From Thiocystis violascens DSM 198 (GTDB taxonomy: Bacteria > Pseudomonadota > Gammaproteobacteria > Chromatiales > Chromatiaceae), in NCBI RefSeq assembly GCF_000227745.2, contig NC_018012.1, positions 1,397,478-1,461,477 on the forward strand: a DNA stretch of 64,000 bases. The letters are read 5' to 3'. The translations under genes were made by a program, and so were the position numbers. A model generated the notes under the pieces. It searched no databases and was not told the origin of the DNA. It worked only from the letters and a program-made list of their open reading frames with translations. This document shows positions 1 through 64,000 of this stretch, piece by piece. Position 1 is the first letter of the stretch. The number at the start of each line of letters is the position of its first letter.

Positions 1-2
1 AT

Positions 3-701
3 CAGGGTGAGAACAGTCCGGCCTTCCAGCAGCAGGCATTCGACGAATTCATGGGTCTGGTCGTCGCCTCGCAGGAAGGCGAGCGCCGCAAGCTCGAAGG
101 CGAGCGCAATGTCGTCGCGGCCTTGCAGTTGGAGCGCATGAAAGTGATGTCCAACGCTGCGCTGTCCGCGATGGCCGAGGAACTGAAACCCACCGAGGAC
201 GAACTCAAGGCGGCTTACGAGAAGGTCAAGGAACAGGCCGTGCGGACGGAATACAAAGCCCGCCATATCCTGGTCAAGGACGAGGAAGAGGCCAAGAAGA
301 TCATCAAGCAACTAGATAAAAAGGCCGATTTCACGGAATTGGCCAAGAAACACTCCACCGGTCCGACCGGCAAGGATGGCGGAGACCTTGGCTGGTTCGA
401 CCCGAAACAGATGGTTCCGCCCTTCGCCGAGGCGATTGCCGCCATGAAGCCTGGGGATTATTCCAAGACCCCGGTGCAAACCCAATTCGGCTGGCACGTC
501 ATCAATCTGCAGGAAACCCGCAAGGCCGAACCGCCCTCCTTCGAGAACGCGAGACCTCAGTTGACTGCCTTGGTACAGCGCCAGAAGATCGGCGAGAAGA
601 TCGCCGAGATGCGCAACAGCGCCATGGTCGAACTCAACGAGGAAATTGTGAAAGTCACGCCCAATCAGGATGCACCTGAGGCCACGCCCGAGAAAAAATA
701 G
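3..701 (+). CDS. Parvulin-type peptidyl-prolyl cis-trans isomerase, 5' end cut by window
   Basis: The reading frame is open from base 3, so the true start lies outside the window; the Met at 51 is internal. The visible 232 residues contain one parvulin (PpiC/rotamase) domain, from about the K-A-R-H-I-L-V stretch to the F-G-W-H-V-I stretch, with the family's G-G-D-L-G-W-F motif between them. An alpha-helical SurA/PrsA-like segment precedes it. The C-terminal tail is charged and ends in Lys-Lys. Parvulins of this layout act on exported proteins in the periplasm; the signal peptide that would confirm this is not visible. A GC-rich hairpin follows the stop. The family call is safe, but assignment to PpiD, SurA or PrsA is not possible from this part. 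Confidence 0.88.
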   Translation, partial: QGENSPAFQQQAFDEFMGLVVASQEGERRKLEGERNVVAALQLERMKVMSNAALSAMAEELKPTEDELKAAYEKVKEQAVRTEYKARHILVKDEEEAKKIIKQLDKKADFTELAKKHSTGPTGKDGGDLGWFDPKQMVPPFAEAIAAMKPGDYSKTPVQTQFGWHVINLQETRKAEPPSFENARPQLTALVQRQKIGEKIAEMRNSAMVELNEEIVKVTPNQDAPEATPEKK

Positions 702-724
702 CTCCCTGGGCGCCCGCGTTCAGC

Positions 725-751
725 GCCCTCTCCCCGAACGGGGGAGAGGGC
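725..751 (+). terminator. Hairpin after the isomerase gene
   Basis: An 11-bp perfect stem (725-735 with 741-751) with a 5-base loop begins 24 bases after the stop. It is followed only by a weak T-rich stretch (ttcatt), so it is terminator-like rather than a textbook intrinsic terminator. Confidence 0.6.
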
Positions 752-940
752 CTTCATTCGGTTCGGAACCGGATCGAGTCATTCGATGCGCGATTCCGCA
801 ACTCTCCCGTGACGCCAAACGCAAACTGCGACGGCACGTGCAATTCTGATCGACGACTTCGGTCGAGCAGCGCTTCAGCCATTGAATTAGTGAAAAATTA
901 TATTAGAATATGATTATGTTTCGACTCATCGAGAACGACC

Positions 941-1162
941 ATGATCACCTGTCACACCATGCGCGCGGCCGTCATCCTGTCCGCAACGCTGTTTGTTTCC
1001 GGGACGCTTTTGCTCCTGCTCGCCGAAACCACGGGGCTGATGGTTCCGACCGCCCATACGGCACTGCTGCTGGTCTTCACCGGCGTCCTGACCCTGGCCG
1101 TCGCGTTCGCCATCGCGGTGCTTCCCGGCAACGCCCAGCGACTCGGTAACTGTCTGCACTAA
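941..1162 (+). CDS. Small two-helix membrane protein, unknown function
   Basis: A 73-residue product with two hydrophobic segments (about residues 7-27 and 38-60) separated by a short Thr/His loop, and a short polar tail ending C-L-H. The start at 941 follows a GAGA sequence 8 bases upstream. The alternative start at 910 is in another frame and gives an Arg/His-rich nonsense product. It sits alone between the isomerase and the convergent NapC-like gene, downstream of an AT-rich stretch that could hold its promoter. I do not recognise the family. The hydrophobic pattern and codon choice support a real gene. Confidence 0.5.
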   Translation: MITCHTMRAAVILSATLFVSGTLLLLLAETTGLMVPTAHTALLLVFTGVLTLAVAFAIAVLPGNAQRLGNCLH

Positions 1163-1261
1163 ACCGCGTCCAGAGTGATCTGCGTTATTTCCATTTCGTG
1201 ATTCACTTTGAGGATTTCTGCGGCATCGGTGGAGACGCGGTTTACTCGGTGCTGATGCGAT

Positions 1262-1936
1262 TCAAGGCGATCGCTCCGACAGCGCAGGTAGCGAGCCGAT
1301 CGCCTCTTTTGACCCCATCATCAGCTTGGCCGCCATTCCCGGCTCCAGTCCAAACTCATCCTCGACCATCCGGTTCCAGGCTTCGCGCTTGAAGGTCCGT
1401 TCATCCGGTACCTTGCGATGGACCAGGTTGTAGTGACAATCGATGCAGCTCTTGCCCTCGGTTTCCTCGCGATGAATCGCCGCCGTGTCGGCGCGCTTAC
1501 CCAAAATCGCCTCCTGAGTGTGGCACCTTGAACAGGTGGCCGAATCGCGTTTGCGAAACCAGGCGCGCGCCGCGAAGGCCGCCTCGGGCAGATGCAAAGT
1601 GTTGATGACCGGATCGTCATAGTCAGGCCCCAGAAACTGCTTGATCAGATCCTTGATGCCGATCGCATGGTCCCAGGTCGCCGCAAGCAACCCTTCCGAG
1701 ACATGACAATCCCCGCAGGTGGCCCGCACCCCGGAGGCCGAGTCGTAATGCGCGGTTTGCCGATAACTGTCCTCGGCATAGGTCATGGAGTGACAACTGG
1801 TGCAGAATTCGCTGCTGCTCGTGAAATGGTCGAACTCGATCAGAAAGGCCATCAGGAGCACCCCGCCGAGTCCGCCGACCACCAGCGCGATCAGCACGTG
1901 CCGGGTGATGAACAGTGGCGCGCCAAAGCTGGACAT
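1262..1936 (-). CDS. NapC/NirT-type tetrahaem cytochrome c, quinol-oxidising partner of the HAO-like protein
   Basis: Predicted 224 residues. One N-terminal membrane anchor (about residues 8-30) is followed by four CxxCH haem motifs (CTSCH, CGDCH, CSRCH, CIDCH), the layout of the NapC/NirT/NrfH family that carries electrons from the quinone pool to periplasmic reductases. The start at 1936 is chosen over one 21 codons upstream because its ATG overlaps the TGA of the preceding gene (TGATG) and has GAGGA just upstream. It is therefore translationally coupled to the octahaem gene, which suggests the two proteins form a membrane-bound complex as in HaoA-HaoC modules. The direction of electron flow is inferred, not visible. 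Confidence 0.9.
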   Translation of the reverse strand: MSSFGAPLFITRHVLIALVVGGLGGVLLMAFLIEFDHFTSSSEFCTSCHSMTYAEDSYRQTAHYDSASGVRATCGDCHVSEGLLAATWDHAIGIKDLIKQFLGPDYDDPVINTLHLPEAAFAARAWFRKRDSATCSRCHTQEAILGKRADTAAIHREETEGKSCIDCHYNLVHRKVPDERTFKREAWNRMVEDEFGLEPGMAAKLMMGSKEAIGSLPALSERSP

Positions 1937-3393
1937 CAGCGATCCTCCCCCGCTCCAAATCCAAGAATCGTGCTGGACTGATCGGGACGGTTCAGCCATT
2001 GATGCTGTTCGTGGTCCGTCAGATGCGCCTCGACCAGCTCAGCGGCCCGCGCCCCGGCCACTGCTCGTGCCTCCGGTAGAAAGCGCGCGTAGAAGTTGCG
2101 CCCGACCAGATACATCCCCTCCCACCAGGCGTGATTCGGACTCATCATGGACGCGCCATGACGGGCGCGGGCGCCTTCGTCATGCCAAAGTTCCCAATAG
2201 GTGAATTCGATGGGGTCGTCGAAGGGCGTCGGCGTCAGCAGGTTCTGTTCGTAGAGTCCCGCCATGATCGCCCGCGCCGGCTCGCCGAACTTGCCGTCGA
2301 ACAGTTCCACCACCCCATCGAACTGTTCCATGAAGCCCTGGGTGAAGGTCTTGCCGTGACACTCCAGGCAGACCATGCTCATCGCCTGACGACGGCGCTC
2401 CGGGGTCGCGACCGACTTCACCTTGCCGAGCGTGCCGTCCGGGCGCGTCAGCTCGCTGCCGCGTTTGGGCACCGGCTCGCTCGCGGGCAATTCCAGCTTG
2501 CCGCCGTCCTCGAACACCACCAGAAACTGACGCTGGGAGACCGGCGAATTCAGGCTCCAGGCATTGCGCATCCCGACATCATGGCTGGACGGGAGCTTGC
2601 CGGCCGCGCCCATGTGACAGGTCACGCAGGTCGGCGCGGCGGTGTAGTCGCGCCCCGCCACCCATTCCGGCGCCTGTAGATTCATCTGGTCGCGCTGGGC
2701 GACATAGAGCATACCGTGCTTGGATGCCTCGAAGATCTCCTTGTCCGGCGAATCGGGGCCGGAATGACAACGCACGCAGGCCTCCGGCTCGCGGGCCTGG
2801 GCCTTGGAAAAGCGATGACGGCCGTGACAGGAGGAACAGGAGCCTTTCGACCCGTCCGGATTGATGCGGCCGATGCCGGAATTGGGCCAGGTCGCCGCAT
2901 CGAGCGTCCCGTCGCCCTTCACCTTCACCCGCGAGCCATGACACTGATCGCAGGAGGCCACCCGCATGCCCGGACCGCCGACGTTGTCCGCCAGCGCCGG
3001 GAGCCGTTCCTCGATCATCGCGAAGGCCTCCGCGTGGACCGATCCCTGCTGCTCGGCGTACTCCTTCTCATGACAGCGCGCGCAATCCTTCGGGGACACG
3101 ATGGTCGCGATGATCTGTCCCTCGTGTTCGATCGCGTCTACGTCCGCACGATCGGCCTGATGACAATCCATGCAGTTGACACCCGCCGCCTGATGCGCGC
3201 TCTCACGCCACTCGCTGGCCAGTCCCGCCGATGCCTTGGAGTGACAGCTCACGCAATCTTTTCCCGCCGCGTGCCCCCAGTTGCCCGGATCCAGTTTGAC
3301 CTTGTCCGCGAGCGCATGACCGCCGCCAACCAAACAGGAAAACAGAAGAATCAAGGCCCAAAGCAAGGGCTTCGACAACACGGGCTTCGACAT
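1936..3393 (-). CDS. Octahaem cytochrome c, hydroxylamine oxidoreductase-like
   Basis: 485 residues with a signal peptide (hydrophobic stretch about residues 10-28) and eight CxxCH motifs starting near residues 47, 74, 104, 148, 186, 206, 256 and 342. The number, spacing and the C-terminal W-H-D-E-G-A-R-A-R-H-G-A-S-M-M block match the HAO family. HAO enzymes from nitrifiers carry a Tyr in this C-terminal block that cross-links to the catalytic haem. Here the corresponding stretch reads S-P-N-H-A-W-W, apparently without it, which would fit the reductive HAO subgroup acting on hydroxylamine or nitrite; this alignment is by eye. The coupled NapC-like gene supports quinol-driven reduction. Location is the periplasm. 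Confidence 0.88.
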   Translation of the reverse strand: MSKPVLSKPLLWALILLFSCLVGGGHALADKVKLDPGNWGHAAGKDCVSCHSKASAGLASEWRESAHQAAGVNCMDCHQADRADVDAIEHEGQIIATIVSPKDCARCHEKEYAEQQGSVHAEAFAMIEERLPALADNVGGPGMRVASCDQCHGSRVKVKGDGTLDAATWPNSGIGRINPDGSKGSCSSCHGRHRFSKAQAREPEACVRCHSGPDSPDKEIFEASKHGMLYVAQRDQMNLQAPEWVAGRDYTAAPTCVTCHMGAAGKLPSSHDVGMRNAWSLNSPVSQRQFLVVFEDGGKLELPASEPVPKRGSELTRPDGTLGKVKSVATPERRRQAMSMVCLECHGKTFTQGFMEQFDGVVELFDGKFGEPARAIMAGLYEQNLLTPTPFDDPIEFTYWELWHDEGARARHGASMMSPNHAWWEGMYLVGRNFYARFLPEARAVAGARAAELVEAHLTDHEQHQWLNRPDQSSTILGFGAGEDR

Positions 3394-3711
3394 AACGACC
3401 TCGTCATCCGGTCTTGATGCAATTGAACGCGGATTATAGGAATCAAAACGATTCGGACAATCCGATTCGCGAGCGATCTTATTTCAAATCAATTAGTGAT
3501 CTATTAAATAACCATATTCAACGATACTGGTGATCGTCTTTTATTGACCTTACGCACTATCGTTTCCAATAGGGCTGACAAACAATGCACTCAGCCGCGT
3601 GGAGAGTTATTCGCGTCTTTATTCAGCGGACGCGGACTCGCCTGAGCCTAAGCCACTGTCCAGTGACGCGGTTGACAACGATAACCACCAACAGAAGAGG
3701 AGCGACACAGC
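3394..3711. promoter_or_regulatory. Divergent promoter region between the octahaem and pentahaem cytochrome genes
   Basis: The 318 bases between the two start codons contain a strongly AT-rich block (about 3425-3570) in otherwise GC-rich DNA, as expected of divergent promoters. AAGAGGAG just before 3712 is the ribosome site of the pentahaem gene. I found no operator I would stand behind. Confidence 0.5.
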
Positions 3712-5022
3712 ATGCGTATCCGACTCGCATTGTCATTCATGCCCCTGGGTCTTGCGCTCGGAATCGGCGCTGGCCCGCTGGTTCCGCTCGCGCTTGCCGA
3801 GGAGGCCGAGCCGATCCACCACGTCTCGTCCGAGGTCTGCGAAACCTGCCATAAAGACATTTTCCAACAATGGAAAGGCTCGATGCACGCCCAGAGCACC
3901 GCGCTTTCCGACCCGATTCATGGCACCTTTTATAAGATGGAAGTGGGCGATCCGACCGCCGAAGGGATGATTCACAAGAAATCGGGGAAATTCCCGCTCT
4001 GTCTCCAGTGCCACGCCCCGAACGCCGCGCGCGACCAAACCACCAAGCTCGACGCGCTCCCCGCCTACAGCGAAGGCGTCAACTGCGTGGCCTGCCACAC
4101 GCTGAAAAGCTACAAGGGCATCAAGGACGAGAAGGGAAAGATCCGCTATGGACTCAAGGCGTATGACGTCGCCGATACGCTCCAGGCCCCCGCTGGGTTC
4201 CCGCGCGGACTTCAGAAACTGACCGCCGCGGATGACCTGTTCGGCGGCGCCGTCGACGCATCGTCGGACGGTCAGAAGCCGAACCCGCATCTTGGCGAGG
4301 CGGTGGAACTGGACGGCAAGCAAATCCCGGCCTTGACCATGGAAGCGAATCCGATACAACTCCGCACCTCCGACGCCTGCATGGGCTGCCACGATCAGCG
4401 CGATAACCCCCAAGGCGTCCCGCTCTGCCAGACCGGCAACGAATTCGTCGCGGGTGGCAGTCAGGTCGCCTGCCAGACCTGCCACATGCCGGTCGCCGGC
4501 GGCTTCGCCGATCACACCATGGGAGGCGGCCATCATGAGGGTATGCTCAAACGCTCGATCGTCTTCGACATCAAGAGCAAGCCCGTCGGCGACAGCATCG
4601 AGACGACCGTTTGGATCCGCAATCTGCAACCCCATGCGATGCCAACCGGCGCGCCCTTCCGTAACCTCAATCTGAAATTGACCGCCTATAACGCCAGCGG
4701 CGAGGTGGTGTGGGAGAACGCCAAGGGCCATCCGGCCAAGGAGGATCCGCAGGCGTATTTCGTCTATGGCCTGGCGGACGATAAAGGCAACCCGGCACCG
4801 CCCCCGACGGCGACTCAGGCGGGCAAGGACAGCCGACTGAAAGCCCACGAGACCCGTGAGTTGGTTTACCAGATCCCCGCCGAGGGCGTCGTGCTGGTGC
4901 GCGGCGAGCTTTACTACAACCTGCTCTGGCCGTCACTGGTCGAGAAGTTTACGGAGTTACCGAAGGATGTCACGGAGCCGGTTTTAATCGCCGTGGCCGA
5001 AAAAGAGATTTCCGGAGAGTAG
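3712..5022 (+). CDS. Pentahaem cytochrome c (cytochrome c554-like family), exported
   Basis: 436 residues. An N-terminal signal peptide ends near A-L-A-E-E (residue 30). Five CxxCH motifs follow: CETCH (about residue 43), CLQCH (97), CVACH (125), then CMGCH and CQTCH near residues 223 and 256. The last 170 residues carry no haem and read like a beta-rich domain (W-I-R-N-L-Q-P-H-A-M-P-T-G). The haem part resembles the cytochrome c554/multihaem c families that act as electron partners of octahaem enzymes. It is divergent from the HAO-like gene and probably belongs to the same respiratory module. Start chosen for the AAGAGGAG site. The exact partner and the role of the C-terminal domain are unknown. 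Confidence 0.85.
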   Translation: MRIRLALSFMPLGLALGIGAGPLVPLALAEEAEPIHHVSSEVCETCHKDIFQQWKGSMHAQSTALSDPIHGTFYKMEVGDPTAEGMIHKKSGKFPLCLQCHAPNAARDQTTKLDALPAYSEGVNCVACHTLKSYKGIKDEKGKIRYGLKAYDVADTLQAPAGFPRGLQKLTAADDLFGGAVDASSDGQKPNPHLGEAVELDGKQIPALTMEANPIQLRTSDACMGCHDQRDNPQGVPLCQTGNEFVAGGSQVACQTCHMPVAGGFADHTMGGGHHEGMLKRSIVFDIKSKPVGDSIETTVWIRNLQPHAMPTGAPFRNLNLKLTAYNASGEVVWENAKGHPAKEDPQAYFVYGLADDKGNPAPPPTATQAGKDSRLKAHETRELVYQIPAEGVVLVRGELYYNLLWPSLVEKFTELPKDVTEPVLIAVAEKEISGE

Positions 5023-5379
5023 CGGAAGGTTTTCCAGCGGATATAAGTCGCTGTGAGCGGCGATGGTGTCCATCGCCGCCAAGATTGTCTGCGCCGAAAC
5101 GTTGCGCCGCGGGCGGCATCAATCCGAACGAGACGACGGTCAGGGCGAGGAGCCGGCGAGCGCGAACGGCTCCAAGCTCTGGAACGCAAATTCCATGCAC
5201 TGCCCCTGGCCAACGACATTTGACTCGATCCTCAAGTTTTTATCGCTTGGCAATGAAAAGCAAGATTACCCCTTCCCTATCTAAAAAAATAAGAACTACT
5301 TGCATCAATATTCCGGACATGCGTAGAATACGAACCAGTCGTGTTTCCATGAGATATCGTAATACCGAGGTATTTACGT
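5023..5379. other. Intergenic stretch, hairpin at 5057-5079 only
   Basis: No convincing gene is visible. A perfect 10-bp stem (5057-5066 with 5070-5079, 3-base loop) lies 35 bases after the pentahaem stop and may end that transcript, although no T-run follows. The rest, up to 5379, is AT-richer near the downstream gene. Confidence 0.45.
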
Positions 5380-5736
5380 ATGAGCCACTCGATCCATTCC
5401 GTGCCAGGAAGACTCCGCGTCCGCTCGAACGCCTTTCGCTGCAGTTCCAGCGAGGCGCAATCGGTACAGAGACGCTTGATCTCGATGGACGGTGTCACCC
5501 AGGTTCGGCTCAATGCCCATGCCGGGAGCATCACCGTTCACTATGACTCGGAACGGCTGACGAAGCAGACCCTGCTGGATGTCATGAAGACTCTTGGCTG
5601 CACACAGGCCATGCCGAGGACGAATCCGGCAGTCGCGAGCAAAGCGGGGGCGATGTTTGGCAAGGCGCTGATCGGCGCAGTCATCAACAAAGCAATGGAA
5701 CGCTCGGCTTTGAAGCTCGTCAGCGTCTTGTTGTGA
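5380..5736 (+). CDS. HMA_2-like domain protein with hydrophobic C-terminus
   Basis: 118 residues. Residues 1-75 resemble the N-terminal domain of the P-type ATPase at 58778-60919: both begin with an H-x-x-P-G-R-L-R motif, then a helix, a G-V-x-x-V-R-x-N segment and a V-x-Y-D strand. This is the HMA_2 fold, which lacks the CxxC metal site of ordinary HMA domains. The C-terminal 35 residues are Gly/Ala-rich and amphipathic to hydrophobic (A-G-A-M-F-G-K-A-L-I-G-A-V-I-N-K-A-M-E-R). Small HMA_2 proteins often accompany such ATPases. The gene stands alone, upstream of the broken lbtU-like gene. Function is not known; a role in metal or iron compartment formation is an inference from the ATPase cluster. 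Confidence 0.7.
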   Translation: MSHSIHSVPGRLRVRSNAFRCSSSEAQSVQRRLISMDGVTQVRLNAHAGSITVHYDSERLTKQTLLDVMKTLGCTQAMPRTNPAVASKAGAMFGKALIGAVINKAMERSALKLVSVLL

Positions 5737-5794
5737 GGCCAGGGAAATTCGCGGGATAAGGTGCGTTTTTTGCCAAAAAAGCCCATTATTCCTC

Positions 5795-6176
5795 TCCGCC
5801 GGTCAGCTCCATGTGCCCTTCGGCGCCTTCGAGATTATCGGCGAGTACGTCTCCACGACCGATGACTTCGACCTCGACAGCCTCGGCTTCGAGGACGAAG
5901 GAGCCAGGCTCTCGGCCTGGAACATCGAGGCCGGCTTCACTTTCCCGGTCATGAGGTGCGAGTCGGTGGCCGCGGTCGCCTACCAGGGCACGCGCGAGAC
6001 CCTGGCGCTGGACTTCCTGAAGAGCGCTGGCTGCTCGACTGGTCGATCGGAGATCTTCGACCGTACTTCACTCTCGCTCGAGTGGGCGCGCGACATCGAC
6101 TACAGCAATCCGATGGCTGCACCGGCGAGTCCGCCGATACGATCACAGCTCAGATCGCCGTCGCGTTCCAATCCAA
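5795..6176 (+). pseudogene. Remnant of an LbtU-like siderophore porin gene
   Basis: The frame through 5813 reads G-Q-L-H-V-P-F-G-A-F-E-I-I-G-E-Y-V-S-T-T-, then A-W-N-I-E-A-G-F-T-F and S-L-S-L-E-W-A-R-D-I-D-Y, all typical of the C-terminal half of LbtU-family outer-membrane porins. The family's last block, G-E-S-A-D-T-I-T-A-Q-I-A-V-A-F, lies in a different frame near 6120-6176, so there is a frameshift. The 5' half is missing. The G-Q-L-H-V-P-F-G piece normally sits far upstream of F-E-I-I-G-E-Y, so an internal deletion seems to have fused them. The gene is dead; the IS5-type element lies just downstream. Confidence 0.65.
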
Positions 6177-6257
6177 ACCGCTGGTATCCCGCCGCCCGCC
6201 CCTTGGGCAGCGATGCGGGCGGGCAACCGCATTGGTCCAGTCATTCCCGGTACGTTA

Positions 6258-7451
6258 GAGGGTGTAGACAAAAATAATTGAGCTGCTATTTGTATACCAG
6301 TCTACAACTGAGCTGGTGTGCGCTGATGTCGAAAGCTGGTCGTCCCCCCAAGATTCACGAGGCGGAGCAAGCGGTATTGCGTCAAATTGTCACGGATCGC
6401 CCGACCTCCACGCTGTCAGAGATTGCCCGGGAACTCGCGGCACGGACGGGAATCGAGGCTCATGAAGCCACGATTCGCAAGTCCTTGCGGGAGGCGGGCG
6501 TCACGCGCCTCCGGGGCGAGAGTGGTCTCGAGGCGCAAGCGCGCGCAACGCCGCGTCGGTATGGGTATACGGATGCGCATCGTCGCCACGACCCCGACCA
6601 AAGCTACCCAAGTTGTCTGACCGATGCGGAGTGGGACTTGGTCGCCGCTCTCTTTGAGATGCCGGGCGGGCGGGGTCAACCGCCCCGCGTGTCGCGCCGG
6701 AGCATCCTGGAGGCGTGTTGCTACGTGGTGCGCACGGGGTGCGCGTGGCGGATGCTGCCGCACGATTTCGCGCCTTGGCAGAATGTCTACAAGACGTTTC
6801 GCCGTTGGAGTGCGGCTGGGAAGTTTGAGCAGATGCATGATCGACTGCGGGGGCAATGGCGCGAACGCGAGGGGCGTGAGATCGCGCCGACGGCGGCGGT
6901 GCTGGATGCGCAATCGACCCGCGGCTCGCCGCAGGGTGGACCGAGCGGCTTTGATGCGGGCAAGCAGGTCAAGGGGCGCAAGCGCAGCCTGGTGGTCGAT
7001 ACCTTGGGGTTCGTGTTGGCGGTGAGCGTGGTCGCGGCCAATCTTCAGGACCGCGATGCCGCCTCGGGCGCCGTCGCTGACGCGGCCGCCAAGTACCCCC
7101 AGATCAACACGCTGTTTGTCGATAGCGCCTACGCCGGTCAATTTGCCCAAACCACCGAGCAGACCCACGCGATCCGCGTGGAAGTCGTGCGCCATCCAGC
7201 CAACAAAAGCGTTGGCTCCTGGCACGTGGACGGGGCGCCTGACCGAGTGGTGATCGCCAACGCCGACGGCTTCGTTCCGCTGCCGAAGCGCTGGGTTGTC
7301 GAGCGCACCCATGCGTGGAATGAGCGTGCCCGTCGATTGATCATGCATCATGACCGTCTGCCAGCGGTCTCCGAAACCTGGGTTTGGCTGGCGGAGGCGC
7401 GCATCCTGCTGCGGCGGTTGACCACAACGGTTTGATTTTGTCTACACCCTC
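6258..7451 (+). mobile_element. IS5-family insertion sequence, complete
   Basis: The ends are exact 16-bp inverted repeats: GAGGGTGTAGACAAAA at 6258-6273 and its complement at 7436-7451. The trinucleotide TTA lies directly outside both ends (6255-6257 and 7452-7454), a 3-bp target duplication usual for IS5-family elements. The 1194-bp element carries one transposase gene. Intact ends, intact gene and intact duplication suggest a recent insertion. Confidence 0.92.
6326..7435 (+). CDS. IS5-family transposase with N-terminal helix-turn-helix
   Basis: 369 residues from the ATG at 6326; an upstream TTG at 6278 is possible but adds an unlikely leader. Residues 1-75 form a winged-helix DNA-binding region (G-R-P-P-K-I-H-E, S-E-I-A-R-E-L-A, I-R-K-S-L-R-E-A-G). 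After a short linker comes the IS5/DUF4096 domain (L-T-D-A-E-W-D-L-V, G-C-A-W-R-M-L-P-H-D-F) and the DDE catalytic core, with D-A-Q-S-T-R, V-V-D-T-L-G and D-S-A-Y-A-G, ending in the W-V-V-E-R-T-H-A-W signature. The stop codon abuts the right inverted repeat. No frameshift is seen, so it should be functional. Confidence 0.93.
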   Translation: MSKAGRPPKIHEAEQAVLRQIVTDRPTSTLSEIARELAARTGIEAHEATIRKSLREAGVTRLRGESGLEAQARATPRRYGYTDAHRRHDPDQSYPSCLTDAEWDLVAALFEMPGGRGQPPRVSRRSILEACCYVVRTGCAWRMLPHDFAPWQNVYKTFRRWSAAGKFEQMHDRLRGQWREREGREIAPTAAVLDAQSTRGSPQGGPSGFDAGKQVKGRKRSLVVDTLGFVLAVSVVAANLQDRDAASGAVADAAAKYPQINTLFVDSAYAGQFAQTTEQTHAIRVEVVRHPANKSVGSWHVDGAPDRVVIANADGFVPLPKRWVVERTHAWNERARRLIMHHDRLPAVSETWVWLAEARILLRRLTTTV

Positions 7452-7597
7452 TTAGTACCCCTAGTTTAAACGATACCTAAACCGCGCCAGTTCCGACCAT
7501 CGTCGATGCGGCCAAGGTCGATCACATCCAAAAATAGCGCATGCCGCGCTGGGCGCGGTTTAATTGACAAGCCGAATTCGAAGAACTAGCATTTAAC

Positions 7598-7616
7598 AAG
7601 AATAATTTTCATTTGC
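7598..7616. promoter_or_regulatory. Fur-box-like operator upstream of hemP
   Basis: The 19 bases at 7598-7616 match the Fur 19-mer consensus at about 12 positions by eye, including TCATT in the second half. They lie 52 bases before the hemP start in an AT-rich stretch. HemP genes are commonly Fur-controlled, which raises the likelihood. Confidence 0.5.
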
Positions 7617-7668
7617 CAAAAGAGCCGTTCAGGATTCAATCATTGCGTCAAGCGCTGAGAACCGAGCC

Positions 7669-7857
7669 ATGCCAACGACCGCATCCACCGTCAGCCATCG
7701 CCCCGAGCCCATGCACAAAAACACGCCCATTCCCATCCCACGCAGTGTCGACGTACGGATGCTGCTCGGCGATGCGCAGCTTCTGACGATCAAACACGGC
7801 GATAGCCGCTACATTCTGCGCATGACGCGCAACAACAAGCTGATTCTGACCAAATAG
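7669..7857 (+). CDS. hemP: Hemin uptake protein HemP family
   Basis: 62 residues. The C-terminal 35 residues carry the HemP signature: R-M-L-L-G-D-A-Q-L-L-T-I-K-H-G-D-S-R-Y-I-L-R followed by N-K-L-I-L-T-K at the very end. The N-terminus is polar and unconserved. HemP proteins are small cytoplasmic factors tied to haem and iron uptake, and in several bacteria they control expression of outer-membrane haem receptors. A Fur-like site lies upstream, and the next gene (DUF2325) starts 57 bases downstream in the same direction, so the two may form an operon. No haem receptor gene is adjacent in this window. Confidence 0.88.
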   Translation: MPTTASTVSHRPEPMHKNTPIPIPRSVDVRMLLGDAQLLTIKHGDSRYILRMTRNNKLILTK

Positions 7858-7914
7858 GCGGCGCGCCACTGTTGGGAAATCGCCACCACTCGCCTATCTT
7901 CGGAGCATCCGATC

Positions 7915-9414
7915 ATGCTGGAACGCTTCATCCTGGAAGTCGCCGATCCACCGGGACGGATGAGCCTTTACGATTACGAGAGCCGCGCGCTCTTGAACGA
8001 GATCTCGGGCCGTGACTGGGGAACCATGTTGCAGCGGCTCACCGACTTCGCCGACGCCGAGACGGATGGTTCGGAGCAGGTGGCGCGGTTCGACGCGCCA
8101 GGGGGCGACTCTCGGCTCAGTATCGGCGCCACCGTCGAAGACCCCGCCGTCGCCCTGACGACACTGCTTGCGGCCGGTCGCGGACTGACGCCCGCAACGC
8201 CGACCGAGACGGCCTCTCCCGGTCAGAAGCGCAGTCGCCGCAAGCTTTGGGAGGTTCCGCATAAGTATCACTGCCCCATCATCGGAACCTGTCTGGAGGT
8301 CGCCGACCTGCGGCGCATCGGCGCCCGTTTCGCCTGGCGCAACAAGGAGCGGCCGAGCGAGTACGAGATCCATGTGAGCTTCGTCGGCGCGGCCGATGAC
8401 CGCAACGCACTCTCGCAGGCAACCCATAAGCTGCTGGAGAAGCGGTATGCCGGGGTGGTGAGACGCTTCGCCAAGGCGCGCTCGCCGGAGGAGTTGCTGG
8501 CGCTCTGGGCGGAGGCGCTGGGATCCGGCCAGGTTCCGGCTGCACTCTGGGCCATCATGACGCACCCTAAGGCGGATGCCGCCGTCATGGCCCTGGCCTA
8601 CGAGGATGTCCACATGCTCTCCCACCAGATTGGGGCCGGGCAGCGGGCGGACCTGAAGGCACTCGCCGAGACGGGCCAGGAACTCGCGCGCCTGAAGCGC
8701 GAGTTCGACGCATTACAGCGACGCACGCGGGAGCAGACGGACACCCGCGAGCGCGAGTTCGCCAGCTTGACCGCACGCCTTGAACGGAGCGAGGAGGAGC
8801 GCGACCGCATGCGCGAACGCGAGCAGAAACTCAGCGAGCGTCTCAAGGCCAACGGCGCGGAGGCGCATTGGGAGGCCATCGGTGACCGCGATGCGCGTGT
8901 CGCGTGGCTCGAGGAGACGCTGGCTGACAGCGAATCGCGCACCGCTGCCTGGCGCGAAAAGCACGGCCTGGCACAGGCCGAGTGCGAGCGGCTCGCACGG
9001 CTGGCGCGGGAGCGCACGGCCGACTGCGAAGCCCTGGATCGCCTGTTCTTCCAGTCCAGCACCGCGTCTTGCGGCGACTGTCCCAACGAGGACTGCGCGC
9101 AACGCGCCGACCTCGGTGGCCGGCTCGTGCTCTGCGTCGGCGGACGCAAGCCCCTGGTCGAGCAGTATCGGCGCCTGGTGACCGGCTGCAATGGCCGCTT
9201 CGACCATCACGACGGTGGGCTCGAGGACAATCAGCGCCGCCTCGAGGCCATGCTGGCGTCCGCCGATGCCGTGGTCTGCGCGGCCGATTACGTCAGCCAT
9301 GACGCTTATTATCGGACCAAGCGCTTCTGCAAACGCCTGGAAAAGCCGCACGTCCTCCTCGGCAGCTCGGGCGTGTCTGCCTTTGCGCGCGCGCTCGAAC
9401 AGGTGGCCGGCTAG
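7915..9414 (+). CDS. DUF2325 protein with long coiled coil and Cys cluster
   Basis: 499 residues. Near residues 118-126 there is a H-x-x-x-H-C-P-I-I-G-T-C-L motif. Residues about 235-375 form a charged heptad-rich coiled coil. Then comes a cysteine cluster (C-G-D-C-P-N-E-D-C, about residues 384-393) and a C-terminal DUF2325 domain (V-L-C-V-G-G-R-K-P-L, residues about 403-495), with the D-H-H-D-G-G and A-D-Y-V-S-H-D-A segments of that family. GGAG precedes the ATG. The conserved Cys and His residues suggest metal or redox sensing, but no biochemical role is established that I can state. Position directly after hemP suggests iron-linked expression. Confidence 0.82.
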   Translation: MLERFILEVADPPGRMSLYDYESRALLNEISGRDWGTMLQRLTDFADAETDGSEQVARFDAPGGDSRLSIGATVEDPAVALTTLLAAGRGLTPATPTETASPGQKRSRRKLWEVPHKYHCPIIGTCLEVADLRRIGARFAWRNKERPSEYEIHVSFVGAADDRNALSQATHKLLEKRYAGVVRRFAKARSPEELLALWAEALGSGQVPAALWAIMTHPKADAAVMALAYEDVHMLSHQIGAGQRADLKALAETGQELARLKREFDALQRRTREQTDTREREFASLTARLERSEEERDRMREREQKLSERLKANGAEAHWEAIGDRDARVAWLEETLADSESRTAAWREKHGLAQAECERLARLARERTADCEALDRLFFQSSTASCGDCPNEDCAQRADLGGRLVLCVGGRKPLVEQYRRLVTGCNGRFDHHDGGLEDNQRRLEAMLASADAVVCAADYVSHDAYYRTKRFCKRLEKPHVLLGSSGVSAFARALEQVAG

Positions 9415-9507
9415 AGGCGTGCGGCGGCCGCGCCGAGCGCGGATCCGCGATCCGGTCAGTCAAGCGACTCGATGCCGCGGCGCTGGCGCGCCGACGGTCT
9501 CATAGTC

Positions 9508-9906
9508 TCAATCATCCGCCTCGGCGCCCGACACCTGCTGGCGCCCGTGGCGAAAACGACGCCCTCGCCCCAGTTCCAGCACGGGCGAACCGAAAAAGGC
9601 CAGCACCGTCAGGTCTTCCTGAATATCGAAAAACGCATGATCGCAGGCCGCATGCACATACATGAGCGTGCCCTGCTGAACCCGATGCACGGTTTCGCCA
9701 ACCCTCAATTGCCCCCTGCCTTCAAGAACCAGATAGAGTTCATCCTCTTCATGGGCGCTGGCCATGTCCCGGGAACCCACCGGGAGATGGTAGATGGAGC
9801 AGGAGAGCGACGGCGTGCGCAGGAACTCCTTAAAGGTGACGCCGTTGCGCTCGACCTTGGCGAGCAGGTCATCGAGTTGGAAGACGTCCCAATCTATCTC
9901 TTGCAT
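9508..9906 (-). CDS. Small cupin-domain protein
   Basis: 132 residues from the ATG at 9906; longer upstream frames give Arg-rich sequence without homology signs. The single cupin fold shows motif 1 as A-H-E-E-D-E-L-Y-L-V-L-E-G-R-G and motif 2 as G-T-L-M-Y-V-H-A-A-C-D-H-A-F-F. The usual metal-binding His and Glu residues are present, so it probably binds a divalent metal. Such small cupins include dioxygenases, isomerases and sugar-binding proteins; the substrate cannot be told. It is convergent with the DUF2325 gene and appears to be a single-gene unit with an AT-rich upstream stretch (9907-9945). Confidence 0.78.
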   Translation of the reverse strand: MQEIDWDVFQLDDLLAKVERNGVTFKEFLRTPSLSCSIYHLPVGSRDMASAHEEDELYLVLEGRGQLRVGETVHRVQQGTLMYVHAACDHAFFDIQEDLTVLAFFGSPVLELGRGRRFRHGRQQVSGAEADD

Positions 9907-10389
9907 GGAATCAAACCTATAAAAACAGTAAATTAATCGGTCTGCGAACTGTCGCGACGATAGCAAGCAACGGCCGTTCAGGCAACTGAGAGAGATTTGC
10001 ATATTCATCCCTCTTCCCTCGGCGGAAGGAAGGTTCCGCGGACGCGCGTACGCATCGCCTCGGCAAGTGGGCGCGCAGGTGCTCGGCCAGAATGTAGACT
10101 CGCCGCTGCCAGCGCCCCAGCGGTGCAAGCCTGAGTCCGGGCAGAGTCCGCGCATCGCAGGCAAGCCACAAGATCCACCGCCTCGGCGAAACGCCCCGAC
10201 TGCCGAGCGCCGCCGACGACACCCTCTGGAACCTGACCGAGGCACGCCTCATCGCCAGCCACGACATCCGCCAGCCCTATGGCGCCGCCCTCGCCCGCGA
10301 CGGCGCCTACGTCATCACAGGCGACATCGGCGTCTGGACAACCACCTCCTGTGGCTCGACCCGACACAGGCCGCGCGGGATGGCGTAGC
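9907..10389. other. Degenerate stretch without an intact gene
   Basis: Apart from the cupin upstream region there is no intact gene. Around 10197-10388 the plus strand reads D-D-T-L-W-N-L-T-E-A-R-L-I-A-S-H-D and A-L-A-R-D-G-A-Y-V-I-T-G, reminiscent of a beta-propeller repeat, but it breaks off on both sides. I treat it as a possible gene fragment. Confidence 0.3.
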
Positions 10390-10518
10390 TTAGGCGAATA
10401 GAGCTTGCCCTGCGAAAGCCGGTTGCCTCCCGTCGGCTGCCCCCCACTTGCGCAAGGTAACGACGGACACCCCTAAGAGCGCCGCTGCCTCGCCTATCTT
10501 GACTAATCTCTTTTCCAT
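10390..10518 (-). pseudogene. MerR/IS607-resolvase-like HTH fragment
   Basis: A 42-codon frame starts M-E-K-R-L-V-K-I-G-E-A-A-A-L-L-G-V-S-V-V-T-L-R-K-W, divided here as the winged HTH of MerR-type regulators and of the serine resolvases (TnpA) of IS607 elements. After the Trp it degenerates and stops, so only the first DNA-binding helices remain. It sits directly beside the left end of the IS200/IS605-type element, on the same strand as its transposase. Confidence 0.55.
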
Positions 10519-10529
10519 AGTTGGAAATT

Positions 10530-11180
10530 AGTAACCATCCCCCGGCAGAGCCGGGGGCTTTGAATTCGTGAGCCGCTCAAAGCGGCAAGGGGTCGCTAAC
10601 GCGGCCCCACGGTTCTTGGGCCGCCTAAAGGCGGCAAATCAGTCCCACAGATTGAGCTGGTCGAGTCGCTTGTCCTCGCGCTCTTGGTGCTGAATGTACG
10701 CACGGATCGTTGCTTCATCCCGACCGACCGTCGACACAAAATACCCGCGTGCCCAGAAATGCTGTCCCCGAAAGTTGCGCTGACGCTCTCCGTAGACCCG
10801 CGCCAGGTGGATGGCACTCTTACCCTTGATGTAGCCCACCACCTGGGACACGGCGTACTTGGGCGGAATCGCAATCAGCATATGCACATGATCCGCCATC
10901 AAATGCCCTTCCTCGATCACGCTTTCGCGCTGCCTCGCCAGCTTGTGGAAGACCTCCCCAAGATGCGTGCGCAACTGCCCATACAACACGCGGCGACGGC
11001 ACTTCGGAATGAAGACAACAGGATATTTACACTCCCACTTGGAGTGGCTTAGGCTTTCAAATGCGTCCATCGGACTCTCCTCAGTCGTGTGCTTGGCGGC
11101 TCACGCTGCGGAGTGTCCCCGATGGACTCCCGGAAATGTCAAACTGCTACTGTCACCCCGGCAAAGCCGGGGGATTTCTC
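10530..11180 (-). mobile_element. IS200/IS605-type element with subterminal hairpins
   Basis: The single transposase gene is flanked by imperfect palindromes of the kind recognised by Y1 transposases: an 8-bp stem at 10539-10557 (CCCCCGGC/GCCGGGGG) on one side and a 7-bp stem at 11156-11172 (CCCCGGC/GCCGGGG) on the other, with the same sequence. Two more small hairpins (10572-10586 and 10620-10635) lie between the gene end and the outer hairpin. These elements have no inverted repeats or target duplications, so the exact ends are estimates. Confidence 0.75.
10639..11070 (-). CDS. tnpA: IS200/IS605-family Y1 transposase TnpA
   Basis: 143 residues, the normal size. The histidine pair of the HUH active site is in D-H-V-H-M-L-I-A-I-P. 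The catalytic tyrosine is probably the Tyr in T-I-R-A-Y-I-Q-H-Q-E near the C-terminus. W-E-C-K-Y-P-V-V-F-I-P-K and F-W-A-R-G-Y-F-V are other family blocks. No TnpB gene accompanies it, so this is an IS200-type, transposase-only element. The gene is intact, and the flanking hairpins are present, so it may still move by single-strand excision. Confidence 0.92.
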   Translation of the reverse strand: MDAFESLSHSKWECKYPVVFIPKCRRRVLYGQLRTHLGEVFHKLARQRESVIEEGHLMADHVHMLIAIPPKYAVSQVVGYIKGKSAIHLARVYGERQRNFRGQHFWARGYFVSTVGRDEATIRAYIQHQEREDKRLDQLNLWD

Positions 11181-11367
11181 ATTTTATTAAAGATAGAAGG
11201 AAGTTTCTTCCATCAAAAGTTAAAAGCCCCATCGCACCTGCCTGTACCGATCACGCCTGCCCCATCGAACGCACTCGATCCGCGCCCCAAAATATTAAGA
11301 ATGCGTCGCAAATACGTATAATCGCGGCCACGTCCCGCCAGGCGCCCGTTCGATCACCGATCATGGC

Positions 11368-11920
11368 ATGCAGCACGCATGGGAGTTGCAGAGCCACATC
11401 CGCCGGGGCCTGCTCAAGCAGGGCAAGGACAGCCAGGCGCTCAAGGCGGAACTCGATGAGCTGAACAGGCTCAAGCGCGAATTCGCGGACCTGCGTATCG
11501 ACGCCCTGCGGCGTCTTCGCGGTGCAAACGCAGACGACAGCGGACTGGATCCAGGGCGAACCGGGGGATGCGCTGTGGACACGCCAGATCTACCGGAGGT
11601 CCACGCGGCTCGAGAACCCGCTACGTCAACTGGAGCGACACAGTGGCACCCTGGCGAGCGCGCCGGGAATCCCGGCGGAACACTTCCATCCGGTCGTGAC
11701 CTTCGTGGGCGATACGGCCTTCAATCGGGGCCTGAGCTTCGTGGACTATATTCGGTCCTTCGAGACTCTGATCTTCAGCGAACACGAGGTTATGGAGATG
11801 GCGCAAAGACTTGATCGGGCCGCCTCCCGGCAACCTTGGCGACACGCCGGGCGCAGGCTCGGTTGCGCGAGTTGAAATCCGCGGCCGACGCGAGCGCTGC
11901 TGTCTGCCCCTGCTGCGGCG
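11368..11920 (+). pseudogene. Broken NERD-domain gene
   Basis: From about 11490 the frame shared with position 11522 reads C-G-V-F-A-V-Q-T, L-W-T-R-Q-I-Y, E-N-P-L-R-Q, F-H-P-V-V-T-F-V-G-D and Y-I-R-S-F, the ordered motifs of the nuclease-related (NERD) domain. Near 11830 the frame shifts; the next frame gives A-R-L-R-E-L-K and then C-P-C-C-G, the start of the zinc ribbon that ends many NERD proteins. The upstream part (11368-11500) is in yet another frame and encodes a charged helix I do not recognise. At least two frameshifts and loss of the zinc-ribbon end make it non-functional. A TATAAT hexamer lies near 11315. Confidence 0.55.
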
Positions 11921-12146
11921 CTAATCACCGCTGCGCTTCCAAGCGCCGGCGAACCCTTTGACGTAGGCCGTTGGGTCGAGCACGGGCTCCACGGTCAGCC
12001 CGTTGGTCGTGGTCGTGCCACGAATCAACCCCAGCATGATCGGCAGGCTGCGTAGCGGATGTCCGGCCCAATTGCGGCTGATCTGGCTAACGAGCATGCA
12101 GGCGTGGCTGCACCCCGGAAAATGAAAGATGCTATGCGGGAGACCG
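11921..12146 (-). pseudogene. C-terminal remnant of an ISAzo13-like transposase
   Basis: On the minus strand the frame ending at 11921 reads F-H-F-P-G-C-S-H, then V-S-Q-I-S-R-N-W-A-G-H-P-L-R-S-L-P and T-T-T-T-N-G-L-T-V-E-P-V-L-D, matching my memory of the conserved C-terminal end of ISAzo13-family transposases (H-F-P-P-G-T-S ... I-S-x-N-W-R-G-x-P-L ... T-T-T-x-T-G-L). Everything upstream of about residue 1 of this block is gone. The fragment abuts the NERD remnant on one side and the IS110 region on the other. Confidence 0.55.
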
Positions 12147-13223
12147 CGCAGCGAGGTCGGTCAAGTGTTTGGCGACTCGATCCTGATGGCTAACGTGACC
12201 CGCCGCCCCTGCTCCGAACCCCGGAATGCATCGCCACAGAGCGCACGGTAAAGAGGTCCAAGCGCACCGCGCTTGAGAGGGAAGTCGGTGGTGGCCTGCG
12301 CGGTCTCCCTGTCGCCAGTGTAGCGCTTGGAGAAATGGCATGGAACTGACACCGATCGATCGTCGCGTGGTGGCGCTGGATGTCCATCAGGCCAAGCTGA
12401 CCATTTGCGCCCTGTTCGAGAATGCTGACGGGCAAGCGCAGGTGGAATTGAGGGAGTTCGGTGGTTTTAAACGGGATCGTCGGGCCATGGCGGAATGGGT
12501 GGCGTCCTTTGAGCCCGAGGTGGTGGTGATGGAAAGCACGGGGATTTATTGGAAGAGTCCCTATGCGGCCCTGGAGAAAGCCGGCATCGCGGCGCTGGTG
12601 GTCAACGCGCATCATGTCAAGCAGGTGCCGGGTCGCAAGACCGATATCGCCGATGCGCAGTGGTTGGCGATCCTGGCCCGCAGCGCTCTCTTGACGGGGA
12701 GCTTCGTCCCACCGGCGAACCTGCGTGAGCTGCGTCTGGTCTCGCGTCAGATGCAGAAATTCACGGGCATTCTGGCGGGGGAGAAGAACCGTTTGCACAA
12801 GGTGCTGACCGACGGAGGCATTCGCCTCTCGGCCGTCGTCAGCGACATCCACGGAGCTTCGACACGGGCCATGATCAAGGGCCTGCTGGACGGTGAGACG
12901 CCGGAACAAGTCTTGACCTATGCCAGTAAACGGTTAAAGGCGACTGAAGAGGAACTGCTCGACGCTCTGGATGGCGACCTCAGTGACACGCATCGCTTCG
13001 TGCTGCGTGAGATCCTGGCGCACATCGAGGAACTCGAAGCCCGCATTCGTGGTTTTCAACAGCATTTGCTCCAGGCGCTTCAACCGCACCAGCCCCTGTT
13101 GCAAGCGTTGCAGACCATTCCGGGGCTCGATGCCATTGGCGCGGCCATGCTGCTGGTGGAAATCGGCACCGACATGGCGGCGTTCGGCTCGCCCGAGAAG
13201 CTTGCCGCCTGGGCTGGCGTCTG
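12147..13223 (+). mobile_element. Truncated IS110-family element (first copy)
   Basis: Consists of a non-coding leader of roughly 190 bases and the transposase gene, cut at 13223 by the left end of the IS3-family element. The left boundary is a guess: it is placed at the end of the ISAzo13-like fragment. The matching 3' part of the IS110 element is not found beyond the right end of the IS3 element at 16140, so a deletion accompanied or followed the insertion. In IS110 elements the 5' leader encodes the bridge RNA that guides target choice. Confidence 0.6.
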
Positions 13224-13263
13224 TGAGGTTCCCCCGAAATTTCGTCTTCCAAGGGTGACGTAG
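12340..13263 (+). pseudogene. IS110-family transposase, C-terminus removed by IS3 insertion
   Basis: The RuvC-like DEDD domain is intact: A-L-D-V-H-Q-A-K (Asp), V-M-E-S-T-G-I-Y-W (Glu) and K-T-D-I-A-D-A-Q-W-L-A (Asp pair). The C-terminal transposase_20 domain begins (I-P-G-L-D-A-I-G-A-A-M-L-L-V-E-I-G) but ends after W-A-G-V at about residue 294; the last 13 codons are read from the IS3 inverted repeat. Normal family members continue for some 40-50 residues with a G-x-x-x-S-x-G-K block. The protein is probably inactive although its frame is open to 13263. Confidence 0.85.
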
Positions 13264-13288
13264 ACTGTCTGTCACACTGGAGACGCTG

Positions 13289-13711
13289 ATGCAGAAGATT
13301 CCGAAGCAAGAGTTCACCGCCGCGTTCAAGGAACAGGCGGTGAAGCGGGTCAAGGACGGCAAACGCGTGAGCGCGGTGGCCAAGGAGATGGGTCTGGTCG
13401 AGCAGACCCTGCGCCACTGGGTGAAGGCGTTCGATGCCGGCACGCTCAACGGCGCGGGCATCAGGAAGGTCACGCCGGAGGCGATGGATCTGTCGCGTCT
13501 GCGCGCGGAGAACGCGCGGCTCAAACGCGAGGTCGAGATCTTACAAAACCGCCCTCGCGGGTTTTCCTGCGCCCGATGGATAGAAACAGGCAGTCGCCTA
13601 CACTCATGGTCGGCACGGACATTGGCCGCCTGCTTTTTGGAGGCATTGACCCCGTCAAAAAACCTGGCCCAGGGGAAGCTGCGGACCCAATTGTGGTGGC
13701 ACATTGCGTGA
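13289..13711 (+). pseudogene. IS3-family OrfA, interrupted
   Basis: Residues 1-85 are a typical OrfA: a transposase_8 HTH (F-K-E-Q-A-V-K-R-V, S-A-V-A-K-E-M-G, T-L-R-H-W-V-K-A) followed by the leucine-zipper stretch (L-R-A-E-N-A-R-L-K-R-E-V-E-I-L). At 13543 the frame runs into the inserted IS110 element and continues with foreign residues to 13711. The missing OrfA end resumes at 15152 (R-K-A-T-A-Y) and stops at 15213, carrying an extra 24-base in-frame insert at 15169-15192. Confidence 0.85.
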
Positions 13712-13771
13712 CCCCGTTTAGGAAAGTGATCTGATCCGAGTCCCCGTCCGTTGCATGGACAGTCCATCGTC
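13544..13771 (+). ncRNA. Candidate bridge-RNA leader of the second IS110 element
   Basis: The 228 bases between the left junction and the transposase start contain no gene of their own. They start with a hairpin (AAAACC near 13545 pairing with GGTTTT near 13560). In IS110 elements this leader is known to encode the structured bridge RNA with target- and donor-binding loops. Placement here is by analogy; I did not identify the loops. Confidence 0.35.
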
Positions 13772-15088
13772 ATGCCGATGGAGGCGACCCTGTCTGACCA
13801 ACGCCGCACCACGAAGCCCGCAAGACTTCCCGTCATCCATGAACGCGCCGCCGGCATCGACATGGGTTCGCGGTTCCATGTTGTCGCGGTGGGGGCTGAC
13901 CGTTGCGACGAACCCGTCAAAACCTTTCAAGCGTTCACGGGCGACCGCGTCCGGCTAGCGGACTGGCTCCAGTCGCTGGGAATCGAGACGGTCGCGATGG
14001 AATCGACGGGCGTTTCTTGGGTGGCGGCGGACGAAATCTTCGAGGATCGTGGCCTGGAGGTCATCGTGGCCAATGCGCGCGAGGCGCGCGCGGTGCCGGG
14101 ACGCAAGAGTGATGTCAACGATGCCCAGTGGCGGCAACGCCTTCATGCCTGCGGGCTGCTGCGGGCCCGCTTTCGCCCCGGATCAGACATTGCCGCGTTG
14201 CGCGCCGATGTGCGGCGACGGGAGCGGCCTATCGATGATGCGGCGGCGCACATCCAGCACCTGCAGAAGGCACTCACCTTGATGAACCTGCAGTTGCAGC
14301 CTGTCGTCACTGACGTGACCGGCACGACCGGCATGAAGAGCATCCGCGCCATGGTCGGCGGCGAGCGTGACCCGCAAGGACTGGCGACCCGACGCGACGT
14401 TCGTTGCAAAGCGGACACGCAGACCGTCTGCGCCGCCTTGGTGGGCAACGACCAGCCCGAGCCTGTCTTCGCGCTGACCCAAGCCTTGGCCTTGTATGAT
14501 GTTGACCAGACGCGCGTTGAAACATGTGACGCCCGGATCCAGCAGGTCTTGGCAGGGCTCAACGCCGGGAAGGACATGCCCGACGAGCCGTTGCCCAAGC
14601 CCCGCCATCGCACCACTCAACCTAATGCGGTCAACTTTAATGTTCGGGAGGCTTTGGACCAATTGGTCGGCGTCGATTTGACGCAGATCCATGGCGTCGG
14701 CTCCTCTCTGGCTCTCCGCCTGATGACCGAATGCGGTACCGACCTGAGTCGCTGGCCCAGCGCCAAGCATTTCACTGCGTGGCTGACGCTGGCGCCGGGG
14801 AGCAAAAGCAGCGGGGGCAAGGTCCTGTCGGCCCACACGCGTCAAACGACCAACCGCGTTGCCGCACACCGGCGGCTGGCCGCCGTCACGCTTGGGCGGA
14901 CGGACACCGCGTTGGGCGCCTTTGACCGAAGGCTGTCGGCGCGGGTTGGTCAGTCCAAGGCGGTGACTGCGACGGCCCGCAAGATCGCGGTGCTGTTCTA
15001 CAACGCCATGCGCTTCGGCATGGATGACCGCGATCCTGGGGCGGACCAGTACGAACGCCAAGACCGTGACCGCGTCATCAAGCAATGA
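13772..15088 (+). CDS. IS110-family transposase, intact
   Basis: 438 residues from the ATG at 13772 (a TTG at 13751 and an ATG at 13778 are alternatives). The DEDD nuclease domain shows G-I-D-M-G-S-R-F-H, V-A-M-E-S-T-G-V-S-W and K-S-D-V-N-D-A-Q-W. The C-terminal transposase_20 domain shows I-H-G-V-G-S-S-L-A-L-R-L-M-T-E-C-G and the later P-G-S-K-S-S-G-G-K block with its serines. The protein is longer than the first IS110 transposase in this window and belongs to a different subgroup. It is read in the same direction as the host IS3 element. It appears active. Confidence 0.9.
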   Translation: MPMEATLSDQRRTTKPARLPVIHERAAGIDMGSRFHVVAVGADRCDEPVKTFQAFTGDRVRLADWLQSLGIETVAMESTGVSWVAADEIFEDRGLEVIVANAREARAVPGRKSDVNDAQWRQRLHACGLLRARFRPGSDIAALRADVRRRERPIDDAAAHIQHLQKALTLMNLQLQPVVTDVTGTTGMKSIRAMVGGERDPQGLATRRDVRCKADTQTVCAALVGNDQPEPVFALTQALALYDVDQTRVETCDARIQQVLAGLNAGKDMPDEPLPKPRHRTTQPNAVNFNVREALDQLVGVDLTQIHGVGSSLALRLMTECGTDLSRWPSAKHFTAWLTLAPGSKSSGGKVLSAHTRQTTNRVAAHRRLAAVTLGRTDTALGAFDRRLSARVGQSKAVTATARKIAVLFYNAMRFGMDDRDPGADQYERQDRDRVIKQ

Positions 15089-15168
15089 CACCGACGCGCC
15101 GCCGCATTCGGTTTCACCCTGCAGGAGGGCCGCCCCGCAAGGTGTTTCTTAGGAAAGCGACGGCGTAC

Positions 15169-15192
15169 CCTTCGGCTTCGCTCAGGACAGGC
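15169..15192. repeat. 24-base in-frame insert of a dispersed repeat
   Basis: The end of IS3 OrfA should run from TAC straight into TTCGCGCG (Y-F-A-R-E). Instead 24 bases (CCTTCGGCTTC...) lie between, keeping the frame and adding eight codons. The same core (CTTCGGCTTCGCT) recurs in the repeat at 25669-25784. Confidence 0.55.
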
Positions 15193-15209
15193 TTCGCGCG
15201 AGAGGCGTT

Positions 15210-16101
15210 GTGAAGTACGCCTGGATTGATGCGCACCGCCAGGCATTCGCCTTGAGCGAGCTCTGCGAGGTGCTGGCGGTCAGCGTCAGCGGCTACCGCG
15301 CCTGGAAGCGTGGCGGCACCGCAGATCGTTAGGGCCTGACGAATGCCCAACGGCTGGCCTTGATTCAGTCCATCCATGCTGAACTCAAGGGAGTCTACGG
15401 CAGCCCGCGGATGGTGCATGAACGGCGCGCCCGGGGCTTCTCGGCGAGCAAGGCGCGGGGGGAACGGCTGATGCGCGAGCACGGCATCCGGGGGCGCCAC
15501 AAGCGCCGCGATAAGGCCACGACCGACTCCAAACACAGCCTGCCGGTGGCCGACAACCGGCTCGCGCGCGACTTCACCCCGAGCGGCCCGAATCAGGTCT
15601 GGAGCGCCGACATCACCGACCTGTGGACGGATGAAGGCTGGCTGTACTTGGCCATCGTGCTGGACCTGTTCAACCGCGAGGTCGTGGGCGGGTCGCTGAA
15701 GCCGCGCATGACGGCCGACCGCGTGACCGACGCGCTGACCATGGGTGGGTTTCGACGCCAGACGGCCCCCGGGCTGATCCACCATTCCGATCGGGGGAGC
15801 CAGTACGCCAGTCATGCCTTCCAGGCCAAGCTGGCGCAGGACGGCATGGTCTGCTCGATGAGCCGCAAGGGGAACTGCTGGGACAACGCCCCGACCGAGA
15901 GCTGGTTCAACAGCTTCAAGCACGCGCGCGTCTTTCGGGGAGCGCTTCGCCACCCGGGACGCCATGAAGGCCACAGCCTTTGAGTACATCGAGGTGTTCT
16001 ACAACCGCAAGCGTCTGCATTCCACCCTCGGGTACACCTCACCGGTTCAGTTTCTGAAAGACTGGATCAGCACTCAGCAGAGAGAAAAACAGGTCGCATG
16101 A
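15210..16101 (+). pseudogene. IS3-family OrfB (integrase-like transposase), with stop and frameshift
   Basis: Begins at a GTG overlapping the OrfA stop (V-K-Y-A-W-I-D). An in-frame TAG at 15330-15332 interrupts it after A-D-R. Beyond this the frame carries the IS3 core: V-W-S-A-D-I-T-D (first Asp), H-S-D-R-G-S-Q-Y (second Asp) and N-A-P-T-E-S-W-F (Glu). Near 15932 an extra T shifts the frame; the true end (E-Y-I-E-V-F-Y-N-R-K-R-L-H-S-T-L-G-Y) continues in the next frame and stops at 16101. DDE residues survive, but the gene cannot make a full protein. Confidence 0.88.
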
Positions 16102-16282
16102 ACACACTCTCTTGGAAGACGAAAAACCGAGGGAACCTCAGTCCTCAAACGGGTGGGGTGCGAAATACGTGTTCGACGTGACTGCCGAGCAGAGCTGGCG
16201 CGACGGACGAAAGCGATCAGCCTCATGCAAGGCGGAATTTCAAAGCACGCGGGGGCGGTTCGGGCAAGGCCAATGGTTCGGC

Positions 16283-16306
16283 CCGCCCCCCCTGCGGGCG
16301 GGGCGG
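16283..16306 (-). terminator. GC-rich hairpin downstream of the hydrogenase operon
   Basis: CCGCCCC at 16283-16289 pairs with GGGGCGG at 16300-16306, followed on the minus strand by no clear T-run. It lies about 20 bases after the last gene of the operon and may end its transcript. The 140 bases between it and the IS3 end hold nothing recognisable. Confidence 0.35.
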
Positions 16307-16327
16307 TCCAAGCGGATCTCGGCGGGT

Positions 16328-16627
16328 TCAGGACACTTGCACGGGACGGCGAAGTTCGAGCGGCTCCGGTAGCTCGCAACGCGGAGCATGTTCGAATAAC
16401 TCGACAAAGCTCTCCAGATCCTGCGCGACGATGTCCAGAACGCCCATCGGACCCGCCTGATTGATGCTCTTCTGGCGCCAATCGGCCAAAATTTCGGCCT
16501 GCGCCGCCAGGCTCCGCAGTCTTTCCGCGTGTTCCCGTGCTTCGACCTCATCAATCTTGAGCTGTCTGACCTGATGCTCACGGATATGCTGTTCAGCGAG
16601 TCTGTCTAAACCTTTCATCTCCATCAT
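16328..16627 (-). CDS. 99-residue helical protein at the end of the hydrogenase operon
   Basis: Starts at a double ATG (16627 or 16624) with AAGAGG just upstream, 99 bases after hynL in the same direction. The first 60 residues are charged and helical (H-I-R-E-H-Q-V-R-Q-L-K-I-D-E-V-E-A-R-E-H-A-E-R-L); the second half contains D-I-V-A-Q-D-L-E-S-F-V-E-L-F-E-H. There is one Cys and no signal peptide or membrane segment. I do not recognise the family. Position suggests a hydrogenase accessory role, perhaps assembly, but that is only context. No maturation protease gene is seen here. Confidence 0.55.
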   Translation of the reverse strand: MMEMKGLDRLAEQHIREHQVRQLKIDEVEAREHAERLRSLAAQAEILADWRQKSINQAGPMGVLDIVAQDLESFVELFEHAPRCELPEPLELRRPVQVS

Positions 16628-16726
16628 CCTCTTGTTTTTTATGCGGTTCTCAGCATTCCTCGATGGTCCGGATGACCGACTCGCCACGCCGTGCGCGACT
16701 GGCCGGCCGTCCGCCATCGGCTCGGT

Positions 16727-18453
<1,727 letters not shown>

Positions 18454-18457
<4 letters not shown>

Positions 18458-19872
18458 GCGATCGCTCCTTGGTCTTCATTGATTGGGATGGCGTGCAACG
18501 GCTTGAGCGGAATCGCGGGCGCTTCGTCGATCAGGTGCTCGGCAACCAGCTCAACGAGGCTTTCAACCTTTTTATCCCAATGGTTCTTGACGCGACCGGC
18601 CTCGAAATTCAGTCGGCAACTCGCGCAGCTGACGACGACGGTTTCGGCGCCCGTGATGTTGACCTGCTCCATCTTGATCTTGAAGGACTCCTCGCGCAGT
18701 CGGGTCGCGCGCTCCAGTAGAAAGATCCCCGCGCCGCCGCCGCAGCACCAGTTGTATTCCTTGTTCGCCGGCATCTCGACGAAATCCGCGTCCATCGCTT
18801 TCAGCACCGCGCGCGGCTCATCGAAGGCACCGCCGCGACGCCCGGTCTTGCAGGGATCGTGATAGGTGATCTTGCCCGCGAGCGGACTGAGCTTCAGTCG
18901 GCCGGCCTTGGCCTGACGCCCGAGATACTCGGACATGTACATCATCTCGAAGGGCAGATCGCCGCTTTTGAGCATCGGATTCCAGCGCAGCGCCGGATAG
19001 GCGTGTCCGCACTCGGCGATGACCAGCAGCTTGGCACCGATGCGTTGCGCGGCGGCGACGATGGGATTGACCTGCTTCTTCCACAATGACATATCGCCGG
19101 ACAGAAGGCCGAAGTTCGCGCTCTCGAAGCCATCGCTACAGATGGTCCAGTCCACGCCTAGATGATTCATCACCTTGGCGGTCGCGAGCAGGCCGTTACC
19201 GTTGCCGACCAGATCGACGGCGGAACTCAGGACCATGATCTCGGCGCGTTCCTTGTCGAGCGGGATGATCACGCCGGCCTTCTCGCGGATGGTGTCGACC
19301 ATCTTCCGTAGCGAGTCGGAGGAGGCGCCGAACACCGTCCCGGCGTGCTTCTGTTCCATGCGCAGGGCCGCCAGTTCCGGCGGCACCAGCTCAGCGGCCA
19401 CCAGCGCGCTGCGCTGATGATGGACCAGCGAGGCGGTGTCGATCCCCATCGGGCAGACCATGGTGCAGCGGCCGCATTCGGAGCAGGAGTCGTAGACCAG
19501 TTCCTGTAACTCCTCCAGATCCTTGAGCTTGACCTCGCGGGTGACCAGTTGATACCACCAGCGGAAGGGGCCGATCTCGCGCTGATAGACCTTGCGATAG
19601 AGATTCATCTTGCGCATCGGCGCGTACTTGGTCTCGCCGGTCGCCTGAAAATAATGGCAGGCGGTGGTGCACTGACCGCAACGGATGCAGCTCTCCAGCC
19701 AGACCGCCTCGTCGGCATTGGTCTCGGCGATCAGGGTATCGATGGCCCGGCGCACGCGCACCGTCTCGGACAGTGTCGGCTGCGGCGCCATCGCGCGCAG
19801 TTGACCGATCTGGCCAGCCAGGCCCTGAACGACCTGCTCGAACGTCGGGAAAACCTGGGCGGTCGTGTTCAT
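18454..19872 (-). CDS. isp2: Isp2, heterodisulfide-reductase-like iron-sulfur electron carrier
   Basis: 472 residues from the ATG at 19872, which overlaps the isp1 stop; an apparent longer frame to 20343 is the antiphase of isp1. Two [4Fe-4S] motifs are visible: C62-x2-C65-x2-C68-x3-C72 and C130-x2-C133-x2-C136-x3-C140. Two CCG domains follow (H-D-P-C-K-T-G-R and W-C-C-G-G-G-A-G, then S-C-A-S-C-R). This resembles HdrD and DsrK. The protein probably sits on the cytoplasmic face and exchanges electrons between the cytochrome Isp1 and a thiol or other cytoplasmic partner; in Thiocapsa the isp genes are needed for in vivo hydrogenase function. Confidence 0.94.
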
Positions 19873-20519
19873 ATCCGAACTCCCTTGTGCGCATACGCGA
19901 CACCGCTTTGGGCGCGCGAGAAGATGAACCAGAAGGAATGCATCAGCTTGCCGAACGGGAACCAGGCGAACAGCAGGGCGACGCTCAGGATATGAATGGC
20001 CAGCATGGTCTCGTAGCGGGGACCGATGTGCGCGAAGGCCATCAGCCCGGTGACCAATGGCGTGGCCATGACGAACCAGGCGAAATAATCGCCCCAGTTC
20101 GAGCAATACACCGCCGGCTTGGCGATCCGCCGCAGGATCAGGGCCAACAGAGATGCGAGCGCGACGATGCCGAAGGCCACGCCAGCGGCATTGGGCAGAC
20201 CCGGCCAGGAGGCGCCGGTCAGCCCGGTGATGAACTCGATGTGCGGGACGATCCCGACCACGACGATCAGAGTGGCGAGGTGAAACAGATAGGCCATCCC
20301 CGTCTGATAGCGGGTGGCGGTCGTGAACTCGCCGCTCGGCCAAGAGCGGCTGAAGACGGTTCGATAGCCTTTGAAGTTACCGAAAGCGTCCCGAGGGCGC
20401 GACAGATCGGCCCCCCGGGTCAGGACCAGCACGCCCAGCAGACGCCAGATGGTTCCGGCGACCAGGATGATCAGCGACCAGTGAATCGCCGGACCACGCG
20501 CGAACTCTAATAGTGACAT
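19869..20519 (-). CDS. isp1: Isp1, NarI/DsrM-like membrane cytochrome b
   Basis: 216 residues with about five transmembrane helices, including W-S-L-I-I-L-V-A-G-T-I-W, L-F-H-L-A-T-L-I-V-V-V-G and M-L-A-I-H-I-L-S-V-A-L-L-F. Histidines within these helices (F-H-L, A-H-I, I-H-I) are candidates for haem b ligands as in NarI. The protein would carry electrons across the membrane between the periplasmic hydrogenase and Isp2 or the quinone pool. It begins 57 bases after hynS and overlaps isp2 by four bases (ATGA), so the four genes are one operon. Confidence 0.93.
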   Translation of the reverse strand: MSLLEFARGPAIHWSLIILVAGTIWRLLGVLVLTRGADLSRPRDAFGNFKGYRTVFSRSWPSGEFTTATRYQTGMAYLFHLATLIVVVGIVPHIEFITGLTGASWPGLPNAAGVAFGIVALASLLALILRRIAKPAVYCSNWGDYFAWFVMATPLVTGLMAFAHIGPRYETMLAIHILSVALLFAWFPFGKLMHSFWFIFSRAQSGVAYAHKGVRI

Positions 20520-20576
20520 GGTGTCGTTTCCTCCATTGGATCCTTTGGATTGGACGGATACCGCAAGCCGAGCGAA

Positions 20577-21641
20577 TCACTCGTCCGCGTGAAGCTCCGC
20601 CTCTTTTTTGTGTTTCTTGGTGCGTGCCAGCAACGCGGCACCCGCACCCGCGACAACGCCGACCGCGCCAGCCACGGCGATCTTGGGGCCAGAGCCGAAC
20701 TGCGCCATCGGAACCGACTCGTAGATACCGCCCTTGTCCCAGAAATTCGGCTCGGAGCAGCCGATGCAGCCGTGACCCGACTGGATCGGGAAGCTCACGC
20801 CCTGATTCCATTTGATCGTGGCGCAGGCGTTGTAGGTTTCCGGCGCCTTGCAACCGAGTTTGTAGAGACACCAGCCCTTGCGCGCGCCCTCGTCATCGAA
20901 GGTTTCGGCGAAGAGGCCGCGATCATAGAAGGGACGGCGATAGCAGCGGTCGTGGACGTTCTCGCCGTAGAAGGCGAGCGGACGTTTCAGATGATCGACC
21001 TCCGGCAGCGCGCCCATGGTCAGGTAATGCGCGATCACGCCGGTAATCGCCAGCGGAATCGGCGGACAGCCGGAGAGATTGACGATCGGCTTGTCGGTAA
21101 TCAGCTCCTCGACCGAGCGCGCCCCGGTGGGATTGGGCGCCGCCTTGGGCAGACCGCCATAGGCCGCGCAGGTACCGACGGCAAGGATGGCCGCCGCGCC
21201 TGCCGCGCCTTCCATCAGCATGTCGAGATTGTTGATGCCGGCGATGGTCGAGGTGCCCTTGAGCGTGGGAATCGAGCCATCGACCAGCAGCAGATACTCG
21301 CCGGCGTGCTCGTGCATCGCCTGCTCGCGCGCCTTCTCGGCGGCGTCGCCGGACGCGGCCTGGAGCGTGTGGTGATAATCAAGCGAGATGAAATCGAAGA
21401 TCAGGCTTTCGATGCTTGGCGCATGCGAGCGCAGCAGCGCCTCGGTGCAGCCGGTGCATTCCTGGAAGGACAACCAGATCACGGAGGGCCGGCGCGCCTG
21501 TTCCAGCGCGCGCGCCATGCTCGGGATGACCGCCGCCGGCAGGGCCATCATGGTTGCCGTCGTCGTGCAGAACTGGAGAAAGGCGCGCCGGCTGACGCCC
21601 TGACTGCGCAATAGATCGCCTAAGGTCGTTTCTTTGGCCAT
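20577..21641 (-). CDS. hynS: [NiFe] hydrogenase small subunit with Tat signal and C-terminal anchor
   Basis: 354 residues. The twin-arginine signal is S-R-R-A-F-L-Q-F (Arg 18-19). The proximal cluster begins with E-C-T-G-C-T-E (C62, C65), and later cluster ligands are in V-G-T-C-A-A-Y-G-G, L-S-G-C-P-P, D-R-C-Y-R-R, L-G-C-K-A-P-E-T and G-C-I-G-C-S-E-P. A hydrophobic C-terminal helix (about residues 320-340) followed by K-K-H-K-K anchors it to the membrane, as in group 1 uptake enzymes. It is first in the operon. The upstream 284 bases are AT-rich and hold an FNR-like site. Confidence 0.96.
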   Translation of the reverse strand: MAKETTLGDLLRSQGVSRRAFLQFCTTTATMMALPAAVIPSMARALEQARRPSVIWLSFQECTGCTEALLRSHAPSIESLIFDFISLDYHHTLQAASGDAAEKAREQAMHEHAGEYLLLVDGSIPTLKGTSTIAGINNLDMLMEGAAGAAAILAVGTCAAYGGLPKAAPNPTGARSVEELITDKPIVNLSGCPPIPLAITGVIAHYLTMGALPEVDHLKRPLAFYGENVHDRCYRRPFYDRGLFAETFDDEGARKGWCLYKLGCKAPETYNACATIKWNQGVSFPIQSGHGCIGCSEPNFWDKGGIYESVPMAQFGSGPKIAVAGAVGVVAGAGAALLARTKKHKKEAELHADE

Positions 21642-21756
21642 TCACTCCCCCATCGTTTTTGGATGAATCAATCCGTATAAGAGAAACCTATACAAGATTT
21701 GATCATGCTTATTCTTAGGTGCAGGGAGTATAGGCACGTCAATGACGAAAAGTCAT

Positions 21757-21770
21757 TTGACTCAAATCAA
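21757..21770 (-). promoter_or_regulatory. FNR-box-like site upstream of hynS
   Basis: TTGACTCAAATCAA differs from the FNR consensus TTGATnnnnATCAA at one of ten specified bases. Its centre lies about 122 bases upstream of the hynS start. If it sits at -41.5 of the promoter, the leader would be about 80 bases. Hydrogenase transcription is known to be FNR-controlled in Thiocapsa, which supports the call. Confidence 0.65.
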
Positions 21771-22224
21771 AAACCCTAGTGATCGACGGATCTTGATCGA
21801 AACACGCTTTAATCGATCGGCCAGGCGGTAAAAAACTATTGGAAACGGCCTTTAAAAGAAGATTAAGCTATTTAAAATTAATATAAAACCAATTCGTTAA
21901 ATCGCGTTATAAGCAGATTATTAATTACTTCTACTTTGTTAGCTTGACATAAGCTTATGATTTTCAAATATTATTTTCAGGGAAAATTTTATTTGGAAAT
22001 GGCAGATCATGGCTAACGCGATTGGTAGCGAAACCGATGCGATGTTAAAAAACATGGTTGGTAACCTCTCCGCTCATCTGGAGGATTATCACGAATTTTT
22101 TCAAAACGAAACAGCTGATGGTCATGAACTGAGTCGAGCTTACATCATGGGTCTTCTCAAAACTGAAGCCGGAAAACGGAATCTCGAACGCATCAACGAA
22201 GAAATTGATGTGTCCGGTGGTGAT

Positions 22225-23519
22225 CAGGGCAATCGCATCAAGCGCTGCTAACATTAGCGGGTACCGATGTATCAGCGTCGCCCTTCCTCTGAGGCGACTC
22301 GAAGAGCAATTTCGACAGGTAGGACTCGTCCCAACCGGCTTTCAAGCGTTTGTTCTGGATGCCGAGCTTGGTGCCGTCATTCTTGAGGCGCGAGAGGGCG
22401 AGGTGACGCAGGACGGCAAGATTCTCGCGCGCCACCGGATCGCGGACACGGCACTCATCCTCACGAAAGGCGATATCGAGATTCCAATGCAACCCGTTTT
22501 CGATGCCCCAGTGACCGCGTACTGCGTGGGCAAAGCGCGCGGCGCTGGTGCCGATGCTGCCAATGAAATAGCGGGTCTCGACCGAGACCTTGCCGGCGAC
22601 CTCACGGCGCGATTCAACCATGCCGATCATGTTCATTGCCTCCCACGAGGCGCTGTGCGGCACGCCGGAAAGATCGCCCAAGGTTTGGTAGCGACGGGTT
22701 TCGAGACGACCATGCCCTCGCTCGACGGTTTCGAGGAATGCCGAATCGACACCGGCGTAGCCTCTGGCGTCGGCGTCGATGAACGCCTCCTCGACCTCGG
22801 CGGCCAGCGTTTCCTGGTTGCCTTTGAGCGCGAGCACATAGTCCCCTCCCTGGTGGATGATCTGCGCGGCAATCTTGGTCTGGCAGCCCATGGCGTCGAT
22901 GGTGACGATGCAGCCCTCCAGCTTCAGCCACTCCAGCAGACGTGGAATGGCCGTGATCTCATTGGATTTGGCGTCGGTGGCGACCTGTCCGAGCACCACC
23001 CGATTGGCCGTCGCCCAGGCACTGACCAGGTGCAACGCCGCCAAGCCCTTGCCGCGGCTGTGGGAGCGGCGCAGGGTCTTGCCATCGACGGCAATGATCT
23101 CTTCGGGGATCAGTTCGGCCACCGACGCGCTCCATTGGCGAAAGCAGGCGGCAAACTGTGCGGGATCGATGAGCGCAAACACCCGCCCGAAGGTGTCGTG
23201 CGACGGAATGCCCGCGGGCAGTTTCAGAAACGTGCGCAGCCACGCCTCCTTGGCCTGTCCGAACGTCTCGACACCCACCCAACCGTCGGCGCCACTGAAG
23301 GACGCCGCGATGGTGATCACGATCATCTCACTTAAGAGGTGCCGTCGTTGGATCGCGCTGCGCGGCTCGTCCAGCGGGGCAAAATGGTGCGCAATCGATC
23401 GCTCCACACTCAAGTCGCACATCGGCGAGATCTCCCCAAGATTCTAAAGACTCAAATCATTGGGGCCGCAGTACGGATTGTCTAACAGTATGCGCTAATG
23501 CGTTGATGCGATTGCCCTG
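22225..23519 (-). mobile_element. ISAs1-family element with 10-bp target duplication
   Basis: Inverted repeats begin CAGGGCAATCGCATCAA at both ends (22225-22241 and 23503-23519). The 10-mer CGGTGGTGAT lies directly outside both ends (22215-22224 and 23520-23529), the expected target duplication size range for the family. The element is 1295 bp, complete, and sits in the IS701-type transposase gene in reverse orientation. Confidence 0.95.
22238..23422 (-). CDS. ISAs1-family transposase, intact
   Basis: 394 residues. The N-terminal DDE_Tnp_1-associated domain (H-L-L-S-E-M-I-V-I-T-I-A-A-S-F-S-G-A-D-G-W) precedes the catalytic domain, with I-I-A-V-D-G-K-T-L-R-R-S, V-T-I-D-A-M-G-C-Q-T-K-I-A and the R-G-H-W-G-I-E-N-G-L-H-W-N-L-D signature that contains the Glu. 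The gene fills the element, its end reaching into the left inverted repeat. No damage is seen, consistent with the perfect target repeats and a recent transposition. Confidence 0.95.
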   Translation of the reverse strand: MCDLSVERSIAHHFAPLDEPRSAIQRRHLLSEMIVITIAASFSGADGWVGVETFGQAKEAWLRTFLKLPAGIPSHDTFGRVFALIDPAQFAACFRQWSASVAELIPEEIIAVDGKTLRRSHSRGKGLAALHLVSAWATANRVVLGQVATDAKSNEITAIPRLLEWLKLEGCIVTIDAMGCQTKIAAQIIHQGGDYVLALKGNQETLAAEVEEAFIDADARGYAGVDSAFLETVERGHGRLETRRYQTLGDLSGVPHSASWEAMNMIGMVESRREVAGKVSVETRYFIGSIGTSAARFAHAVRGHWGIENGLHWNLDIAFREDECRVRDPVARENLAVLRHLALSRLKNDGTKLGIQNKRLKAGWDESYLSKLLFESPQRKGDADTSVPANVSSA

Positions 23520-24063
23520 CGGTGGTGATGGTTATCAACGGATCCAACAGTTCATCACAGATTCACCGTGGTCGGCGGGAAACCTCATCGGTGCGATCGC
23601 CCAAGACACCTCAAGTCTGTATGCGAATCAGCCGAATTATCGCGGTCGGGATGTCGGCTACATCATTGATGAGTCAGCGCATCTCAAGAAAGGCAAGTAT
23701 TCCGTTGGCGTCGCGCGGCAATATGCCGGTGTCATTGGTAAGGTTGAGAATTGCCAGGTGGGCGTTTATGCCAGCTTAGTTTGGGAATCACAGAGCACGT
23801 TAATTAATGAGCGGTTGTTCCTTCCAACGTCCTGGACCGCTGATTTAAAGCGATGTGACCAAGCGGGTATTCCTGAAGAGGCACGTCAGTTTAAAACGAA
23901 GATCGAACTCGCACTGGAGATGATTCAATCCGATCTGGCGGCGGGCGTAGACATTGGTTGGGTGGGCGGTGATGGCCTGTACGGACACGGGTTAGAGCTT
24001 GGTGTTTCTTTAGATAACATAGGGTTAAATTTTCTGCTTGATGTTCATTGCGATCAGATGATC

Positions 24064-24860
24064 GGTAGTGCCCTTCTCTATATGATTTCACGAATGAGCT
24101 TTAACTGAGAGAGTGCTATTATAATGATGGACAAAATGCCAAATAGCTCCAATATGGTTCTCAAGCTTTTTTGAGAAAGAAAGTGCTTTTCGTACGAGCC
24201 TGGAAATACGTTGCCTGAGTGTGCAGTTGTATCGTTCGATATGATTTGTCTTTCCCGATTCCTTACCGACAGCGTAATGACGGAATTCTGGAAAAACGGA
24301 TTGATAAGCTTCCCAAAAATCGGTGTAGAAATCGGCCAATTCTTGATAATCGCGTGGCAATGAATTCCATAATCCTTGCGCACCCTTAATGCCACGAGAT
24401 CCGATATAAAGTCCGACAACATATCCAGAGTCACGATCTTTCGCGATCCAAACCCATTGTTTTTCATCTTTTTTCAAAACAAATGACCACAGTTCGTCGC
24501 ACTCGACAACCAGTCGAAAATCAGACAACTTTGGCACGTTTAATTGGCGCGGAACGCCCTCGTATTTTTGATTGACATAGATTTGCAACCAGGATTCAGA
24601 GACATTTGCAACACGCGCGATACCAGCAAGCGCAATCCGTTCAAGAAGCAGTCGATCGATCAGCGATTTGGTCTCTTCAGAAATCGCTGAAACTAAGGGG
24701 TCAATCACGAATTGACGGCCACATTCCCGACAAAGATGGTTTTGCTTTCCGGTTGCATTAAATCCATTCTTCACGATCTTGGTGGTGTTGCAAGTTGGGC
24801 AGTGATTCATGTTTGAATAAATCCAGTCAGATTTTAGATCCTATAGATTGGGGCACTACC
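24064..24860 (-). mobile_element. IS1-family element with 9-bp target duplication
   Basis: The ends carry inverted GGTAGTGCCC (24064-24073 and 24851-24860). CAGATGATC is repeated directly outside (24055-24063 and 24861-24869), the 9-bp duplication typical of IS1. The 797-bp element is AT-richer than the region average and lies within the second half of the IS701-type transposase. Confidence 0.94.
24088..24810 (-). CDS. IS1-family transposase, single-frame type
   Basis: 240 residues in one frame, unlike E. coli IS1, which needs a frameshift between insA and insB. The zinc finger C-P-T-C-N-T-T-K-I-V-K-N-G with C-R-E-C-G-R-Q-F opens the protein. A HTH region follows (I-A-L-A-G-I-A-R-V-A-N-V-S). 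The DDE part shows V-E-C-D-E-L-W-S-F-V, T-D-F-W-E-A-Y and the C-terminal H-I-E-R-Y-N-C-T-L-R-Q-R-I-S-R-L-V-R. Intact and probably active. Confidence 0.94.
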   Translation of the reverse strand: MNHCPTCNTTKIVKNGFNATGKQNHLCRECGRQFVIDPLVSAISEETKSLIDRLLLERIALAGIARVANVSESWLQIYVNQKYEGVPRQLNVPKLSDFRLVVECDELWSFVLKKDEKQWVWIAKDRDSGYVVGLYIGSRGIKGAQGLWNSLPRDYQELADFYTDFWEAYQSVFPEFRHYAVGKESGKTNHIERYNCTLRQRISRLVRKALSFSKKLENHIGAIWHFVHHYNSTLSVKAHS

Positions 24861-25562
24861 CAGATGATCTATCCCCTCAAACCCATTCTATCGGTTCCGG
24901 AATCCGCTGGGCGAGGACGAAAGCCAACCAAACTTCAAGCTGATCGCGACCCCACGCAAGTGAGATGGTATGCCGACCATCTTTATCCTTTCCAATGGCG
25001 CACGATGGCCGTTCGCAATGGGGCCAAAGGGCCGATCACGCTGTCCGTTCATACCGCTCCCGTGTGGGTTTGGGATGGCAAGTCGGAGCGCGTGACCGAG
25101 CGGGTATTGGTCATCAGCCGAAATCACGCGGACAACAAGATCAAATACTCACTCAGTAATGTCGATTATCGGAGCACCCCGATCGAAAGGCTGGCTTACA
25201 TGCAAGCACAGCGCTATTGGGTTGAACGGGCATTTCAAGAAGCCAAAAGCGAATTAGGAATGTCAGATTATCAAGTCAGAAAATGGAATGCCTGGCACCA
25301 CCATATGGCGCTGGTGATGTTGTCGCTGTCCTTTATTGTTAAAGAGCGTCTTTTGCACAAAACCGATTATCCATTGGTGAGTTGCCGTGATCTTCGGCTT
25401 CTCATCATCGCTTTACTACTCAACGATCCGGATGCGGTCGAAAAAAGAATCCAGCAAATGCGGGTCAGGCATGAGCAAAGGCGCAAGGATATCGAGCGTT
25501 ATTACAAGCTGACCGCGACGGGATAGTCAATGCGTTTGAATTAAAGTAACAAAGTAGAATTA

Positions 25563-25870
25563 CCGATCAATAACTTTATCGCTGCGATAATCGTCAGCTT
25601 TTTATTCTATTATCAAACTGCTTTCAGACCATCTTTTTCAGTTGGCCATGCGGATTTCGTATTAAGGATTTCCCGTTCGTCCCGAGCCCAGTCGAAGCCT
25701 TTCATGCGCCCTTCGGCTTCGCTCCTCGTGCTGAGCGAAACCGAAGCAAGGGCAGGCTCGGTCGAATGGGGGACGAACGGGAAATTCGAGTCATCGGCGC
25801 GCGAAGCCGGTCATGAATAGGCAATCCCAAGCGGACGGATCCGCACGACTCGGGTTTTGCGAACCGGCCG
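25563..25870. other. Intergenic stretch with a long palindromic repeat
   Basis: 308 bases between the IS701-type end and lysS hold no gene. The first 100 bases are AT-rich. The rest is a dispersed repeat (25669-25784) followed by about 85 bases of unremarkable sequence. Confidence 0.5.
25669..25784. repeat. Palindromic dispersed repeat with 15-bp arms
   Basis: Perfect 15-bp inverted arms (25669-25683 and 25770-25784; TTTCCCGTTCGTCCC and complement) enclose 86 bases containing further pairable pieces. The CGTTCGTCC core is shared with the repeat at 52074-52118, and CTTCGGCTTCGCT with 15169-15192. Confidence 0.65.
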
Positions 25871-27409
25871 TCAGGTCGCCGCCTCCGGGCGCATGTGCGG
25901 AAACAGCAGCACGTCGCGGATCGAGGGTGAGTCGGTGAAGAGCATCACCAGCCGGTCGATGCCGATCCCCTCCCCCGCCGTCGGCGGCATGCCATGCTCT
26001 AGGGCACGGATATAGTCGGCGTCGAAGAACATGGCCTCCAGATCGCCAGCATCTTTTTCGGCGACCTGCGCCCGGAAACGCTCGGCCTGATCCTCGGCGT
26101 CGTTCAGCTCGGAGAAGCCGTTGGCGATCTCGCGACCGCCGACAAAGAACTCGAAACGGTCGGTGACGAAGGGATTGTCGTCGTTGCGCCGCGCCAGGGG
26201 CGACACCTCGGTCGGATATTGGGTGATGAAGGTCGGATCCAGCAGCCGGCTTTCCACCGTCCGCTCGAACAGCTCGATCTGAATCTTGCCCAGACCCCAG
26301 GTCGGTTTGAGGGCGATCTTCAAGCGAGCGGCCACCGCGCGGGCGTTTTCCAGAACGTCGACATCGGCGGGCTCCAGTTCGGGATTAAACCGCAGGATCG
26401 CCTCGCGCACGCTCATCCGCGCGAAGGGTTGACCGAACTCGTAGCTCTCGCCCTGATACTCGATCCGGGTGCGCCCGAGCACTTGGAGCGCCATCTGGCG
26501 CAGCATGTCCTCGGTCAGGTCCATCAGATCCCGATAGTCCGCGTAGGCTTCGTAGAACTCCAGCATGGTGAACTCGGGATTGTGCCGGGTCGACAAGCCT
26601 TCGTTTCTGAAATTGCGGTTGATCTCGTAGACCTTTTCCAGACCGCCGACGACGAGGCGCTTGAGAAACAGCTCGGGGGCGATGCGCAGGAACAACTGCA
26701 TGTCCAGCGCGTTATGGTGGGTCACGAAGGGACGCGCGACCGCCCCGCCGGGGATCACCTGCATCATCGGGGTCTCGACTTCCAGATAGCCCCGGCGGTT
26801 GAGATACTCGCGGATGAACTGAACGATGGCGGTGCGGATGCGGAAGGTCTCGCGCGTCCCGCTGTTCATGATCAAATCCAGATAGCGCTGACGGTAGCGG
26901 CTCTCCATGTCGGTCAGACCGTGGAACTTTTCGGGTAGCGGACGCAGCGCCTTGGTCAGCAGACGGAGACTGTCGCAGCGGATCGACAACTCCCCGGTCT
27001 TGGTCTTGAAGAGCACGCCCTCGGCGCCCAGGATATCGCCCAGATCCAGATCGCGTTTGAAGCTGGCATAGGCATCCTCGCCGATCAGATCCCGCTGGAC
27101 GAAGATCTGAATGCGCCCCGACAGATCCTGAAGGTGTGCGAAACTCGCCTTGCCCATGACGCGGCGCGTCATCAGACGCCCGGCCACTTTCACTCGCAGC
27201 TCTTGCGATGCTAGCGATTCGGCGTCCTGCTCGCCGTACTCGGCCAGGAGTTCGCCGGCCACCGCATCGCGCCGGAAGTCGTTCGGGAAGGCGATGCCCC
27301 GCTCGCGCAGTTGCGTCAGCTTCTCGCGCCGTTGGGCGATCAGCTTGTTTTCGTCCTGCGTATCATGCGGCGCCGGATTGGGATTGGTCTCGGTCGAGGC
27401 TTCGTTCAT
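25871..27409 (-). CDS. lysS: Lysyl-tRNA synthetase, class II
   Basis: 512 residues from the ATG at 27409, with GGAGAT upstream; a longer frame to 27544 adds an unlikely 45 residues. The N-terminal OB-fold tRNA anticodon domain ([16 protein letters not shown]) is followed by the class II core: motif 2 [18 protein letters not shown] and motif 3 [11 protein letters not shown]. It charges tRNA-Lys in the cytoplasm. It lies downstream of prfB in the same direction, the conserved prfB-lysS pairing, although about 300 bases of repeats separate them here. Confidence 0.97.
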
Positions 27410-27571
27410 CCGTTTAGGATCTCCAGGGCAATAGGTTGATTTCCGGAAAACCGCATCTCGGCGCACCCAGGCGCGCAAGGGACAGGATTCACGGGAGTTG
27501 GCAAGATTGACAGGATTCTTCGTCTTGGCCGTCGTTCCGAGCACCGTCGGAGCCCCCCTGGGAGCGCTACC

Positions 27572-27644
27572 CTCACTGCCATTAAGTTAAGCCGTTCGTG
27601 GTGAGGCCCTCGAACCATGAACGGCTTAACTTAATGGCAGTGAG
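27572..27644. repeat. Perfect 26-bp inverted repeat in the prfB-lysS gap
   Basis: Arms 27572-27597 and 27619-27644 are exact complements, with a 21-base loop. The inner part (CGTTC, GTGGTGAGG, TCGAACCATGAACG) is a reverse-orientation copy of the core at 52142-52172. The outer CACTGCCATTAAGT also occurs at 52032-52045. This is a mobile palindromic repeat, not a gene. Confidence 0.8.
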
Positions 27645-27651
27645 CACCGCC

Positions 27652-27684
27652 CTGGGAGCGCCGACTTGCAGTCGGCGCTCCCAG
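27652..27684. repeat. Perfect 15-bp hairpin before lysS
   Basis: Arms 27652-27666 and 27670-27684 (CTGGGAGCGCCGACT and complement) with a TGC loop. The partial copy GGGAGCGCTACC near 27560-27571 suggests a repeat family. It could also end prfB transcription, lying 24 bases after the prfB stop. Confidence 0.65.
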
Positions 27685-27707
27685 CAGGGCGATTCCCCGG
27701 AAGGCGC

Positions 27708-28806
27708 TTAAAGCCCGCTCTTGAGGCTGGCCTCGATAAAGGGATCGAGATTCCCGTCCAGCACCGATTGCGTATTGGCGATTTCCACGCCGGTGCGCAG
27801 ATCCTTGATCCGCGACTGATCCAGCACATAGGAGCGGATCTGACTACCCCAGCCGATATCGGATTTGGTGTCTTCGAGCGCGTCCTGCGTGGCGCGACGC
27901 TTCTGCATCTCCAGTTCATAGAGTTTGGCCTTGAGCTGTTTCATGGCCTGATCCTTATTCTTGTGCTGAGACCGATCATTCTGACACTGGGTCACGGTGT
28001 TGGTCGGCAGATGGGTGATGCGTACCGCCGACTCGGTCCGATTGACGTGCTGACCGCCGGCGCCGCTCGCGCGGTAAACGTCGATGCGCAGATCCGCCGG
28101 ATTGATCTCGATCTCGATGCTGTCGTCGACCTCGGGCGAGACGAACACGGAAGCGAAAGACGTATGACGCCGATTGCCCGAGTCGAATGGCGATTTGCGC
28201 ACCAGCCGGTGCACCCCGATCTCGGTGCGCAGCCAGCCGAAGGCGTAATCGCCCTCGAACTTGATGGTGGCCGACTTGATCCCCGCGACCTCGCCGGGCG
28301 AAACCTCCATCAGCTCGGTTTTGAAACCGCGCCGCTCGCCCCAGCGCAGATACATGCGCAACAGCATCTCGGCCCAATCCTGCGCCTCGGTGCCGCCCGA
28401 GCCGGACTGGATATCGACGAAGGCGTTATTGGCGTCCATTTCGCCGGCGAACATGCGCCGGAATTCCAATTCAGCCACGCGCGCTTCATGGGTCTGAAGA
28501 TCGGCGACCAGCGACTCGACGGTCGCCTCATCGCCCTCCTCGACGGCCATGGAGAGCATGTCATCGGTGTCGGTGAGCGCGGTCGTCAGCTCGTCAATGG
28601 TGAGCACGATCGCTTCCAACTGCGCACGCTCGCGGCCCAGCGCCTGCGCGCGGCTCGGATCGTTCCAGATGGTCGGATCCTCAAGCTCCCGCAGTACCTC
28701 GGTCAGTCGTTCCTGGCGATCCGCATAGTCAAAGATACCCCCTGAGGGACTCGACGCGCCCCCGCAGGTCGTTGATCTGAGAAGTGATCGGGTTGAGATC
28801 GAGCAT
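27708..28806 (-). CDS. prfB: Peptide chain release factor 2, with programmed +1 frameshift
   Basis: The first 25 codons (M-L-D-L-N-P to R-G-Y-L) end at TGA 28731-28729. Just before it stand the classic signals: AGGGGG (28743-28738), TAT, CTT and TGA followed by C. A +1 shift at CTT continues as D-Y-A-D-R-Q in the second frame to 27708. The joined product has the RF2 anticodon tripeptide in K-S-P-F-D-S-G and the G-G-Q motif in S-G-A-G-G-Q-H-V-N. It releases peptides at UGA and UAA; the shift lets RF2 control its own level. The two frames must not be annotated as separate or broken genes. Confidence 0.96.
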
Positions 28807-28917
28807 GGTCGGCTCCGGCGGATAAAACCGGGCATTATAGTGATCGATCAGCCCCTCCGCGAAGAATTTCCCGTTTGTTCCATTCGACGAGGTACTCCCG
28901 AGCACCGCTGACATAGC

Positions 28918-31900
28918 TCATGACGAACCGAACATCCCGCGGGCGTGCAGCCAGGCGATCAGTTCATCCAGCGGCATGGGCTTGGCGATCAGCCAGCCCT
29001 GGACCAGATCGCAGCCCAATCCGCGCACCAGATCCAGATCCGCCTGGGTCTCGACGCCCTCGGCCACGGTGGTCAGCCCGAGCTTGCGCGCCATCTCGAC
29101 GCTGGCAGACAGGATTGCGCGCACGGCGGGGCGTTCGGAGGCGCCCCGCACGAAACCGCGGTCGAGCTTCAGTTCGCCAAAGGGGATGCGCCGGAGTTGC
29201 TCCATCGACGAATAGCCAGTGCCGAAATCGTCGATGGAGAGCTTGAAGCCCTTGAGCCGCAGGCGGGTCAGGACATCCATGGCGATATCGGGGTCGGACA
29301 GGAGCGTGGTTTCGGTGATTTCCAGGATCAGATTCTCCGCCGCGAAACCGCTCGTCTGGATGCTGTCCAGGATGAATTCCGGCAGATGGATATCCGACAG
29401 CCAGTCGGCCGAGAGATTGAAGGCAATCGTCAGGGGAAAACCCGCCGCGGTCAGCTTGACGCCGTCGTTCAGGGTCTTGGCGAGTAGCGCCTGGGACAAC
29501 GGTATGATCGATCCATGACGCTCCGCCGCGCCGATAAAGAGATCGGGCCGCACCTGGCATCCGCCGCGCCGCCAGCGCGCCAGCGCCTCCAGGCCCACCA
29601 CCCGCAAGGTGTTGGCATCGACCTTGGGCTGGAAGTGCATGCTGAATTCGTCCCGGCGCAGACCGTCAAGAATCTCGCCCGGCGCAATGTCCGCCACCGC
29701 CGCCTGAACGGAGCGCGCGAGCGGCTCGCGCGCGCTCGTCAGCAGGTCGGTCAGCGCCGCGCGCGTCATCGGCTTCCTGATTGCGCCGCGCAGATACAGC
29801 CCCTTGGCCCGGATCAGATCGGCGGCGGTGTGCAGCAGACGTTCGTCGACGCCGCTGGAAATGACCAGATCGCCGGGGTAGCCGCTCGCGGCCAGGCGGC
29901 GCAGAAATTCGATGCCGTCCATGCCCGGCATGCGGAGGTCGGTGATCAGCAGATCGATCCCGGCGCCACCCACGCGCTCGATCTCCGCCAGCGCCGCCTC
30001 GCCGCTGTCGACCGTCAGAATCTCCCCGACGCCCAGCAGCGCCAGCAGCATGCCGGTTTGCCGACGCGCGATGGCGTCGTCGTCGAGCACCAGCACGCGA
30101 CGCGGCAGGATCTCGGGGGGCAGCGGCGCGCGCTCCGCCAGGGAAGGCGGCAGTGCAACAGTCAGTCGCTGGGCAGCGGCTTCTAGGTCTCCGATAGCAT
30201 CGTCGAGTTCGGCGAGCAGGGATGGCGCCACCTCCACTTGACCCAGGCGGGCGGCCTCTTCCAGTCGCTCGGCCAGGGCGGCGAAATGGAGCGCGCCCAC
30301 CATGTGTGCCGAGGATTTGAGCTTGTGCATCGCCAGCATCAGGGCGCGGGCGTCGCTTTCCCGGCGCAGGTTGCGGCAGGCGGGCAGTTCGGCGCGCGCG
30401 GTCATGACGAAGAGATCGATCAGCTCGCGCATCTGTCGCTGGCTGACGTTGCCAAGGGCGCGGACGATAGAGGCCGTGTCCAGGGTTGCGTTCGGATCCT
30501 CCGGCGGCACGGCCGACAGCGGATCGGGCGCCGCGCGCGACAGCCAACGGTCGAGTCGGCGGCGCAGGTCGTCCAGTGCGATCGGCTTGGGCAGGATGTC
30601 GTCCAGGCCGGAGGCGCGGCAGGCGGTCAACACCTCCGGCTCGGACGCGGCGGTGATCGCAATAATCGGCAGATGGCCGCCATGTTCCTGTTCGGCGGCG
30701 CGGATGGAACGGGTCAAGTCCAGGCCGTCCATGCCCGGCATGTTGAGATCGGTCAGCAGCAGATCATGTCCGCCGGCCTGCCACTTGGCCAGGGCCGTCG
30801 GCCCATCGGCGGCGAGATCGGCGACATGGCCCAGTGCCTCGATCTGCATGCGCAGCAGAACCAGATTGGCCGGATTGTCCTCGGCGATCAGGATGCGACG
30901 GCGGGCCGGTGGCTCGCTGCCCGTTGGAGCACGCGGTGCCGGCGGCTGGCTGGTCTGTTCCAGCGCGGATGGTGTCTGTTGCAGTTCGTCGATGACGCGC
31001 TGTTGGACCGCCCGCAGACGCGCCGCGTCGAGGATGCCGGCGTAAGTGGCGGTCAGGGTCTGGAGAAACTCGACCTCGCTCCGATCGTAACCGCCGGGAC
31101 GATTGGCCAGACCGAGAACCCCCAGCAAAACGTCTCCCTCGCGAATCGGCAGGCCCAGGAAGGAGTGCAGCCGCGGATGTCCGTCGGGCAGGTGTCCCTG
31201 GATCCGCGCGCCATCCAGATCATTGACGATCACCGCCTCGCCGGTATGCAGAATGTCGCCTAACAGATTCTGGAGATTGCGAAATTCCATCCCCTGCGCA
31301 CGAGCCGTCTTCAGCAGGCGGTGGGTCTGCGCGTTCCAGGCAATGCCGCTGATGGCCTGGGGCGCGAGAAACCGCGTTCCATCGGCATCCTCGCGCGCAT
31401 CCAAGAGGAAGCCATGGGCGCTGTCGGTCAGGATCAGCAGGCCATCGAGCAGCAGCGTCGCGGTGGCGGCGAGATCCTGAGTGGCAATGAACCGCTGTAA
31501 CGCGCGACGTTGCAGATCGAGCAGACGCTCGTGGCGTTTGCGCTGCGCCAGCAGGCTTTTTTGTTCCGAGATCTCGGTGCGGATCGAGAGATAGCGTTCG
31601 AGCCGCTTCCGTTCGTCCAGAATCGGGGCGATGGTGCACTGCACCCAATAATGGCTGCCATCCTTGCGCCGGTTTTGCAACTCGCCCTGCCAGATGCGCC
31701 CGGCTGAAATGGTACGCCACAGCCCCTCGAAAACGGCTGGTGCCTGGTGAGCGGATTTGACGATGCGATGATTGCGCCCGATCAGTTCCTCGCGGCGGTA
31801 GCCGCTGCTCTCGCAGAATTTTCGGTTGATGTCGAGAATGGCGCCATCGGGGCTGGCCACGGACACGATGGCATGCCGGTCCAGGGCATTTTTCAGATCC

Positions 31901-33108
31901 GCCAATTCGCGCCAGGCACGCCGCCGTTGGAAATACACGACCTCGAAGAGCCGGAACTGGCGCGCCCGCGCCAGCACGGCCACGGTCAGCAAACGGTGGT
32001 CGAGCGGCGCGACGAAATACTCCTCGCCGCCCGCCTGGCAGGCCGCGATTCGCGGCGCGGGCGCATCGGTGGCGGCAAGATAGATGGCGGGCAGGCGGGT
32101 AAAGCGTTTGTCGCGGCGCAGCAGGGCGACGAAATCGATCCCGCAACAGTCCGCCATGCCGACGCCCACCACGCAGGTCTCGGGCACAAAGTTCGCGACT
32201 CGCGGCCAGATCGCCAGCGGATCGGCGCTGGCCAGCACCTCGCAGCCGACCGCGCTCAGAACCGCCGTGCAATCCGCCAGGCGCGCGCGGTCGTCGTCGA
32301 CGAGCAAAACCCGGTAGGGCGTGCGCGGTATCCAGGCCAGTCCCGCCAGTTCGCCCAGCAGCCGGTCGATCTCCAGAGGGGCGTCGAGCACGAGACGCGC
32401 GCCCGCGCGCCGGGCCTGGATCTGCGCGGAAAAGTTTTGGCCGCCCGACTCACTCTCGCATCGCGCCGCCGCGTTTTCGGGGCAATCCGGCGCGTTCGAC
32501 AGGCCCTTGTCCTCATTGACCCCAAGGGGCTGACTGGCCGCGAGCCTGTCGAGCACCGCCACCACCAGCGGCGTGCTCGGAAGCGGGTCACTGATGTCCG
32601 GCAACAGCGGCCGCAGGCGTGGCGCGTGCGCCGTCAGCCAATCGGTTCCGGCGAGCAGGATCGTCTGACCCTGTCGCAGCCGTTGCTCGACCGCCGCGAT
32701 CCCGTCCGCCCGCTCGACCGCGAAGCCGAGCGAGCGCAGGAGCGTCAACAGATCCCCGTCAGTCTCGCCGACGGTACCGGCGACCACGAAGGTCCAGTCT
32801 CCAGGGTTCGCGGGGAGCAGCATGGGATCCAGCCGCTCGGCCAGCGGCCCCCGCTCCAGCAGCTCGGCCAGACCGACGGTGGCCTGGACGACCGGCGCCA
32901 GCCGTTGCGCCGATGGCGCCTCGCGTCTGAATTCGTCCAGGATTCCGACCAGTTCCCGGGCGCGCCCGAGCGCCGCGACCCAGCCGGACGCGCTCGCGTC
33001 GTCCTCGATCCCCTGGGCGATCTCAGCCAAGCGCGCCCCGGTGTCGCGTTCCCAGCCGTTGCGTGTCAGCCGATCCGTCAGGGTACGTAGCTGCTCCGGT
33101 ACGCTCAT
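28918..33108 (-). CDS. Giant REC-PAS-GAF-REC-HPt-REC-EAL signalling protein
   Basis: 1396 residues. In order: an N-terminal region of about 260 residues I cannot assign; a degenerate receiver (about 263-390) whose acceptor Asp seems replaced (V-V-G-V-G-M); PAS (400-530); GAF (535-700); receiver 2 (about 735-855, L-L-L-T-D-L-N-M-P-G-M-D-G); HPt with H in M-H-K-L-K-S-S-A-H (about 930); receiver 3 (about 1000-1120, I-T-D-L-R-M-P-G-M-D-G); and EAL (about 1150-1390) with G-L-E-A-L-A-R-W and I-D-D-F-G-T-G-Y-S. The EAL residues look catalytic, so it probably degrades c-di-GMP under phosphorelay control. Its ATG overlaps the preceding receiver stub. Confidence 0.9.
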   Translation of the reverse strand: MSVPEQLRTLTDRLTRNGWERDTGARLAEIAQGIEDDASASGWVAALGRARELVGILDEFRREAPSAQRLAPVVQATVGLAELLERGPLAERLDPMLLPANPGDWTFVVAGTVGETDGDLLTLLRSLGFAVERADGIAAVEQRLRQGQTILLAGTDWLTAHAPRLRPLLPDISDPLPSTPLVVAVLDRLAASQPLGVNEDKGLSNAPDCPENAAARCESESGGQNFSAQIQARRAGARLVLDAPLEIDRLLGELAGLAWIPRTPYRVLLVDDDRARLADCTAVLSAVGCEVLASADPLAIWPRVANFVPETCVVGVGMADCCGIDFVALLRRDKRFTRLPAIYLAATDAPAPRIAACQAGGEEYFVAPLDHRLLTVAVLARARQFRLFEVVYFQRRRAWRELADLKNALDRHAIVSVASPDGAILDINRKFCESSGYRREELIGRNHRIVKSAHQAPAVFEGLWRTISAGRIWQGELQNRRKDGSHYWVQCTIAPILDERKRLERYLSIRTEISEQKSLLAQRKRHERLLDLQRRALQRFIATQDLAATATLLLDGLLILTDSAHGFLLDAREDADGTRFLAPQAISGIAWNAQTHRLLKTARAQGMEFRNLQNLLGDILHTGEAVIVNDLDGARIQGHLPDGHPRLHSFLGLPIREGDVLLGVLGLANRPGGYDRSEVEFLQTLTATYAGILDAARLRAVQQRVIDELQQTPSALEQTSQPPAPRAPTGSEPPARRRILIAEDNPANLVLLRMQIEALGHVADLAADGPTALAKWQAGGHDLLLTDLNMPGMDGLDLTRSIRAAEQEHGGHLPIIAITAASEPEVLTACRASGLDDILPKPIALDDLRRRLDRWLSRAAPDPLSAVPPEDPNATLDTASIVRALGNVSQRQMRELIDLFVMTARAELPACRNLRRESDARALMLAMHKLKSSAHMVGALHFAALAERLEEAARLGQVEVAPSLLAELDDAIGDLEAAAQRLTVALPPSLAERAPLPPEILPRRVLVLDDDAIARRQTGMLLALLGVGEILTVDSGEAALAEIERVGGAGIDLLITDLRMPGMDGIEFLRRLAASGYPGDLVISSGVDERLLHTAADLIRAKGLYLRGAIRKPMTRAALTDLLTSAREPLARSVQAAVADIAPGEILDGLRRDEFSMHFQPKVDANTLRVVGLEALARWRRGGCQVRPDLFIGAAERHGSIIPLSQALLAKTLNDGVKLTAAGFPLTIAFNLSADWLSDIHLPEFILDSIQTSGFAAENLILEITETTLLSDPDIAMDVLTRLRLKGFKLSIDDFGTGYSSMEQLRRIPFGELKLDRGFVRGASERPAVRAILSASVEMARKLGLTTVAEGVETQADLDLVRGLGCDLVQGWLIAKPMPLDELIAWLHARGMFGSS

Positions 33109-33224
33109 GACGCCGGCCCCCCGGAACTGAAGCCACTGGATCGATAACGTTCGACCGCGTGTTTGACCATCTGCGCCAGCAAGGCGCCCATCGACGGCTC
33201 ATCCTCGACGATCAACACGCGCAT
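33105..33224 (-). CDS. Receiver-domain stub between kinase and effector
   Basis: 39 codons starting [20 protein letters not shown], the first strand and helix of a response-regulator receiver including the acidic pair (E-D-E). It then ends without the acceptor strand. The start lies inside the 3' end of the kinase gene and the stop overlaps the start of the next gene (ATGA), so it is embedded in the operon. It may be a decayed receiver kept for translational coupling, or the N-terminal piece of the downstream protein's lost receiver. Confidence 0.45.
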
Positions 33225-35631
33225 CGCGCTCCTCCTCTCCTCGGAGTGGCTGCATGAAGGTCTCGATCGCCTCAACCAACTGGCCAAACTCGCCTTCGGC
33301 GATCGCGAACCGGTCCGCGGCCACCGTCATCCGGCCATCCCGTCCCAATGCTTCGAGTTCATGGCAGAGCGTGCCGAAACGCTGTCCGCCCAGATTGGCG
33401 CTGCTGGATTTCAGGGAATGGGCGGCCCGGCGCAGTTCCTCGGCGTCGCCCGCGTCCAACGCCAGCCGGATCCGCTCCATCAGGCTGGTCGCGCTGTCGC
33501 GGTAAAGATCGAAGACGATGCGCAACGGATCGGGTTGTCCGGGCTGTTGCAGACGCCGGATAGCGTCAAGCGCGGCGCGGTCGAGGGTCTCCGGCATTGT
33601 CTCCGCGACATCGGGCGGCGCGCGTTCTTCTGACGGGAAGGCCGGTCCGGGAGGGGGCGCGGCGACCAGCCAGGGCGTGATCGCCGCCTGTAATTGCGCC
33701 TGACTGAATGGCTTGCTCAGATAACCATCCATCCCGCACGCGGCACAGCTCTCCCGCACGCCTTTCTCGACGTTGGCCGTCAAGGCCAGGATCGGCAACC
33801 GCGCCGCGCCGCCCGTCGTCCGTTCCCGCGCGCGAATCGCCCGCGTGGCGTCGAACCCGTCCATCACCGGCATGTGGCAGTCCATCAGCGCCAGCGCGAA
33901 GTCGCCGCCGCGCGCCGCGCGTACCGCCTCCTCGCCGTTGACGGTCGGGGTCACGGTCAGTCCTAGGTCTTCGAGCATCAGGGTCGCCATTTCCCGGTTG
34001 ACGGGGTTGTCCTCCACCAGGAGCACGGACCCAGTCAGCGGCGCCCGCGCATTCGCGGTCAGCTGCGTGGCGCGGCCGTGCTCCGGCGAAATGCGGGTAG
34101 GTTCCGCCAACCCGCGCGCGGGATCGAGCCGGACCCTCAGGGTAAAGCGCGCGCCCTGCCCCGGCGCGCTCTCGATCTGGATGTCGCCCTCCATCAAGCG
34201 GGCCAGTTGCTGGGAGATGGCGAGCCCAAGTCCAGTGCCGCCGTGATGGCGCGTGGTCGAGCCATCGCCCTGCGAGAAGGCGTCGAAGATCGTCGCCTGA
34301 ATCGCGGGGGCGATGCCGGGTCCGGTATCCTCGACCTCGATGGCCAGGAGCAAACGGTCATCGGCGCGAAAGGTGACGCTGGCGCGGACGACGATCTCGC
34401 CCCGCTCGGTGAACTTCAAGGCATTGCCCAGCAGATTGATGAGAATCTGACGCAGACGGGCGGCGTCGCCATGCGCGCGGGCGGTCAATTCGCGGGGCAG
34501 ACGCGCCGAGAGGAGCAGCCCCCTGGCACTGGCCATCTCGGTGAAGAGTTGCACCGTCTCCTCGATCAGTTCGCAGGGGTTGAAGTCATGCGGATCCAGG
34601 ATCAGCTTGCCGGCCTCGATTTTGGAGAAATCGAGAATGTCGTTGATGATGTCCAGCAACGCCTGCCCCGAGCGATGAATGGTATACGCGAAGCGCCGCT
34701 GCTGGGGATCGAGGTCGGTTTTCAAGAGCAATTCGGCCATGCCCAACACCGCGTTCATCGGGGTGCGGATCTCGTGGCTCATGGTGGCGAGGAACTCGCT
34801 CTTGGCGCGGCTCGCCGCTTCGGCGCGATCGCGCGCCTCGGCGAGCGCGGCGATGGTTTGTTCCAGCTCGCGGGTGCGGGCGGCAACCTGCCGTTCGAGC
34901 GTCTCGTTATAGCTCGCCGGGGCGAGGTCGCGTTGCTGGATCTGCTCCAGCATCGCGTTGAAACCGCGCATCAGCAGTCCAATCTCGTCGCCCCGTTCGT
35001 CATGGATTCGCACCCGGTAATCCCGCTCGCGGGAGACGGTCTCCATGACCTGGGCGAGCGACAGCAAGGGCCGGGAGATCGGCTGATGCAGCCCGTTGGC
35101 CAGCAGCATGGCCGCCAGCACCGCGACCGCGAAGATGACCGCGCTGCTCCACCAGGAACGGCTGATGGCGGCCCGCACGCGGTCGAGACCGTCGACGAGA
35201 TGGACCTGGCCGATGACATCGCCATCGACCTCGATGGATCGGATGACGTGCATCTGGTCGTGATCGAGGGTGTCGATGACGCCAGCGGGCGCCAGTGTCG
35301 TCGCGTCTTCCAGGGGGCTGGCGTCTTCGGGATAGGAGGCAAAGAGGACGCCATCCCGGTTCACGACATAGGCGCCGATGAGCTGCGGCCGTCCTTTCAG
35401 GGCAGCCAGTGTCTGGCGCGCCGCCTCGGCGTCATTGAAGGTCACCGCCGACGCGACGTTATAGGCCAGCATCTCGGCGAGTGCATGTAGTTCGCCGAGC
35501 GCCGTGCGCTGCAAGCCCTGGCGTTCGTTGAACGCATGGATCAGGCTCGACAGCACCAACACCAGGGTCGCCACCGCCAGCATCAGCAGCATCAGTTTGT
35601 AGCGGATGGAAAGGTGTTTGAGCCAGTTCAT
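33199..35631 (-). CDS. Hybrid sensor histidine kinase, BarA-like layout
   Basis: 810 residues. Two membrane helices (about 13-34 and 161-180) enclose a periplasmic sensor region. HAMP follows (about 181-235), then a coiled segment, HisKA with [12 protein letters not shown] (His about 285), HATPase with N-A-L-K-F-T, D-T-G-P-G-I and G-G-T-G-L-G-L, a receiver with [11 protein letters not shown] (Asp about 580), and a C-terminal HPt with [11 protein letters not shown] (about 740). All catalytic residues are present. It is one base from the YfiR-like gene upstream and overlaps the receiver stub downstream, so it probably signals to the giant EAL protein. Confidence 0.95.
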
Positions 35632-35632
35632 A

Positions 35633-36184
35633 TCAATCTCGGATGACGCGGGTGGCCAGCTTCAGAAGTTGGGAGCTGATGGTGAGGCCAGCCCCTTCGG
35701 TGCTGGCCAGATTGATCTCGAAGCGCAGCCGGTTATCCAACTGGACAAAACCGATCATGCCACCGGCGGCGGCGAATCCAGGGGCTTCGCTGACCGTCAG
35801 TGTCGGCCGTCCGGCCAGGGTACTGAGCAGCGGGTTCAAGTAAGGTTGCTCGGACAGACTGACATAGACGACATGGCAGTCACGCAGCGGCGCACCACGC
35901 GCGCGGCGCTCGACCCGCACGGTATGACCCTGCGCGGATTTGCCGTCGAGCGTATCCAGCGCATCCCCGGAAGCGGGACGGCCATAGACACAGAGCAGCA
36001 GCGGCGCGTTGGCACCCGCGAAGCTATCGCTGGGCCAGGTGACGAATTTGCTGAAATTGTAGAGATAGGCCGCCGCCAGTTCCGTTTCCCGTACCTCGGC
36101 GCGCGCGCCGAGCGCGGCGCACGCCAGCAGCGCGACGATGAGGCGGCGGGTCCGGCGCCGACAAGGGTAGGAGCGATCCCGCAT
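35633..36184 (-). CDS. YfiR-family (DUF4154) periplasmic protein
   Basis: 183 residues with an Arg-rich N-terminus and signal peptide ([15 protein letters not shown]). Family blocks: [13 protein letters not shown] near the start, [21 protein letters not shown] and the C-terminal G-G-M-I-G-F-V ... L-R-F-E-I-N. In Pseudomonas YfiR represses the cyclase YfiN from the periplasm. Here it precedes a membrane kinase by a single base and follows a TonB receptor gene by 13 bases, so it may regulate that kinase instead. Confidence 0.9.
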
Positions 36185-36197
36185 CTGACTGCCGCGA

Positions 36198-38255
36198 TCA
36201 AAAACTCAGTCGCAGCAAGCCATAAACACCGCGTTCGACTTCCAGGCGCTGGAATCCATAGACATCCTGATAGCCTTCCCGATGGGAGGCGTGCAACAGA
36301 TTCTGACCCACGATGGACAGTTCGACCTTGGGCCGCGGTCGCCAGGCCAGACGCAGATCGAGTTCCCAATAGGACGGAACAAGCGAATCGCCGGGATTGC
36401 CGAAGATGAACGAGGAATCGCTCTGATCCACATAGCGCACCCAGACATCGAGGTCGATGTCCGGACGCGGGTTGAACTGCGAGCGCAGCGAGACCTGCTG
36501 GCGTGGATCGACCCGCGCGAGCAGGTCATTTTCCTGCTCCTGGCCCGCGGGCGACTGGATATCCAGTTCCAGCGCGCTGTAGGCCAGCATCAACCGCCAG
36601 TCGTCGCGAACTTGGGCCTCCACCGCCAATTCCGCGCCATAGCCATGGCCGCGTGCCTGGTTGGCGCCGGGCAGTTCCGCGATCAGATAGCCATTGGCAA
36701 GCGTCTCCCAACGCAATTGCGCGCCATCCTGGCTGATCGTGCGCAGCCGGTCATAGTCGTTGTAGAACAGTGCCAGATCCAGGCTCAGGCGCCGCGTGGG
36801 GGTGGCGCGGAAGCCCAGTTCATAGGCCGTCAGCAGTTCGGAATCGAACTCGCTGGTCCCGCTGACCTGAGGCACGACCGGGAGGGTCGCGAGCGGCGTT
36901 GGGAGCGACTGCACGTTGATCAGCCAGATGTTGGCGCTACGCTCCACCCGTGCCGGGGTGCGCACCGCGTGCGAAATCGCGCCCCAGAGACTGGTTTGCT
37001 CGGACGGTTTCCACAGCAGGCGAAGGTTGGGCTGGATTTCGAGTCCGGTGTAGTCGTTGTGCTCGAACTTGGATCCCAGGGTTAGACGCAGACGATCCCG
37101 GATCAATTCAATGTCGTCCTGGATAAAGAGGTTCCAGAGGTTGCGGCTCTCCGCTGCCGGATTGACGTTCGTGATCAGGGTATTGTCGAAATGATCGTCG
37201 ATGTTGCGATAGCCGAGTCCCCAGACCAGATCGTGACGTTCGCCAACCTTGGCCCGCTGCTGGAATTCCAGATCCAGGATGTCGTTGCGCTGACCGGCGT
37301 AGTATTCGTGGCGCTCGGCGTGATCGTAATAGAGCTTGAGCGAGACATCGGAGGTCACCGATAGCGCGCGCTCCCAGCGCCCGAGCAGATTCCAGCCGGA
37401 GGCGTTCAACCGATCGTCGATCGCGGACATGAAGGCCGGCGGCAGGAAGGGATCGGGCACCAGCAGTTGCTGGCGCAGATTGCTTCGATAGAGGTCGCCC
37501 TGCACGGTGACGCGATCACCCGCCGCCAGGGTGGAATCGACGCGAAAGCCGCCCTGGGCGATGTCCCAGGCATCGCGGCCATCCTCGCCGCTCGCCGTGA
37601 CCAGCGCATCCCGCTCGTTGTACTTGACATAGGCCCGGGCGAAGGTGCCCGGTGCCAGCTCGCCGCCATAGCGCAGTGCACCGAGCGCGCGTTCCTCGCT
37701 GCCACCGCCAGCGGCCAGCAGCCCGCCCTGGGTCGCCGCGGAGGATTTGGTGAGGATGTTGATGACGCCATTGACGGCATTGGCACCCCACAGGGTGGCT
37801 CCCGGACCGCGAATCACCTCGATGCGCTCGATGTCCTCCAGCATCACGTCCTGCTGCTCCCAATAGACGCCCGAGAAAGCAGGGGAATAGACGGTGCGCC
37901 CGTCGATCAACACCAGCAGCTTGTTGGAGAGACGCCCGCCAAAGCCACGCGCGGAGATCGACCATTTGTTGGCATCAAGGCGTTTGACCGTGAGACCAGG
38001 GGCCATACGCAGGGCCTCCGGAACCGAGGTGGCGCCGCTGCGGCGGATATCTTCGTTGCTGATGACAAAGACGGCAGCGGCGGCATCGGCCAGGGGTTGG
38101 GATTTCTTGCCGACCGAGGTCACCTCGACATCGAGCAGTTCCTCCAGGCTCAGCGATGTAAGATCGGCGGCCCGCACCGGCGCGAGCGTCACCAGCATTG
38201 CCAGACCGCACAAATATCCCCGTCGCACCGCAGCGCGATCATCGGCGTTTGTCAT
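36198..38255 (-). CDS. TonB-dependent outer-membrane receptor
   Basis: 685 residues: signal peptide, then a short D-L-T-S-L-S-L-E-E-L-L-D-V-E-V-T-S-V segment typical of receptors found with YfiR and kinases, the plug domain (I-R-R-S-G-A-T-S-V-P-E-A-L-R-M-A-P-G, V-L-I-D-G-R-T-V-Y, I-E-V-I-R-G-P-G-A-T-L-W-G-A-N-A-V-N-G) and a beta-barrel ending in aromatic F at the C-terminus (L-L-R-L-S-F). The ligand is unknown. No transporter genes are adjacent; instead it is clustered with signalling genes, which suggests that it feeds a ligand to the periplasmic sensor system. Confidence 0.93.
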   Translation of the reverse strand: MTNADDRAAVRRGYLCGLAMLVTLAPVRAADLTSLSLEELLDVEVTSVGKKSQPLADAAAAVFVISNEDIRRSGATSVPEALRMAPGLTVKRLDANKWSISARGFGGRLSNKLLVLIDGRTVYSPAFSGVYWEQQDVMLEDIERIEVIRGPGATLWGANAVNGVINILTKSSAATQGGLLAAGGGSEERALGALRYGGELAPGTFARAYVKYNERDALVTASGEDGRDAWDIAQGGFRVDSTLAAGDRVTVQGDLYRSNLRQQLLVPDPFLPPAFMSAIDDRLNASGWNLLGRWERALSVTSDVSLKLYYDHAERHEYYAGQRNDILDLEFQQRAKVGERHDLVWGLGYRNIDDHFDNTLITNVNPAAESRNLWNLFIQDDIELIRDRLRLTLGSKFEHNDYTGLEIQPNLRLLWKPSEQTSLWGAISHAVRTPARVERSANIWLINVQSLPTPLATLPVVPQVSGTSEFDSELLTAYELGFRATPTRRLSLDLALFYNDYDRLRTISQDGAQLRWETLANGYLIAELPGANQARGHGYGAELAVEAQVRDDWRLMLAYSALELDIQSPAGQEQENDLLARVDPRQQVSLRSQFNPRPDIDLDVWVRYVDQSDSSFIFGNPGDSLVPSYWELDLRLAWRPRPKVELSIVGQNLLHASHREGYQDVYGFQRLEVERGVYGLLRLSF

Positions 38256-38258
38256 ACG

Positions 38259-39146
38259 TCAACCCATGCCGTTTAGTGGAGACCAGCCGCCTTCCTGGGC
38301 CTGTTTGCAGAGCGCCGCCCACTCATCCTCGTCCAGCGCCAATTCCTGCCGGGCGTGATCCCGATAGGTCAGCAGTTCGGGTTGTTCATGGTTCCCGAGC
38401 GCCAGCGCGATGAGATAGCGCCCCAATTGCGAGACGGCGATCAGGGATCGCACCCTGGAATCTTCCAGGCCACGATAATCGAAGGCGTGACGATGATAGA
38501 TCGCCAACGCCAGATGCTCGGGAAGCTGCCAGGTGCTGGCCAGCAGGAAGCCGACGGTGGCGTGATCCACGCCCAAGGCGGCGCGTTCGTGCTCCATCAG
38601 CGATTGGGGCGAGCCGAAACGCAGCACCCATTCGTAACCGTAATTCTCCAGCAGATCGGCGAAGATCAGGCTGCCGACATCGTGCATGAGACCGAACAGA
38701 TAGGCTTCTTCCGAGCTGATGCACTCGACCAGACCCGCGATGGTCGTCGCCACGCGGGCCTGTTCCATGATGGATTCCCACACGACGCGGGCCGAGCCTT
38801 TGGCGTCTCCAAGCATGCGCTCGATCACGGCGGCGGTGACCAGATTGACCAGTTGGTCGATCCCCAGCAGCATGACGGCCTGCTGAACGCTGGCGATTTT
38901 AGCCCGACGCGCAAAGATCGGCGCGTTGACCTTTTTGAGAATCTGCCCGGCCAACGCGAGATCCTGCGCGATGAGATCGGCGACGACCTTAACGTTCGGT
39001 TCCGATCGGTTCAGTTCCGCGCGCAACGCGAGCACCACATCGGGGATCTGCGGAACCCTGGCTTTGCGCACGGCCTGGAAAGCTGTTTCGAGAGCCGCTT
39101 TCGGCGGATAGAGGGAAGCGATGGGGCGCTGGAAAGGCATGGTCAT
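38259..39146 (-). CDS. HDOD-domain signalling protein
   Basis: 295 residues from the ATG at 39146, preceded by AGGA; an ATG nine codons earlier (39173) lacks a ribosome site. The HDOD domain spans most of it: I-A-Q-D-L-A-L-A-G-Q-I-L-K-K-V-N, V-Q-Q-A-V-M-L-L-G-I-D-Q-L, the central L-F-G-L-M-H-D-V-G-S-L-I-F and the E-H-E-R-A-A-L-G-V-D-H-A-T-V-G block. HDOD proteins are non-catalytic HD relatives in regulatory pathways. It is first in the minus-strand signalling run, three bases before the TonB receptor gene. Confidence 0.9.
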   Translation of the reverse strand: MTMPFQRPIASLYPPKAALETAFQAVRKARVPQIPDVVLALRAELNRSEPNVKVVADLIAQDLALAGQILKKVNAPIFARRAKIASVQQAVMLLGIDQLVNLVTAAVIERMLGDAKGSARVVWESIMEQARVATTIAGLVECISSEEAYLFGLMHDVGSLIFADLLENYGYEWVLRFGSPQSLMEHERAALGVDHATVGFLLASTWQLPEHLALAIYHRHAFDYRGLEDSRVRSLIAVSQLGRYLIALALGNHEQPELLTYRDHARQELALDEDEWAALCKQAQEGGWSPLNGMG

Positions 39147-39368
39147 TTGTTCAGTCCTGGATGCACTGGTCATGACGAGCTGCTGGACTCGGCACCAGTG
39201 CGAAGCTTAACCCAAACGGCCGGCGCGTCCGCGATTTCCCCGTCACATCCCTGAGCCGTGCTCTGTGCCCGAACGCATAAATGGCAATCGATCTCTCCGG
39301 AACTGATAAGACCATTCCGCCATCTCAAGATAGAGAGTCCATCCTGGCGCGAGTCGGAGGCGATTCCC

Positions 39369-40862
39369 ATGGCCAAACTCATGAACGCCGAGGTCGTCGC
39401 GCGCCTGCTCGACGAATCGCCCGACGCGCTGATCGCGACCGACGCGCGGGGACGGGTGATCTACTGGAGCGACGGCGCGGAGAGCGTGTTCGGTTACACC
39501 CGCGCGGAAGCGCTCGACCAATCGCTGAACGCGCTGGTCGCGCCCGGCGAGGGCGCCGACGTGGGTCGCGACATCCTGCGCGCCGTCCTGGAGCAGGGAT
39601 CGGCCAGCGGCGAATTCCCGCACCGCCGCAAGGACGGTTCGCTGATCTATGTCGCCACCTCCGGCAAGGCGATCCGCGCCGCTGACGACACCCTCGAATA
39701 TCTGCTGTTCGCCAAGAAGGACGTGACCCGGATGAAGGTCATGCGCGATGCCAAACTGGTGGACGCGCGCTTCCGCGACCTGCTGGAAGCCATGCCCGAC
39801 GGCATCGTCATGGTCAACTCGAGCGGCTGGATCGTCTTCTCGAACAGTCAGGCCGAAACCCTGTTCGGCTACGATCACGGCGAGCTGCGCGGTCAACCGA
39901 TCGAGGTGCTGCTCCCGGAGCGGTTTCGCGCCGGCCATGTCGGACATCGCGTCAAGTATTTCGGGCAATTGCGGACCCGCGCCATGGGCGTGGGGCTGGA
40001 GCTGTACGGGCTACGCCGCGATGGCAGCGAGTTCCCGGTGGAGATCAGTCTGAGCCCGCTGGAAACCGAGGAAGGCATCCTGGTTTCCAGCGCCATCCGC
40101 GACATGACCGAGCGCAAGCGAATCGAGCGTGCACTGCGCGAACAGAATCTCGAACTGGAAAAGGCCAATCTGATCAAGGACCGTTTTCTCGCCAGCATGT
40201 CGCACGAGCTGCGCACCCCGCTCAACGCCATCCTCGGCTTTACCGGCACCCTGCTGATGCGCCTGCCCGGTCCGATCAACGCGGAACAGGACAAGCAGCT
40301 CACCACCATCGAAGCCAGCGCCAACCATCTCCTGTCGCTCATCAACGATCTGCTGGATTTGGCCAAGATCGAGTCCGGCAAGCTGGAGATCCATCCGCAA
40401 CCCATCGCCTGTCGCGCCCTGATCGAGGAAGTGGTCGGCACGCTCAGGCCGCTGGCGGCGGCGAAAAGTTTAGGCTTCGAGGTCGCGGCGATCCCCGACA
40501 ACCTTCAGGTTTACACCGACCGGCGCGCACTCAGCCAGATTCTCATCAATCTCTGCAACAACGCCATCAAGTTCACCGAGCAGGGCCAGGTGAGCATCGC
40601 CTGCGTCCGGCACCGCGAGCACGGCCAGCACGAGGTGGAGATCGCGGTGTCCGATACCGGCATCGGCATCTCCCAGGCCGATCAGGCAAAGCTGTTCCAC
40701 GCCTTTGCCCAACTCGATTCCTCGACCACCCGCCGTCACGAGGGCACGGGGCTGGGGCTGCACCATTCGCGCAAGTTGGCCGACCTGATCGGCGGGCGCA
40801 TCGCCTGTCACAGCGAGTCCGGCCAGGGCAGCGTCTTCACCCTCACCCTGAAGGAGGGCTAG
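39369..40862 (+). CDS. Cytoplasmic PAS-PAS histidine kinase
   Basis: 497 residues from the ATG at 39369 with GGAG nine bases upstream; the frame extends 37 codons further, without sense. Two PAS domains (about 10-115: S-P-D-A-L-I-A-T-D-A-R-G; about 127-245: M-P-D-G-I-V-M-V-N-S-S-G), then HisKA with A-S-M-S-H-E-L-R-T-P-L-N (about 265-330) and HATPase with N-N-A-I-K-F-T-E, S-D-T-G-I-G-I and G-T-G-L-G-L-H (about 375-490). No membrane segment. The L-H-H-S-R-K-L-A variant after G-T-G-L-G replaces the more usual A-I-S/A-L-S. It starts an operon with two receiver proteins. Confidence 0.94.
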   Translation: MAKLMNAEVVARLLDESPDALIATDARGRVIYWSDGAESVFGYTRAEALDQSLNALVAPGEGADVGRDILRAVLEQGSASGEFPHRRKDGSLIYVATSGKAIRAADDTLEYLLFAKKDVTRMKVMRDAKLVDARFRDLLEAMPDGIVMVNSSGWIVFSNSQAETLFGYDHGELRGQPIEVLLPERFRAGHVGHRVKYFGQLRTRAMGVGLELYGLRRDGSEFPVEISLSPLETEEGILVSSAIRDMTERKRIERALREQNLELEKANLIKDRFLASMSHELRTPLNAILGFTGTLLMRLPGPINAEQDKQLTTIEASANHLLSLINDLLDLAKIESGKLEIHPQPIACRALIEEVVGTLRPLAAAKSLGFEVAAIPDNLQVYTDRRALSQILINLCNNAIKFTEQGQVSIACVRHREHGQHEVEIAVSDTGIGISQADQAKLFHAFAQLDSSTTRRHEGTGLGLHHSRKLADLIGGRIACHSESGQGSVFTLTLKEG

Positions 40863-40865
40863 GCC

Positions 40866-41699
40866 ATGGCGCGAATTCTGATCGTCGAGGACAACCCGGA
40901 CAATCTGGCGCTGATGCGCTATCTGCTCCAGTCCTTCGGGCACGACACCCTCGCGGCCCAGGACGGCGAGGAAGGCGTGGCGCAGGCCGAAGCGGAAACT
41001 GGGCTGGATCTCATCCTCTGCGACGTGCATCTGCCCAACATGGACGGCTACGCGGTGGCGCAATGGCTCAAGGCCCATCCGCGGCTGCGCCAGATCCCGC
41101 TGGTGGCGGTGACGGCGCTGGCCATGGTAGGCGACCGGGAACGTGTGCTTGCCGCCGGCTTCGACGGGTATCTCGCCAAGCCCATCGCGCCGCGTACCTT
41201 CGTCGGTCAGGTCGAGGCGTTCCTGCCAGCCGCGCCAGCCGGCCAGGATGCGGGTCTCGCCAGCGCGGCGGCGAAACCGCCCGCGACCGCGTCGGATCCA
41301 CGCCCGGAAATGCCCACCGAGAGCGCCCGTATCCTGGTGGTGGACGATTGCGCCACCAACCGCAGTCTGGCCGAGGCGACGCTGAAGCCCTTCGGCTACC
41401 GCGTCACCCTGGCCGCGCGCGTCGCCGAGGCGCTTGAAATCCTGGCGCGACAGCCGTTCGATCTGATTCTCTCGGATCTGCAAATGCCGGACGACGACGG
41501 CTTTCATTTTCTCGCCACGCTCAAGGCCGATACCCGGCTGCGGCGGCTTCCCTTCGTGCTGATCAGCTCCTCGGTATGGGGCACGCAGGATCGCAAACGC
41601 GCCCTGGCGCTTGGTGCCGCCGCCTTCCTGCTGCGTCCCATCGACCCGCGACGGCTGCTGGCGGAGATCAGCTCCTGCCTGACCGAGACGCCGGAGTGA
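40866..41699 (+). CDS. Double-receiver response regulator
   Basis: 277 residues, three bases after the kinase gene. Receiver 1 (about 3-118) has I-V-E-D-N-P-D-N, the acceptor in I-L-C-D-V-H-L-P-N-M-D-G and the Lys in Y-L-A-K-P-I. A Pro/Ala-rich linker follows. Receiver 2 (about 152-270) has V-V-D-D-C-A-T-N-R, the acceptor in I-L-S-D-L-Q-M-P-D-D-D-G, and L-R-P-I-D where Lys-Pro is expected, so Lys is replaced by Arg. There is no output domain; it probably passes signals between the kinase and the downstream REC-EAL protein. Confidence 0.93.
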   Translation: MARILIVEDNPDNLALMRYLLQSFGHDTLAAQDGEEGVAQAEAETGLDLILCDVHLPNMDGYAVAQWLKAHPRLRQIPLVAVTALAMVGDRERVLAAGFDGYLAKPIAPRTFVGQVEAFLPAAPAGQDAGLASAAAKPPATASDPRPEMPTESARILVVDDCATNRSLAEATLKPFGYRVTLAARVAEALEILARQPFDLILSDLQMPDDDGFHFLATLKADTRLRRLPFVLISSSVWGTQDRKRALALGAAAFLLRPIDPRRLLAEISSCLTETPE

Positions 41700-41703
41700 G
41701 GCC

Positions 41704-44700
41704 GTGGACACCGCCCCCACCATCCTCGTCGTCGACGACCGCTCCATCAATCGGGAGTTTTTAACCTCGCTGTTCGGCTACGCGGGCTATCGGGTTCAGT
41801 TGGCCGCCGACGGTATCGAGGCGCTGAGACTGGTGGCGGATGCCCATCCAGACCTGGTCATCACCGACGTACTGATGCCGATCATGGACGGCGTCGAACT
41901 GGCCCGCCAGCTCCAGTCCGACCCGGCCACCGCCGCGATTCCGATCGTCTTCTACACCGCCACCTATCGCCTGGAGGAGGCGCGCGAACTGGCGCGCTCC
42001 TGCGGCGCGCGGCTGGTGATCGCCAAGCCGTCCTCGCCCAGGGCTATTTTGGAGACGGTGGCGACGCTGCTGGGACGGCCGCAAGCCTTGCCACCCCAGG
42101 AAATGAGCGCGCCCGGTCTGCTCGGTGGCATGGCCTCCAACCTGACGGGGCTCTCCGAGCTGCAACGGCAGTTGCAACGGATGTTCCAGCAGGGACAGGC
42201 ATTGTTGAACGAGGGCGGACAGGTGCAAGCCTTGTCGACACAACTGGAACAGTCGCTGGCCGCCGCGCAAGTCCTCGGACTGCGCCTGACCGCCCTCATC
42301 GAACTGGGTCTGGAACTGGCTTCCGAACGCGATCCCGACCGTCTGCTGAAGCTGTTCGTGCGAGCCGCCCAGGACATTCTGAACGTCCGCCACGCGGCGG
42401 CCGGTCTGATGGATCAGGGCGGCCGGGTCGTCCATCTGGCGACCCGCGGGCTGCCGGACGCGGTGCATGATGCCCTGGCCACCCAACCGCCGAGCGGCCT
42501 GATCGCCCAAGCGCTGCGGCAGGGAACCCCGCAAAGCATTCGGGACTGGTCCGGCGAGACCCCGCCGCCGGGACTGCCGGACGGCCATCCGTCCCTGCGG
42601 ACCCTGCTGGCGTTGCCCGTCCGCTCGGCAGTGCGCACCTACGGCTGGCTCTATCTCGCCGACAAGCTGGGCGCGGACGCCTTCGCCACCGAGGACGAAC
42701 AGATCGCCGCCACCTTCGCCGCCCAACTCGCCCTGGCGTGCGAAAACCTCGCGCTCTTCGAGGAGGCCCAGGAGTACGCCCGCGAGCTGGAGCGGGAGGT
42801 GACCGAGCGGCGCGCGAGCGAGTTGCGATTTCGCCAACTGGCGGAAAACATCCGGGAGGTCTTCTGGCTGGTCAATCCGACCATGTCGGAATTCTTCTAT
42901 GTCAGTCCAATCTATGAGGAGATTTGGGGAAGAAGCCGCGCCAGCCTCTATGCCGAGCCCGATTCCTGGCGGGAAGCTGTGCACCCGGACGACCGGCGGG
43001 CGGTCCTGGAGGCGGTGTCGCGAATGCGCGAGACCGGCCAGGTCGACATCGATTTCCGGCTGCTCCGTCCCAATGGCAGCCTGCGCTGGATCAATGCGCG
43101 CGGCTTTCCGATCCGCGACGAGCGGGGCGAGCTGATCCGGATCGCCGGTCTCGCCGAGGACGTGACCGAACGCAAACGCGCCGCGGACCGGATCGCCCGT
43201 CTGAACCGCGTTTACGCGGTACTCTCGGGAATCAACTCCGCCATCGTGCGGATTCATGAACCCCAGGCGCTGTTCGAGGAAGTCTGCCGGATCGCGGTCG
43301 AGGAAGGGACGTTCGCGCTGGCCTGGATCGGTCTGCCGGACGGCGAGTCACTGCGACCGCGTGCATGGCGGGCACGGGATCCACAGGCGCCCCCCCAAGC
43401 CATTGGACTAGCGGTCAGCGCCGCGGACGAGGCCGAGGCGCGACGGGTGCTCGAGAGCGGGCGGGCGGCGGTCTGCAACGATCTGCGTCTGGAGGATCTC
43501 GCCGCCGCCGGGCCACTGAATCTTGCCCTGGACCTTGAGGTCCGGTCGCGGGCCGCGCTCCCTCTGCGCCAGGACGGAGCCCTGGTCGGCGTGTTGATGC
43601 TCTACGCGCGCGAGGCCGGTTTTTTCGACGCGGAAGAACAGCGCCTGCTCGACGAACTGGCGGGAGATATTTCATTTGCCCTGCAATACATCGCCAAGGC
43701 CGAGCGCCTCGACTATCTGGCCTACTACGACCCGCTCACCGGGTTGCCCAATCGCAGTCTCTTCGTGGACAGGCTCGGTCAATTGCTGCAAGGCGCCCAC
43801 CACGACGGCACCCAGGTCGCGGTGATTTTGGTGGATCTGGACCATTTCAAACGCATCAACGACACACTGGGCCGTCATGTCGGCGATGGCGTGCTCCAGG
43901 CGGTGGCAGACCGTCTCGCCGCCACCCTGGAAGAACCTTCCAGCCTGGCGCGGTTGGGGGCGGATACCTTTGCCGTCGCGATCGCCGCGCTGCCCGCCGA
44001 AGCCGATGCCATGGCGATCTTGAGACGCTGCATCGTCGATCCCGTGGAGCGCCCGCTGACCATCGCCTCCCAGATCCTGCATCTCAGTCTCCATGCTGGC
44101 ATCGCCCTGTACCCCCGCGACGGCGACGATGCCGAAACCCTGTTCGTGCATGCCGAGACCGCGCTCGGACAGGCTCAGACTTCCGGCAAGCATCATCTCT
44201 ATTTCGATTCGGCCCTGAACGCCGAAGTCGCCGACAAGCTGGTGCTGGAAGAGGAATTGCGGCAGGCGCTGGAAACGCGGCAGTTCGCGGTTCATCTCCA
44301 GCCCAAGGTGAGTCTGCGCGACGGCGCGATCGTCAGCGCCGAGGCGCTGCTGCGCTGGAACCATCCGACCCGGGGTCTGGTTTCCCCCGCGAGCTTTATT
44401 CCGCTGGCGGAGGACACCGGGCTCATCGTCCCTATTGGCGAGTGGGTGCTGCGCACCGTTTGCGCCCAGGAGGCCGACTGGCTGAAGCAGGGCCTGCGCA
44501 CGGTTCCGGTGGGGGTGAATCTCTCGGCGGTCCAGTTTCGCGAGACGCGGGTGCTGGAACTGGTGCAGGACGCGCTGGCGACGGTCGGGCTGGCGCCCGG
44601 CTATCTCGAACTGGAGCTGACCGAATCCCTGATCATGCAGGATCCGGCAGAAGCGGTGCGCATCCTGAACGCCCTGCGCGCACTGGGGGTCCGTCTCTCC

Positions 44701-45036
44701 ATGGACGACTTCGGTACCGGTTATTCCTCGCTCGCCCAACTGAAGCGGTTCCCCTTCGACGCACTGAAGATCGACCGGGCCTTCATCATCGACATCGTCC
44801 ATAACCCGGAAGACGCCGCCATTGCCAGCGCGATCATCACCATGGCGCGGCGTCTGGGTCTGACCGTGGTCGCGGAGGGCGTGGAGACGGTCGAGCAGCT
44901 CTGCGAGCTGCGCGCCGCGGGTTGCGACGAAATGCAGGGGTATCTGTTCAGCCGCCCGGTGCCGCTGGAAGAATTTGCGGCCATGCTCAGGGCGGGAAAG
45001 CGCTTGCCCTTGCCGCCCATGCCTCATCGCGGTTGA
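41704..45036 (+). CDS. REC-GAF-PAS-GAF-GGDEF-EAL protein
   Basis: 1110 residues from a GTG four bases after the double receiver, with GGAG upstream. Order: receiver (1-125, V-I-T-D-V-L-M-P-I-M-D-G), helical linker, GAF (about 205-355), PAS (370-495), GAF (505-660), GGDEF-type domain (665-830) and EAL (845-1095). The cyclase motif reads L-G-A-D-T-F near residue 752 instead of G-G-D-E-F, so cyclase activity is unlikely. EAL keeps S-A-E-A-L-L-R-W, E-L-T-E-S, D-D-F-G-T-G-Y-S and A-E-G-V-E-T, so phosphodiesterase activity is plausible. It is the likely output of the upstream PAS kinase. Confidence 0.93.
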   Translation: MDTAPTILVVDDRSINREFLTSLFGYAGYRVQLAADGIEALRLVADAHPDLVITDVLMPIMDGVELARQLQSDPATAAIPIVFYTATYRLEEARELARSCGARLVIAKPSSPRAILETVATLLGRPQALPPQEMSAPGLLGGMASNLTGLSELQRQLQRMFQQGQALLNEGGQVQALSTQLEQSLAAAQVLGLRLTALIELGLELASERDPDRLLKLFVRAAQDILNVRHAAAGLMDQGGRVVHLATRGLPDAVHDALATQPPSGLIAQALRQGTPQSIRDWSGETPPPGLPDGHPSLRTLLALPVRSAVRTYGWLYLADKLGADAFATEDEQIAATFAAQLALACENLALFEEAQEYARELEREVTERRASELRFRQLAENIREVFWLVNPTMSEFFYVSPIYEEIWGRSRASLYAEPDSWREAVHPDDRRAVLEAVSRMRETGQVDIDFRLLRPNGSLRWINARGFPIRDERGELIRIAGLAEDVTERKRAADRIARLNRVYAVLSGINSAIVRIHEPQALFEEVCRIAVEEGTFALAWIGLPDGESLRPRAWRARDPQAPPQAIGLAVSAADEAEARRVLESGRAAVCNDLRLEDLAAAGPLNLALDLEVRSRAALPLRQDGALVGVLMLYAREAGFFDAEEQRLLDELAGDISFALQYIAKAERLDYLAYYDPLTGLPNRSLFVDRLGQLLQGAHHDGTQVAVILVDLDHFKRINDTLGRHVGDGVLQAVADRLAATLEEPSSLARLGADTFAVAIAALPAEADAMAILRRCIVDPVERPLTIASQILHLSLHAGIALYPRDGDDAETLFVHAETALGQAQTSGKHHLYFDSALNAEVADKLVLEEELRQALETRQFAVHLQPKVSLRDGAIVSAEALLRWNHPTRGLVSPASFIPLAEDTGLIVPIGEWVLRTVCAQEADWLKQGLRTVPVGVNLSAVQFRETRVLELVQDALATVGLAPGYLELELTESLIMQDPAEAVRILNALRALGVRLSMDDFGTGYSSLAQLKRFPFDALKIDRAFIIDIVHNPEDAAIASAIITMARRLGLTVVAEGVETVEQLCELRAAGCDEMQGYLFSRPVPLEEFAAMLRAGKRLPLPPMPHRG

Positions 45037-45057
45037 TGGCGTCATGGGCAAGCGGGG

Positions 45058-45942
45058 TCAGCCGGCGGGCGGCGTCGACCAAAACCGATCAAGCGTGGCG
45101 ACCGTCTCCGGGAGTCTCTCCCAATGCGGCAGCCCCAGATTCGGGGCGAGTCGGATCCGCTGCCAGTTGGGATGTCTAGCGACGAAGTCATCCAGGCGCT
45201 CGAAGGTGATGTAGGGGTCGCGATCGGCAATCGCCAGCACCGGCAGATCCGTCAGCTTGCCATAGAGCCGATCCGTCGCATTGGGCGTAAAGAGTTGCAT
45301 GGAGAGGAAAGTCAGGGGCGCATGCCGGGCGCCCGGCTGATGGGACGTGGCATGGGCATAGTCGATGACCTCGGCGGGGACATCGCCCACGAAGGAGCGG
45401 CCCAGAAAATAGCGGATGCTGGGACGCGATGCCACCAGGTCATAAAGCCCCTGACTGACGAGCGGGATGGTCAGCGCCTTATGTGTGATCCTGGCGCTCC
45501 GCATGCTCGGTACCGGACGCAGGCTAAATCCGGTCGGCGAAATAACGACGAGCGAGGCGACCTGCCCCGGCGTCGCGAGGGCCGCACGGGCGGCGAACTC
45601 CGCGCTCAGCGAGAGCGCGAGAACATCCGCGGGTTGCTGGACGACCTGCCGCAAAAAGTCCGCGAGGGCATTGGCATAGAGATCTGGCGTATAGGGCCGC
45701 GCTCCGCGCTCGGAGTGCCCGAAACCCGGCAGGTCGAGGCTGTACACTGGCCGCTGGCCGCGATACTGCTCGAACAGTGGCCGCATCTCGAAGCTGCTGG
45801 GCGCGGCATTGATACTGTGCACCAACACCAGGGGCCGTCCCTCGCCTCCGGCGTCGACGTAATAGGCGATCCGCCCGGCGCGTTCGCTGACGAAATCGAA
45901 TCTCGGCGCCGTCAAGGCGTCGGCAAGTACTGGCTTGGTCAA
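45058..45942 (-). CDS. Alpha/beta-hydrolase fold enzyme
   Basis: 294 residues. V-L-V-H-S-I-N-A-A-P provides the oxyanion region, Y-S-L-D-L-P-G-F-G-H-S the following strand, and L-A-L-S-L-S-A-E-F the nucleophile elbow, with Ser where family members usually have Gly before the nucleophile. The acid is probably the Asp in A-I-A-D-R-D-P-Y, and the base the His in G-L-P-H-W-E. No signal peptide. Substrate unknown; such proteins include esterases and haloalkane-dehalogenase relatives. It is convergent with the EAL gene and 21 bases after the 1272-residue gene product's stop in the same direction. Confidence 0.85.
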   Translation of the reverse strand: MTKPVLADALTAPRFDFVSERAGRIAYYVDAGGEGRPLVLVHSINAAPSSFEMRPLFEQYRGQRPVYSLDLPGFGHSERGARPYTPDLYANALADFLRQVVQQPADVLALSLSAEFAARAALATPGQVASLVVISPTGFSLRPVPSMRSARITHKALTIPLVSQGLYDLVASRPSIRYFLGRSFVGDVPAEVIDYAHATSHQPGARHAPLTFLSMQLFTPNATDRLYGKLTDLPVLAIADRDPYITFERLDDFVARHPNWQRIRLAPNLGLPHWERLPETVATLDRFWSTPPAG

Positions 45943-45963
45943 GAGTGACTCCTGAGAGGCGGT

Positions 45964-48900
45964 TTAGGGCATCTCGTCAAGGAATTGTGGTCGTTCGATG
46001 GCATAGCCTTGTGCGTAATCCACCCCGATATCCTGTAGCAGTTCCAGGATTTCCAGGTTTTCCACGTATTCGGCGATGGTTTTTTTGCCCATGAAATGGG
46101 CAATCTCGTTAAACGATTTGACGATTTGCCGGTCGTGGGGGCTGATCAGAATATCCTTGACAAAAGAGCCATCGATTTTGACGTAGTCGACCGGCAATTG
46201 TTTCAGATAACTGTAGGACGACATGCCGGAGCCGAAATCGTCCAGCGCGACACGGCAGCCCAGGGCCTTGATCTCGCCCAGAATGATGGCCGCCTGGTCG
46301 AGATTCACGATGGCCACCGTCTCGGTGACCTCGAAGCTGATCAGATCGACGGGCACCTGCAACCCCTTCAGACTGGCGCGAATGAATGTCAGCAAATCCG
46401 GATCGCTCAACGATTGGCCCGAGAGATTGATGGCGATGCCGCCAAGCTCGCGGGCTTGATCCGGATGCGCGTTGATCCAGCGCAAGGCCGTCTCGATGAC
46501 CTGGCGATCGACCTCGCGCATCCGATTGAAGGCCTCGGCGGCCAGGATAAAGGGTTGCAGCGGAAGCGGAGCGCCCTGTTCGTCGTAAACGCTGAGCAGG
46601 ATTTCGCAATGCGGCGTCAGTTCGGAACTAGGATCGATCGGTACGATCCGCTGATAACGCAGCCGGTGGCGTCTGGACGCGATGATCTCTTCCGCCTGCG
46701 CCCAGTCGCGCAGGTGATCCAACTGACGGACGACGATCTCGTTGTCCTCGCGGAAGAGGATGACGCGATCCCCGCCTTCGCGGTGCGAGGCCAGACAGGC
46801 CACGCTGGCCGCGGACATCAGTTGTTCCGGCGTGGTCGCGTCGCCGTCCAACATGACCATCCCCAGACTCCCCGCCAGTCGGAAGGGCTTGCCTTGCAGA
46901 TCGTTGGGCATCGCCGTCAACCCGGCGCGAATGGCCTCGCCAATCTCGCTGGCATGGTCGCGATCGATCGCGGGCATGAGCAGACCGAAGCGGCAGCCGC
47001 CGAGATAGGCGAGACAGACCGCGTCCGGCACCACGTTTTCCAGCAGTTTGGCAACCGCGACCAGAATCCGCTCGCCAGCCGAATAGCCAAAGGTTCCGGT
47101 GAGCGTGTCGTAACGATCCAGCTCCAGAAACGCCAGCGCATGCGCGGATGCCGAAGCGTCATCCGACAGCAGCAGTTGGGTGAGCGAACCCAGCAGCCGC
47201 CGCTGATTGGACAGGCCGGTCAAGGGATCCTGCGTTTCGTGATAAACGAGACGTTCCTGCATCTCCGTCAACGCGGCATCGGCGGCACGGGTGACCGCCC
47301 GCTTGGCGGTCGGCGCCTCGGCATGCGCCTGAGCGCGCGCGAAGGCCTCCGCCAGACGCTGGCGGGGCAGCACCTTGACCTTCTTGCCAAGGGTATCGGC
47401 GATCGCCAGACGGGAGCCTTCTTCGTTGCGCCAGATCAGTCGTAACGCCTTGCTGTCGTCCTTGGTCCGCATCCAGAGCAGCGCGCCCAGCGGCAATGCA
47501 TTGACCTGCGCTAGCCCGCGCTCCCAGTCCGCGGCGGGCAGATCCGTCGGAATCCGTTCGGGCTCGCTGTCGGCATCCGCCGCCAAGGGAGAAAAAATCA
47601 AAAAATCCTCGTCCCGAGACAGTGACGCGCGCGCGCGCCGCACGGCGGTTTCGATCCGTCCCAGCAGTTCATCGCATGGAATCGCATCGACCCCGATGTA
47701 GCTCAGGCCCGTGCGGATCTCCGCGATCATCGCCGCGAGTGAGATGGGCTCCGGATCCTCGGCCGCGCCCTCGCCGCCCGTCATCCGGTGCAGGCTCGCC
47801 AGGAGACGCCAGTACTGACGCCAGCGCGACCCTTCGAGACCGCCATTGGCGCACGCCAACTCCAGCAGATTCCGCCAGCCGGTCTGGATGAATTCGTCGA
47901 CGACCTGGTGAATCCGACGTCCGCCCAGGGCGCCGTTCAGACGCTCCCGGACCTGCTCGCGCGCCAGGCGTTCCCGCTCTTTCGCCTCGCAGACAGTCAC
48001 CCAGTTGACAACATTGCCCTGATATTCGCGACCTGCCTTGGATTCGATGGAGCCCAGACGCTTGGACAGTGCGTCCAGGGCGGCGGGATCCCGAGCCTCG
48101 CTGGAGACCAGCGTTTGAGCCACGTCCTCGAACTCGCGGCGCAGCCCCCGATCATCGCCCTCCTGGTTCAGCAGATACAGCGAAAGTTGTTCCAAATGAT
48201 TGATCAGATTGACCAACGGCTGGCTGGCATCGGCCATCGCGCCCGGCTCGGCGATCGCCATGGACAGAAAACGCCGGGACAATGGCTTGATGAGCGACTT
48301 GATTCGCGCGGGGGTCGCGGGGTCCGCCAGCATGTGCGACAGAAGCCGGTCGGTGACCTCGACCCGTTCCTCGACCTGCGGCGACAGCACCGGCTGGGGC
48401 TCCGGATGACTCTCTTTCTGATTCGGCTCGGCGCTACGCAGCCATTGGGCGAGCAGTTCCCGCAGCGGGCGGTTGGCGTCCGCCTCGGGGAGTTGGAAGT
48501 CAACGGGTAGTTGAGAGAGCAGATCCGTGACACGCCGTCCGCCCGCGTAATTGCGCGCCGGTCGTGTCCGGCCGGCCAACGCGACGGGAGACCGAGCTAG
48601 CGAGTCGGCCATCAGACCAACGGCCCGCGCGCCCTGGATCGCCTCTGACGGAGCGGGCTGGAACGCCGCCCCGACTGGCGCGGTCGTGACGCGGTCCAGA
48701 GGGGACGCGGAATCCGGCACATCGGCTGCGTACCCCGAAGCGTCCGCGGTCGATGCGTCAGTGCCCGTCGTTCGCGGCGACGTCTCGATGTCCGCAAGCC
48801 CCGAGGAGGCCCAGGCCCGCGACACCTCCCGATAAAAGGCGCCCAGATTGCTCGATAAATGGTTGGCGATCATCCGCATGGAAATTTTTTGCAGTTCCTT

Positions 48901-49782
48901 CCCAACGCCAACCTCGCTCAGCGCCTGTTCAATGGCTTCAGCCAGCGCCAAAGGTTCCATCGGGAGCGCGGTTTCCTGGAAAATCGCGGATAACTGAGCC
49001 CGCAGTGCATCCAGCGGCTCGCGCAACTCCTCCTCCAAACGGTTGGCCAACTCCGATTTCGCCAGCCAGATCTCGAACTCATCCGGGTCGATGAGTTGCA
49101 AACCGTCCGCCGAGGGAGCGGCTCCCGCACTGGCGGCGGGCGTCGCGCGCGCCTGGCCAAGATTCTGGAGTGCGTCGAGCCACTCCTGACGGATCCGGCG
49201 CGGGATGCTTTCATCCTGAACCGCCCTGGCCAACAAACCGATTTCGCCCGTCAAACGCGCGCGCTCGGCATCGCTCATGGCCCGCTCGCTGTGCGACCAG
49301 AGATCCTCCACCAGGGTTTCCAGCAGCGAATCGAGCAGGCCGCCCAGGTTGCGCTGTCCCACGTCCCGCAGAACCTCGCGCGCCTGTAGCCTGCCGGGAT
49401 GCGGTTCGATTTCCGTCGCCGGCTGACTCGCCGCGGCGGCCTCGCCGATAAAGCGGGCCAGACGCGCCCTGCCGTCCCCCTCCAGCCGGATGAAGCGCGC
49501 GCCCAGACCGCGATCGACGCGATGGACGATCTCGACCACGGCCTGGACGGGATCCATGCTCTGCGCGTCCGGAAGGTCGAAATGCAGATCGACATGCTCG
49601 CCCGAGACGAAAGGCAGTGCCGGCTCGGTCGCGGAGGTATCCAGAAGCAGACCGCCATTGCAGAGATTCAACACCCTGCAATTGGTCGGAAGCTGGTTGC
49701 GGCCACGTACCTTCGCGTGCAGATCCACCGGATGGCGGGTCTGAATGCGACGCTCCCTGGACGATCTTGGCGGTTCAGTCAT
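45964..49782 (-). CDS. PilZ-DUF1631-GGDEF-EAL protein
   Basis: 1272 residues. The PilZ domain (about 9-115) opens with R-R-I-Q-T-R-H-P and N-G-G-L-L-L-D-T, the c-di-GMP binding pattern. DUF1631 covers most of 130-800, with its D-R-L-L-S-H-M-L-A-D-P ... I-K-P-L-S-R-R-F-L block. The GGDEF-type domain (about 855-1010) has G-G-C-R-F near 929 in place of the active motif. EAL (about 1020-1270) has C-E-I-L for E-A-L, and F-E-V-T-E-T, D-D-F-G-S-G and A-E-Y-V-E-N, so catalysis is uncertain. The whole protein resembles c-di-GMP receptors and phosphodiesterases of the TbdA/LchP kind. It starts a two-gene unit with the hydrolase. Confidence 0.92.
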   Translation of the reverse strand: MTEPPRSSRERRIQTRHPVDLHAKVRGRNQLPTNCRVLNLCNGGLLLDTSATEPALPFVSGEHVDLHFDLPDAQSMDPVQAVVEIVHRVDRGLGARFIRLEGDGRARLARFIGEAAAASQPATEIEPHPGRLQAREVLRDVGQRNLGGLLDSLLETLVEDLWSHSERAMSDAERARLTGEIGLLARAVQDESIPRRIRQEWLDALQNLGQARATPAASAGAAPSADGLQLIDPDEFEIWLAKSELANRLEEELREPLDALRAQLSAIFQETALPMEPLALAEAIEQALSEVGVGKELQKISMRMIANHLSSNLGAFYREVSRAWASSGLADIETSPRTTGTDASTADASGYAADVPDSASPLDRVTTAPVGAAFQPAPSEAIQGARAVGLMADSLARSPVALAGRTRPARNYAGGRRVTDLLSQLPVDFQLPEADANRPLRELLAQWLRSAEPNQKESHPEPQPVLSPQVEERVEVTDRLLSHMLADPATPARIKSLIKPLSRRFLSMAIAEPGAMADASQPLVNLINHLEQLSLYLLNQEGDDRGLRREFEDVAQTLVSSEARDPAALDALSKRLGSIESKAGREYQGNVVNWVTVCEAKERERLAREQVRERLNGALGGRRIHQVVDEFIQTGWRNLLELACANGGLEGSRWRQYWRLLASLHRMTGGEGAAEDPEPISLAAMIAEIRTGLSYIGVDAIPCDELLGRIETAVRRARASLSRDEDFLIFSPLAADADSEPERIPTDLPAADWERGLAQVNALPLGALLWMRTKDDSKALRLIWRNEEGSRLAIADTLGKKVKVLPRQRLAEAFARAQAHAEAPTAKRAVTRAADAALTEMQERLVYHETQDPLTGLSNQRRLLGSLTQLLLSDDASASAHALAFLELDRYDTLTGTFGYSAGERILVAVAKLLENVVPDAVCLAYLGGCRFGLLMPAIDRDHASEIGEAIRAGLTAMPNDLQGKPFRLAGSLGMVMLDGDATTPEQLMSAASVACLASHREGGDRVILFREDNEIVVRQLDHLRDWAQAEEIIASRRHRLRYQRIVPIDPSSELTPHCEILLSVYDEQGAPLPLQPFILAAEAFNRMREVDRQVIETALRWINAHPDQARELGGIAINLSGQSLSDPDLLTFIRASLKGLQVPVDLISFEVTETVAIVNLDQAAIILGEIKALGCRVALDDFGSGMSSYSYLKQLPVDYVKIDGSFVKDILISPHDRQIVKSFNEIAHFMGKKTIAEYVENLEILELLQDIGVDYAQGYAIERPQFLDEMP

Positions 49783-49827
49783 GTCCGAGATAACACCCGT
49801 TAGGCTGGCGGAAACCGGAAGGAAACC

Positions 49828-51981
<2,154 letters not shown>

Positions 51982-52470
51982 CGTGAACGTTCTCCAAACC
52001 ACTCTGTTAAAAATGCTTTCAGGCGTCAGCCACACTGCCATTAAGTCAAGGTGATTTACGGGAATGACTTTACCGATTTCCGTTCGTCCTGAGCTTGTCG
52101 AAGGACGGGCGGAAATCGTGCTCCGAGGCCGACATTGCATCCGTTCATGGTTCGACAAGCTCACCACGAACGGATGCAATGTCACCACGAAAGTGGGTAT
52201 GAACTTTTCCGGAAATCGCCTAAGGAATCGCTCAAGTCGGGAAACCGTTGATGGACACTTTCTATTGTTTCACGCGGAGACAGGGAGCCGCGGAGAGTCG
52301 GAAGCGGTCCCACGGCTCACGCCGAGCGATTGCCATCGGGAGACCCCTTGGAGGCCGTCCCCATCATTCATCCGGTCTTTCTCCGCGCACTCCGCGCCTC
52401 CGCGTTAGATCGTCATTTAGCAACTGTCTATCTTCGACGTCCCGATGGCTGCCGGACAGTGTCGCTCAAA
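51982..52470. other. Repeat-rich intergenic region
   Basis: 489 bases between the GH13 gene and sohB without a gene. Left part: dispersed palindromic repeats (52031-52185). Right part: a loose inverted pair, ACGCGGAGACAGG... near 52271-52296 and TCTCCGCGCACTCCGCG... near 52380-52406, a common type of intergenic repeat. Confidence 0.55.
52031..52185. repeat. Cluster of two palindromic repeats
   Basis: Hairpin 1: 52074-52090 with 52102-52118, 17-bp arms with one mismatch. Hairpin 2: 52131-52146 with 52168-52183, 16-bp perfect arms around ATGGTTCGACAAGCTCACCAC-type loop sequence. CACTGCCATTAAGT at 52032-52045 is shared with the palindrome at 27572-27644. Confidence 0.75.
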
Positions 52471-53481
52471 TCAGCCCCGCCAGGTCGCAAAGGCGCGATC
52501 CAGGCTCGCCTGGATGCTCGACAGCAACCGCTCGATGGGCTTCTTGTGGACCCGGTATTTGAGCTTCAGCAGATCCTTCCCCTCGCTCGCCGCCAGCAGA
52601 TAGTCGTCGCTGGTCTGGATGGCATCCACCAGGCCAAGCTCCACGGCGCGCTGGCCATGCCAATATTCGCCGGTCGCCACCCGCTCCAGGTCGAGGCCGG
52701 GACGGTACTCGGCGACGAAACTCTTGAACAGATCGTGCGTCTCTTCCAACTGCTCGCGCAGCTTCTGGCGGCCCTCGTCGGTGTTTTCGCCGAAAACGGT
52801 GAGGGTGCGCTTGTACTCGCCCGCCGTGTGCAGTTCGAAATCGACCCCGTGACGCTCCAGCAGACGATGGAAGTTGGGCAACTCGGCGAGCACGCCGATG
52901 GAGCCCAGAATGGCGAAGGGCGCGGCGAGAATGCGGTCGGCCACGCAGGCCATCAGATACCCGCCGCTGGCCGCGACCTTGTCGACCGCGACCGTCAACG
53001 GGATGCCCTTGGCCCGAATGCGCGCCAACTGGGATGCCGCGAGTCCGTGTTCGCTGACCATGCCGCCGGCATTATCGAGCCGCACCAGCACCTCGTCGCC
53101 CGGCTGCGCCTCCAGCAGCAGCGCGGTCACCAGCACCCGGAGCGCGGCGACCTCGCTGGCCCGGATATCGCCGTTGAACTCGATGACGAACAAACGCGGG
53201 CGGTCGCTCTCCGCCGCCTTCTCGCGTTCCTTCTCGCGCTTGCGTTCGGCCTTGAGATAGGTCTTGTAGGCCTTTTTCGGTAGCGAGAATTCCTTGAGCG
53301 CCTGGGTCAGCGCACGGTAGCGCTCGTTGAGATCCGTGATCTCCAGATGCTCGCCATGATCGCCCTCCTGCCGGGCGCGCAGCGCCAGGATCAGCAGCAC
53401 GGCGATCCCGAGAACCAGCGTCAGGGTTTTGGCCAGGAACAGACCGTAATCGAACAGCGAGGCAAACAGCAGATCCATCAT
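52471..53481 (-). CDS. sohB: SohB-type inner-membrane serine peptidase
   Basis: 336 residues. One membrane helix near the N-terminus (about 12-34), then a charged coiled stretch rich in Lys/Arg/Glu and the S49 peptidase domain. Catalytic Ser is in V-A-A-S-G-G-Y-L-M-A (about residue 173) and the general-base Lys in A-G-E-Y-K-R-T-L-T (about 225), with I-L-G-S-I-G-V between them. SohB resembles SppA signal-peptide peptidase and faces the periplasm. It stands as a single gene upstream of the repeat region. Confidence 0.94.
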   Translation of the reverse strand: MMDLLFASLFDYGLFLAKTLTLVLGIAVLLILALRARQEGDHGEHLEITDLNERYRALTQALKEFSLPKKAYKTYLKAERKREKEREKAAESDRPRLFVIEFNGDIRASEVAALRVLVTALLLEAQPGDEVLVRLDNAGGMVSEHGLAASQLARIRAKGIPLTVAVDKVAASGGYLMACVADRILAAPFAILGSIGVLAELPNFHRLLERHGVDFELHTAGEYKRTLTVFGENTDEGRQKLREQLEETHDLFKSFVAEYRPGLDLERVATGEYWHGQRAVELGLVDAIQTSDDYLLAASEGKDLLKLKYRVHKKPIERLLSSIQASLDRAFATWRG

Positions 53482-53744
53482 AACAATCCCGGTCAGTGGT
53501 CAAGCGTGAAATCCAAAACGCGCGGCGAACATGAGCCAATGCACGCCCGCGCGTTCAGGCGGGCATCGTGGATGCGCGGTCGGGCGCCCGCGTGATGGAT
53601 CATAATATACGGCGTCTTCTCGGACGGAGAAATCGCGTGACGAAACCGCGCGCATCGAAAGCGTTTCGCACGAGGCGCGGGTTATTCAGGGAGAATCCGC
53701 GGGCGGGCGGTGTCGAATACCCAACCCGCCGGGTCAGGCGTTTT

Positions 53745-54152
53745 TCAGGATCGCTCGGGTTCGGGCTGAAACGCCAGCGCGACCGAATTGATACAGTAAC
53801 GCAGTCCGGTCGGACGCGGACCGTCCGGAAAGACATGACCAAGATGCGCGCCACACCCCTGACAGACGACCTCGATGCGGCGCATTCCATGACTGGCATC
53901 CACCTTCTCCGCGACCGCCTCGGGATTGGCGGGTTGCCAGAAACTCGGCCAGCCGGTGCCCGAATCGAATTTCTCGTCCGAATTGAACAGCGGTTCGCCA
54001 CAACAACCGCAACGGTAGACACCCCGCTCCTTGAAGGCATGATATTGGCCGGTAAAGGCGGGCTCGGTGCCTTTCTCGCGACAGACGTGGTATTGCTGTC
54101 CAGTGAGTTCCGCCCGCCATTCTGCGTCTGTTTTTTCGATTTTCCCGCGCAT
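53745..54152 (-). CDS. msrB: Peptide-methionine (R)-S-oxide reductase
   Basis: 135 residues from the ATG at 54152, preceded by GAGAGAAG; a GTG/ATG ten codons earlier is possible. Zinc Cys pairs are in Y-R-C-G-C-C-G and [23 protein letters not shown] and the catalytic Cys in R-Y-C-I-N-S-V-A-L complete the SelR domain. It repairs oxidised methionine in the cytoplasm, as no signal peptide is seen. It diverges from the SCO1-like gene. The 263 bases to sohB hold no recognisable gene. Confidence 0.95.
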
Positions 54153-54334
54153 TTCGCTTCTCTCTCGAATCCGATCGGACAAAATTCAGCGTCGTCTTGA
54201 GCCGCGTCGGTCGCGGCCCCTATACTGCGCGATCGCTTCCATCGCTTCTTAATGGGGACTGGTTCCGCTGATGTCCAGCCACGGGCGAATGCTGCACACG
54301 CCGCGCAAGCGGTTCTTTGTCGAGGACCAAACGG

Positions 54335-54937
54335 ATGTTTTTGCGTAACCGGCACCGTCTGTGGATTCGTATCGTCTTCGTGTTGGGCGCCATCTCGCTC
54401 TTCATGTTCGGGTATCAATGGGGCAATCGTTATCGACAGCAACCATCGGAAACGCTCGCCATCGACGGCGTACTGGTGCGACCGCCCGTCACCCTGCCTG
54501 ACTTTCAACTGAAGGATCCATTCGGACGCGCGTTCGACCGCAAGACCCTGGAGAGCGGCTGGAGCCTGCTCGCCTTCGGCGATCTCTCGCGCGCATCCGG
54601 CCAGCTCGCCGTGCAGCGTCTGATCGATGTCCGCAATCGGGTCGCCGATCAGGCGACGCTCGGACAGGCGCTGCGGCTGGTGCTGATCGCGACCGCCGAG
54701 ACTCCGACGCTGGCGCGCGACTTCGCCGGTCTTGCAACCGCGCTCTTCATCCTTGGCGGGGAGTCATCGCGGATCACACCGCTCCGCGACGCCTTGAGTT
54801 CGCTGGAGGACGAAACACCGACGCTCTATGTCATCGGCCCTGGCGCCCAGTTGCTGGCCTTGCTCCCGGACACGGAGACGGGCGCCGCCATGGCCGAGGA
54901 TCTCAAGGCGCTCTTTTACGCACACGAACCGCAGTGA
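54335..54937 (+). CDS. SCO1/thioredoxin-fold membrane protein without the Cys motif
   Basis: 200 residues from the ATG at 54335 (AGGA seven bases upstream). One N-terminal membrane helix (R-I-V-F-V-L-G-A-I-S-L-F-M-F-G), then a periplasmic thioredoxin-like domain: L-P-D-F-Q-L-K-D-P-F-G-R-A-F, W-S-L-L-A-F-G-D, L-V-L-I-A-T-A-E and P-T-L-Y-V-I-G-P. SCO1 proteins carry C-x3-C after the F-G/F-T strand to bind copper; here the stretch is D-L-S-R-A-S and no Cys is present in the whole domain. So it cannot be a standard copper chaperone. It lies 12 bases before psd in the same direction. Confidence 0.75.
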   Translation: MFLRNRHRLWIRIVFVLGAISLFMFGYQWGNRYRQQPSETLAIDGVLVRPPVTLPDFQLKDPFGRAFDRKTLESGWSLLAFGDLSRASGQLAVQRLIDVRNRVADQATLGQALRLVLIATAETPTLARDFAGLATALFILGGESSRITPLRDALSSLEDETPTLYVIGPGAQLLALLPDTETGAAMAEDLKALFYAHEPQ

Positions 54938-54949
54938 TCTAAAAAACTC

Positions 54950-55843
54950 ATGACCGACCACTCTACCCCATCGCCGCGCGAACGCCTGTTCGTCGCGCTT
55001 CAGCATCTCCTGCCGCAGCACGGGCTTTCAACCTTGATGCACCGGCTCGCGCGCGTGCGCTGGCGGCCGCTCAAGGCGCTCCTGATTCGCGCCTTCGCGC
55101 GACTCTATCGGATCGACATGAGCCTGGCGGAGGAGCCCGAACTGTCCGCCTATCCCCATTTCAACGCCTTCTTCACCCGCGCGCTGCGCCCGGACGCCCG
55201 ACCGCTCGACCCGGCGCCACACGCGGTGCTCTGCCCGGTGGACGGCACCATCAGCCAGATCGGCCGAATCGCGGCGGGACGGCTGATCCAGGCCAAGGGA
55301 CACGACTATGGGGCCGACGCGCTGCTGGGGCTGGCGAACGGCGCGGCGCATCCGTTCGATGGCGGTGTCTTCGCCACCATCTATCTGTCGCCGAGCGATT
55401 ACCATCGGATTCACATGCCGCTCGCCGGCGCGCTCGCCGAAATGACCTATGCGCCGGGTCGACTCTTCAGCGTCAACAACAGCACGGCCAAGCTCGTGCC
55501 GGGGCTGTTCGCGCGCAACGAGCGGGTGATCTGCCGCTTCGCGACCGAGGCGGGCGACATGGCCATGGTGCTGGTGGGCGCGATCTTCGTCGGTGGCATC
55601 GAGACCGTCTGGGCGGGCGCGATCACGCCGCCGCACTCGGGGCGCGCGCTTCAGCATTGGGAGTATCGCAACGATGCCGACCCCATCCGCCTGGCACGCG
55701 GCGCCGAGATGGGGCGCTTCAATCTTGGATCGACCGTGATTCTGCTGTTTCCCCCCGGACGGGTCGCATGGGACACGAACCTCGCTCCCGGGCAGCAGGT
55801 TCGGCTGGGTGAGCGGATTGGGATTCGACAGTCGTCAATTTAA
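54950..55843 (+). CDS. psd: Phosphatidylserine decarboxylase
   Basis: 297 residues, normal size. The self-cleavage site that creates the pyruvoyl group is L-G-S-T in R-F-N-L-G-S-T-V-I-L-L-F near residue 258. Other family blocks: F-F-T-R-A-L-R-P, P-V-D-G-T-I-S-Q-I-G, Y-L-S-P-S-D-Y-H-R-I-H-M-P and F-A-R-N-E-R-V. It makes phosphatidylethanolamine at the inner membrane. It overlaps neither neighbour and is followed after 16 bases by moaA, so SCO1-like, psd and moaA probably share a transcript. Confidence 0.96.
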   Translation: MTDHSTPSPRERLFVALQHLLPQHGLSTLMHRLARVRWRPLKALLIRAFARLYRIDMSLAEEPELSAYPHFNAFFTRALRPDARPLDPAPHAVLCPVDGTISQIGRIAAGRLIQAKGHDYGADALLGLANGAAHPFDGGVFATIYLSPSDYHRIHMPLAGALAEMTYAPGRLFSVNNSTAKLVPGLFARNERVICRFATEAGDMAMVLVGAIFVGGIETVWAGAITPPHSGRALQHWEYRNDADPIRLARGAEMGRFNLGSTVILLFPPGRVAWDTNLAPGQQVRLGERIGIRQSSI

Positions 55844-55859
55844 GAGAGGACACCCGAAG

Positions 55860-56846
55860 ATGAGCCACCCATCACTGACCGATCCCTTCGGCCGCCGCAT
55901 CGACTATCTGCGCCTCTCGGTCACCGATCGTTGCGATCTGCGCTGCGGCTATTGCCTGCCCAAGGGCTTCAAGGGCTTCGAGGAACCCGAGCATTGGCTG
56001 ACCTTCGCGGAGATCGAGCGCGTCGTCAGCGCCTTCACGGCCCTGGGCGTGCGGCGCGTCCGTCTAACCGGCGGCGAACCCCTGATGCGGCGCCACCTGC
56101 CCGAACTGGCCGGGCGTCTGTCCGCCTTACCCGGCCTGGAAGATCTCTCGCTCTCCAGCAACTGCACCCAGATGGACGCGCTCGCCGAACCGCTTAGACG
56201 CGCGGGCGTACGGCGCCTGAATGTCAGCCTGGACAGTCTGCGCCCCGAGGTTTTCCGCGAGATCACCGGGGGCGATCTCGACCGGGTGCTGCGCGGCATC
56301 GCGGCGGCGCACGAGGTCGGCATGAATCCGATCCGCGTCAACGCCGTGGTGATGCGCGGGGTCAACGACGGGGAGATCGAGGATCTGCTCGATTACTGCG
56401 CCGCGCGCGGCTTCACCCTGCGTTTGATCGAGGCCATGCCGATGGGCGCCACCGGACAGGCCGCGGCGAGCGCCTTCGGGGATCTGGAACCGATCAAGCG
56501 TCGCTTGGAACAGCGCTTCGCGCTGATCCCGGACATCCTCCCCGGTGGCGGCCCGGCCCGTTACTACCGGGTCGGCGCGACCGAGACGCGCATCGGCTTC
56601 ATCACTCCCATCTCCCAGCACTTCTGCGAGACCTGCAACCGGGTGCGCCTGACCGTCGACGGCACTCTCTATCTGTGTCTGGGCCAGGACAGCAGCTACC
56701 CGCTGTTGCCGCTGCTGCGCGAAGGGATCGGCGACGCGGAGCTGATCGAGCATCTGCGCCGCGCCATCGCGCTCAAGCCGGAGCGCCATGAGTTCAAGGA
56801 GCGCCCGGAGCAGATCATCCGCTTCATGTCGATGACCGGCGGCTGA
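55860..56846 (+). CDS. moaA: GTP 3',8-cyclase (molybdenum cofactor biosynthesis)
   Basis: 328 residues from the ATG at 55860, preceded by AGAGAGGA; the frame is open further upstream through the end of psd. The radical-SAM cluster Cys are in D-R-C-D-L-R-C-G-Y-C-L-P; G-G-E-P-L is the SAM-binding block. The second cluster uses C-E-T-C-N-R-V-R and a later Cys in Y-L-C-L-G-Q. The protein ends in the essential Gly-Gly. It turns GTP into cyclic pyranopterin precursor in the cytoplasm. No moaC is adjacent. Confidence 0.97.
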   Translation: MSHPSLTDPFGRRIDYLRLSVTDRCDLRCGYCLPKGFKGFEEPEHWLTFAEIERVVSAFTALGVRRVRLTGGEPLMRRHLPELAGRLSALPGLEDLSLSSNCTQMDALAEPLRRAGVRRLNVSLDSLRPEVFREITGGDLDRVLRGIAAAHEVGMNPIRVNAVVMRGVNDGEIEDLLDYCAARGFTLRLIEAMPMGATGQAAASAFGDLEPIKRRLEQRFALIPDILPGGGPARYYRVGATETRIGFITPISQHFCETCNRVRLTVDGTLYLCLGQDSSYPLLPLLREGIGDAELIEHLRRAIALKPERHEFKERPEQIIRFMSMTGG

Positions 56847-56934
56847 GCGGGACACCGCCCTAGAAGGATTGCGCGTTGGCCTGGGCGGGATCCCGCTCCA
56901 TCTCCATGGCGGTTCATCCGCTCCCAGAGGTTCT

Positions 56935-57331
56935 TGCGCGAACACCCGCAAAACCGATGTCGCCGCGCGGATCGGCGGGGAGGAATTCGCCCTGATCCTG
57001 CGTCACCTCCCCGAGCGACACCCAGAATCATCTGAGCTGGCTCCATGAACGGCTGCGCAAGCAGCACATCAAACTGGACTCCGAAACCCGTGTCCAGATC
57101 ACCGTCAGCATCGGTTATTACGTGATCGCCAAGCGATCCGGAACCTCGGTCGACGAGCACCCGCGCACAACCCAGGACATTGTCAAGTGCGCCGACGACG
57201 CCCTCTACTTGATCAAGAACAATGGACGCAACGGGATCATGGCCTGGCACGAGCTTGCCGCGGACTATCCCGAGCAACGCCACACCCCGAACTTTGCCGA
57301 ATCACCCGAGAATCCGCGACCGGCAGGCTGA
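56935..57331 (+). pseudogene. Remnant of a GGDEF diguanylate cyclase
   Basis: The frame at 56947-57012 reads R-K-T-D-V-A-A-R-I-G-G-E-E-F-A-L-I-L-R-H-L-P, the active-site strand of a cyclase (G-G-E-E-F at 56974-56988). Near 57015 the frame shifts; the rest (L-R-K-Q-H-I-K, V-Q-I-T-V-S-I-G-Y-Y, C-A-D-D-A-L-Y-L-I-K-N-N-G-R-N-G-I) continues in the next frame to the stop at 57331. The N-terminal half of the domain and any sensor part are absent. It is the only GGDEF motif in the window with active-site residues, but it cannot be made as one protein. Confidence 0.75.
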
Positions 57332-57474
57332 TATTGAAGCCGTTCATGGTTCGACAAAGATCTCCCGAGCGACCTGTATGGGCGAATTCATTCGCCCCCG
57401 CATCCCCCGCATCCGTGCACCCAAGTCGCGATTGAATTTGCCCCTACAGGGGTGAAGATCATCTGTCGAAAGCG

Positions 57475-57493
57475 GATAATAATCGTTATTATT
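57475..57493. promoter_or_regulatory. Fur-box-like palindrome upstream of the HD-GYP gene
   Basis: GATAATAATCGTTATTATT at 57475-57493 matches the Fur 19-mer at about 14 positions by eye and is symmetric around TCG. It lies 70 bases before the HD-GYP start. In GC-rich DNA such an AT palindrome is unlikely to be chance. Confidence 0.5.
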
Positions 57494-57562
57494 ACCTATC
57501 AGGGCGGCCACCCCATTCGATCTGGAGCCACTTGGCACACTGGAGCATACGAGGACGGAATA

Positions 57563-58627
57563 ATGACGATACCTGACCGCGTTGAGTTGCATGCAGTGAT
57601 CGATGTCGTGCTGACCACCCTGGACGCGCGCGATCCCTACACCTACGAACACTCCTTCCGGGTCGCGCTCTACTCGGAGATGATGGCGCGGGAGCTGCGG
57701 CTCTCCCCCGTGCTCCGGCAGCGGATCGAGGTCGCGGCCTATCTGCACGATATCGGCAAGATCGCCATCGCGGACCAGGTGCTCAACAAGGCCGGCCGGC
57801 TCAATCGCGACGAAATGATCGAGATTCAGCGCCACCCGCGCATCGGCTTCAACATCCTCAGCCGGCTGCCGACCTTCCACGAGGTCGCGACCATCGTGCT
57901 TCATCACCACGAACGGGTGGATGGCGACGGTTACCCGGAGCGGCTCGCCGGCGACGCGATCCCGCTGGAATCCAGGATTATTGGGATCGCCGACGCCTTC
58001 GATGCCATGACCTCGAGCCGGCCCTACCGTAAGGCGCTGGCCGCCGACGCGGCCCTCGCCGAGTTGAACCGACACGCCGGCGAGCAATTCGACTCGGAGA
58101 TCGTCGCGATCTTCAGCCGCCTGCGCGACCCGCTTTGCGAGCACCTGAGCAATGGCCTGGATCCGGTCAATGGCGGCCACCATGCCTATGTCGGGCACGA
58201 AGACCTCATGCACTCGCGCATCGTGCAGAACGCGGGGTTCTTCGTGGAGGACGAGCGGCCGGTGCGTCGCGCCATCCCCTCGACACTCTTCGGACGCGAC
58301 TGGACGCAAAACCTCTACAGCCGCTATCACGCCCTCCAGCACAACGCCAGCCGCAAGGGCGTGCCCTTTCACTGGAGCAGCTTCGCCGACTTCCTGACCG
58401 CCCTCGCCGTCGTCGCCCCGGGGGACTATCACCCGCGGACCTACCGCTTCGACTTCGATCTCAAGCGGATCGACGCACGCGGCAGACGGCTGGGTTATTG
58501 TCAGGACACCATGCGCTTCAAGCCCGCGACCACGAAGAGCAGTCGGACCAGCGTGCACAATAAGACGGCGCGCGCGCTCCCTGAGCGCGGCGAATCGAAA
58601 ACCCGAGTCAAGCCCTTGAGCCAGTGA
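57563..58627 (+). CDS. HD-GYP domain phosphodiesterase
   Basis: 354 residues from the ATG at 57563, with GAGGA upstream. The HD-GYP domain fills residues about 10-200: T-Y-E-H-S-F-R-V, A-Y-L-H-D-I-G-K (His-Asp at 62-63), H-P-x-x-G, H-H-H-E-R-V-D-G-D-G-Y-P (His at 114-116, GYP at 123-125), D-A-F-D-A-M-T-S and R-P-Y-R-K. All metal ligands are present, so it should cleave c-di-GMP or a related cyclic dinucleotide. The C-terminal 150 residues are an unassigned domain. There is no membrane segment. Confidence 0.92.
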   Translation: MTIPDRVELHAVIDVVLTTLDARDPYTYEHSFRVALYSEMMARELRLSPVLRQRIEVAAYLHDIGKIAIADQVLNKAGRLNRDEMIEIQRHPRIGFNILSRLPTFHEVATIVLHHHERVDGDGYPERLAGDAIPLESRIIGIADAFDAMTSSRPYRKALAADAALAELNRHAGEQFDSEIVAIFSRLRDPLCEHLSNGLDPVNGGHHAYVGHEDLMHSRIVQNAGFFVEDERPVRRAIPSTLFGRDWTQNLYSRYHALQHNASRKGVPFHWSSFADFLTALAVVAPGDYHPRTYRFDFDLKRIDARGRRLGYCQDTMRFKPATTKSSRTSVHNKTARALPERGESKTRVKPLSQ

Positions 58628-58777
58628 CCGTCAGCCCTGCCTTGCATCCCGAGACCAAACAGGATGCCGATGCGGACACTCCGCCGATCACCCACTGAGG
58701 CTTGACGCCGCGGAAACTGTTTGTGGGAGCGCTGCCCCGGCGCGGCGAAGGTGCGCTCTCACACTCACCAAGCCCCT

Positions 58778-60919
58778 TCACTCGACCTCGATCGCTTTCT
58801 CCCTCTGGGCAGGACGCGCGCCCCGCAGCGCATGGACCAGCACGCCGAGGGTGGTGCCGTTGTGCAGCAGCGCGCTCGCCACGGGCGAAAGCCAGCCCAG
58901 GAGGGCGCCGGCCATGATGGCGGTGTTGATGCCAACCGTGGCGTTAAAGTTGGTGCGGATGATGCTCATGGTGCCGAGCGCGATCTCGCGGGCATCGGCG
59001 ACAGCGATCAGCCGGTCGTCGGTCAGCACGATGTCGGCGCTCGCCCGCGCCAGATCCGCCCCGCGCGACATGGCGATGCCGACATCGGCGGCGACCAGTG
59101 CCGGACCGTCGTTGATACCGTCGCCGACGAAGCCGACCTTGCGACCCTCGCGCTGCAACGCAATGATGAGAGCCGCCTTCTCCTCGGGGCGAACCTCGCC
59201 GTGGACCTGGTCGAGACGCAGGGTGCGGCCCAGCGCCTCGGCCTTCTCCTGACGATCCCCCGAAATCATCACCAGCCGCTCGATGCCCAGTGTGCGCAAT
59301 CGCCGCAGGGTCTCCTCGGCATCCTCGCGCAGGGTGTCGCGCAGCGCGATCAGGCCCATGGGTCCGCGCTCGCTGGCGACGTAGAGCAGTGTCTTGCCCT
59401 CGTCGAGCAGACGCGCGATCCGCGCCTCGTGCGACTCGAAGCGTACGCCCTCGTGCTCTTCCAGATAGTGGCGGCTACCGACGAGGATGCGGCAGCAATC
59501 CAGCCTGGCGCTGAGTCCGTGGGCGACCATGTAGTCCACCTCGCCGTGCGAGATGTGCTGCAGATCGCGCTCGCGCGCGGCCTCGACAACGGCCTGGGAC
59601 AGGGGATGGGTGGCATGCTCCTCGACCGAGGCGACCATCGCGAGCAGCACCTCCTCGGACTCTCCGCACCGGGGATCGAGCACCACGACATCCGTGACCT
59701 CCAGTTCGCTGTGGGTCAGGGTGCCGGTCTTGTCGAACACCAGGGTATCGATCCCGGCCAGACGCTCCATGGCCTCCCCACCCTTGATCAGCACGCCGTG
59801 ATTGGCGGCCTGATAGAGCCCGGATTTGAAGGCCACCGGGGTGCCGAGCTTGAGGGCGCAGGAATAATCGACCAGGAACACCGACTGCACCCGCGTGAGA
59901 TCGCGGGTCAGGGCGTAGACGGCGCCGGCCGAGCCGAGGGTGAGATAGACGCGCGTGTCGGCCAGCTCGTCGGCCATGCGTTGGGTCTCCGAGGTCTTGT
60001 CGAGCGACTCCTGGATGAAGCGAGCGACCCGCGCGGTGGTCGTGTCGTCGCCGACCCGGGTCGCCTCGATGCGCAGCCGTCCCTCGACCAGTACCGAGCC
60101 CGCGACCACGCGCTTGGGCGCCTCGCGCGCGATCGGCATGTCCTCGCCGGTGACGGCGGCCTGGTTGACCATGGCCACGCCCTCGACGACGCGCCCGTCG
60201 ACCGGGATGGTCTCGCCGACGCCGACGACCAGAAGCTCGCCGGCCAGCACCTGATCGCCGGGGATCTGCACGAGCTGACCGTCGCGCTCGACCCAGGCGG
60301 TGGCGGGAGCCGGGCGCAGCAGCCGGCGCAGCAGCCGGTCGGACTGCTGCTGGGTGCGCTCCTCCAGGTACTCGCCCAGGGTGAGTAGCAAATCGGTGAT
60401 ATTGGCGGTATAGAGCTTGCCGCGACTCGCCGAGAGCCCGACCGCCAGGGCGTCCAGCACCTCAACCTTGACGCCCTCGTGGATCAGGGTGTCCGCTCCC
60501 TTGAGCAGCTTGGAGCCGATATTCAGATAGGTTGCCACATGCTGCGCGGGGCGCGGCAGCAGGGGCAGCAGCAACAGGGTCAGGACATTCCTGACGAGCG
60601 GCGCGATGGAAGGATCGTCGGGCGCGTCGCGCATCTGACTCGCGCCAGCCCGCGGCCCGAAGGCGTCGAGCCACGCCAGCAGTCGCGCCTGCGCGAGCTG
60701 GCGCGGGTCATAGTCGACGACCAGACTGCGCGCCGCGCGATTGATGCGCACGTCCTCGACGCCGTCCTGCGCATCGAGCCAGTAGCGCAGCGACTCGCCG
60801 ACACCGACCTCGGACAGCGCGGGGACGCGCAGACGCAACCGGCCGGGCAGCGCATGCAGAAGGCGATAGGAGATGGGAGTCATGATGACTCGGGCGATCG
60901 GCCGCCAGCGACCAGCCAT
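58778..60919 (-). CDS. HMA_2-containing P-type ATPase, P1B-like, candidate FezB-type iron pump
   Basis: 713 residues (ATG at 60919; 60883 also possible). The N-terminal HMA_2 domain (Y-R-L-L-H-A-L-P-G-R-L-R) is followed by membrane helices, the actuator (T-G-E-D-M-P, about 258), the phosphorylation site in V-F-D-K-T-G-T-L-T (about 392), H-A-T-H-P-L in the nucleotide domain (about 436) and G-D-G-I-N-D (about 605). In the transport helix the usual C-P-C is Y-S-C-A-L-K-L-G-T-P. This places it outside the copper, zinc and cobalt groups. ATPases of the P1B-6 type with HMA_2 proteins are central to ferrosomes; that match is from memory. It closes a five-gene operon. Confidence 0.88.
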   Translation of the reverse strand: MAGRWRPIARVIMTPISYRLLHALPGRLRLRVPALSEVGVGESLRYWLDAQDGVEDVRINRAARSLVVDYDPRQLAQARLLAWLDAFGPRAGASQMRDAPDDPSIAPLVRNVLTLLLLPLLPRPAQHVATYLNIGSKLLKGADTLIHEGVKVEVLDALAVGLSASRGKLYTANITDLLLTLGEYLEERTQQQSDRLLRRLLRPAPATAWVERDGQLVQIPGDQVLAGELLVVGVGETIPVDGRVVEGVAMVNQAAVTGEDMPIAREAPKRVVAGSVLVEGRLRIEATRVGDDTTTARVARFIQESLDKTSETQRMADELADTRVYLTLGSAGAVYALTRDLTRVQSVFLVDYSCALKLGTPVAFKSGLYQAANHGVLIKGGEAMERLAGIDTLVFDKTGTLTHSELEVTDVVVLDPRCGESEEVLLAMVASVEEHATHPLSQAVVEAARERDLQHISHGEVDYMVAHGLSARLDCCRILVGSRHYLEEHEGVRFESHEARIARLLDEGKTLLYVASERGPMGLIALRDTLREDAEETLRRLRTLGIERLVMISGDRQEKAEALGRTLRLDQVHGEVRPEEKAALIIALQREGRKVGFVGDGINDGPALVAADVGIAMSRGADLARASADIVLTDDRLIAVADAREIALGTMSIIRTNFNATVGINTAIMAGALLGWLSPVASALLHNGTTLGVLVHALRGARPAQREKAIEVE

Positions 60920-61010
60920 CGGCGACCCGATGCCCGCAGGTCGGCACGCGCCGCCGCGACGGCGATGCCGTTCCTGGCTGGCGGCCGAACGCTGGAAGCT
61001 GAACGCCCGC

Positions 61011-61385
61011 TCAGCCCTCCTTGTTCTGGCTGCCGTGATGCAACTCCGCGGCGGCGTCGCCGAAGCGCTCCTTGACCTCTTCGACGCCGCCCTGCAGCAG
61101 CGACCAGGTCTTGACCACGCCCTTGATCAGCGTGCGCTGCACCTGCTCGTTGGTCACCAGATAGGTAACGGCGGCACCGATCAGCAGCCCCTTGACAAAG
61201 CGGTCGTTCGGCATGCTCAACAGCGAGCGAACCGGCTGCTGTTGCTGTTGCTGGTAGTAGACGGGATAAGCGTAGGGTTGCTGCAGACCGGGCTGCATGG
61301 CGCCCTGGCCCTGATAGCCGCCGGCGGCCTGTCCGGCGGCATACTGGCCGGCGCCGGGGTACTGCTGATAATTGTTCTGGCTCAT
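61011..61385 (-). CDS. Gln/Tyr/Gly-rich protein with a hydrophobic C-terminal motif
   Basis: 124 residues from the ATG at 61385 (GGGAG upstream). The first 55 residues are low complexity (Q, Y, G, A, P, with a run of Gln). Residues about 58-90 read D-R-F-V-K-G-L-L-I-G-A-A-V-T-Y-L-V-T-N-E, then V-Q-R-T-L-I-K-G-V-V-K-T-W, a Gly-zipper-like hydrophobic helix shared with the protein at 61934-62725. The end is charged (E-E-V-K-E-R-F-G-D-A). Family function is unknown to me. Its place 91 bases before the ATPase gene suggests a membrane-associated partner. Confidence 0.75.
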   Translation of the reverse strand: MSQNNYQQYPGAGQYAAGQAAGGYQGQGAMQPGLQQPYAYPVYYQQQQQQPVRSLLSMPNDRFVKGLLIGAAVTYLVTNEQVQRTLIKGVVKTWSLLQGGVEEVKERFGDAAAELHHGSQNKEG

Positions 61386-61410
61386 TCCGAATCTCCCGAA
61401 GTAGCTGAAA

Positions 61411-61572
61411 TCATGGATTTTTCCGGTCCGCCGCAGGCTTCTCGGCGGCGCGCCGCTTGACGATACCACGCATCAGGAGCACCAGCGCGGCGCCAACCAG
61501 GACGCCGCCGATGCCCTCGACCAGGTTCTTGGTGACCCCATGACGGTGGCGCTGCTGGGACGAACTGCTCAT
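61411..61572 (-). CDS. 53-residue single-helix membrane protein
   Basis: Polar start (M-S-S-S-S-Q-Q-R-H-R-H-G), one Gly-rich hydrophobic helix (residues about 18-36: L-V-E-G-I-G-G-V-L-V-G-A-A-L-V-L-L-M-R) and a basic tail (V-K-R-R-A-A-E-K). The ATG overlaps the stop of the upstream gene (ATGA) and has GAGGG before it, which supports a real gene despite its size. It is in the same operon as the ATPase. Function unknown. Confidence 0.7.
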   Translation of the reverse strand: MSSSSQQRHRHGVTKNLVEGIGGVLVGAALVLLMRGIVKRRAAEKPAADRKNP

Positions 61573-61937
61573 GACTCGCCCTCGCTGCCCGCCAGGCGGG
61601 TCTGGATACCGTAAACGACGGCCGTGCCGACCAGGAACATCAGCCCCAGCCGGCCAAACCCCTGTTCCGCGACGCTGGAGGCGACGGCCCCCGCGGCGAC
61701 GGTCGCGACGCCCGCAATCGCGGCGGCCTTGGCGGTCTCCGCCAGCGCGCCCTGCGGCGTTTGGGTGCCGGACCGGAACCGCCGCACCTGGTGCGCGGCG
61801 GCCGCGCTGCCGCCGACGATGGCCCCCGTGGTCGCCAGGCGCATCAAGGCGGCACAATCGAGCGCGGCATGGGGCTGCGCCGGATAGGCGGGTCTCATGG
61901 GTACTGGATCGTTCCGAGTTTCGTAGGTCACGCTCAT
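61569..61937 (-). CDS. Small Ala/Gly-rich membrane protein
   Basis: 122 residues. A polar N-terminus with a Pro-rich piece leads into three hydrophobic Ala/Gly-rich segments (A-L-M-R-L-A-T-T-G-A-I-V-G-G-S-A; A-A-A-I-A-G-V-A-T-V-A-A-G-A-V; G-L-M-F-L-V-G-T-A-V-V-Y-G). The Gly/Ala helix pattern is like that of small proteins that pack in curved or compartment membranes. Coupled by ATGA overlaps to both neighbours. I do not recognise a named family. Confidence 0.72.
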   Translation of the reverse strand: MSVTYETRNDPVPMRPAYPAQPHAALDCAALMRLATTGAIVGGSAAAAHQVRRFRSGTQTPQGALAETAKAAAIAGVATVAAGAVASSVAEQGFGRLGLMFLVGTAVVYGIQTRLAGSEGES

Positions 61938-62725
61938 GTGCCCGACTCCTTGCCGCCATTGCCGTTGCCGTTACCATCCCCGCCGGAGCCGAACAGGGCA
62001 TGCTGCACGGACTCGCTGGTCAGCAGCAACACGGCGGCGGCTCCCACCAGAGCGCCCTTCCAGAAATCCGGATCGTCGACATTCAGCATCTTGGACAGGG
62101 TGGTCAGCCCGTTGCCGCCGTTGCTGACTTCCTCCACCAGATCGGTCATCCGGGCGCCATGCGCCTGTCCGGCACCCTGAGCAGCGCCATGGACATGCCC
62201 TTGGGGCATCGCCTGAAAGGCATCGGGCGGATAGGCGCCAGGGGGCGGTGGTGGATAACCGGCGTAGGCGCTGTAGGGTGGTGCATGCGGCGGAGCCATG
62301 TAGGGCGGTGGAGCCATGTAGGGCGGGGTCCAGGCTTGCGGAGCCACCGCGAAAGGGGGAGGCGCGGCGTAGCCCTGATAGGGCGCGCCGGCCCAGGGAT
62401 CCGGCGCCAGCGGGGGATACTGCGCCTGACCTTGTCCCGGCGGTATCGCACCGGCGGCGCCGTGCATGGACTGGCCCTGCCCCGACGTCGACCATTCGCC
62501 CTGCCCGCCCCGGACAGCACCCTCGGCCTGTCGCCCCTGGGAAGCGCCGGCCTGTCCGTAGGCGTAAGCACTGCCCTGGGCCTGACCCTGTCCGCCGGCC
62601 GATCCGGACGACGCCTCGCCGTAACCGCCGACCGTGCCCTGCGCCGCCGCGTCCGGCGAGCCGCCCCGGCCTCCGGCTCCCATCCCTGGACCGCGTTCCG
62701 ACGCGTCGCTTTGGTGCTCACTCAT
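61934..62725 (-). CDS. Gly/Pro/Tyr-rich low-complexity protein with C-terminal hydrophobic motif
   Basis: 263 residues. Residues 1-100 are rich in Gly, Gln, Ala and Ser; 100-175 are Pro/Tyr/Ala-rich with repeats of P-P-Y-M-A-P; the last 70 are a conserved-looking domain with D-F-W-K-G-A-L-V-G-A-A-A-V-L-L-L-T-S-E and V-Q-H-A-L-F-G, matching the same motif in the 124-residue protein. The Gly/Gln tail ends G-N-G-N-G-N-G-G-K. Low-complexity plus membrane motif suggests a scaffold or coat around a membrane structure. First gene of the operon, facing the Fur-like region. Confidence 0.78.
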   Translation of the reverse strand: MSEHQSDASERGPGMGAGGRGGSPDAAAQGTVGGYGEASSGSAGGQGQAQGSAYAYGQAGASQGRQAEGAVRGGQGEWSTSGQGQSMHGAAGAIPPGQGQAQYPPLAPDPWAGAPYQGYAAPPPFAVAPQAWTPPYMAPPPYMAPPHAPPYSAYAGYPPPPPGAYPPDAFQAMPQGHVHGAAQGAGQAHGARMTDLVEEVSNGGNGLTTLSKMLNVDDPDFWKGALVGAAAVLLLTSESVQHALFGSGGDGNGNGNGGKESGT

Positions 62726-62825
62726 TCGATTTCTCCGATGATCTTCATGGTTGACACTCCAGGAAACCCTGCCTGCTCACCCGCATCCCCGGCCATAAGC
62801 TTACGCACCTTGAGCATGGATTGCG

Positions 62826-62866
62826 GATGAGAATATTCGCAATGTTAGTCGTTTGCATTATCATCT
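62826..62866. promoter_or_regulatory. Fur-like half sites between the ATPase operon and the iron-binding protein
   Basis: GATGAGAAT at 62826-62834 matches one Fur half-site (6 of 7 bases of TGATAAT) and ATTATCA at 62857-62863 matches the opposite half-site exactly; they are about 23 bases apart. Their place between two divergent, iron-related units supports a Fur-controlled divergent promoter. Confidence 0.45.
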
Positions 62867-62930
62867 GCAAACCAAGCGCCCCGGCTCGACCGCGGCGCGC
62901 GCCAATTGCCCCCAACTGGAGATCATACTC

Positions 62931-63955
62931 GTGAGACCACGTTTCCCTGCCCTGACCGTCATCGCCGTCCTCGCCAGCCTGCCGCCTCGACCCTCGCCGC
63001 CGACGCGGAAGTCAATGTCTACTCATCCCGCAAAGAGGAGTTGATCAAGCCCCTGCTCGACCGCTTCACCGAACAGACCGGCACCCCGGTCAACCTGGTG
63101 ACCGGCAAGCCCGAGGAACTGCTTGAGCGACTCCGACGCGAGGGCGCCAACTCGCCCGCCGACGTGCTCGTCACGGTGGATGCCGGCAACCTGCACCGCG
63201 CCAAGGCCGCCGGGGTGACCCAGCCCCTGACCTCCGACAGCCTCGCTCGGACGATCCCGGAGACCTACCGCGACCCCGAGGGACACTGGGTCGGCCTGAC
63301 CATGCGCGCGCGCCCCATCCTCTACGTCAAGAGCGAGGTCGATCCCGCAACCCTCTCCACCTACGAAGCGCTCGCCGATCCCGATTTCAAGGGTCGTGTC
63401 TGCATCCGCTCCTCCGACAACGTCTACAACCAGTCGCTGGTCGCCTCCATGATCGCCGCGCGCGGCGTCGCGGCCACGGAAGCCTGGGCCAGCGGCCTGG
63501 TCGCCAATCTGGCGCGCCCGCCCAAGGGCAGGGACCGCGACCAGATCAAGGCCGCCGCCGCCGGCGAATGCACGCTCGCCATCGCCAACACTTACTACCT
63601 CGCCGGCATGCTGACCGGCGAATCGGCGGCGGATCGCAGCGCAGCCGAACTCATGGGCGTCTTCTGGCCCAACCAGGAGGATCGCGGCACCCACGTCAAC
63701 GTGAGCGGCGCCGCCCTCACCGCGTCGGCCAAGCATCCCGAGTCCGCCGTCGCCCTGATCGAGTTCCTCGCCAGTCCCGAGTCCCAGGCCTGGTACGCCG
63801 AGGCCAACGGCGAATACCCGGTACGCGCGGACGTGCCGCCGAGCGCGACGCTCGCCACCTGGGGCGAGTTCAAGGCGGACACGCTGAACCTCGCCCGGCT
63901 CGGCGAACTGAACGCCGAGGCCGTCAAGCTCATGGATCGGGCCGGCTGGCGCTGA
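62931..63955 (+). CDS. Fe(III) ABC-transporter substrate-binding protein, frameshift in signal peptide
   Basis: The mature part (about 325 residues) is typical of FbpA/FutA ferric-iron binding proteins: V-N-V-Y-S-S-R-K-E-E-L-I-K-P-L, F-T-E-Q-T-G, S-P-A-D-V-L-V-T-V-D-A-G-N-L, G-R-V-C-I-R-S-S and the Tyr pair region A-N-T-Y-Y-L-A-G. The likely start is GTG 62931 (GGAG upstream), giving M-R-P-R-F-P-A-L-T-V-I-A-V-L-A-S-L-P, but the rest of the signal (A-A-S-T-L-A-A-D-A-E) is in another frame. One base seems lost near 62980. If real, the protein is not exported; a sequencing error is also possible. It is divergent from the ATPase operon. Confidence 0.82.
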
Positions 63956-64000
63956 CCGGGCATCAGGATCGACACCGGCGCAGCCCTCGCGCCCGCGGGC

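Follow-up and report, generated by a model that had tools for sequence, protein, structure and literature searches.

A probable fez-type operon in Thiocystis violascens with a putative relative of the magnetosome protein MamC

Introduction

Much about the assembly of lipid-bounded iron stores in bacteria is still open. The systems closest to the locus described here are the fez operons behind ferrosomes, iron-storage granules enclosed by a membrane; D. magneticus reportedly carries fezABC, while S. putrefaciens is said to possess a six-gene fez operon. The ATPases of the FezB type belong to the P1B-6 group, with an SC(A/G)-type metal-site motif. In magnetic bacteria, the membrane of another iron organelle, the magnetosome, contains MamC, which lies against the magnetite crystal. 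Ferrosomes of R. palustris CGA009 are formed from six fez genes (PMC12016538), and C. difficile needs both FezA and FezB (PMC12574912).

The window analyzed here, a stretch of 64,000 nucleotides from Thiocystis violascens DSM 198, contains five minus-strand genes that had been predicted to form a ferrosome-like locus of a purple sulfur bacterium; the same genome has two reaction-center genes, as befits a purple bacterium. The features discussed are as follows.

61934..62725, minus strand: gene 1 (G1), 263 aa, no Pfam or NCBIfam family at E 1
61569..61937, minus strand: gene 2 (G2), 122 aa, putative MamC-family (magnetosome protein MamC-like) membrane protein, NCBIfam NF038051
61411..61572, minus strand: gene 3 (G3), 53 aa, one hydrophobic segment
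61011..61385, minus strand: gene 4 (G4), 124 aa, directly upstream of the ATPase gene
58778..60883, minus strand: gene 5 (G5), FezB-like P1B ATPase, starting at the later ATG (701 aa) or at 60919 (713 aa)
62726..62905, no strand: shared divergent intergenic region, with a weak Fur-like match at 62844-62862
62906..63955, plus strand: ferric-binding protein of the FutA/FbpA type, divergent from the operon; best PDB match 2pt1 (E 6.8e-104), ANTYY motif
5380..5736, plus strand: stand-alone HMA_2 protein (Pfam HMA_2, E 2.9e-13), 53 kb from the operon and near an IS5-family transposase

Operon Structure, ATPase and Iron Context

The five genes run from 62725 to 58778 with the P1B-type ATPase gene last, and the extent, strand and tight spacing described earlier are confirmed. 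G1/G2 and G2/G3 overlap by 4 bp each (ATGA), and gaps of 25 bp (G3-G4) and 91 bp (G4-G5; 127 bp if the ATPase begins at its second start) follow, so the earlier wording of three overlaps or near-contacts is fair. G1 has a G/Q/P/Y-rich low-complexity N-terminus and a single conserved C-terminal hydrophobic segment (DPDFWKGALVGAAAVLLLTSESVQ); G4 has a Q/Y/G-rich N-terminus followed by one hydrophobic segment and a charged C-terminal helix, and the two proteins are related by profile-profile comparison (97.6%). Among the 14 sources compared, G3 is confined to the window and five same-family relatives. The five-gene set is beyond chance, since all five genes are neighbors again in five relatives and keep the same order in three of these (L017, L018 and L019); L020 carries a second G2 copy after G3, and G3 precedes G2 in L021. 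The operon is present in none of six same-genus genomes. A weak G2 match in genome G023 (E 8.9e-4), lying over a LysM-type ORF and not on the contig of its ATPase, was counted as chance.

Related small genes also occur beside ATPases of the SC/AC type in relatives of the same family and in Vibrio, Hahella, Rhodomicrobium and Arcobacter, in many cases close to genes for iron uptake. The scan of genome contigs, made with two generic ATPase peptides as queries, is a sample rather than a census. The gene content had been taken as different enough for a new variant, but it is not unusual in Proteobacteria, since the multi-gene fez-like loci of Vibrio, Hahella and Alphaproteobacteria resemble the operon.

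In the metal-site helix, G5 carries SCALK instead of CPC/SPC, and it has no CPC/SPC/CPH motif. A single clade (SH-aLRT 98) holds 39 of the 40 SC/AC-type ATPase rows, namely G5 and 38 others, including Clostridia, Methanobrevibacter and Mailhella (Desulfovibrionaceae), and is separate from the remaining ATPases, of which the tree includes 36 of 61; Mailhella and Clostridia stand in there for the experimentally proven FezB proteins of D. magneticus, R. palustris, S. putrefaciens and C. difficile. Both the SC(A/G)-type helix and the clade placement are those expected of a FezB-type ATPase, and G5 stands apart from the CPC and SPC pumps rather than branching with copper, zinc or manganese pumps. 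A tentative assignment of locus L033 to Shewanella was dropped, as it groups with a Vibrio plasmid in the tree. While the predicted ATPase was confirmed, the HMA_2 domain ascribed to it is a sub-threshold Pfam match at the N-terminus (E 1.3e-5, 25.6 bits vs a cut-off of 30). The stand-alone HMA_2 protein is of a second (b) type, scoring 79 bits with the b-type profile vs 46 with the a-type, and b-type HMA_2 proteins accompany fez-like operons in other lineages.

The operon had also been described as facing a ferric-iron binding protein across Fur-like sites. The protein is indeed of the FutA/FbpA type, and its gene may be frameshifted, because the likely signal peptide (ORF 62853-63044) and the mature domain (ORF 62906-63955) are in different frames. 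The Fur site is a hint at most: the best match to the Fur consensus is 13/19 at 62844-62862, 5 of 500 mononucleotide shuffles score as high, and the upstream region of the closest relative reaches 11/19. Related loci likewise lie in iron-linked neighborhoods, with FeoA annotated in Cereibacter, an iron ABC permease annotated in Azospirillum, and FeoB-like genes, identified by eye, in L020, L037, L043, L046 and L160.

Directly before the ATPase, a DUF6110 protein is encoded in L043, a Clostridial locus, and, by a weaker match, in the Desulfovibrionaceae locus L086. Like G4, DUF6110 (PF19605) directly precedes the ATPase and has one hydrophobic segment and a charged helix-like stretch, whereas the N-terminus of G4 is long and of low complexity. 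A profile of 15 such upstream proteins aligned weakly with G4 (64.5%), with 62.8% for the unrelated-looking G3 against the same profile and up to 0.4% for 20 shuffled controls, and relatives of G4 gave weak YtxH/DUF5132 matches. By position and predicted architecture, G4 is a possible FezA counterpart. No FezC (DUF4405-like cytochrome) is encoded in the operon, and three DUF4405 matches over the cut-off occur elsewhere in the genome; this absence is not treated as defining because FezC is not universal, C. difficile being described with FezA and FezB (PMC12574912).

Taken as a whole, the locus shares with fez operons a P-type ATPase with an HMA_2-like N-terminus, a predicted small membrane protein encoded directly upstream, iron-uptake neighbors and, with HMA_2 proteins in related loci, the multi-gene layout, a likeness drawn from clade, gene arrangement and homology to related loci. 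Unlike the six-gene operons, it has five genes, an HMA_2 gene 53 kb away, the extra G3 and no DUF4405-type FezC. The fez-type call is well supported by the SC/AC-type ATPase clade, the recurring small genes and the iron neighbors, and we consider it likely, with a probability of roughly 77%, that the locus is a multi-gene fez-type operon such as those of other Proteobacteria and most likely builds ferrosomes.

The same iron context and SC/AC-type ATPase would apply equally to a plasma-membrane efflux or delivery pump exporting Fe(II) to the periplasm, with the small proteins as accessory subunits and no organelle, and P1B pumps are normally exporters. Such a pump is nevertheless unlikely: it would be odd for a simple exporter to be accompanied by four small proteins of the membrane or low-complexity kind, one of them appears to come from a family of an iron organelle's membrane, and ferrosomes are made from a published set of six fez genes (PMC12016538).

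Gene 2 and the MamC Family

The four small proteins, described earlier as having no assigned function, gave no link to a different known system in Pfam or NCBIfam, with the relation of G2 to MamC as the one exception; the expectation of small HMA_2 or Gly-rich partners missed their most telling member. G2 matches the NCBIfam MamC family NF038051 with an E of 1.3e-10 and 41.4 bits, under the curated cut-off of 100, as do all of its homologues that match. For 16 of 19 G2 homologues in fez loci, MamC is the sole NCBIfam family below 0.001; the other three, all alphaproteobacterial, have no MamC match. Conversely, an HMM search from the G2 family found 13/13 MamC proteins, and hhalign placed the G2 family and MamC/Mms13 at 98.5%, co-linear over 94 columns. 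A candidate assignment of G2 to Pfam DUF6232 (E 0.12) was dropped in favor of the far better MamC match, and the structure model of G2, based on five sequences, has three helices at a mean pLDDT of 63.3, too weak for a fold search.

Both families are short, Gly/Ala-rich and hydrophobic, so their likeness might reflect convergence of such membrane proteins with no common origin, a view which the scores below the cut-off and the three alphaproteobacterial homologues would suit. Convergence is quite improbable, however, given the exclusive match of the 16 homologues, the complete reciprocal recovery and the co-linear alignment; moreover, none of 10 locally shuffled G2 sequences matched MamC, 20 column-shuffled MamC profiles reached 0.3% or less, and the other small fez families gave 0.2-0.8% against MamC. 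As the profile similarity is significant, co-linear and seen whichever family serves as the query, G2 would fall within a wider MamC superfamily, which we propose here.

The residues Glu66/Asp70 (AMB-1 numbering), linked to magnetite templating, are both acidic in 13/13 MamC proteins and in 2/19 fez homologues, and G2 of the window has G and E there. The basic residue after this pair is K in 12/13 MamC proteins and K/R in 14/19 fez homologues, while a later glutamate, E in 13/13 MamC proteins, is found in 0/19 fez homologues (D in two). Judged from its sequence, G2 is a MamC relative and not MamC itself, because its scores do not reach the curated threshold and it does not keep the acidic pair.

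Among 398 Pseudomonadota, 13 genomes exceeded the MamC cut-off, and the window's own genome, G328 and G250, all three with the ATPase, matched below it; the phylum-level samples of 397 and 398 genomes differ in composition. Controls gave 0/14 matches. The restriction of MamC-family genes to magnetotactic and fez genomes looked true in this set, but was broken among 369 Gammaproteobacteria by G501, G634 and G682, which carry such genes without the ATPase, although a missed ATPase is possible as these wide searches scored 2-3 candidates per genome. One of the 369 had the ATPase without a MamC match. Fez loci without a MamC-like gene and solitary MamC-like genes both exist, which argues against a tight link. 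The open literature searched contained no statement on a MamC-like Fez protein, and an earlier mention is possible.

Proposed Function and Implications

A pump conferring resistance to a different metal (Zn, Cd, Cu, Co or Mn) with novel accessory genes could be suggested by the general NCBIfam families that G5 matches over cut-off (ATPase-IB_hvy, ATPase-IB2_Cd and ATPase_P-type), and the best PDB match of G5 is the copper ATPase 3rfu (E 1.5e-77). G5 shares the overall P1B family and catalytic motifs with CopA, ZntA and CoaT, but its SCALK motif, its separate clade, the iron genes next to it and the further P-type ATPases of the same genome make this highly improbable. A magnetosome-like organelle with magnetite, despite a MamC-family protein in an iron context, has a negligible probability, because window G2 does not keep the acidic template pair and ATPases of the SC/AC kind are not known as magnetosome parts.

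The operon, the homologies, the ATPase clade and the iron neighborhood are observed; from these, we infer the metal, the transport direction, the organelle and the roles of the small proteins as follows. The FezB-like ATPase would drive Fe(II) from the cytosol into inner-membrane vesicles at the expense of ATP, where the stored iron would be kept in mineral form. The possible FezA counterpart G4 and its relative G1 might span the membrane with single segments and, together with G3, occupy the vesicle membrane and give it its shape, while their low-complexity P/G/Q/Y tails might form a coat or lining. G2 might hold a loop against the iron mineral and, like MamC on magnetite, limit the growth of the granule, while lacking the acidic template pair. 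The HMA_2 domains of the ATPase N-terminus and of the protein at 5380-5736 may serve in docking or delivery of iron.

We further propose, tentatively and at somewhat short of even odds, that ferrosomes and magnetosomes have a membrane-protein family in common, that the MamC homologue of many proteobacterial fez operons resides in the membrane of the ferrosome, where it controls the iron mineral, and that magnetosomal MamC is a derived branch which gained the acidic template. If true, two lipid-bounded iron organelles would be tied by common parts and not by analogy alone; the fez homologue is then predicted at the granule membrane, and changes in its loop would alter granule size or mineral. 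The MamC relative in fez operons may offer a handle on mineral control in ferrosomes and suggests an evolutionary tie to magnetosomes, and the operon itself would add phototrophic Chromatiaceae to the likely ferrosome formers.

Operon layout and setting

A ferrosome-like system had been predicted at 58778-62725 from the sequence, and this prediction is right as far as sequence can tell: the stretch is likely a fez-type operon, fez denoting the genes of the ferrosome, a membrane-bound iron granule. The operon comprises five genes:

62725 to 58778, minus strand, operon G1-G5
G1, 263 aa
G2, 122 aa, MamC-family protein
G3, 53 aa
G4, 124 aa
G5, FezB-like P1B ATPase, 701-713 aa

ATGA overlaps join G1 to G2 and G2 to G3, and the remaining gaps are 25 and 91 bp. 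Opposite the divergent intergenic region lies the iron neighbour in the window, a FutA/FbpA-type ferric-binding protein that matches 2pt1 at E 6.8e-104; its likely secretion signal (62853-63044) and mature domain (62906-63955) are out of frame with each other, which reflects a frameshift or a sequence error. Elsewhere, a ferric-ABC-like set accompanies the related locus L017 and FeoB-like genes lie near L020, L037, L043, L046 and L160 (the former by eye, the latter by eye from the GTPase motif), while FeoA and an iron ABC permease are annotated close to the Cereibacter and Azospirillum loci, respectively; an iron-type neighbour was not seen at every fez-like locus.

The T. violascens genome (5.0 Mb, one contig) gives two FeoB_C matches. 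It also gives two reaction-centre matches, and the host is therefore a phototroph. The window also holds a multiheme c-type cytochrome cluster (1262-5022), in which one protein is NapC/TorC-like. Another, of 485 aa, shows 8 CxxCH by eye and has hydrazine dehydrogenase as its best NCBIfam model, at a score far under cut-off; a third, of 436 aa, carries about 5 CxxCH.

Conservation and distribution

The five-gene set is real and conserved. The G5 ATPase was found at E <= 1e-110 in 6 of 53 other genomes drawn as relatives (82, 66, 65, 60, 57 and 56% identity), and all five genes occur together in five of these six (L017-L021), the sixth, G023, being represented by a short stretch only. Gene order is identical to that of the window in L017, L018 and L019, while L020 has an extra G2 copy after G3 and G3 precedes G2 in L021. 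Since none of the six same-genus genomes searched has the operon, its distribution is patchy.

Among 397 Pseudomonadota, eight including T. violascens carry the ATPase at E <= 1e-110, the other seven scoring 519-646 bits, against which the best T. violascens paralogue reaches 279 bits. Three of these loci (L033-L035) combine G1-, G2- and G4-like genes with two HMA_2 proteins (the L035 G1 weakly, E 0.0012); L032, L036 and L037 have G1- and G4-like genes with one or two HMA_2 proteins and no G2; and L038 is interrupted by a contig end. The six-gene set HMA_2, G1, G2, G4, ATPase, HMA_2 is present in L033-L035 and on a Vibrio plasmid (L136). L033, L034 and L136 have their second HMA_2 gene in divergent orientation; six adjacent genes are likewise annotated in Azospirillum.

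A stand-alone HMA_2 protein of the second type, which accompanies fez-like operons in other lineages, lies apart from the operon in the window:

5380-5736, second-type HMA_2 protein (79 vs 46 bits), 53 kb from the operon

It is close to an IS5-family transposase. A DUF2325 protein (7915-9414) is also nearby, as near the fez-like operons of G132 (L036 2211-3515) and an Arcobacter plasmid (L138 3113-3445), and is possibly a fez-associated gene. A DUF2202/rubrerythrin-like (ferritin-like) gene lies within the fez-like operons of a gammaproteobacterial MAG (L046 4889-5635) and the Arcobacter plasmid (L138 3958-4641). A further HMA_2 protein adjoins fez in two relatives (L018 4110-4670; L019 13265-14005); its T. 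violascens copy is elsewhere in the genome (L024 8189-8692), beside a cation-efflux-like gene by eye, and shares a C-terminal CxxCxxKLxAxRW motif with the L018 copy.

ATPase and possible FezA/FezC counterparts

The metal-site helix of G5 reads SCALK, an (S/A)C(A/G)xK variant is found in all 12 aligned ATPases, and CPC or SPC is absent from this helix in every one. We take the SC/AC motif to be that of P1B-6, the FezB class. In a quick maximum-likelihood tree (LG+G4 without mixture, no bootstrap, no proven FezB among its rows) of the 40 SC/AC-type ATPases among 101 gathered and 36 of the 61 others, one clade holds 39 of the 40 (SH-aLRT 98), a Bacteroidales sequence falling outside. Its first branch contains Clostridia, Methanobrevibacter and Mailhella (Desulfovibrionaceae), and its second Proteobacteria and Campylobacterota, including the window ATPase.

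The protein immediately before the ATPase is DUF6110 in the Clostridial L043 (E 1.2e-37) and, more weakly, in Mailhella (4e-7). Against 15 aligned ATPase-upstream proteins G4 reached 64.5% over 58 columns (20 column-shuffled controls, <=0.4%); G3 scores as high (62.8% over 21 columns), and the G4 match may therefore be generic membrane-segment similarity. G1 and G4 are clearly related (97.6%). PMC10979944 describes FezC as a DUF4405-like cytochrome. None of this type is in the window operon; weak DUF4405 matches, none of which reaches the Pfam cut-off, come after the ATPase at L039 (as a fusion to HMA_2), L041, L046 and L138, four loci that also have a MamC-like gene.

MamC-family protein of the operon

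G2 matches the NCBIfam model of the magnetosome protein MamC (NF038051) at E 1.3e-10 and 41.4 bits (cut-off 100). Of 19 G2 proteins, 16 match the model with E-values no higher than 3.5e-4, and no other family falls below 0.001 for any of these 16; the proteins of Cereibacter, Rhodobacter capsulatus and Azospirillum do not match. Ten sequences made by local shuffling gave no MamC match either. Reciprocally, an HMM from 14 G2 proteins recovers every one of the 13 MamC genes that exceed the cut-off, at E 2.8e-19 to 2.0e-12, and the two profiles align over 94 columns with a probability of 98.5% (0.3% or less for 20 column-shuffled MamC profiles). At five of the 13 MamC loci the neighbour was checked, giving MamD (L122, L126, L128), a partial, under-cut-off MamX-type match (L119) and an aminotransferase (L131); at several others no magnetosome-type neighbour was seen by eye within the stretch read. 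With neighbours so mixed, a magnetosome-island location is not shown for all 13.

MamC-family matches occur in 4 of 369 Gammaproteobacteria, T. violascens, G501, G634 and G682, and the ATPase was not found in the latter three at the cut-off used (at most three candidates scored per genome). These solitary members exist and count against a tight MamC-fez link. Beside their genes (L161 and L163, L162, and L159, respectively), neither a fez-type gene nor an obvious magnetosome gene was seen in the stretch read. Conversely, and likewise against such a link, G710 has a frame-split ATPase, FeoA/FeoB-like genes and G4 with no MamC match, and a MamC-like gene is also missing from L032, L036 and L037; the MamC-like gene is thus common, not universal, in proteobacterial fez loci. 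The Clostridial, archaeal, Bacteroidales and delta-type loci, 18 in all, yielded a single match (L067, E 3.9e-4), which lies in a 349 aa opposite-strand ORF and was judged chance.

PMC6584501 (2019) ascribes affinity for Fe2+ to MamC Asp70 and reports that a template effect has been proposed from the Glu66-Asp70 spacing. A later glutamate is kept in 13/13 MamC proteins and in 0/19 fez homologues, two of which have aspartate. The columns that we take to be Glu66 and Asp70, located by spacing, are both acidic in 13/13 MamC proteins versus 2/19 fez homologues (L021, L138). As the template residues are mostly not kept, the fez protein is a MamC relative mostly without the magnetite-linked residues. 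Their absence would be consistent with an organelle holding another mineral, and it is this MamC-family protein, G2, that makes the likely fez-type operon of interest.
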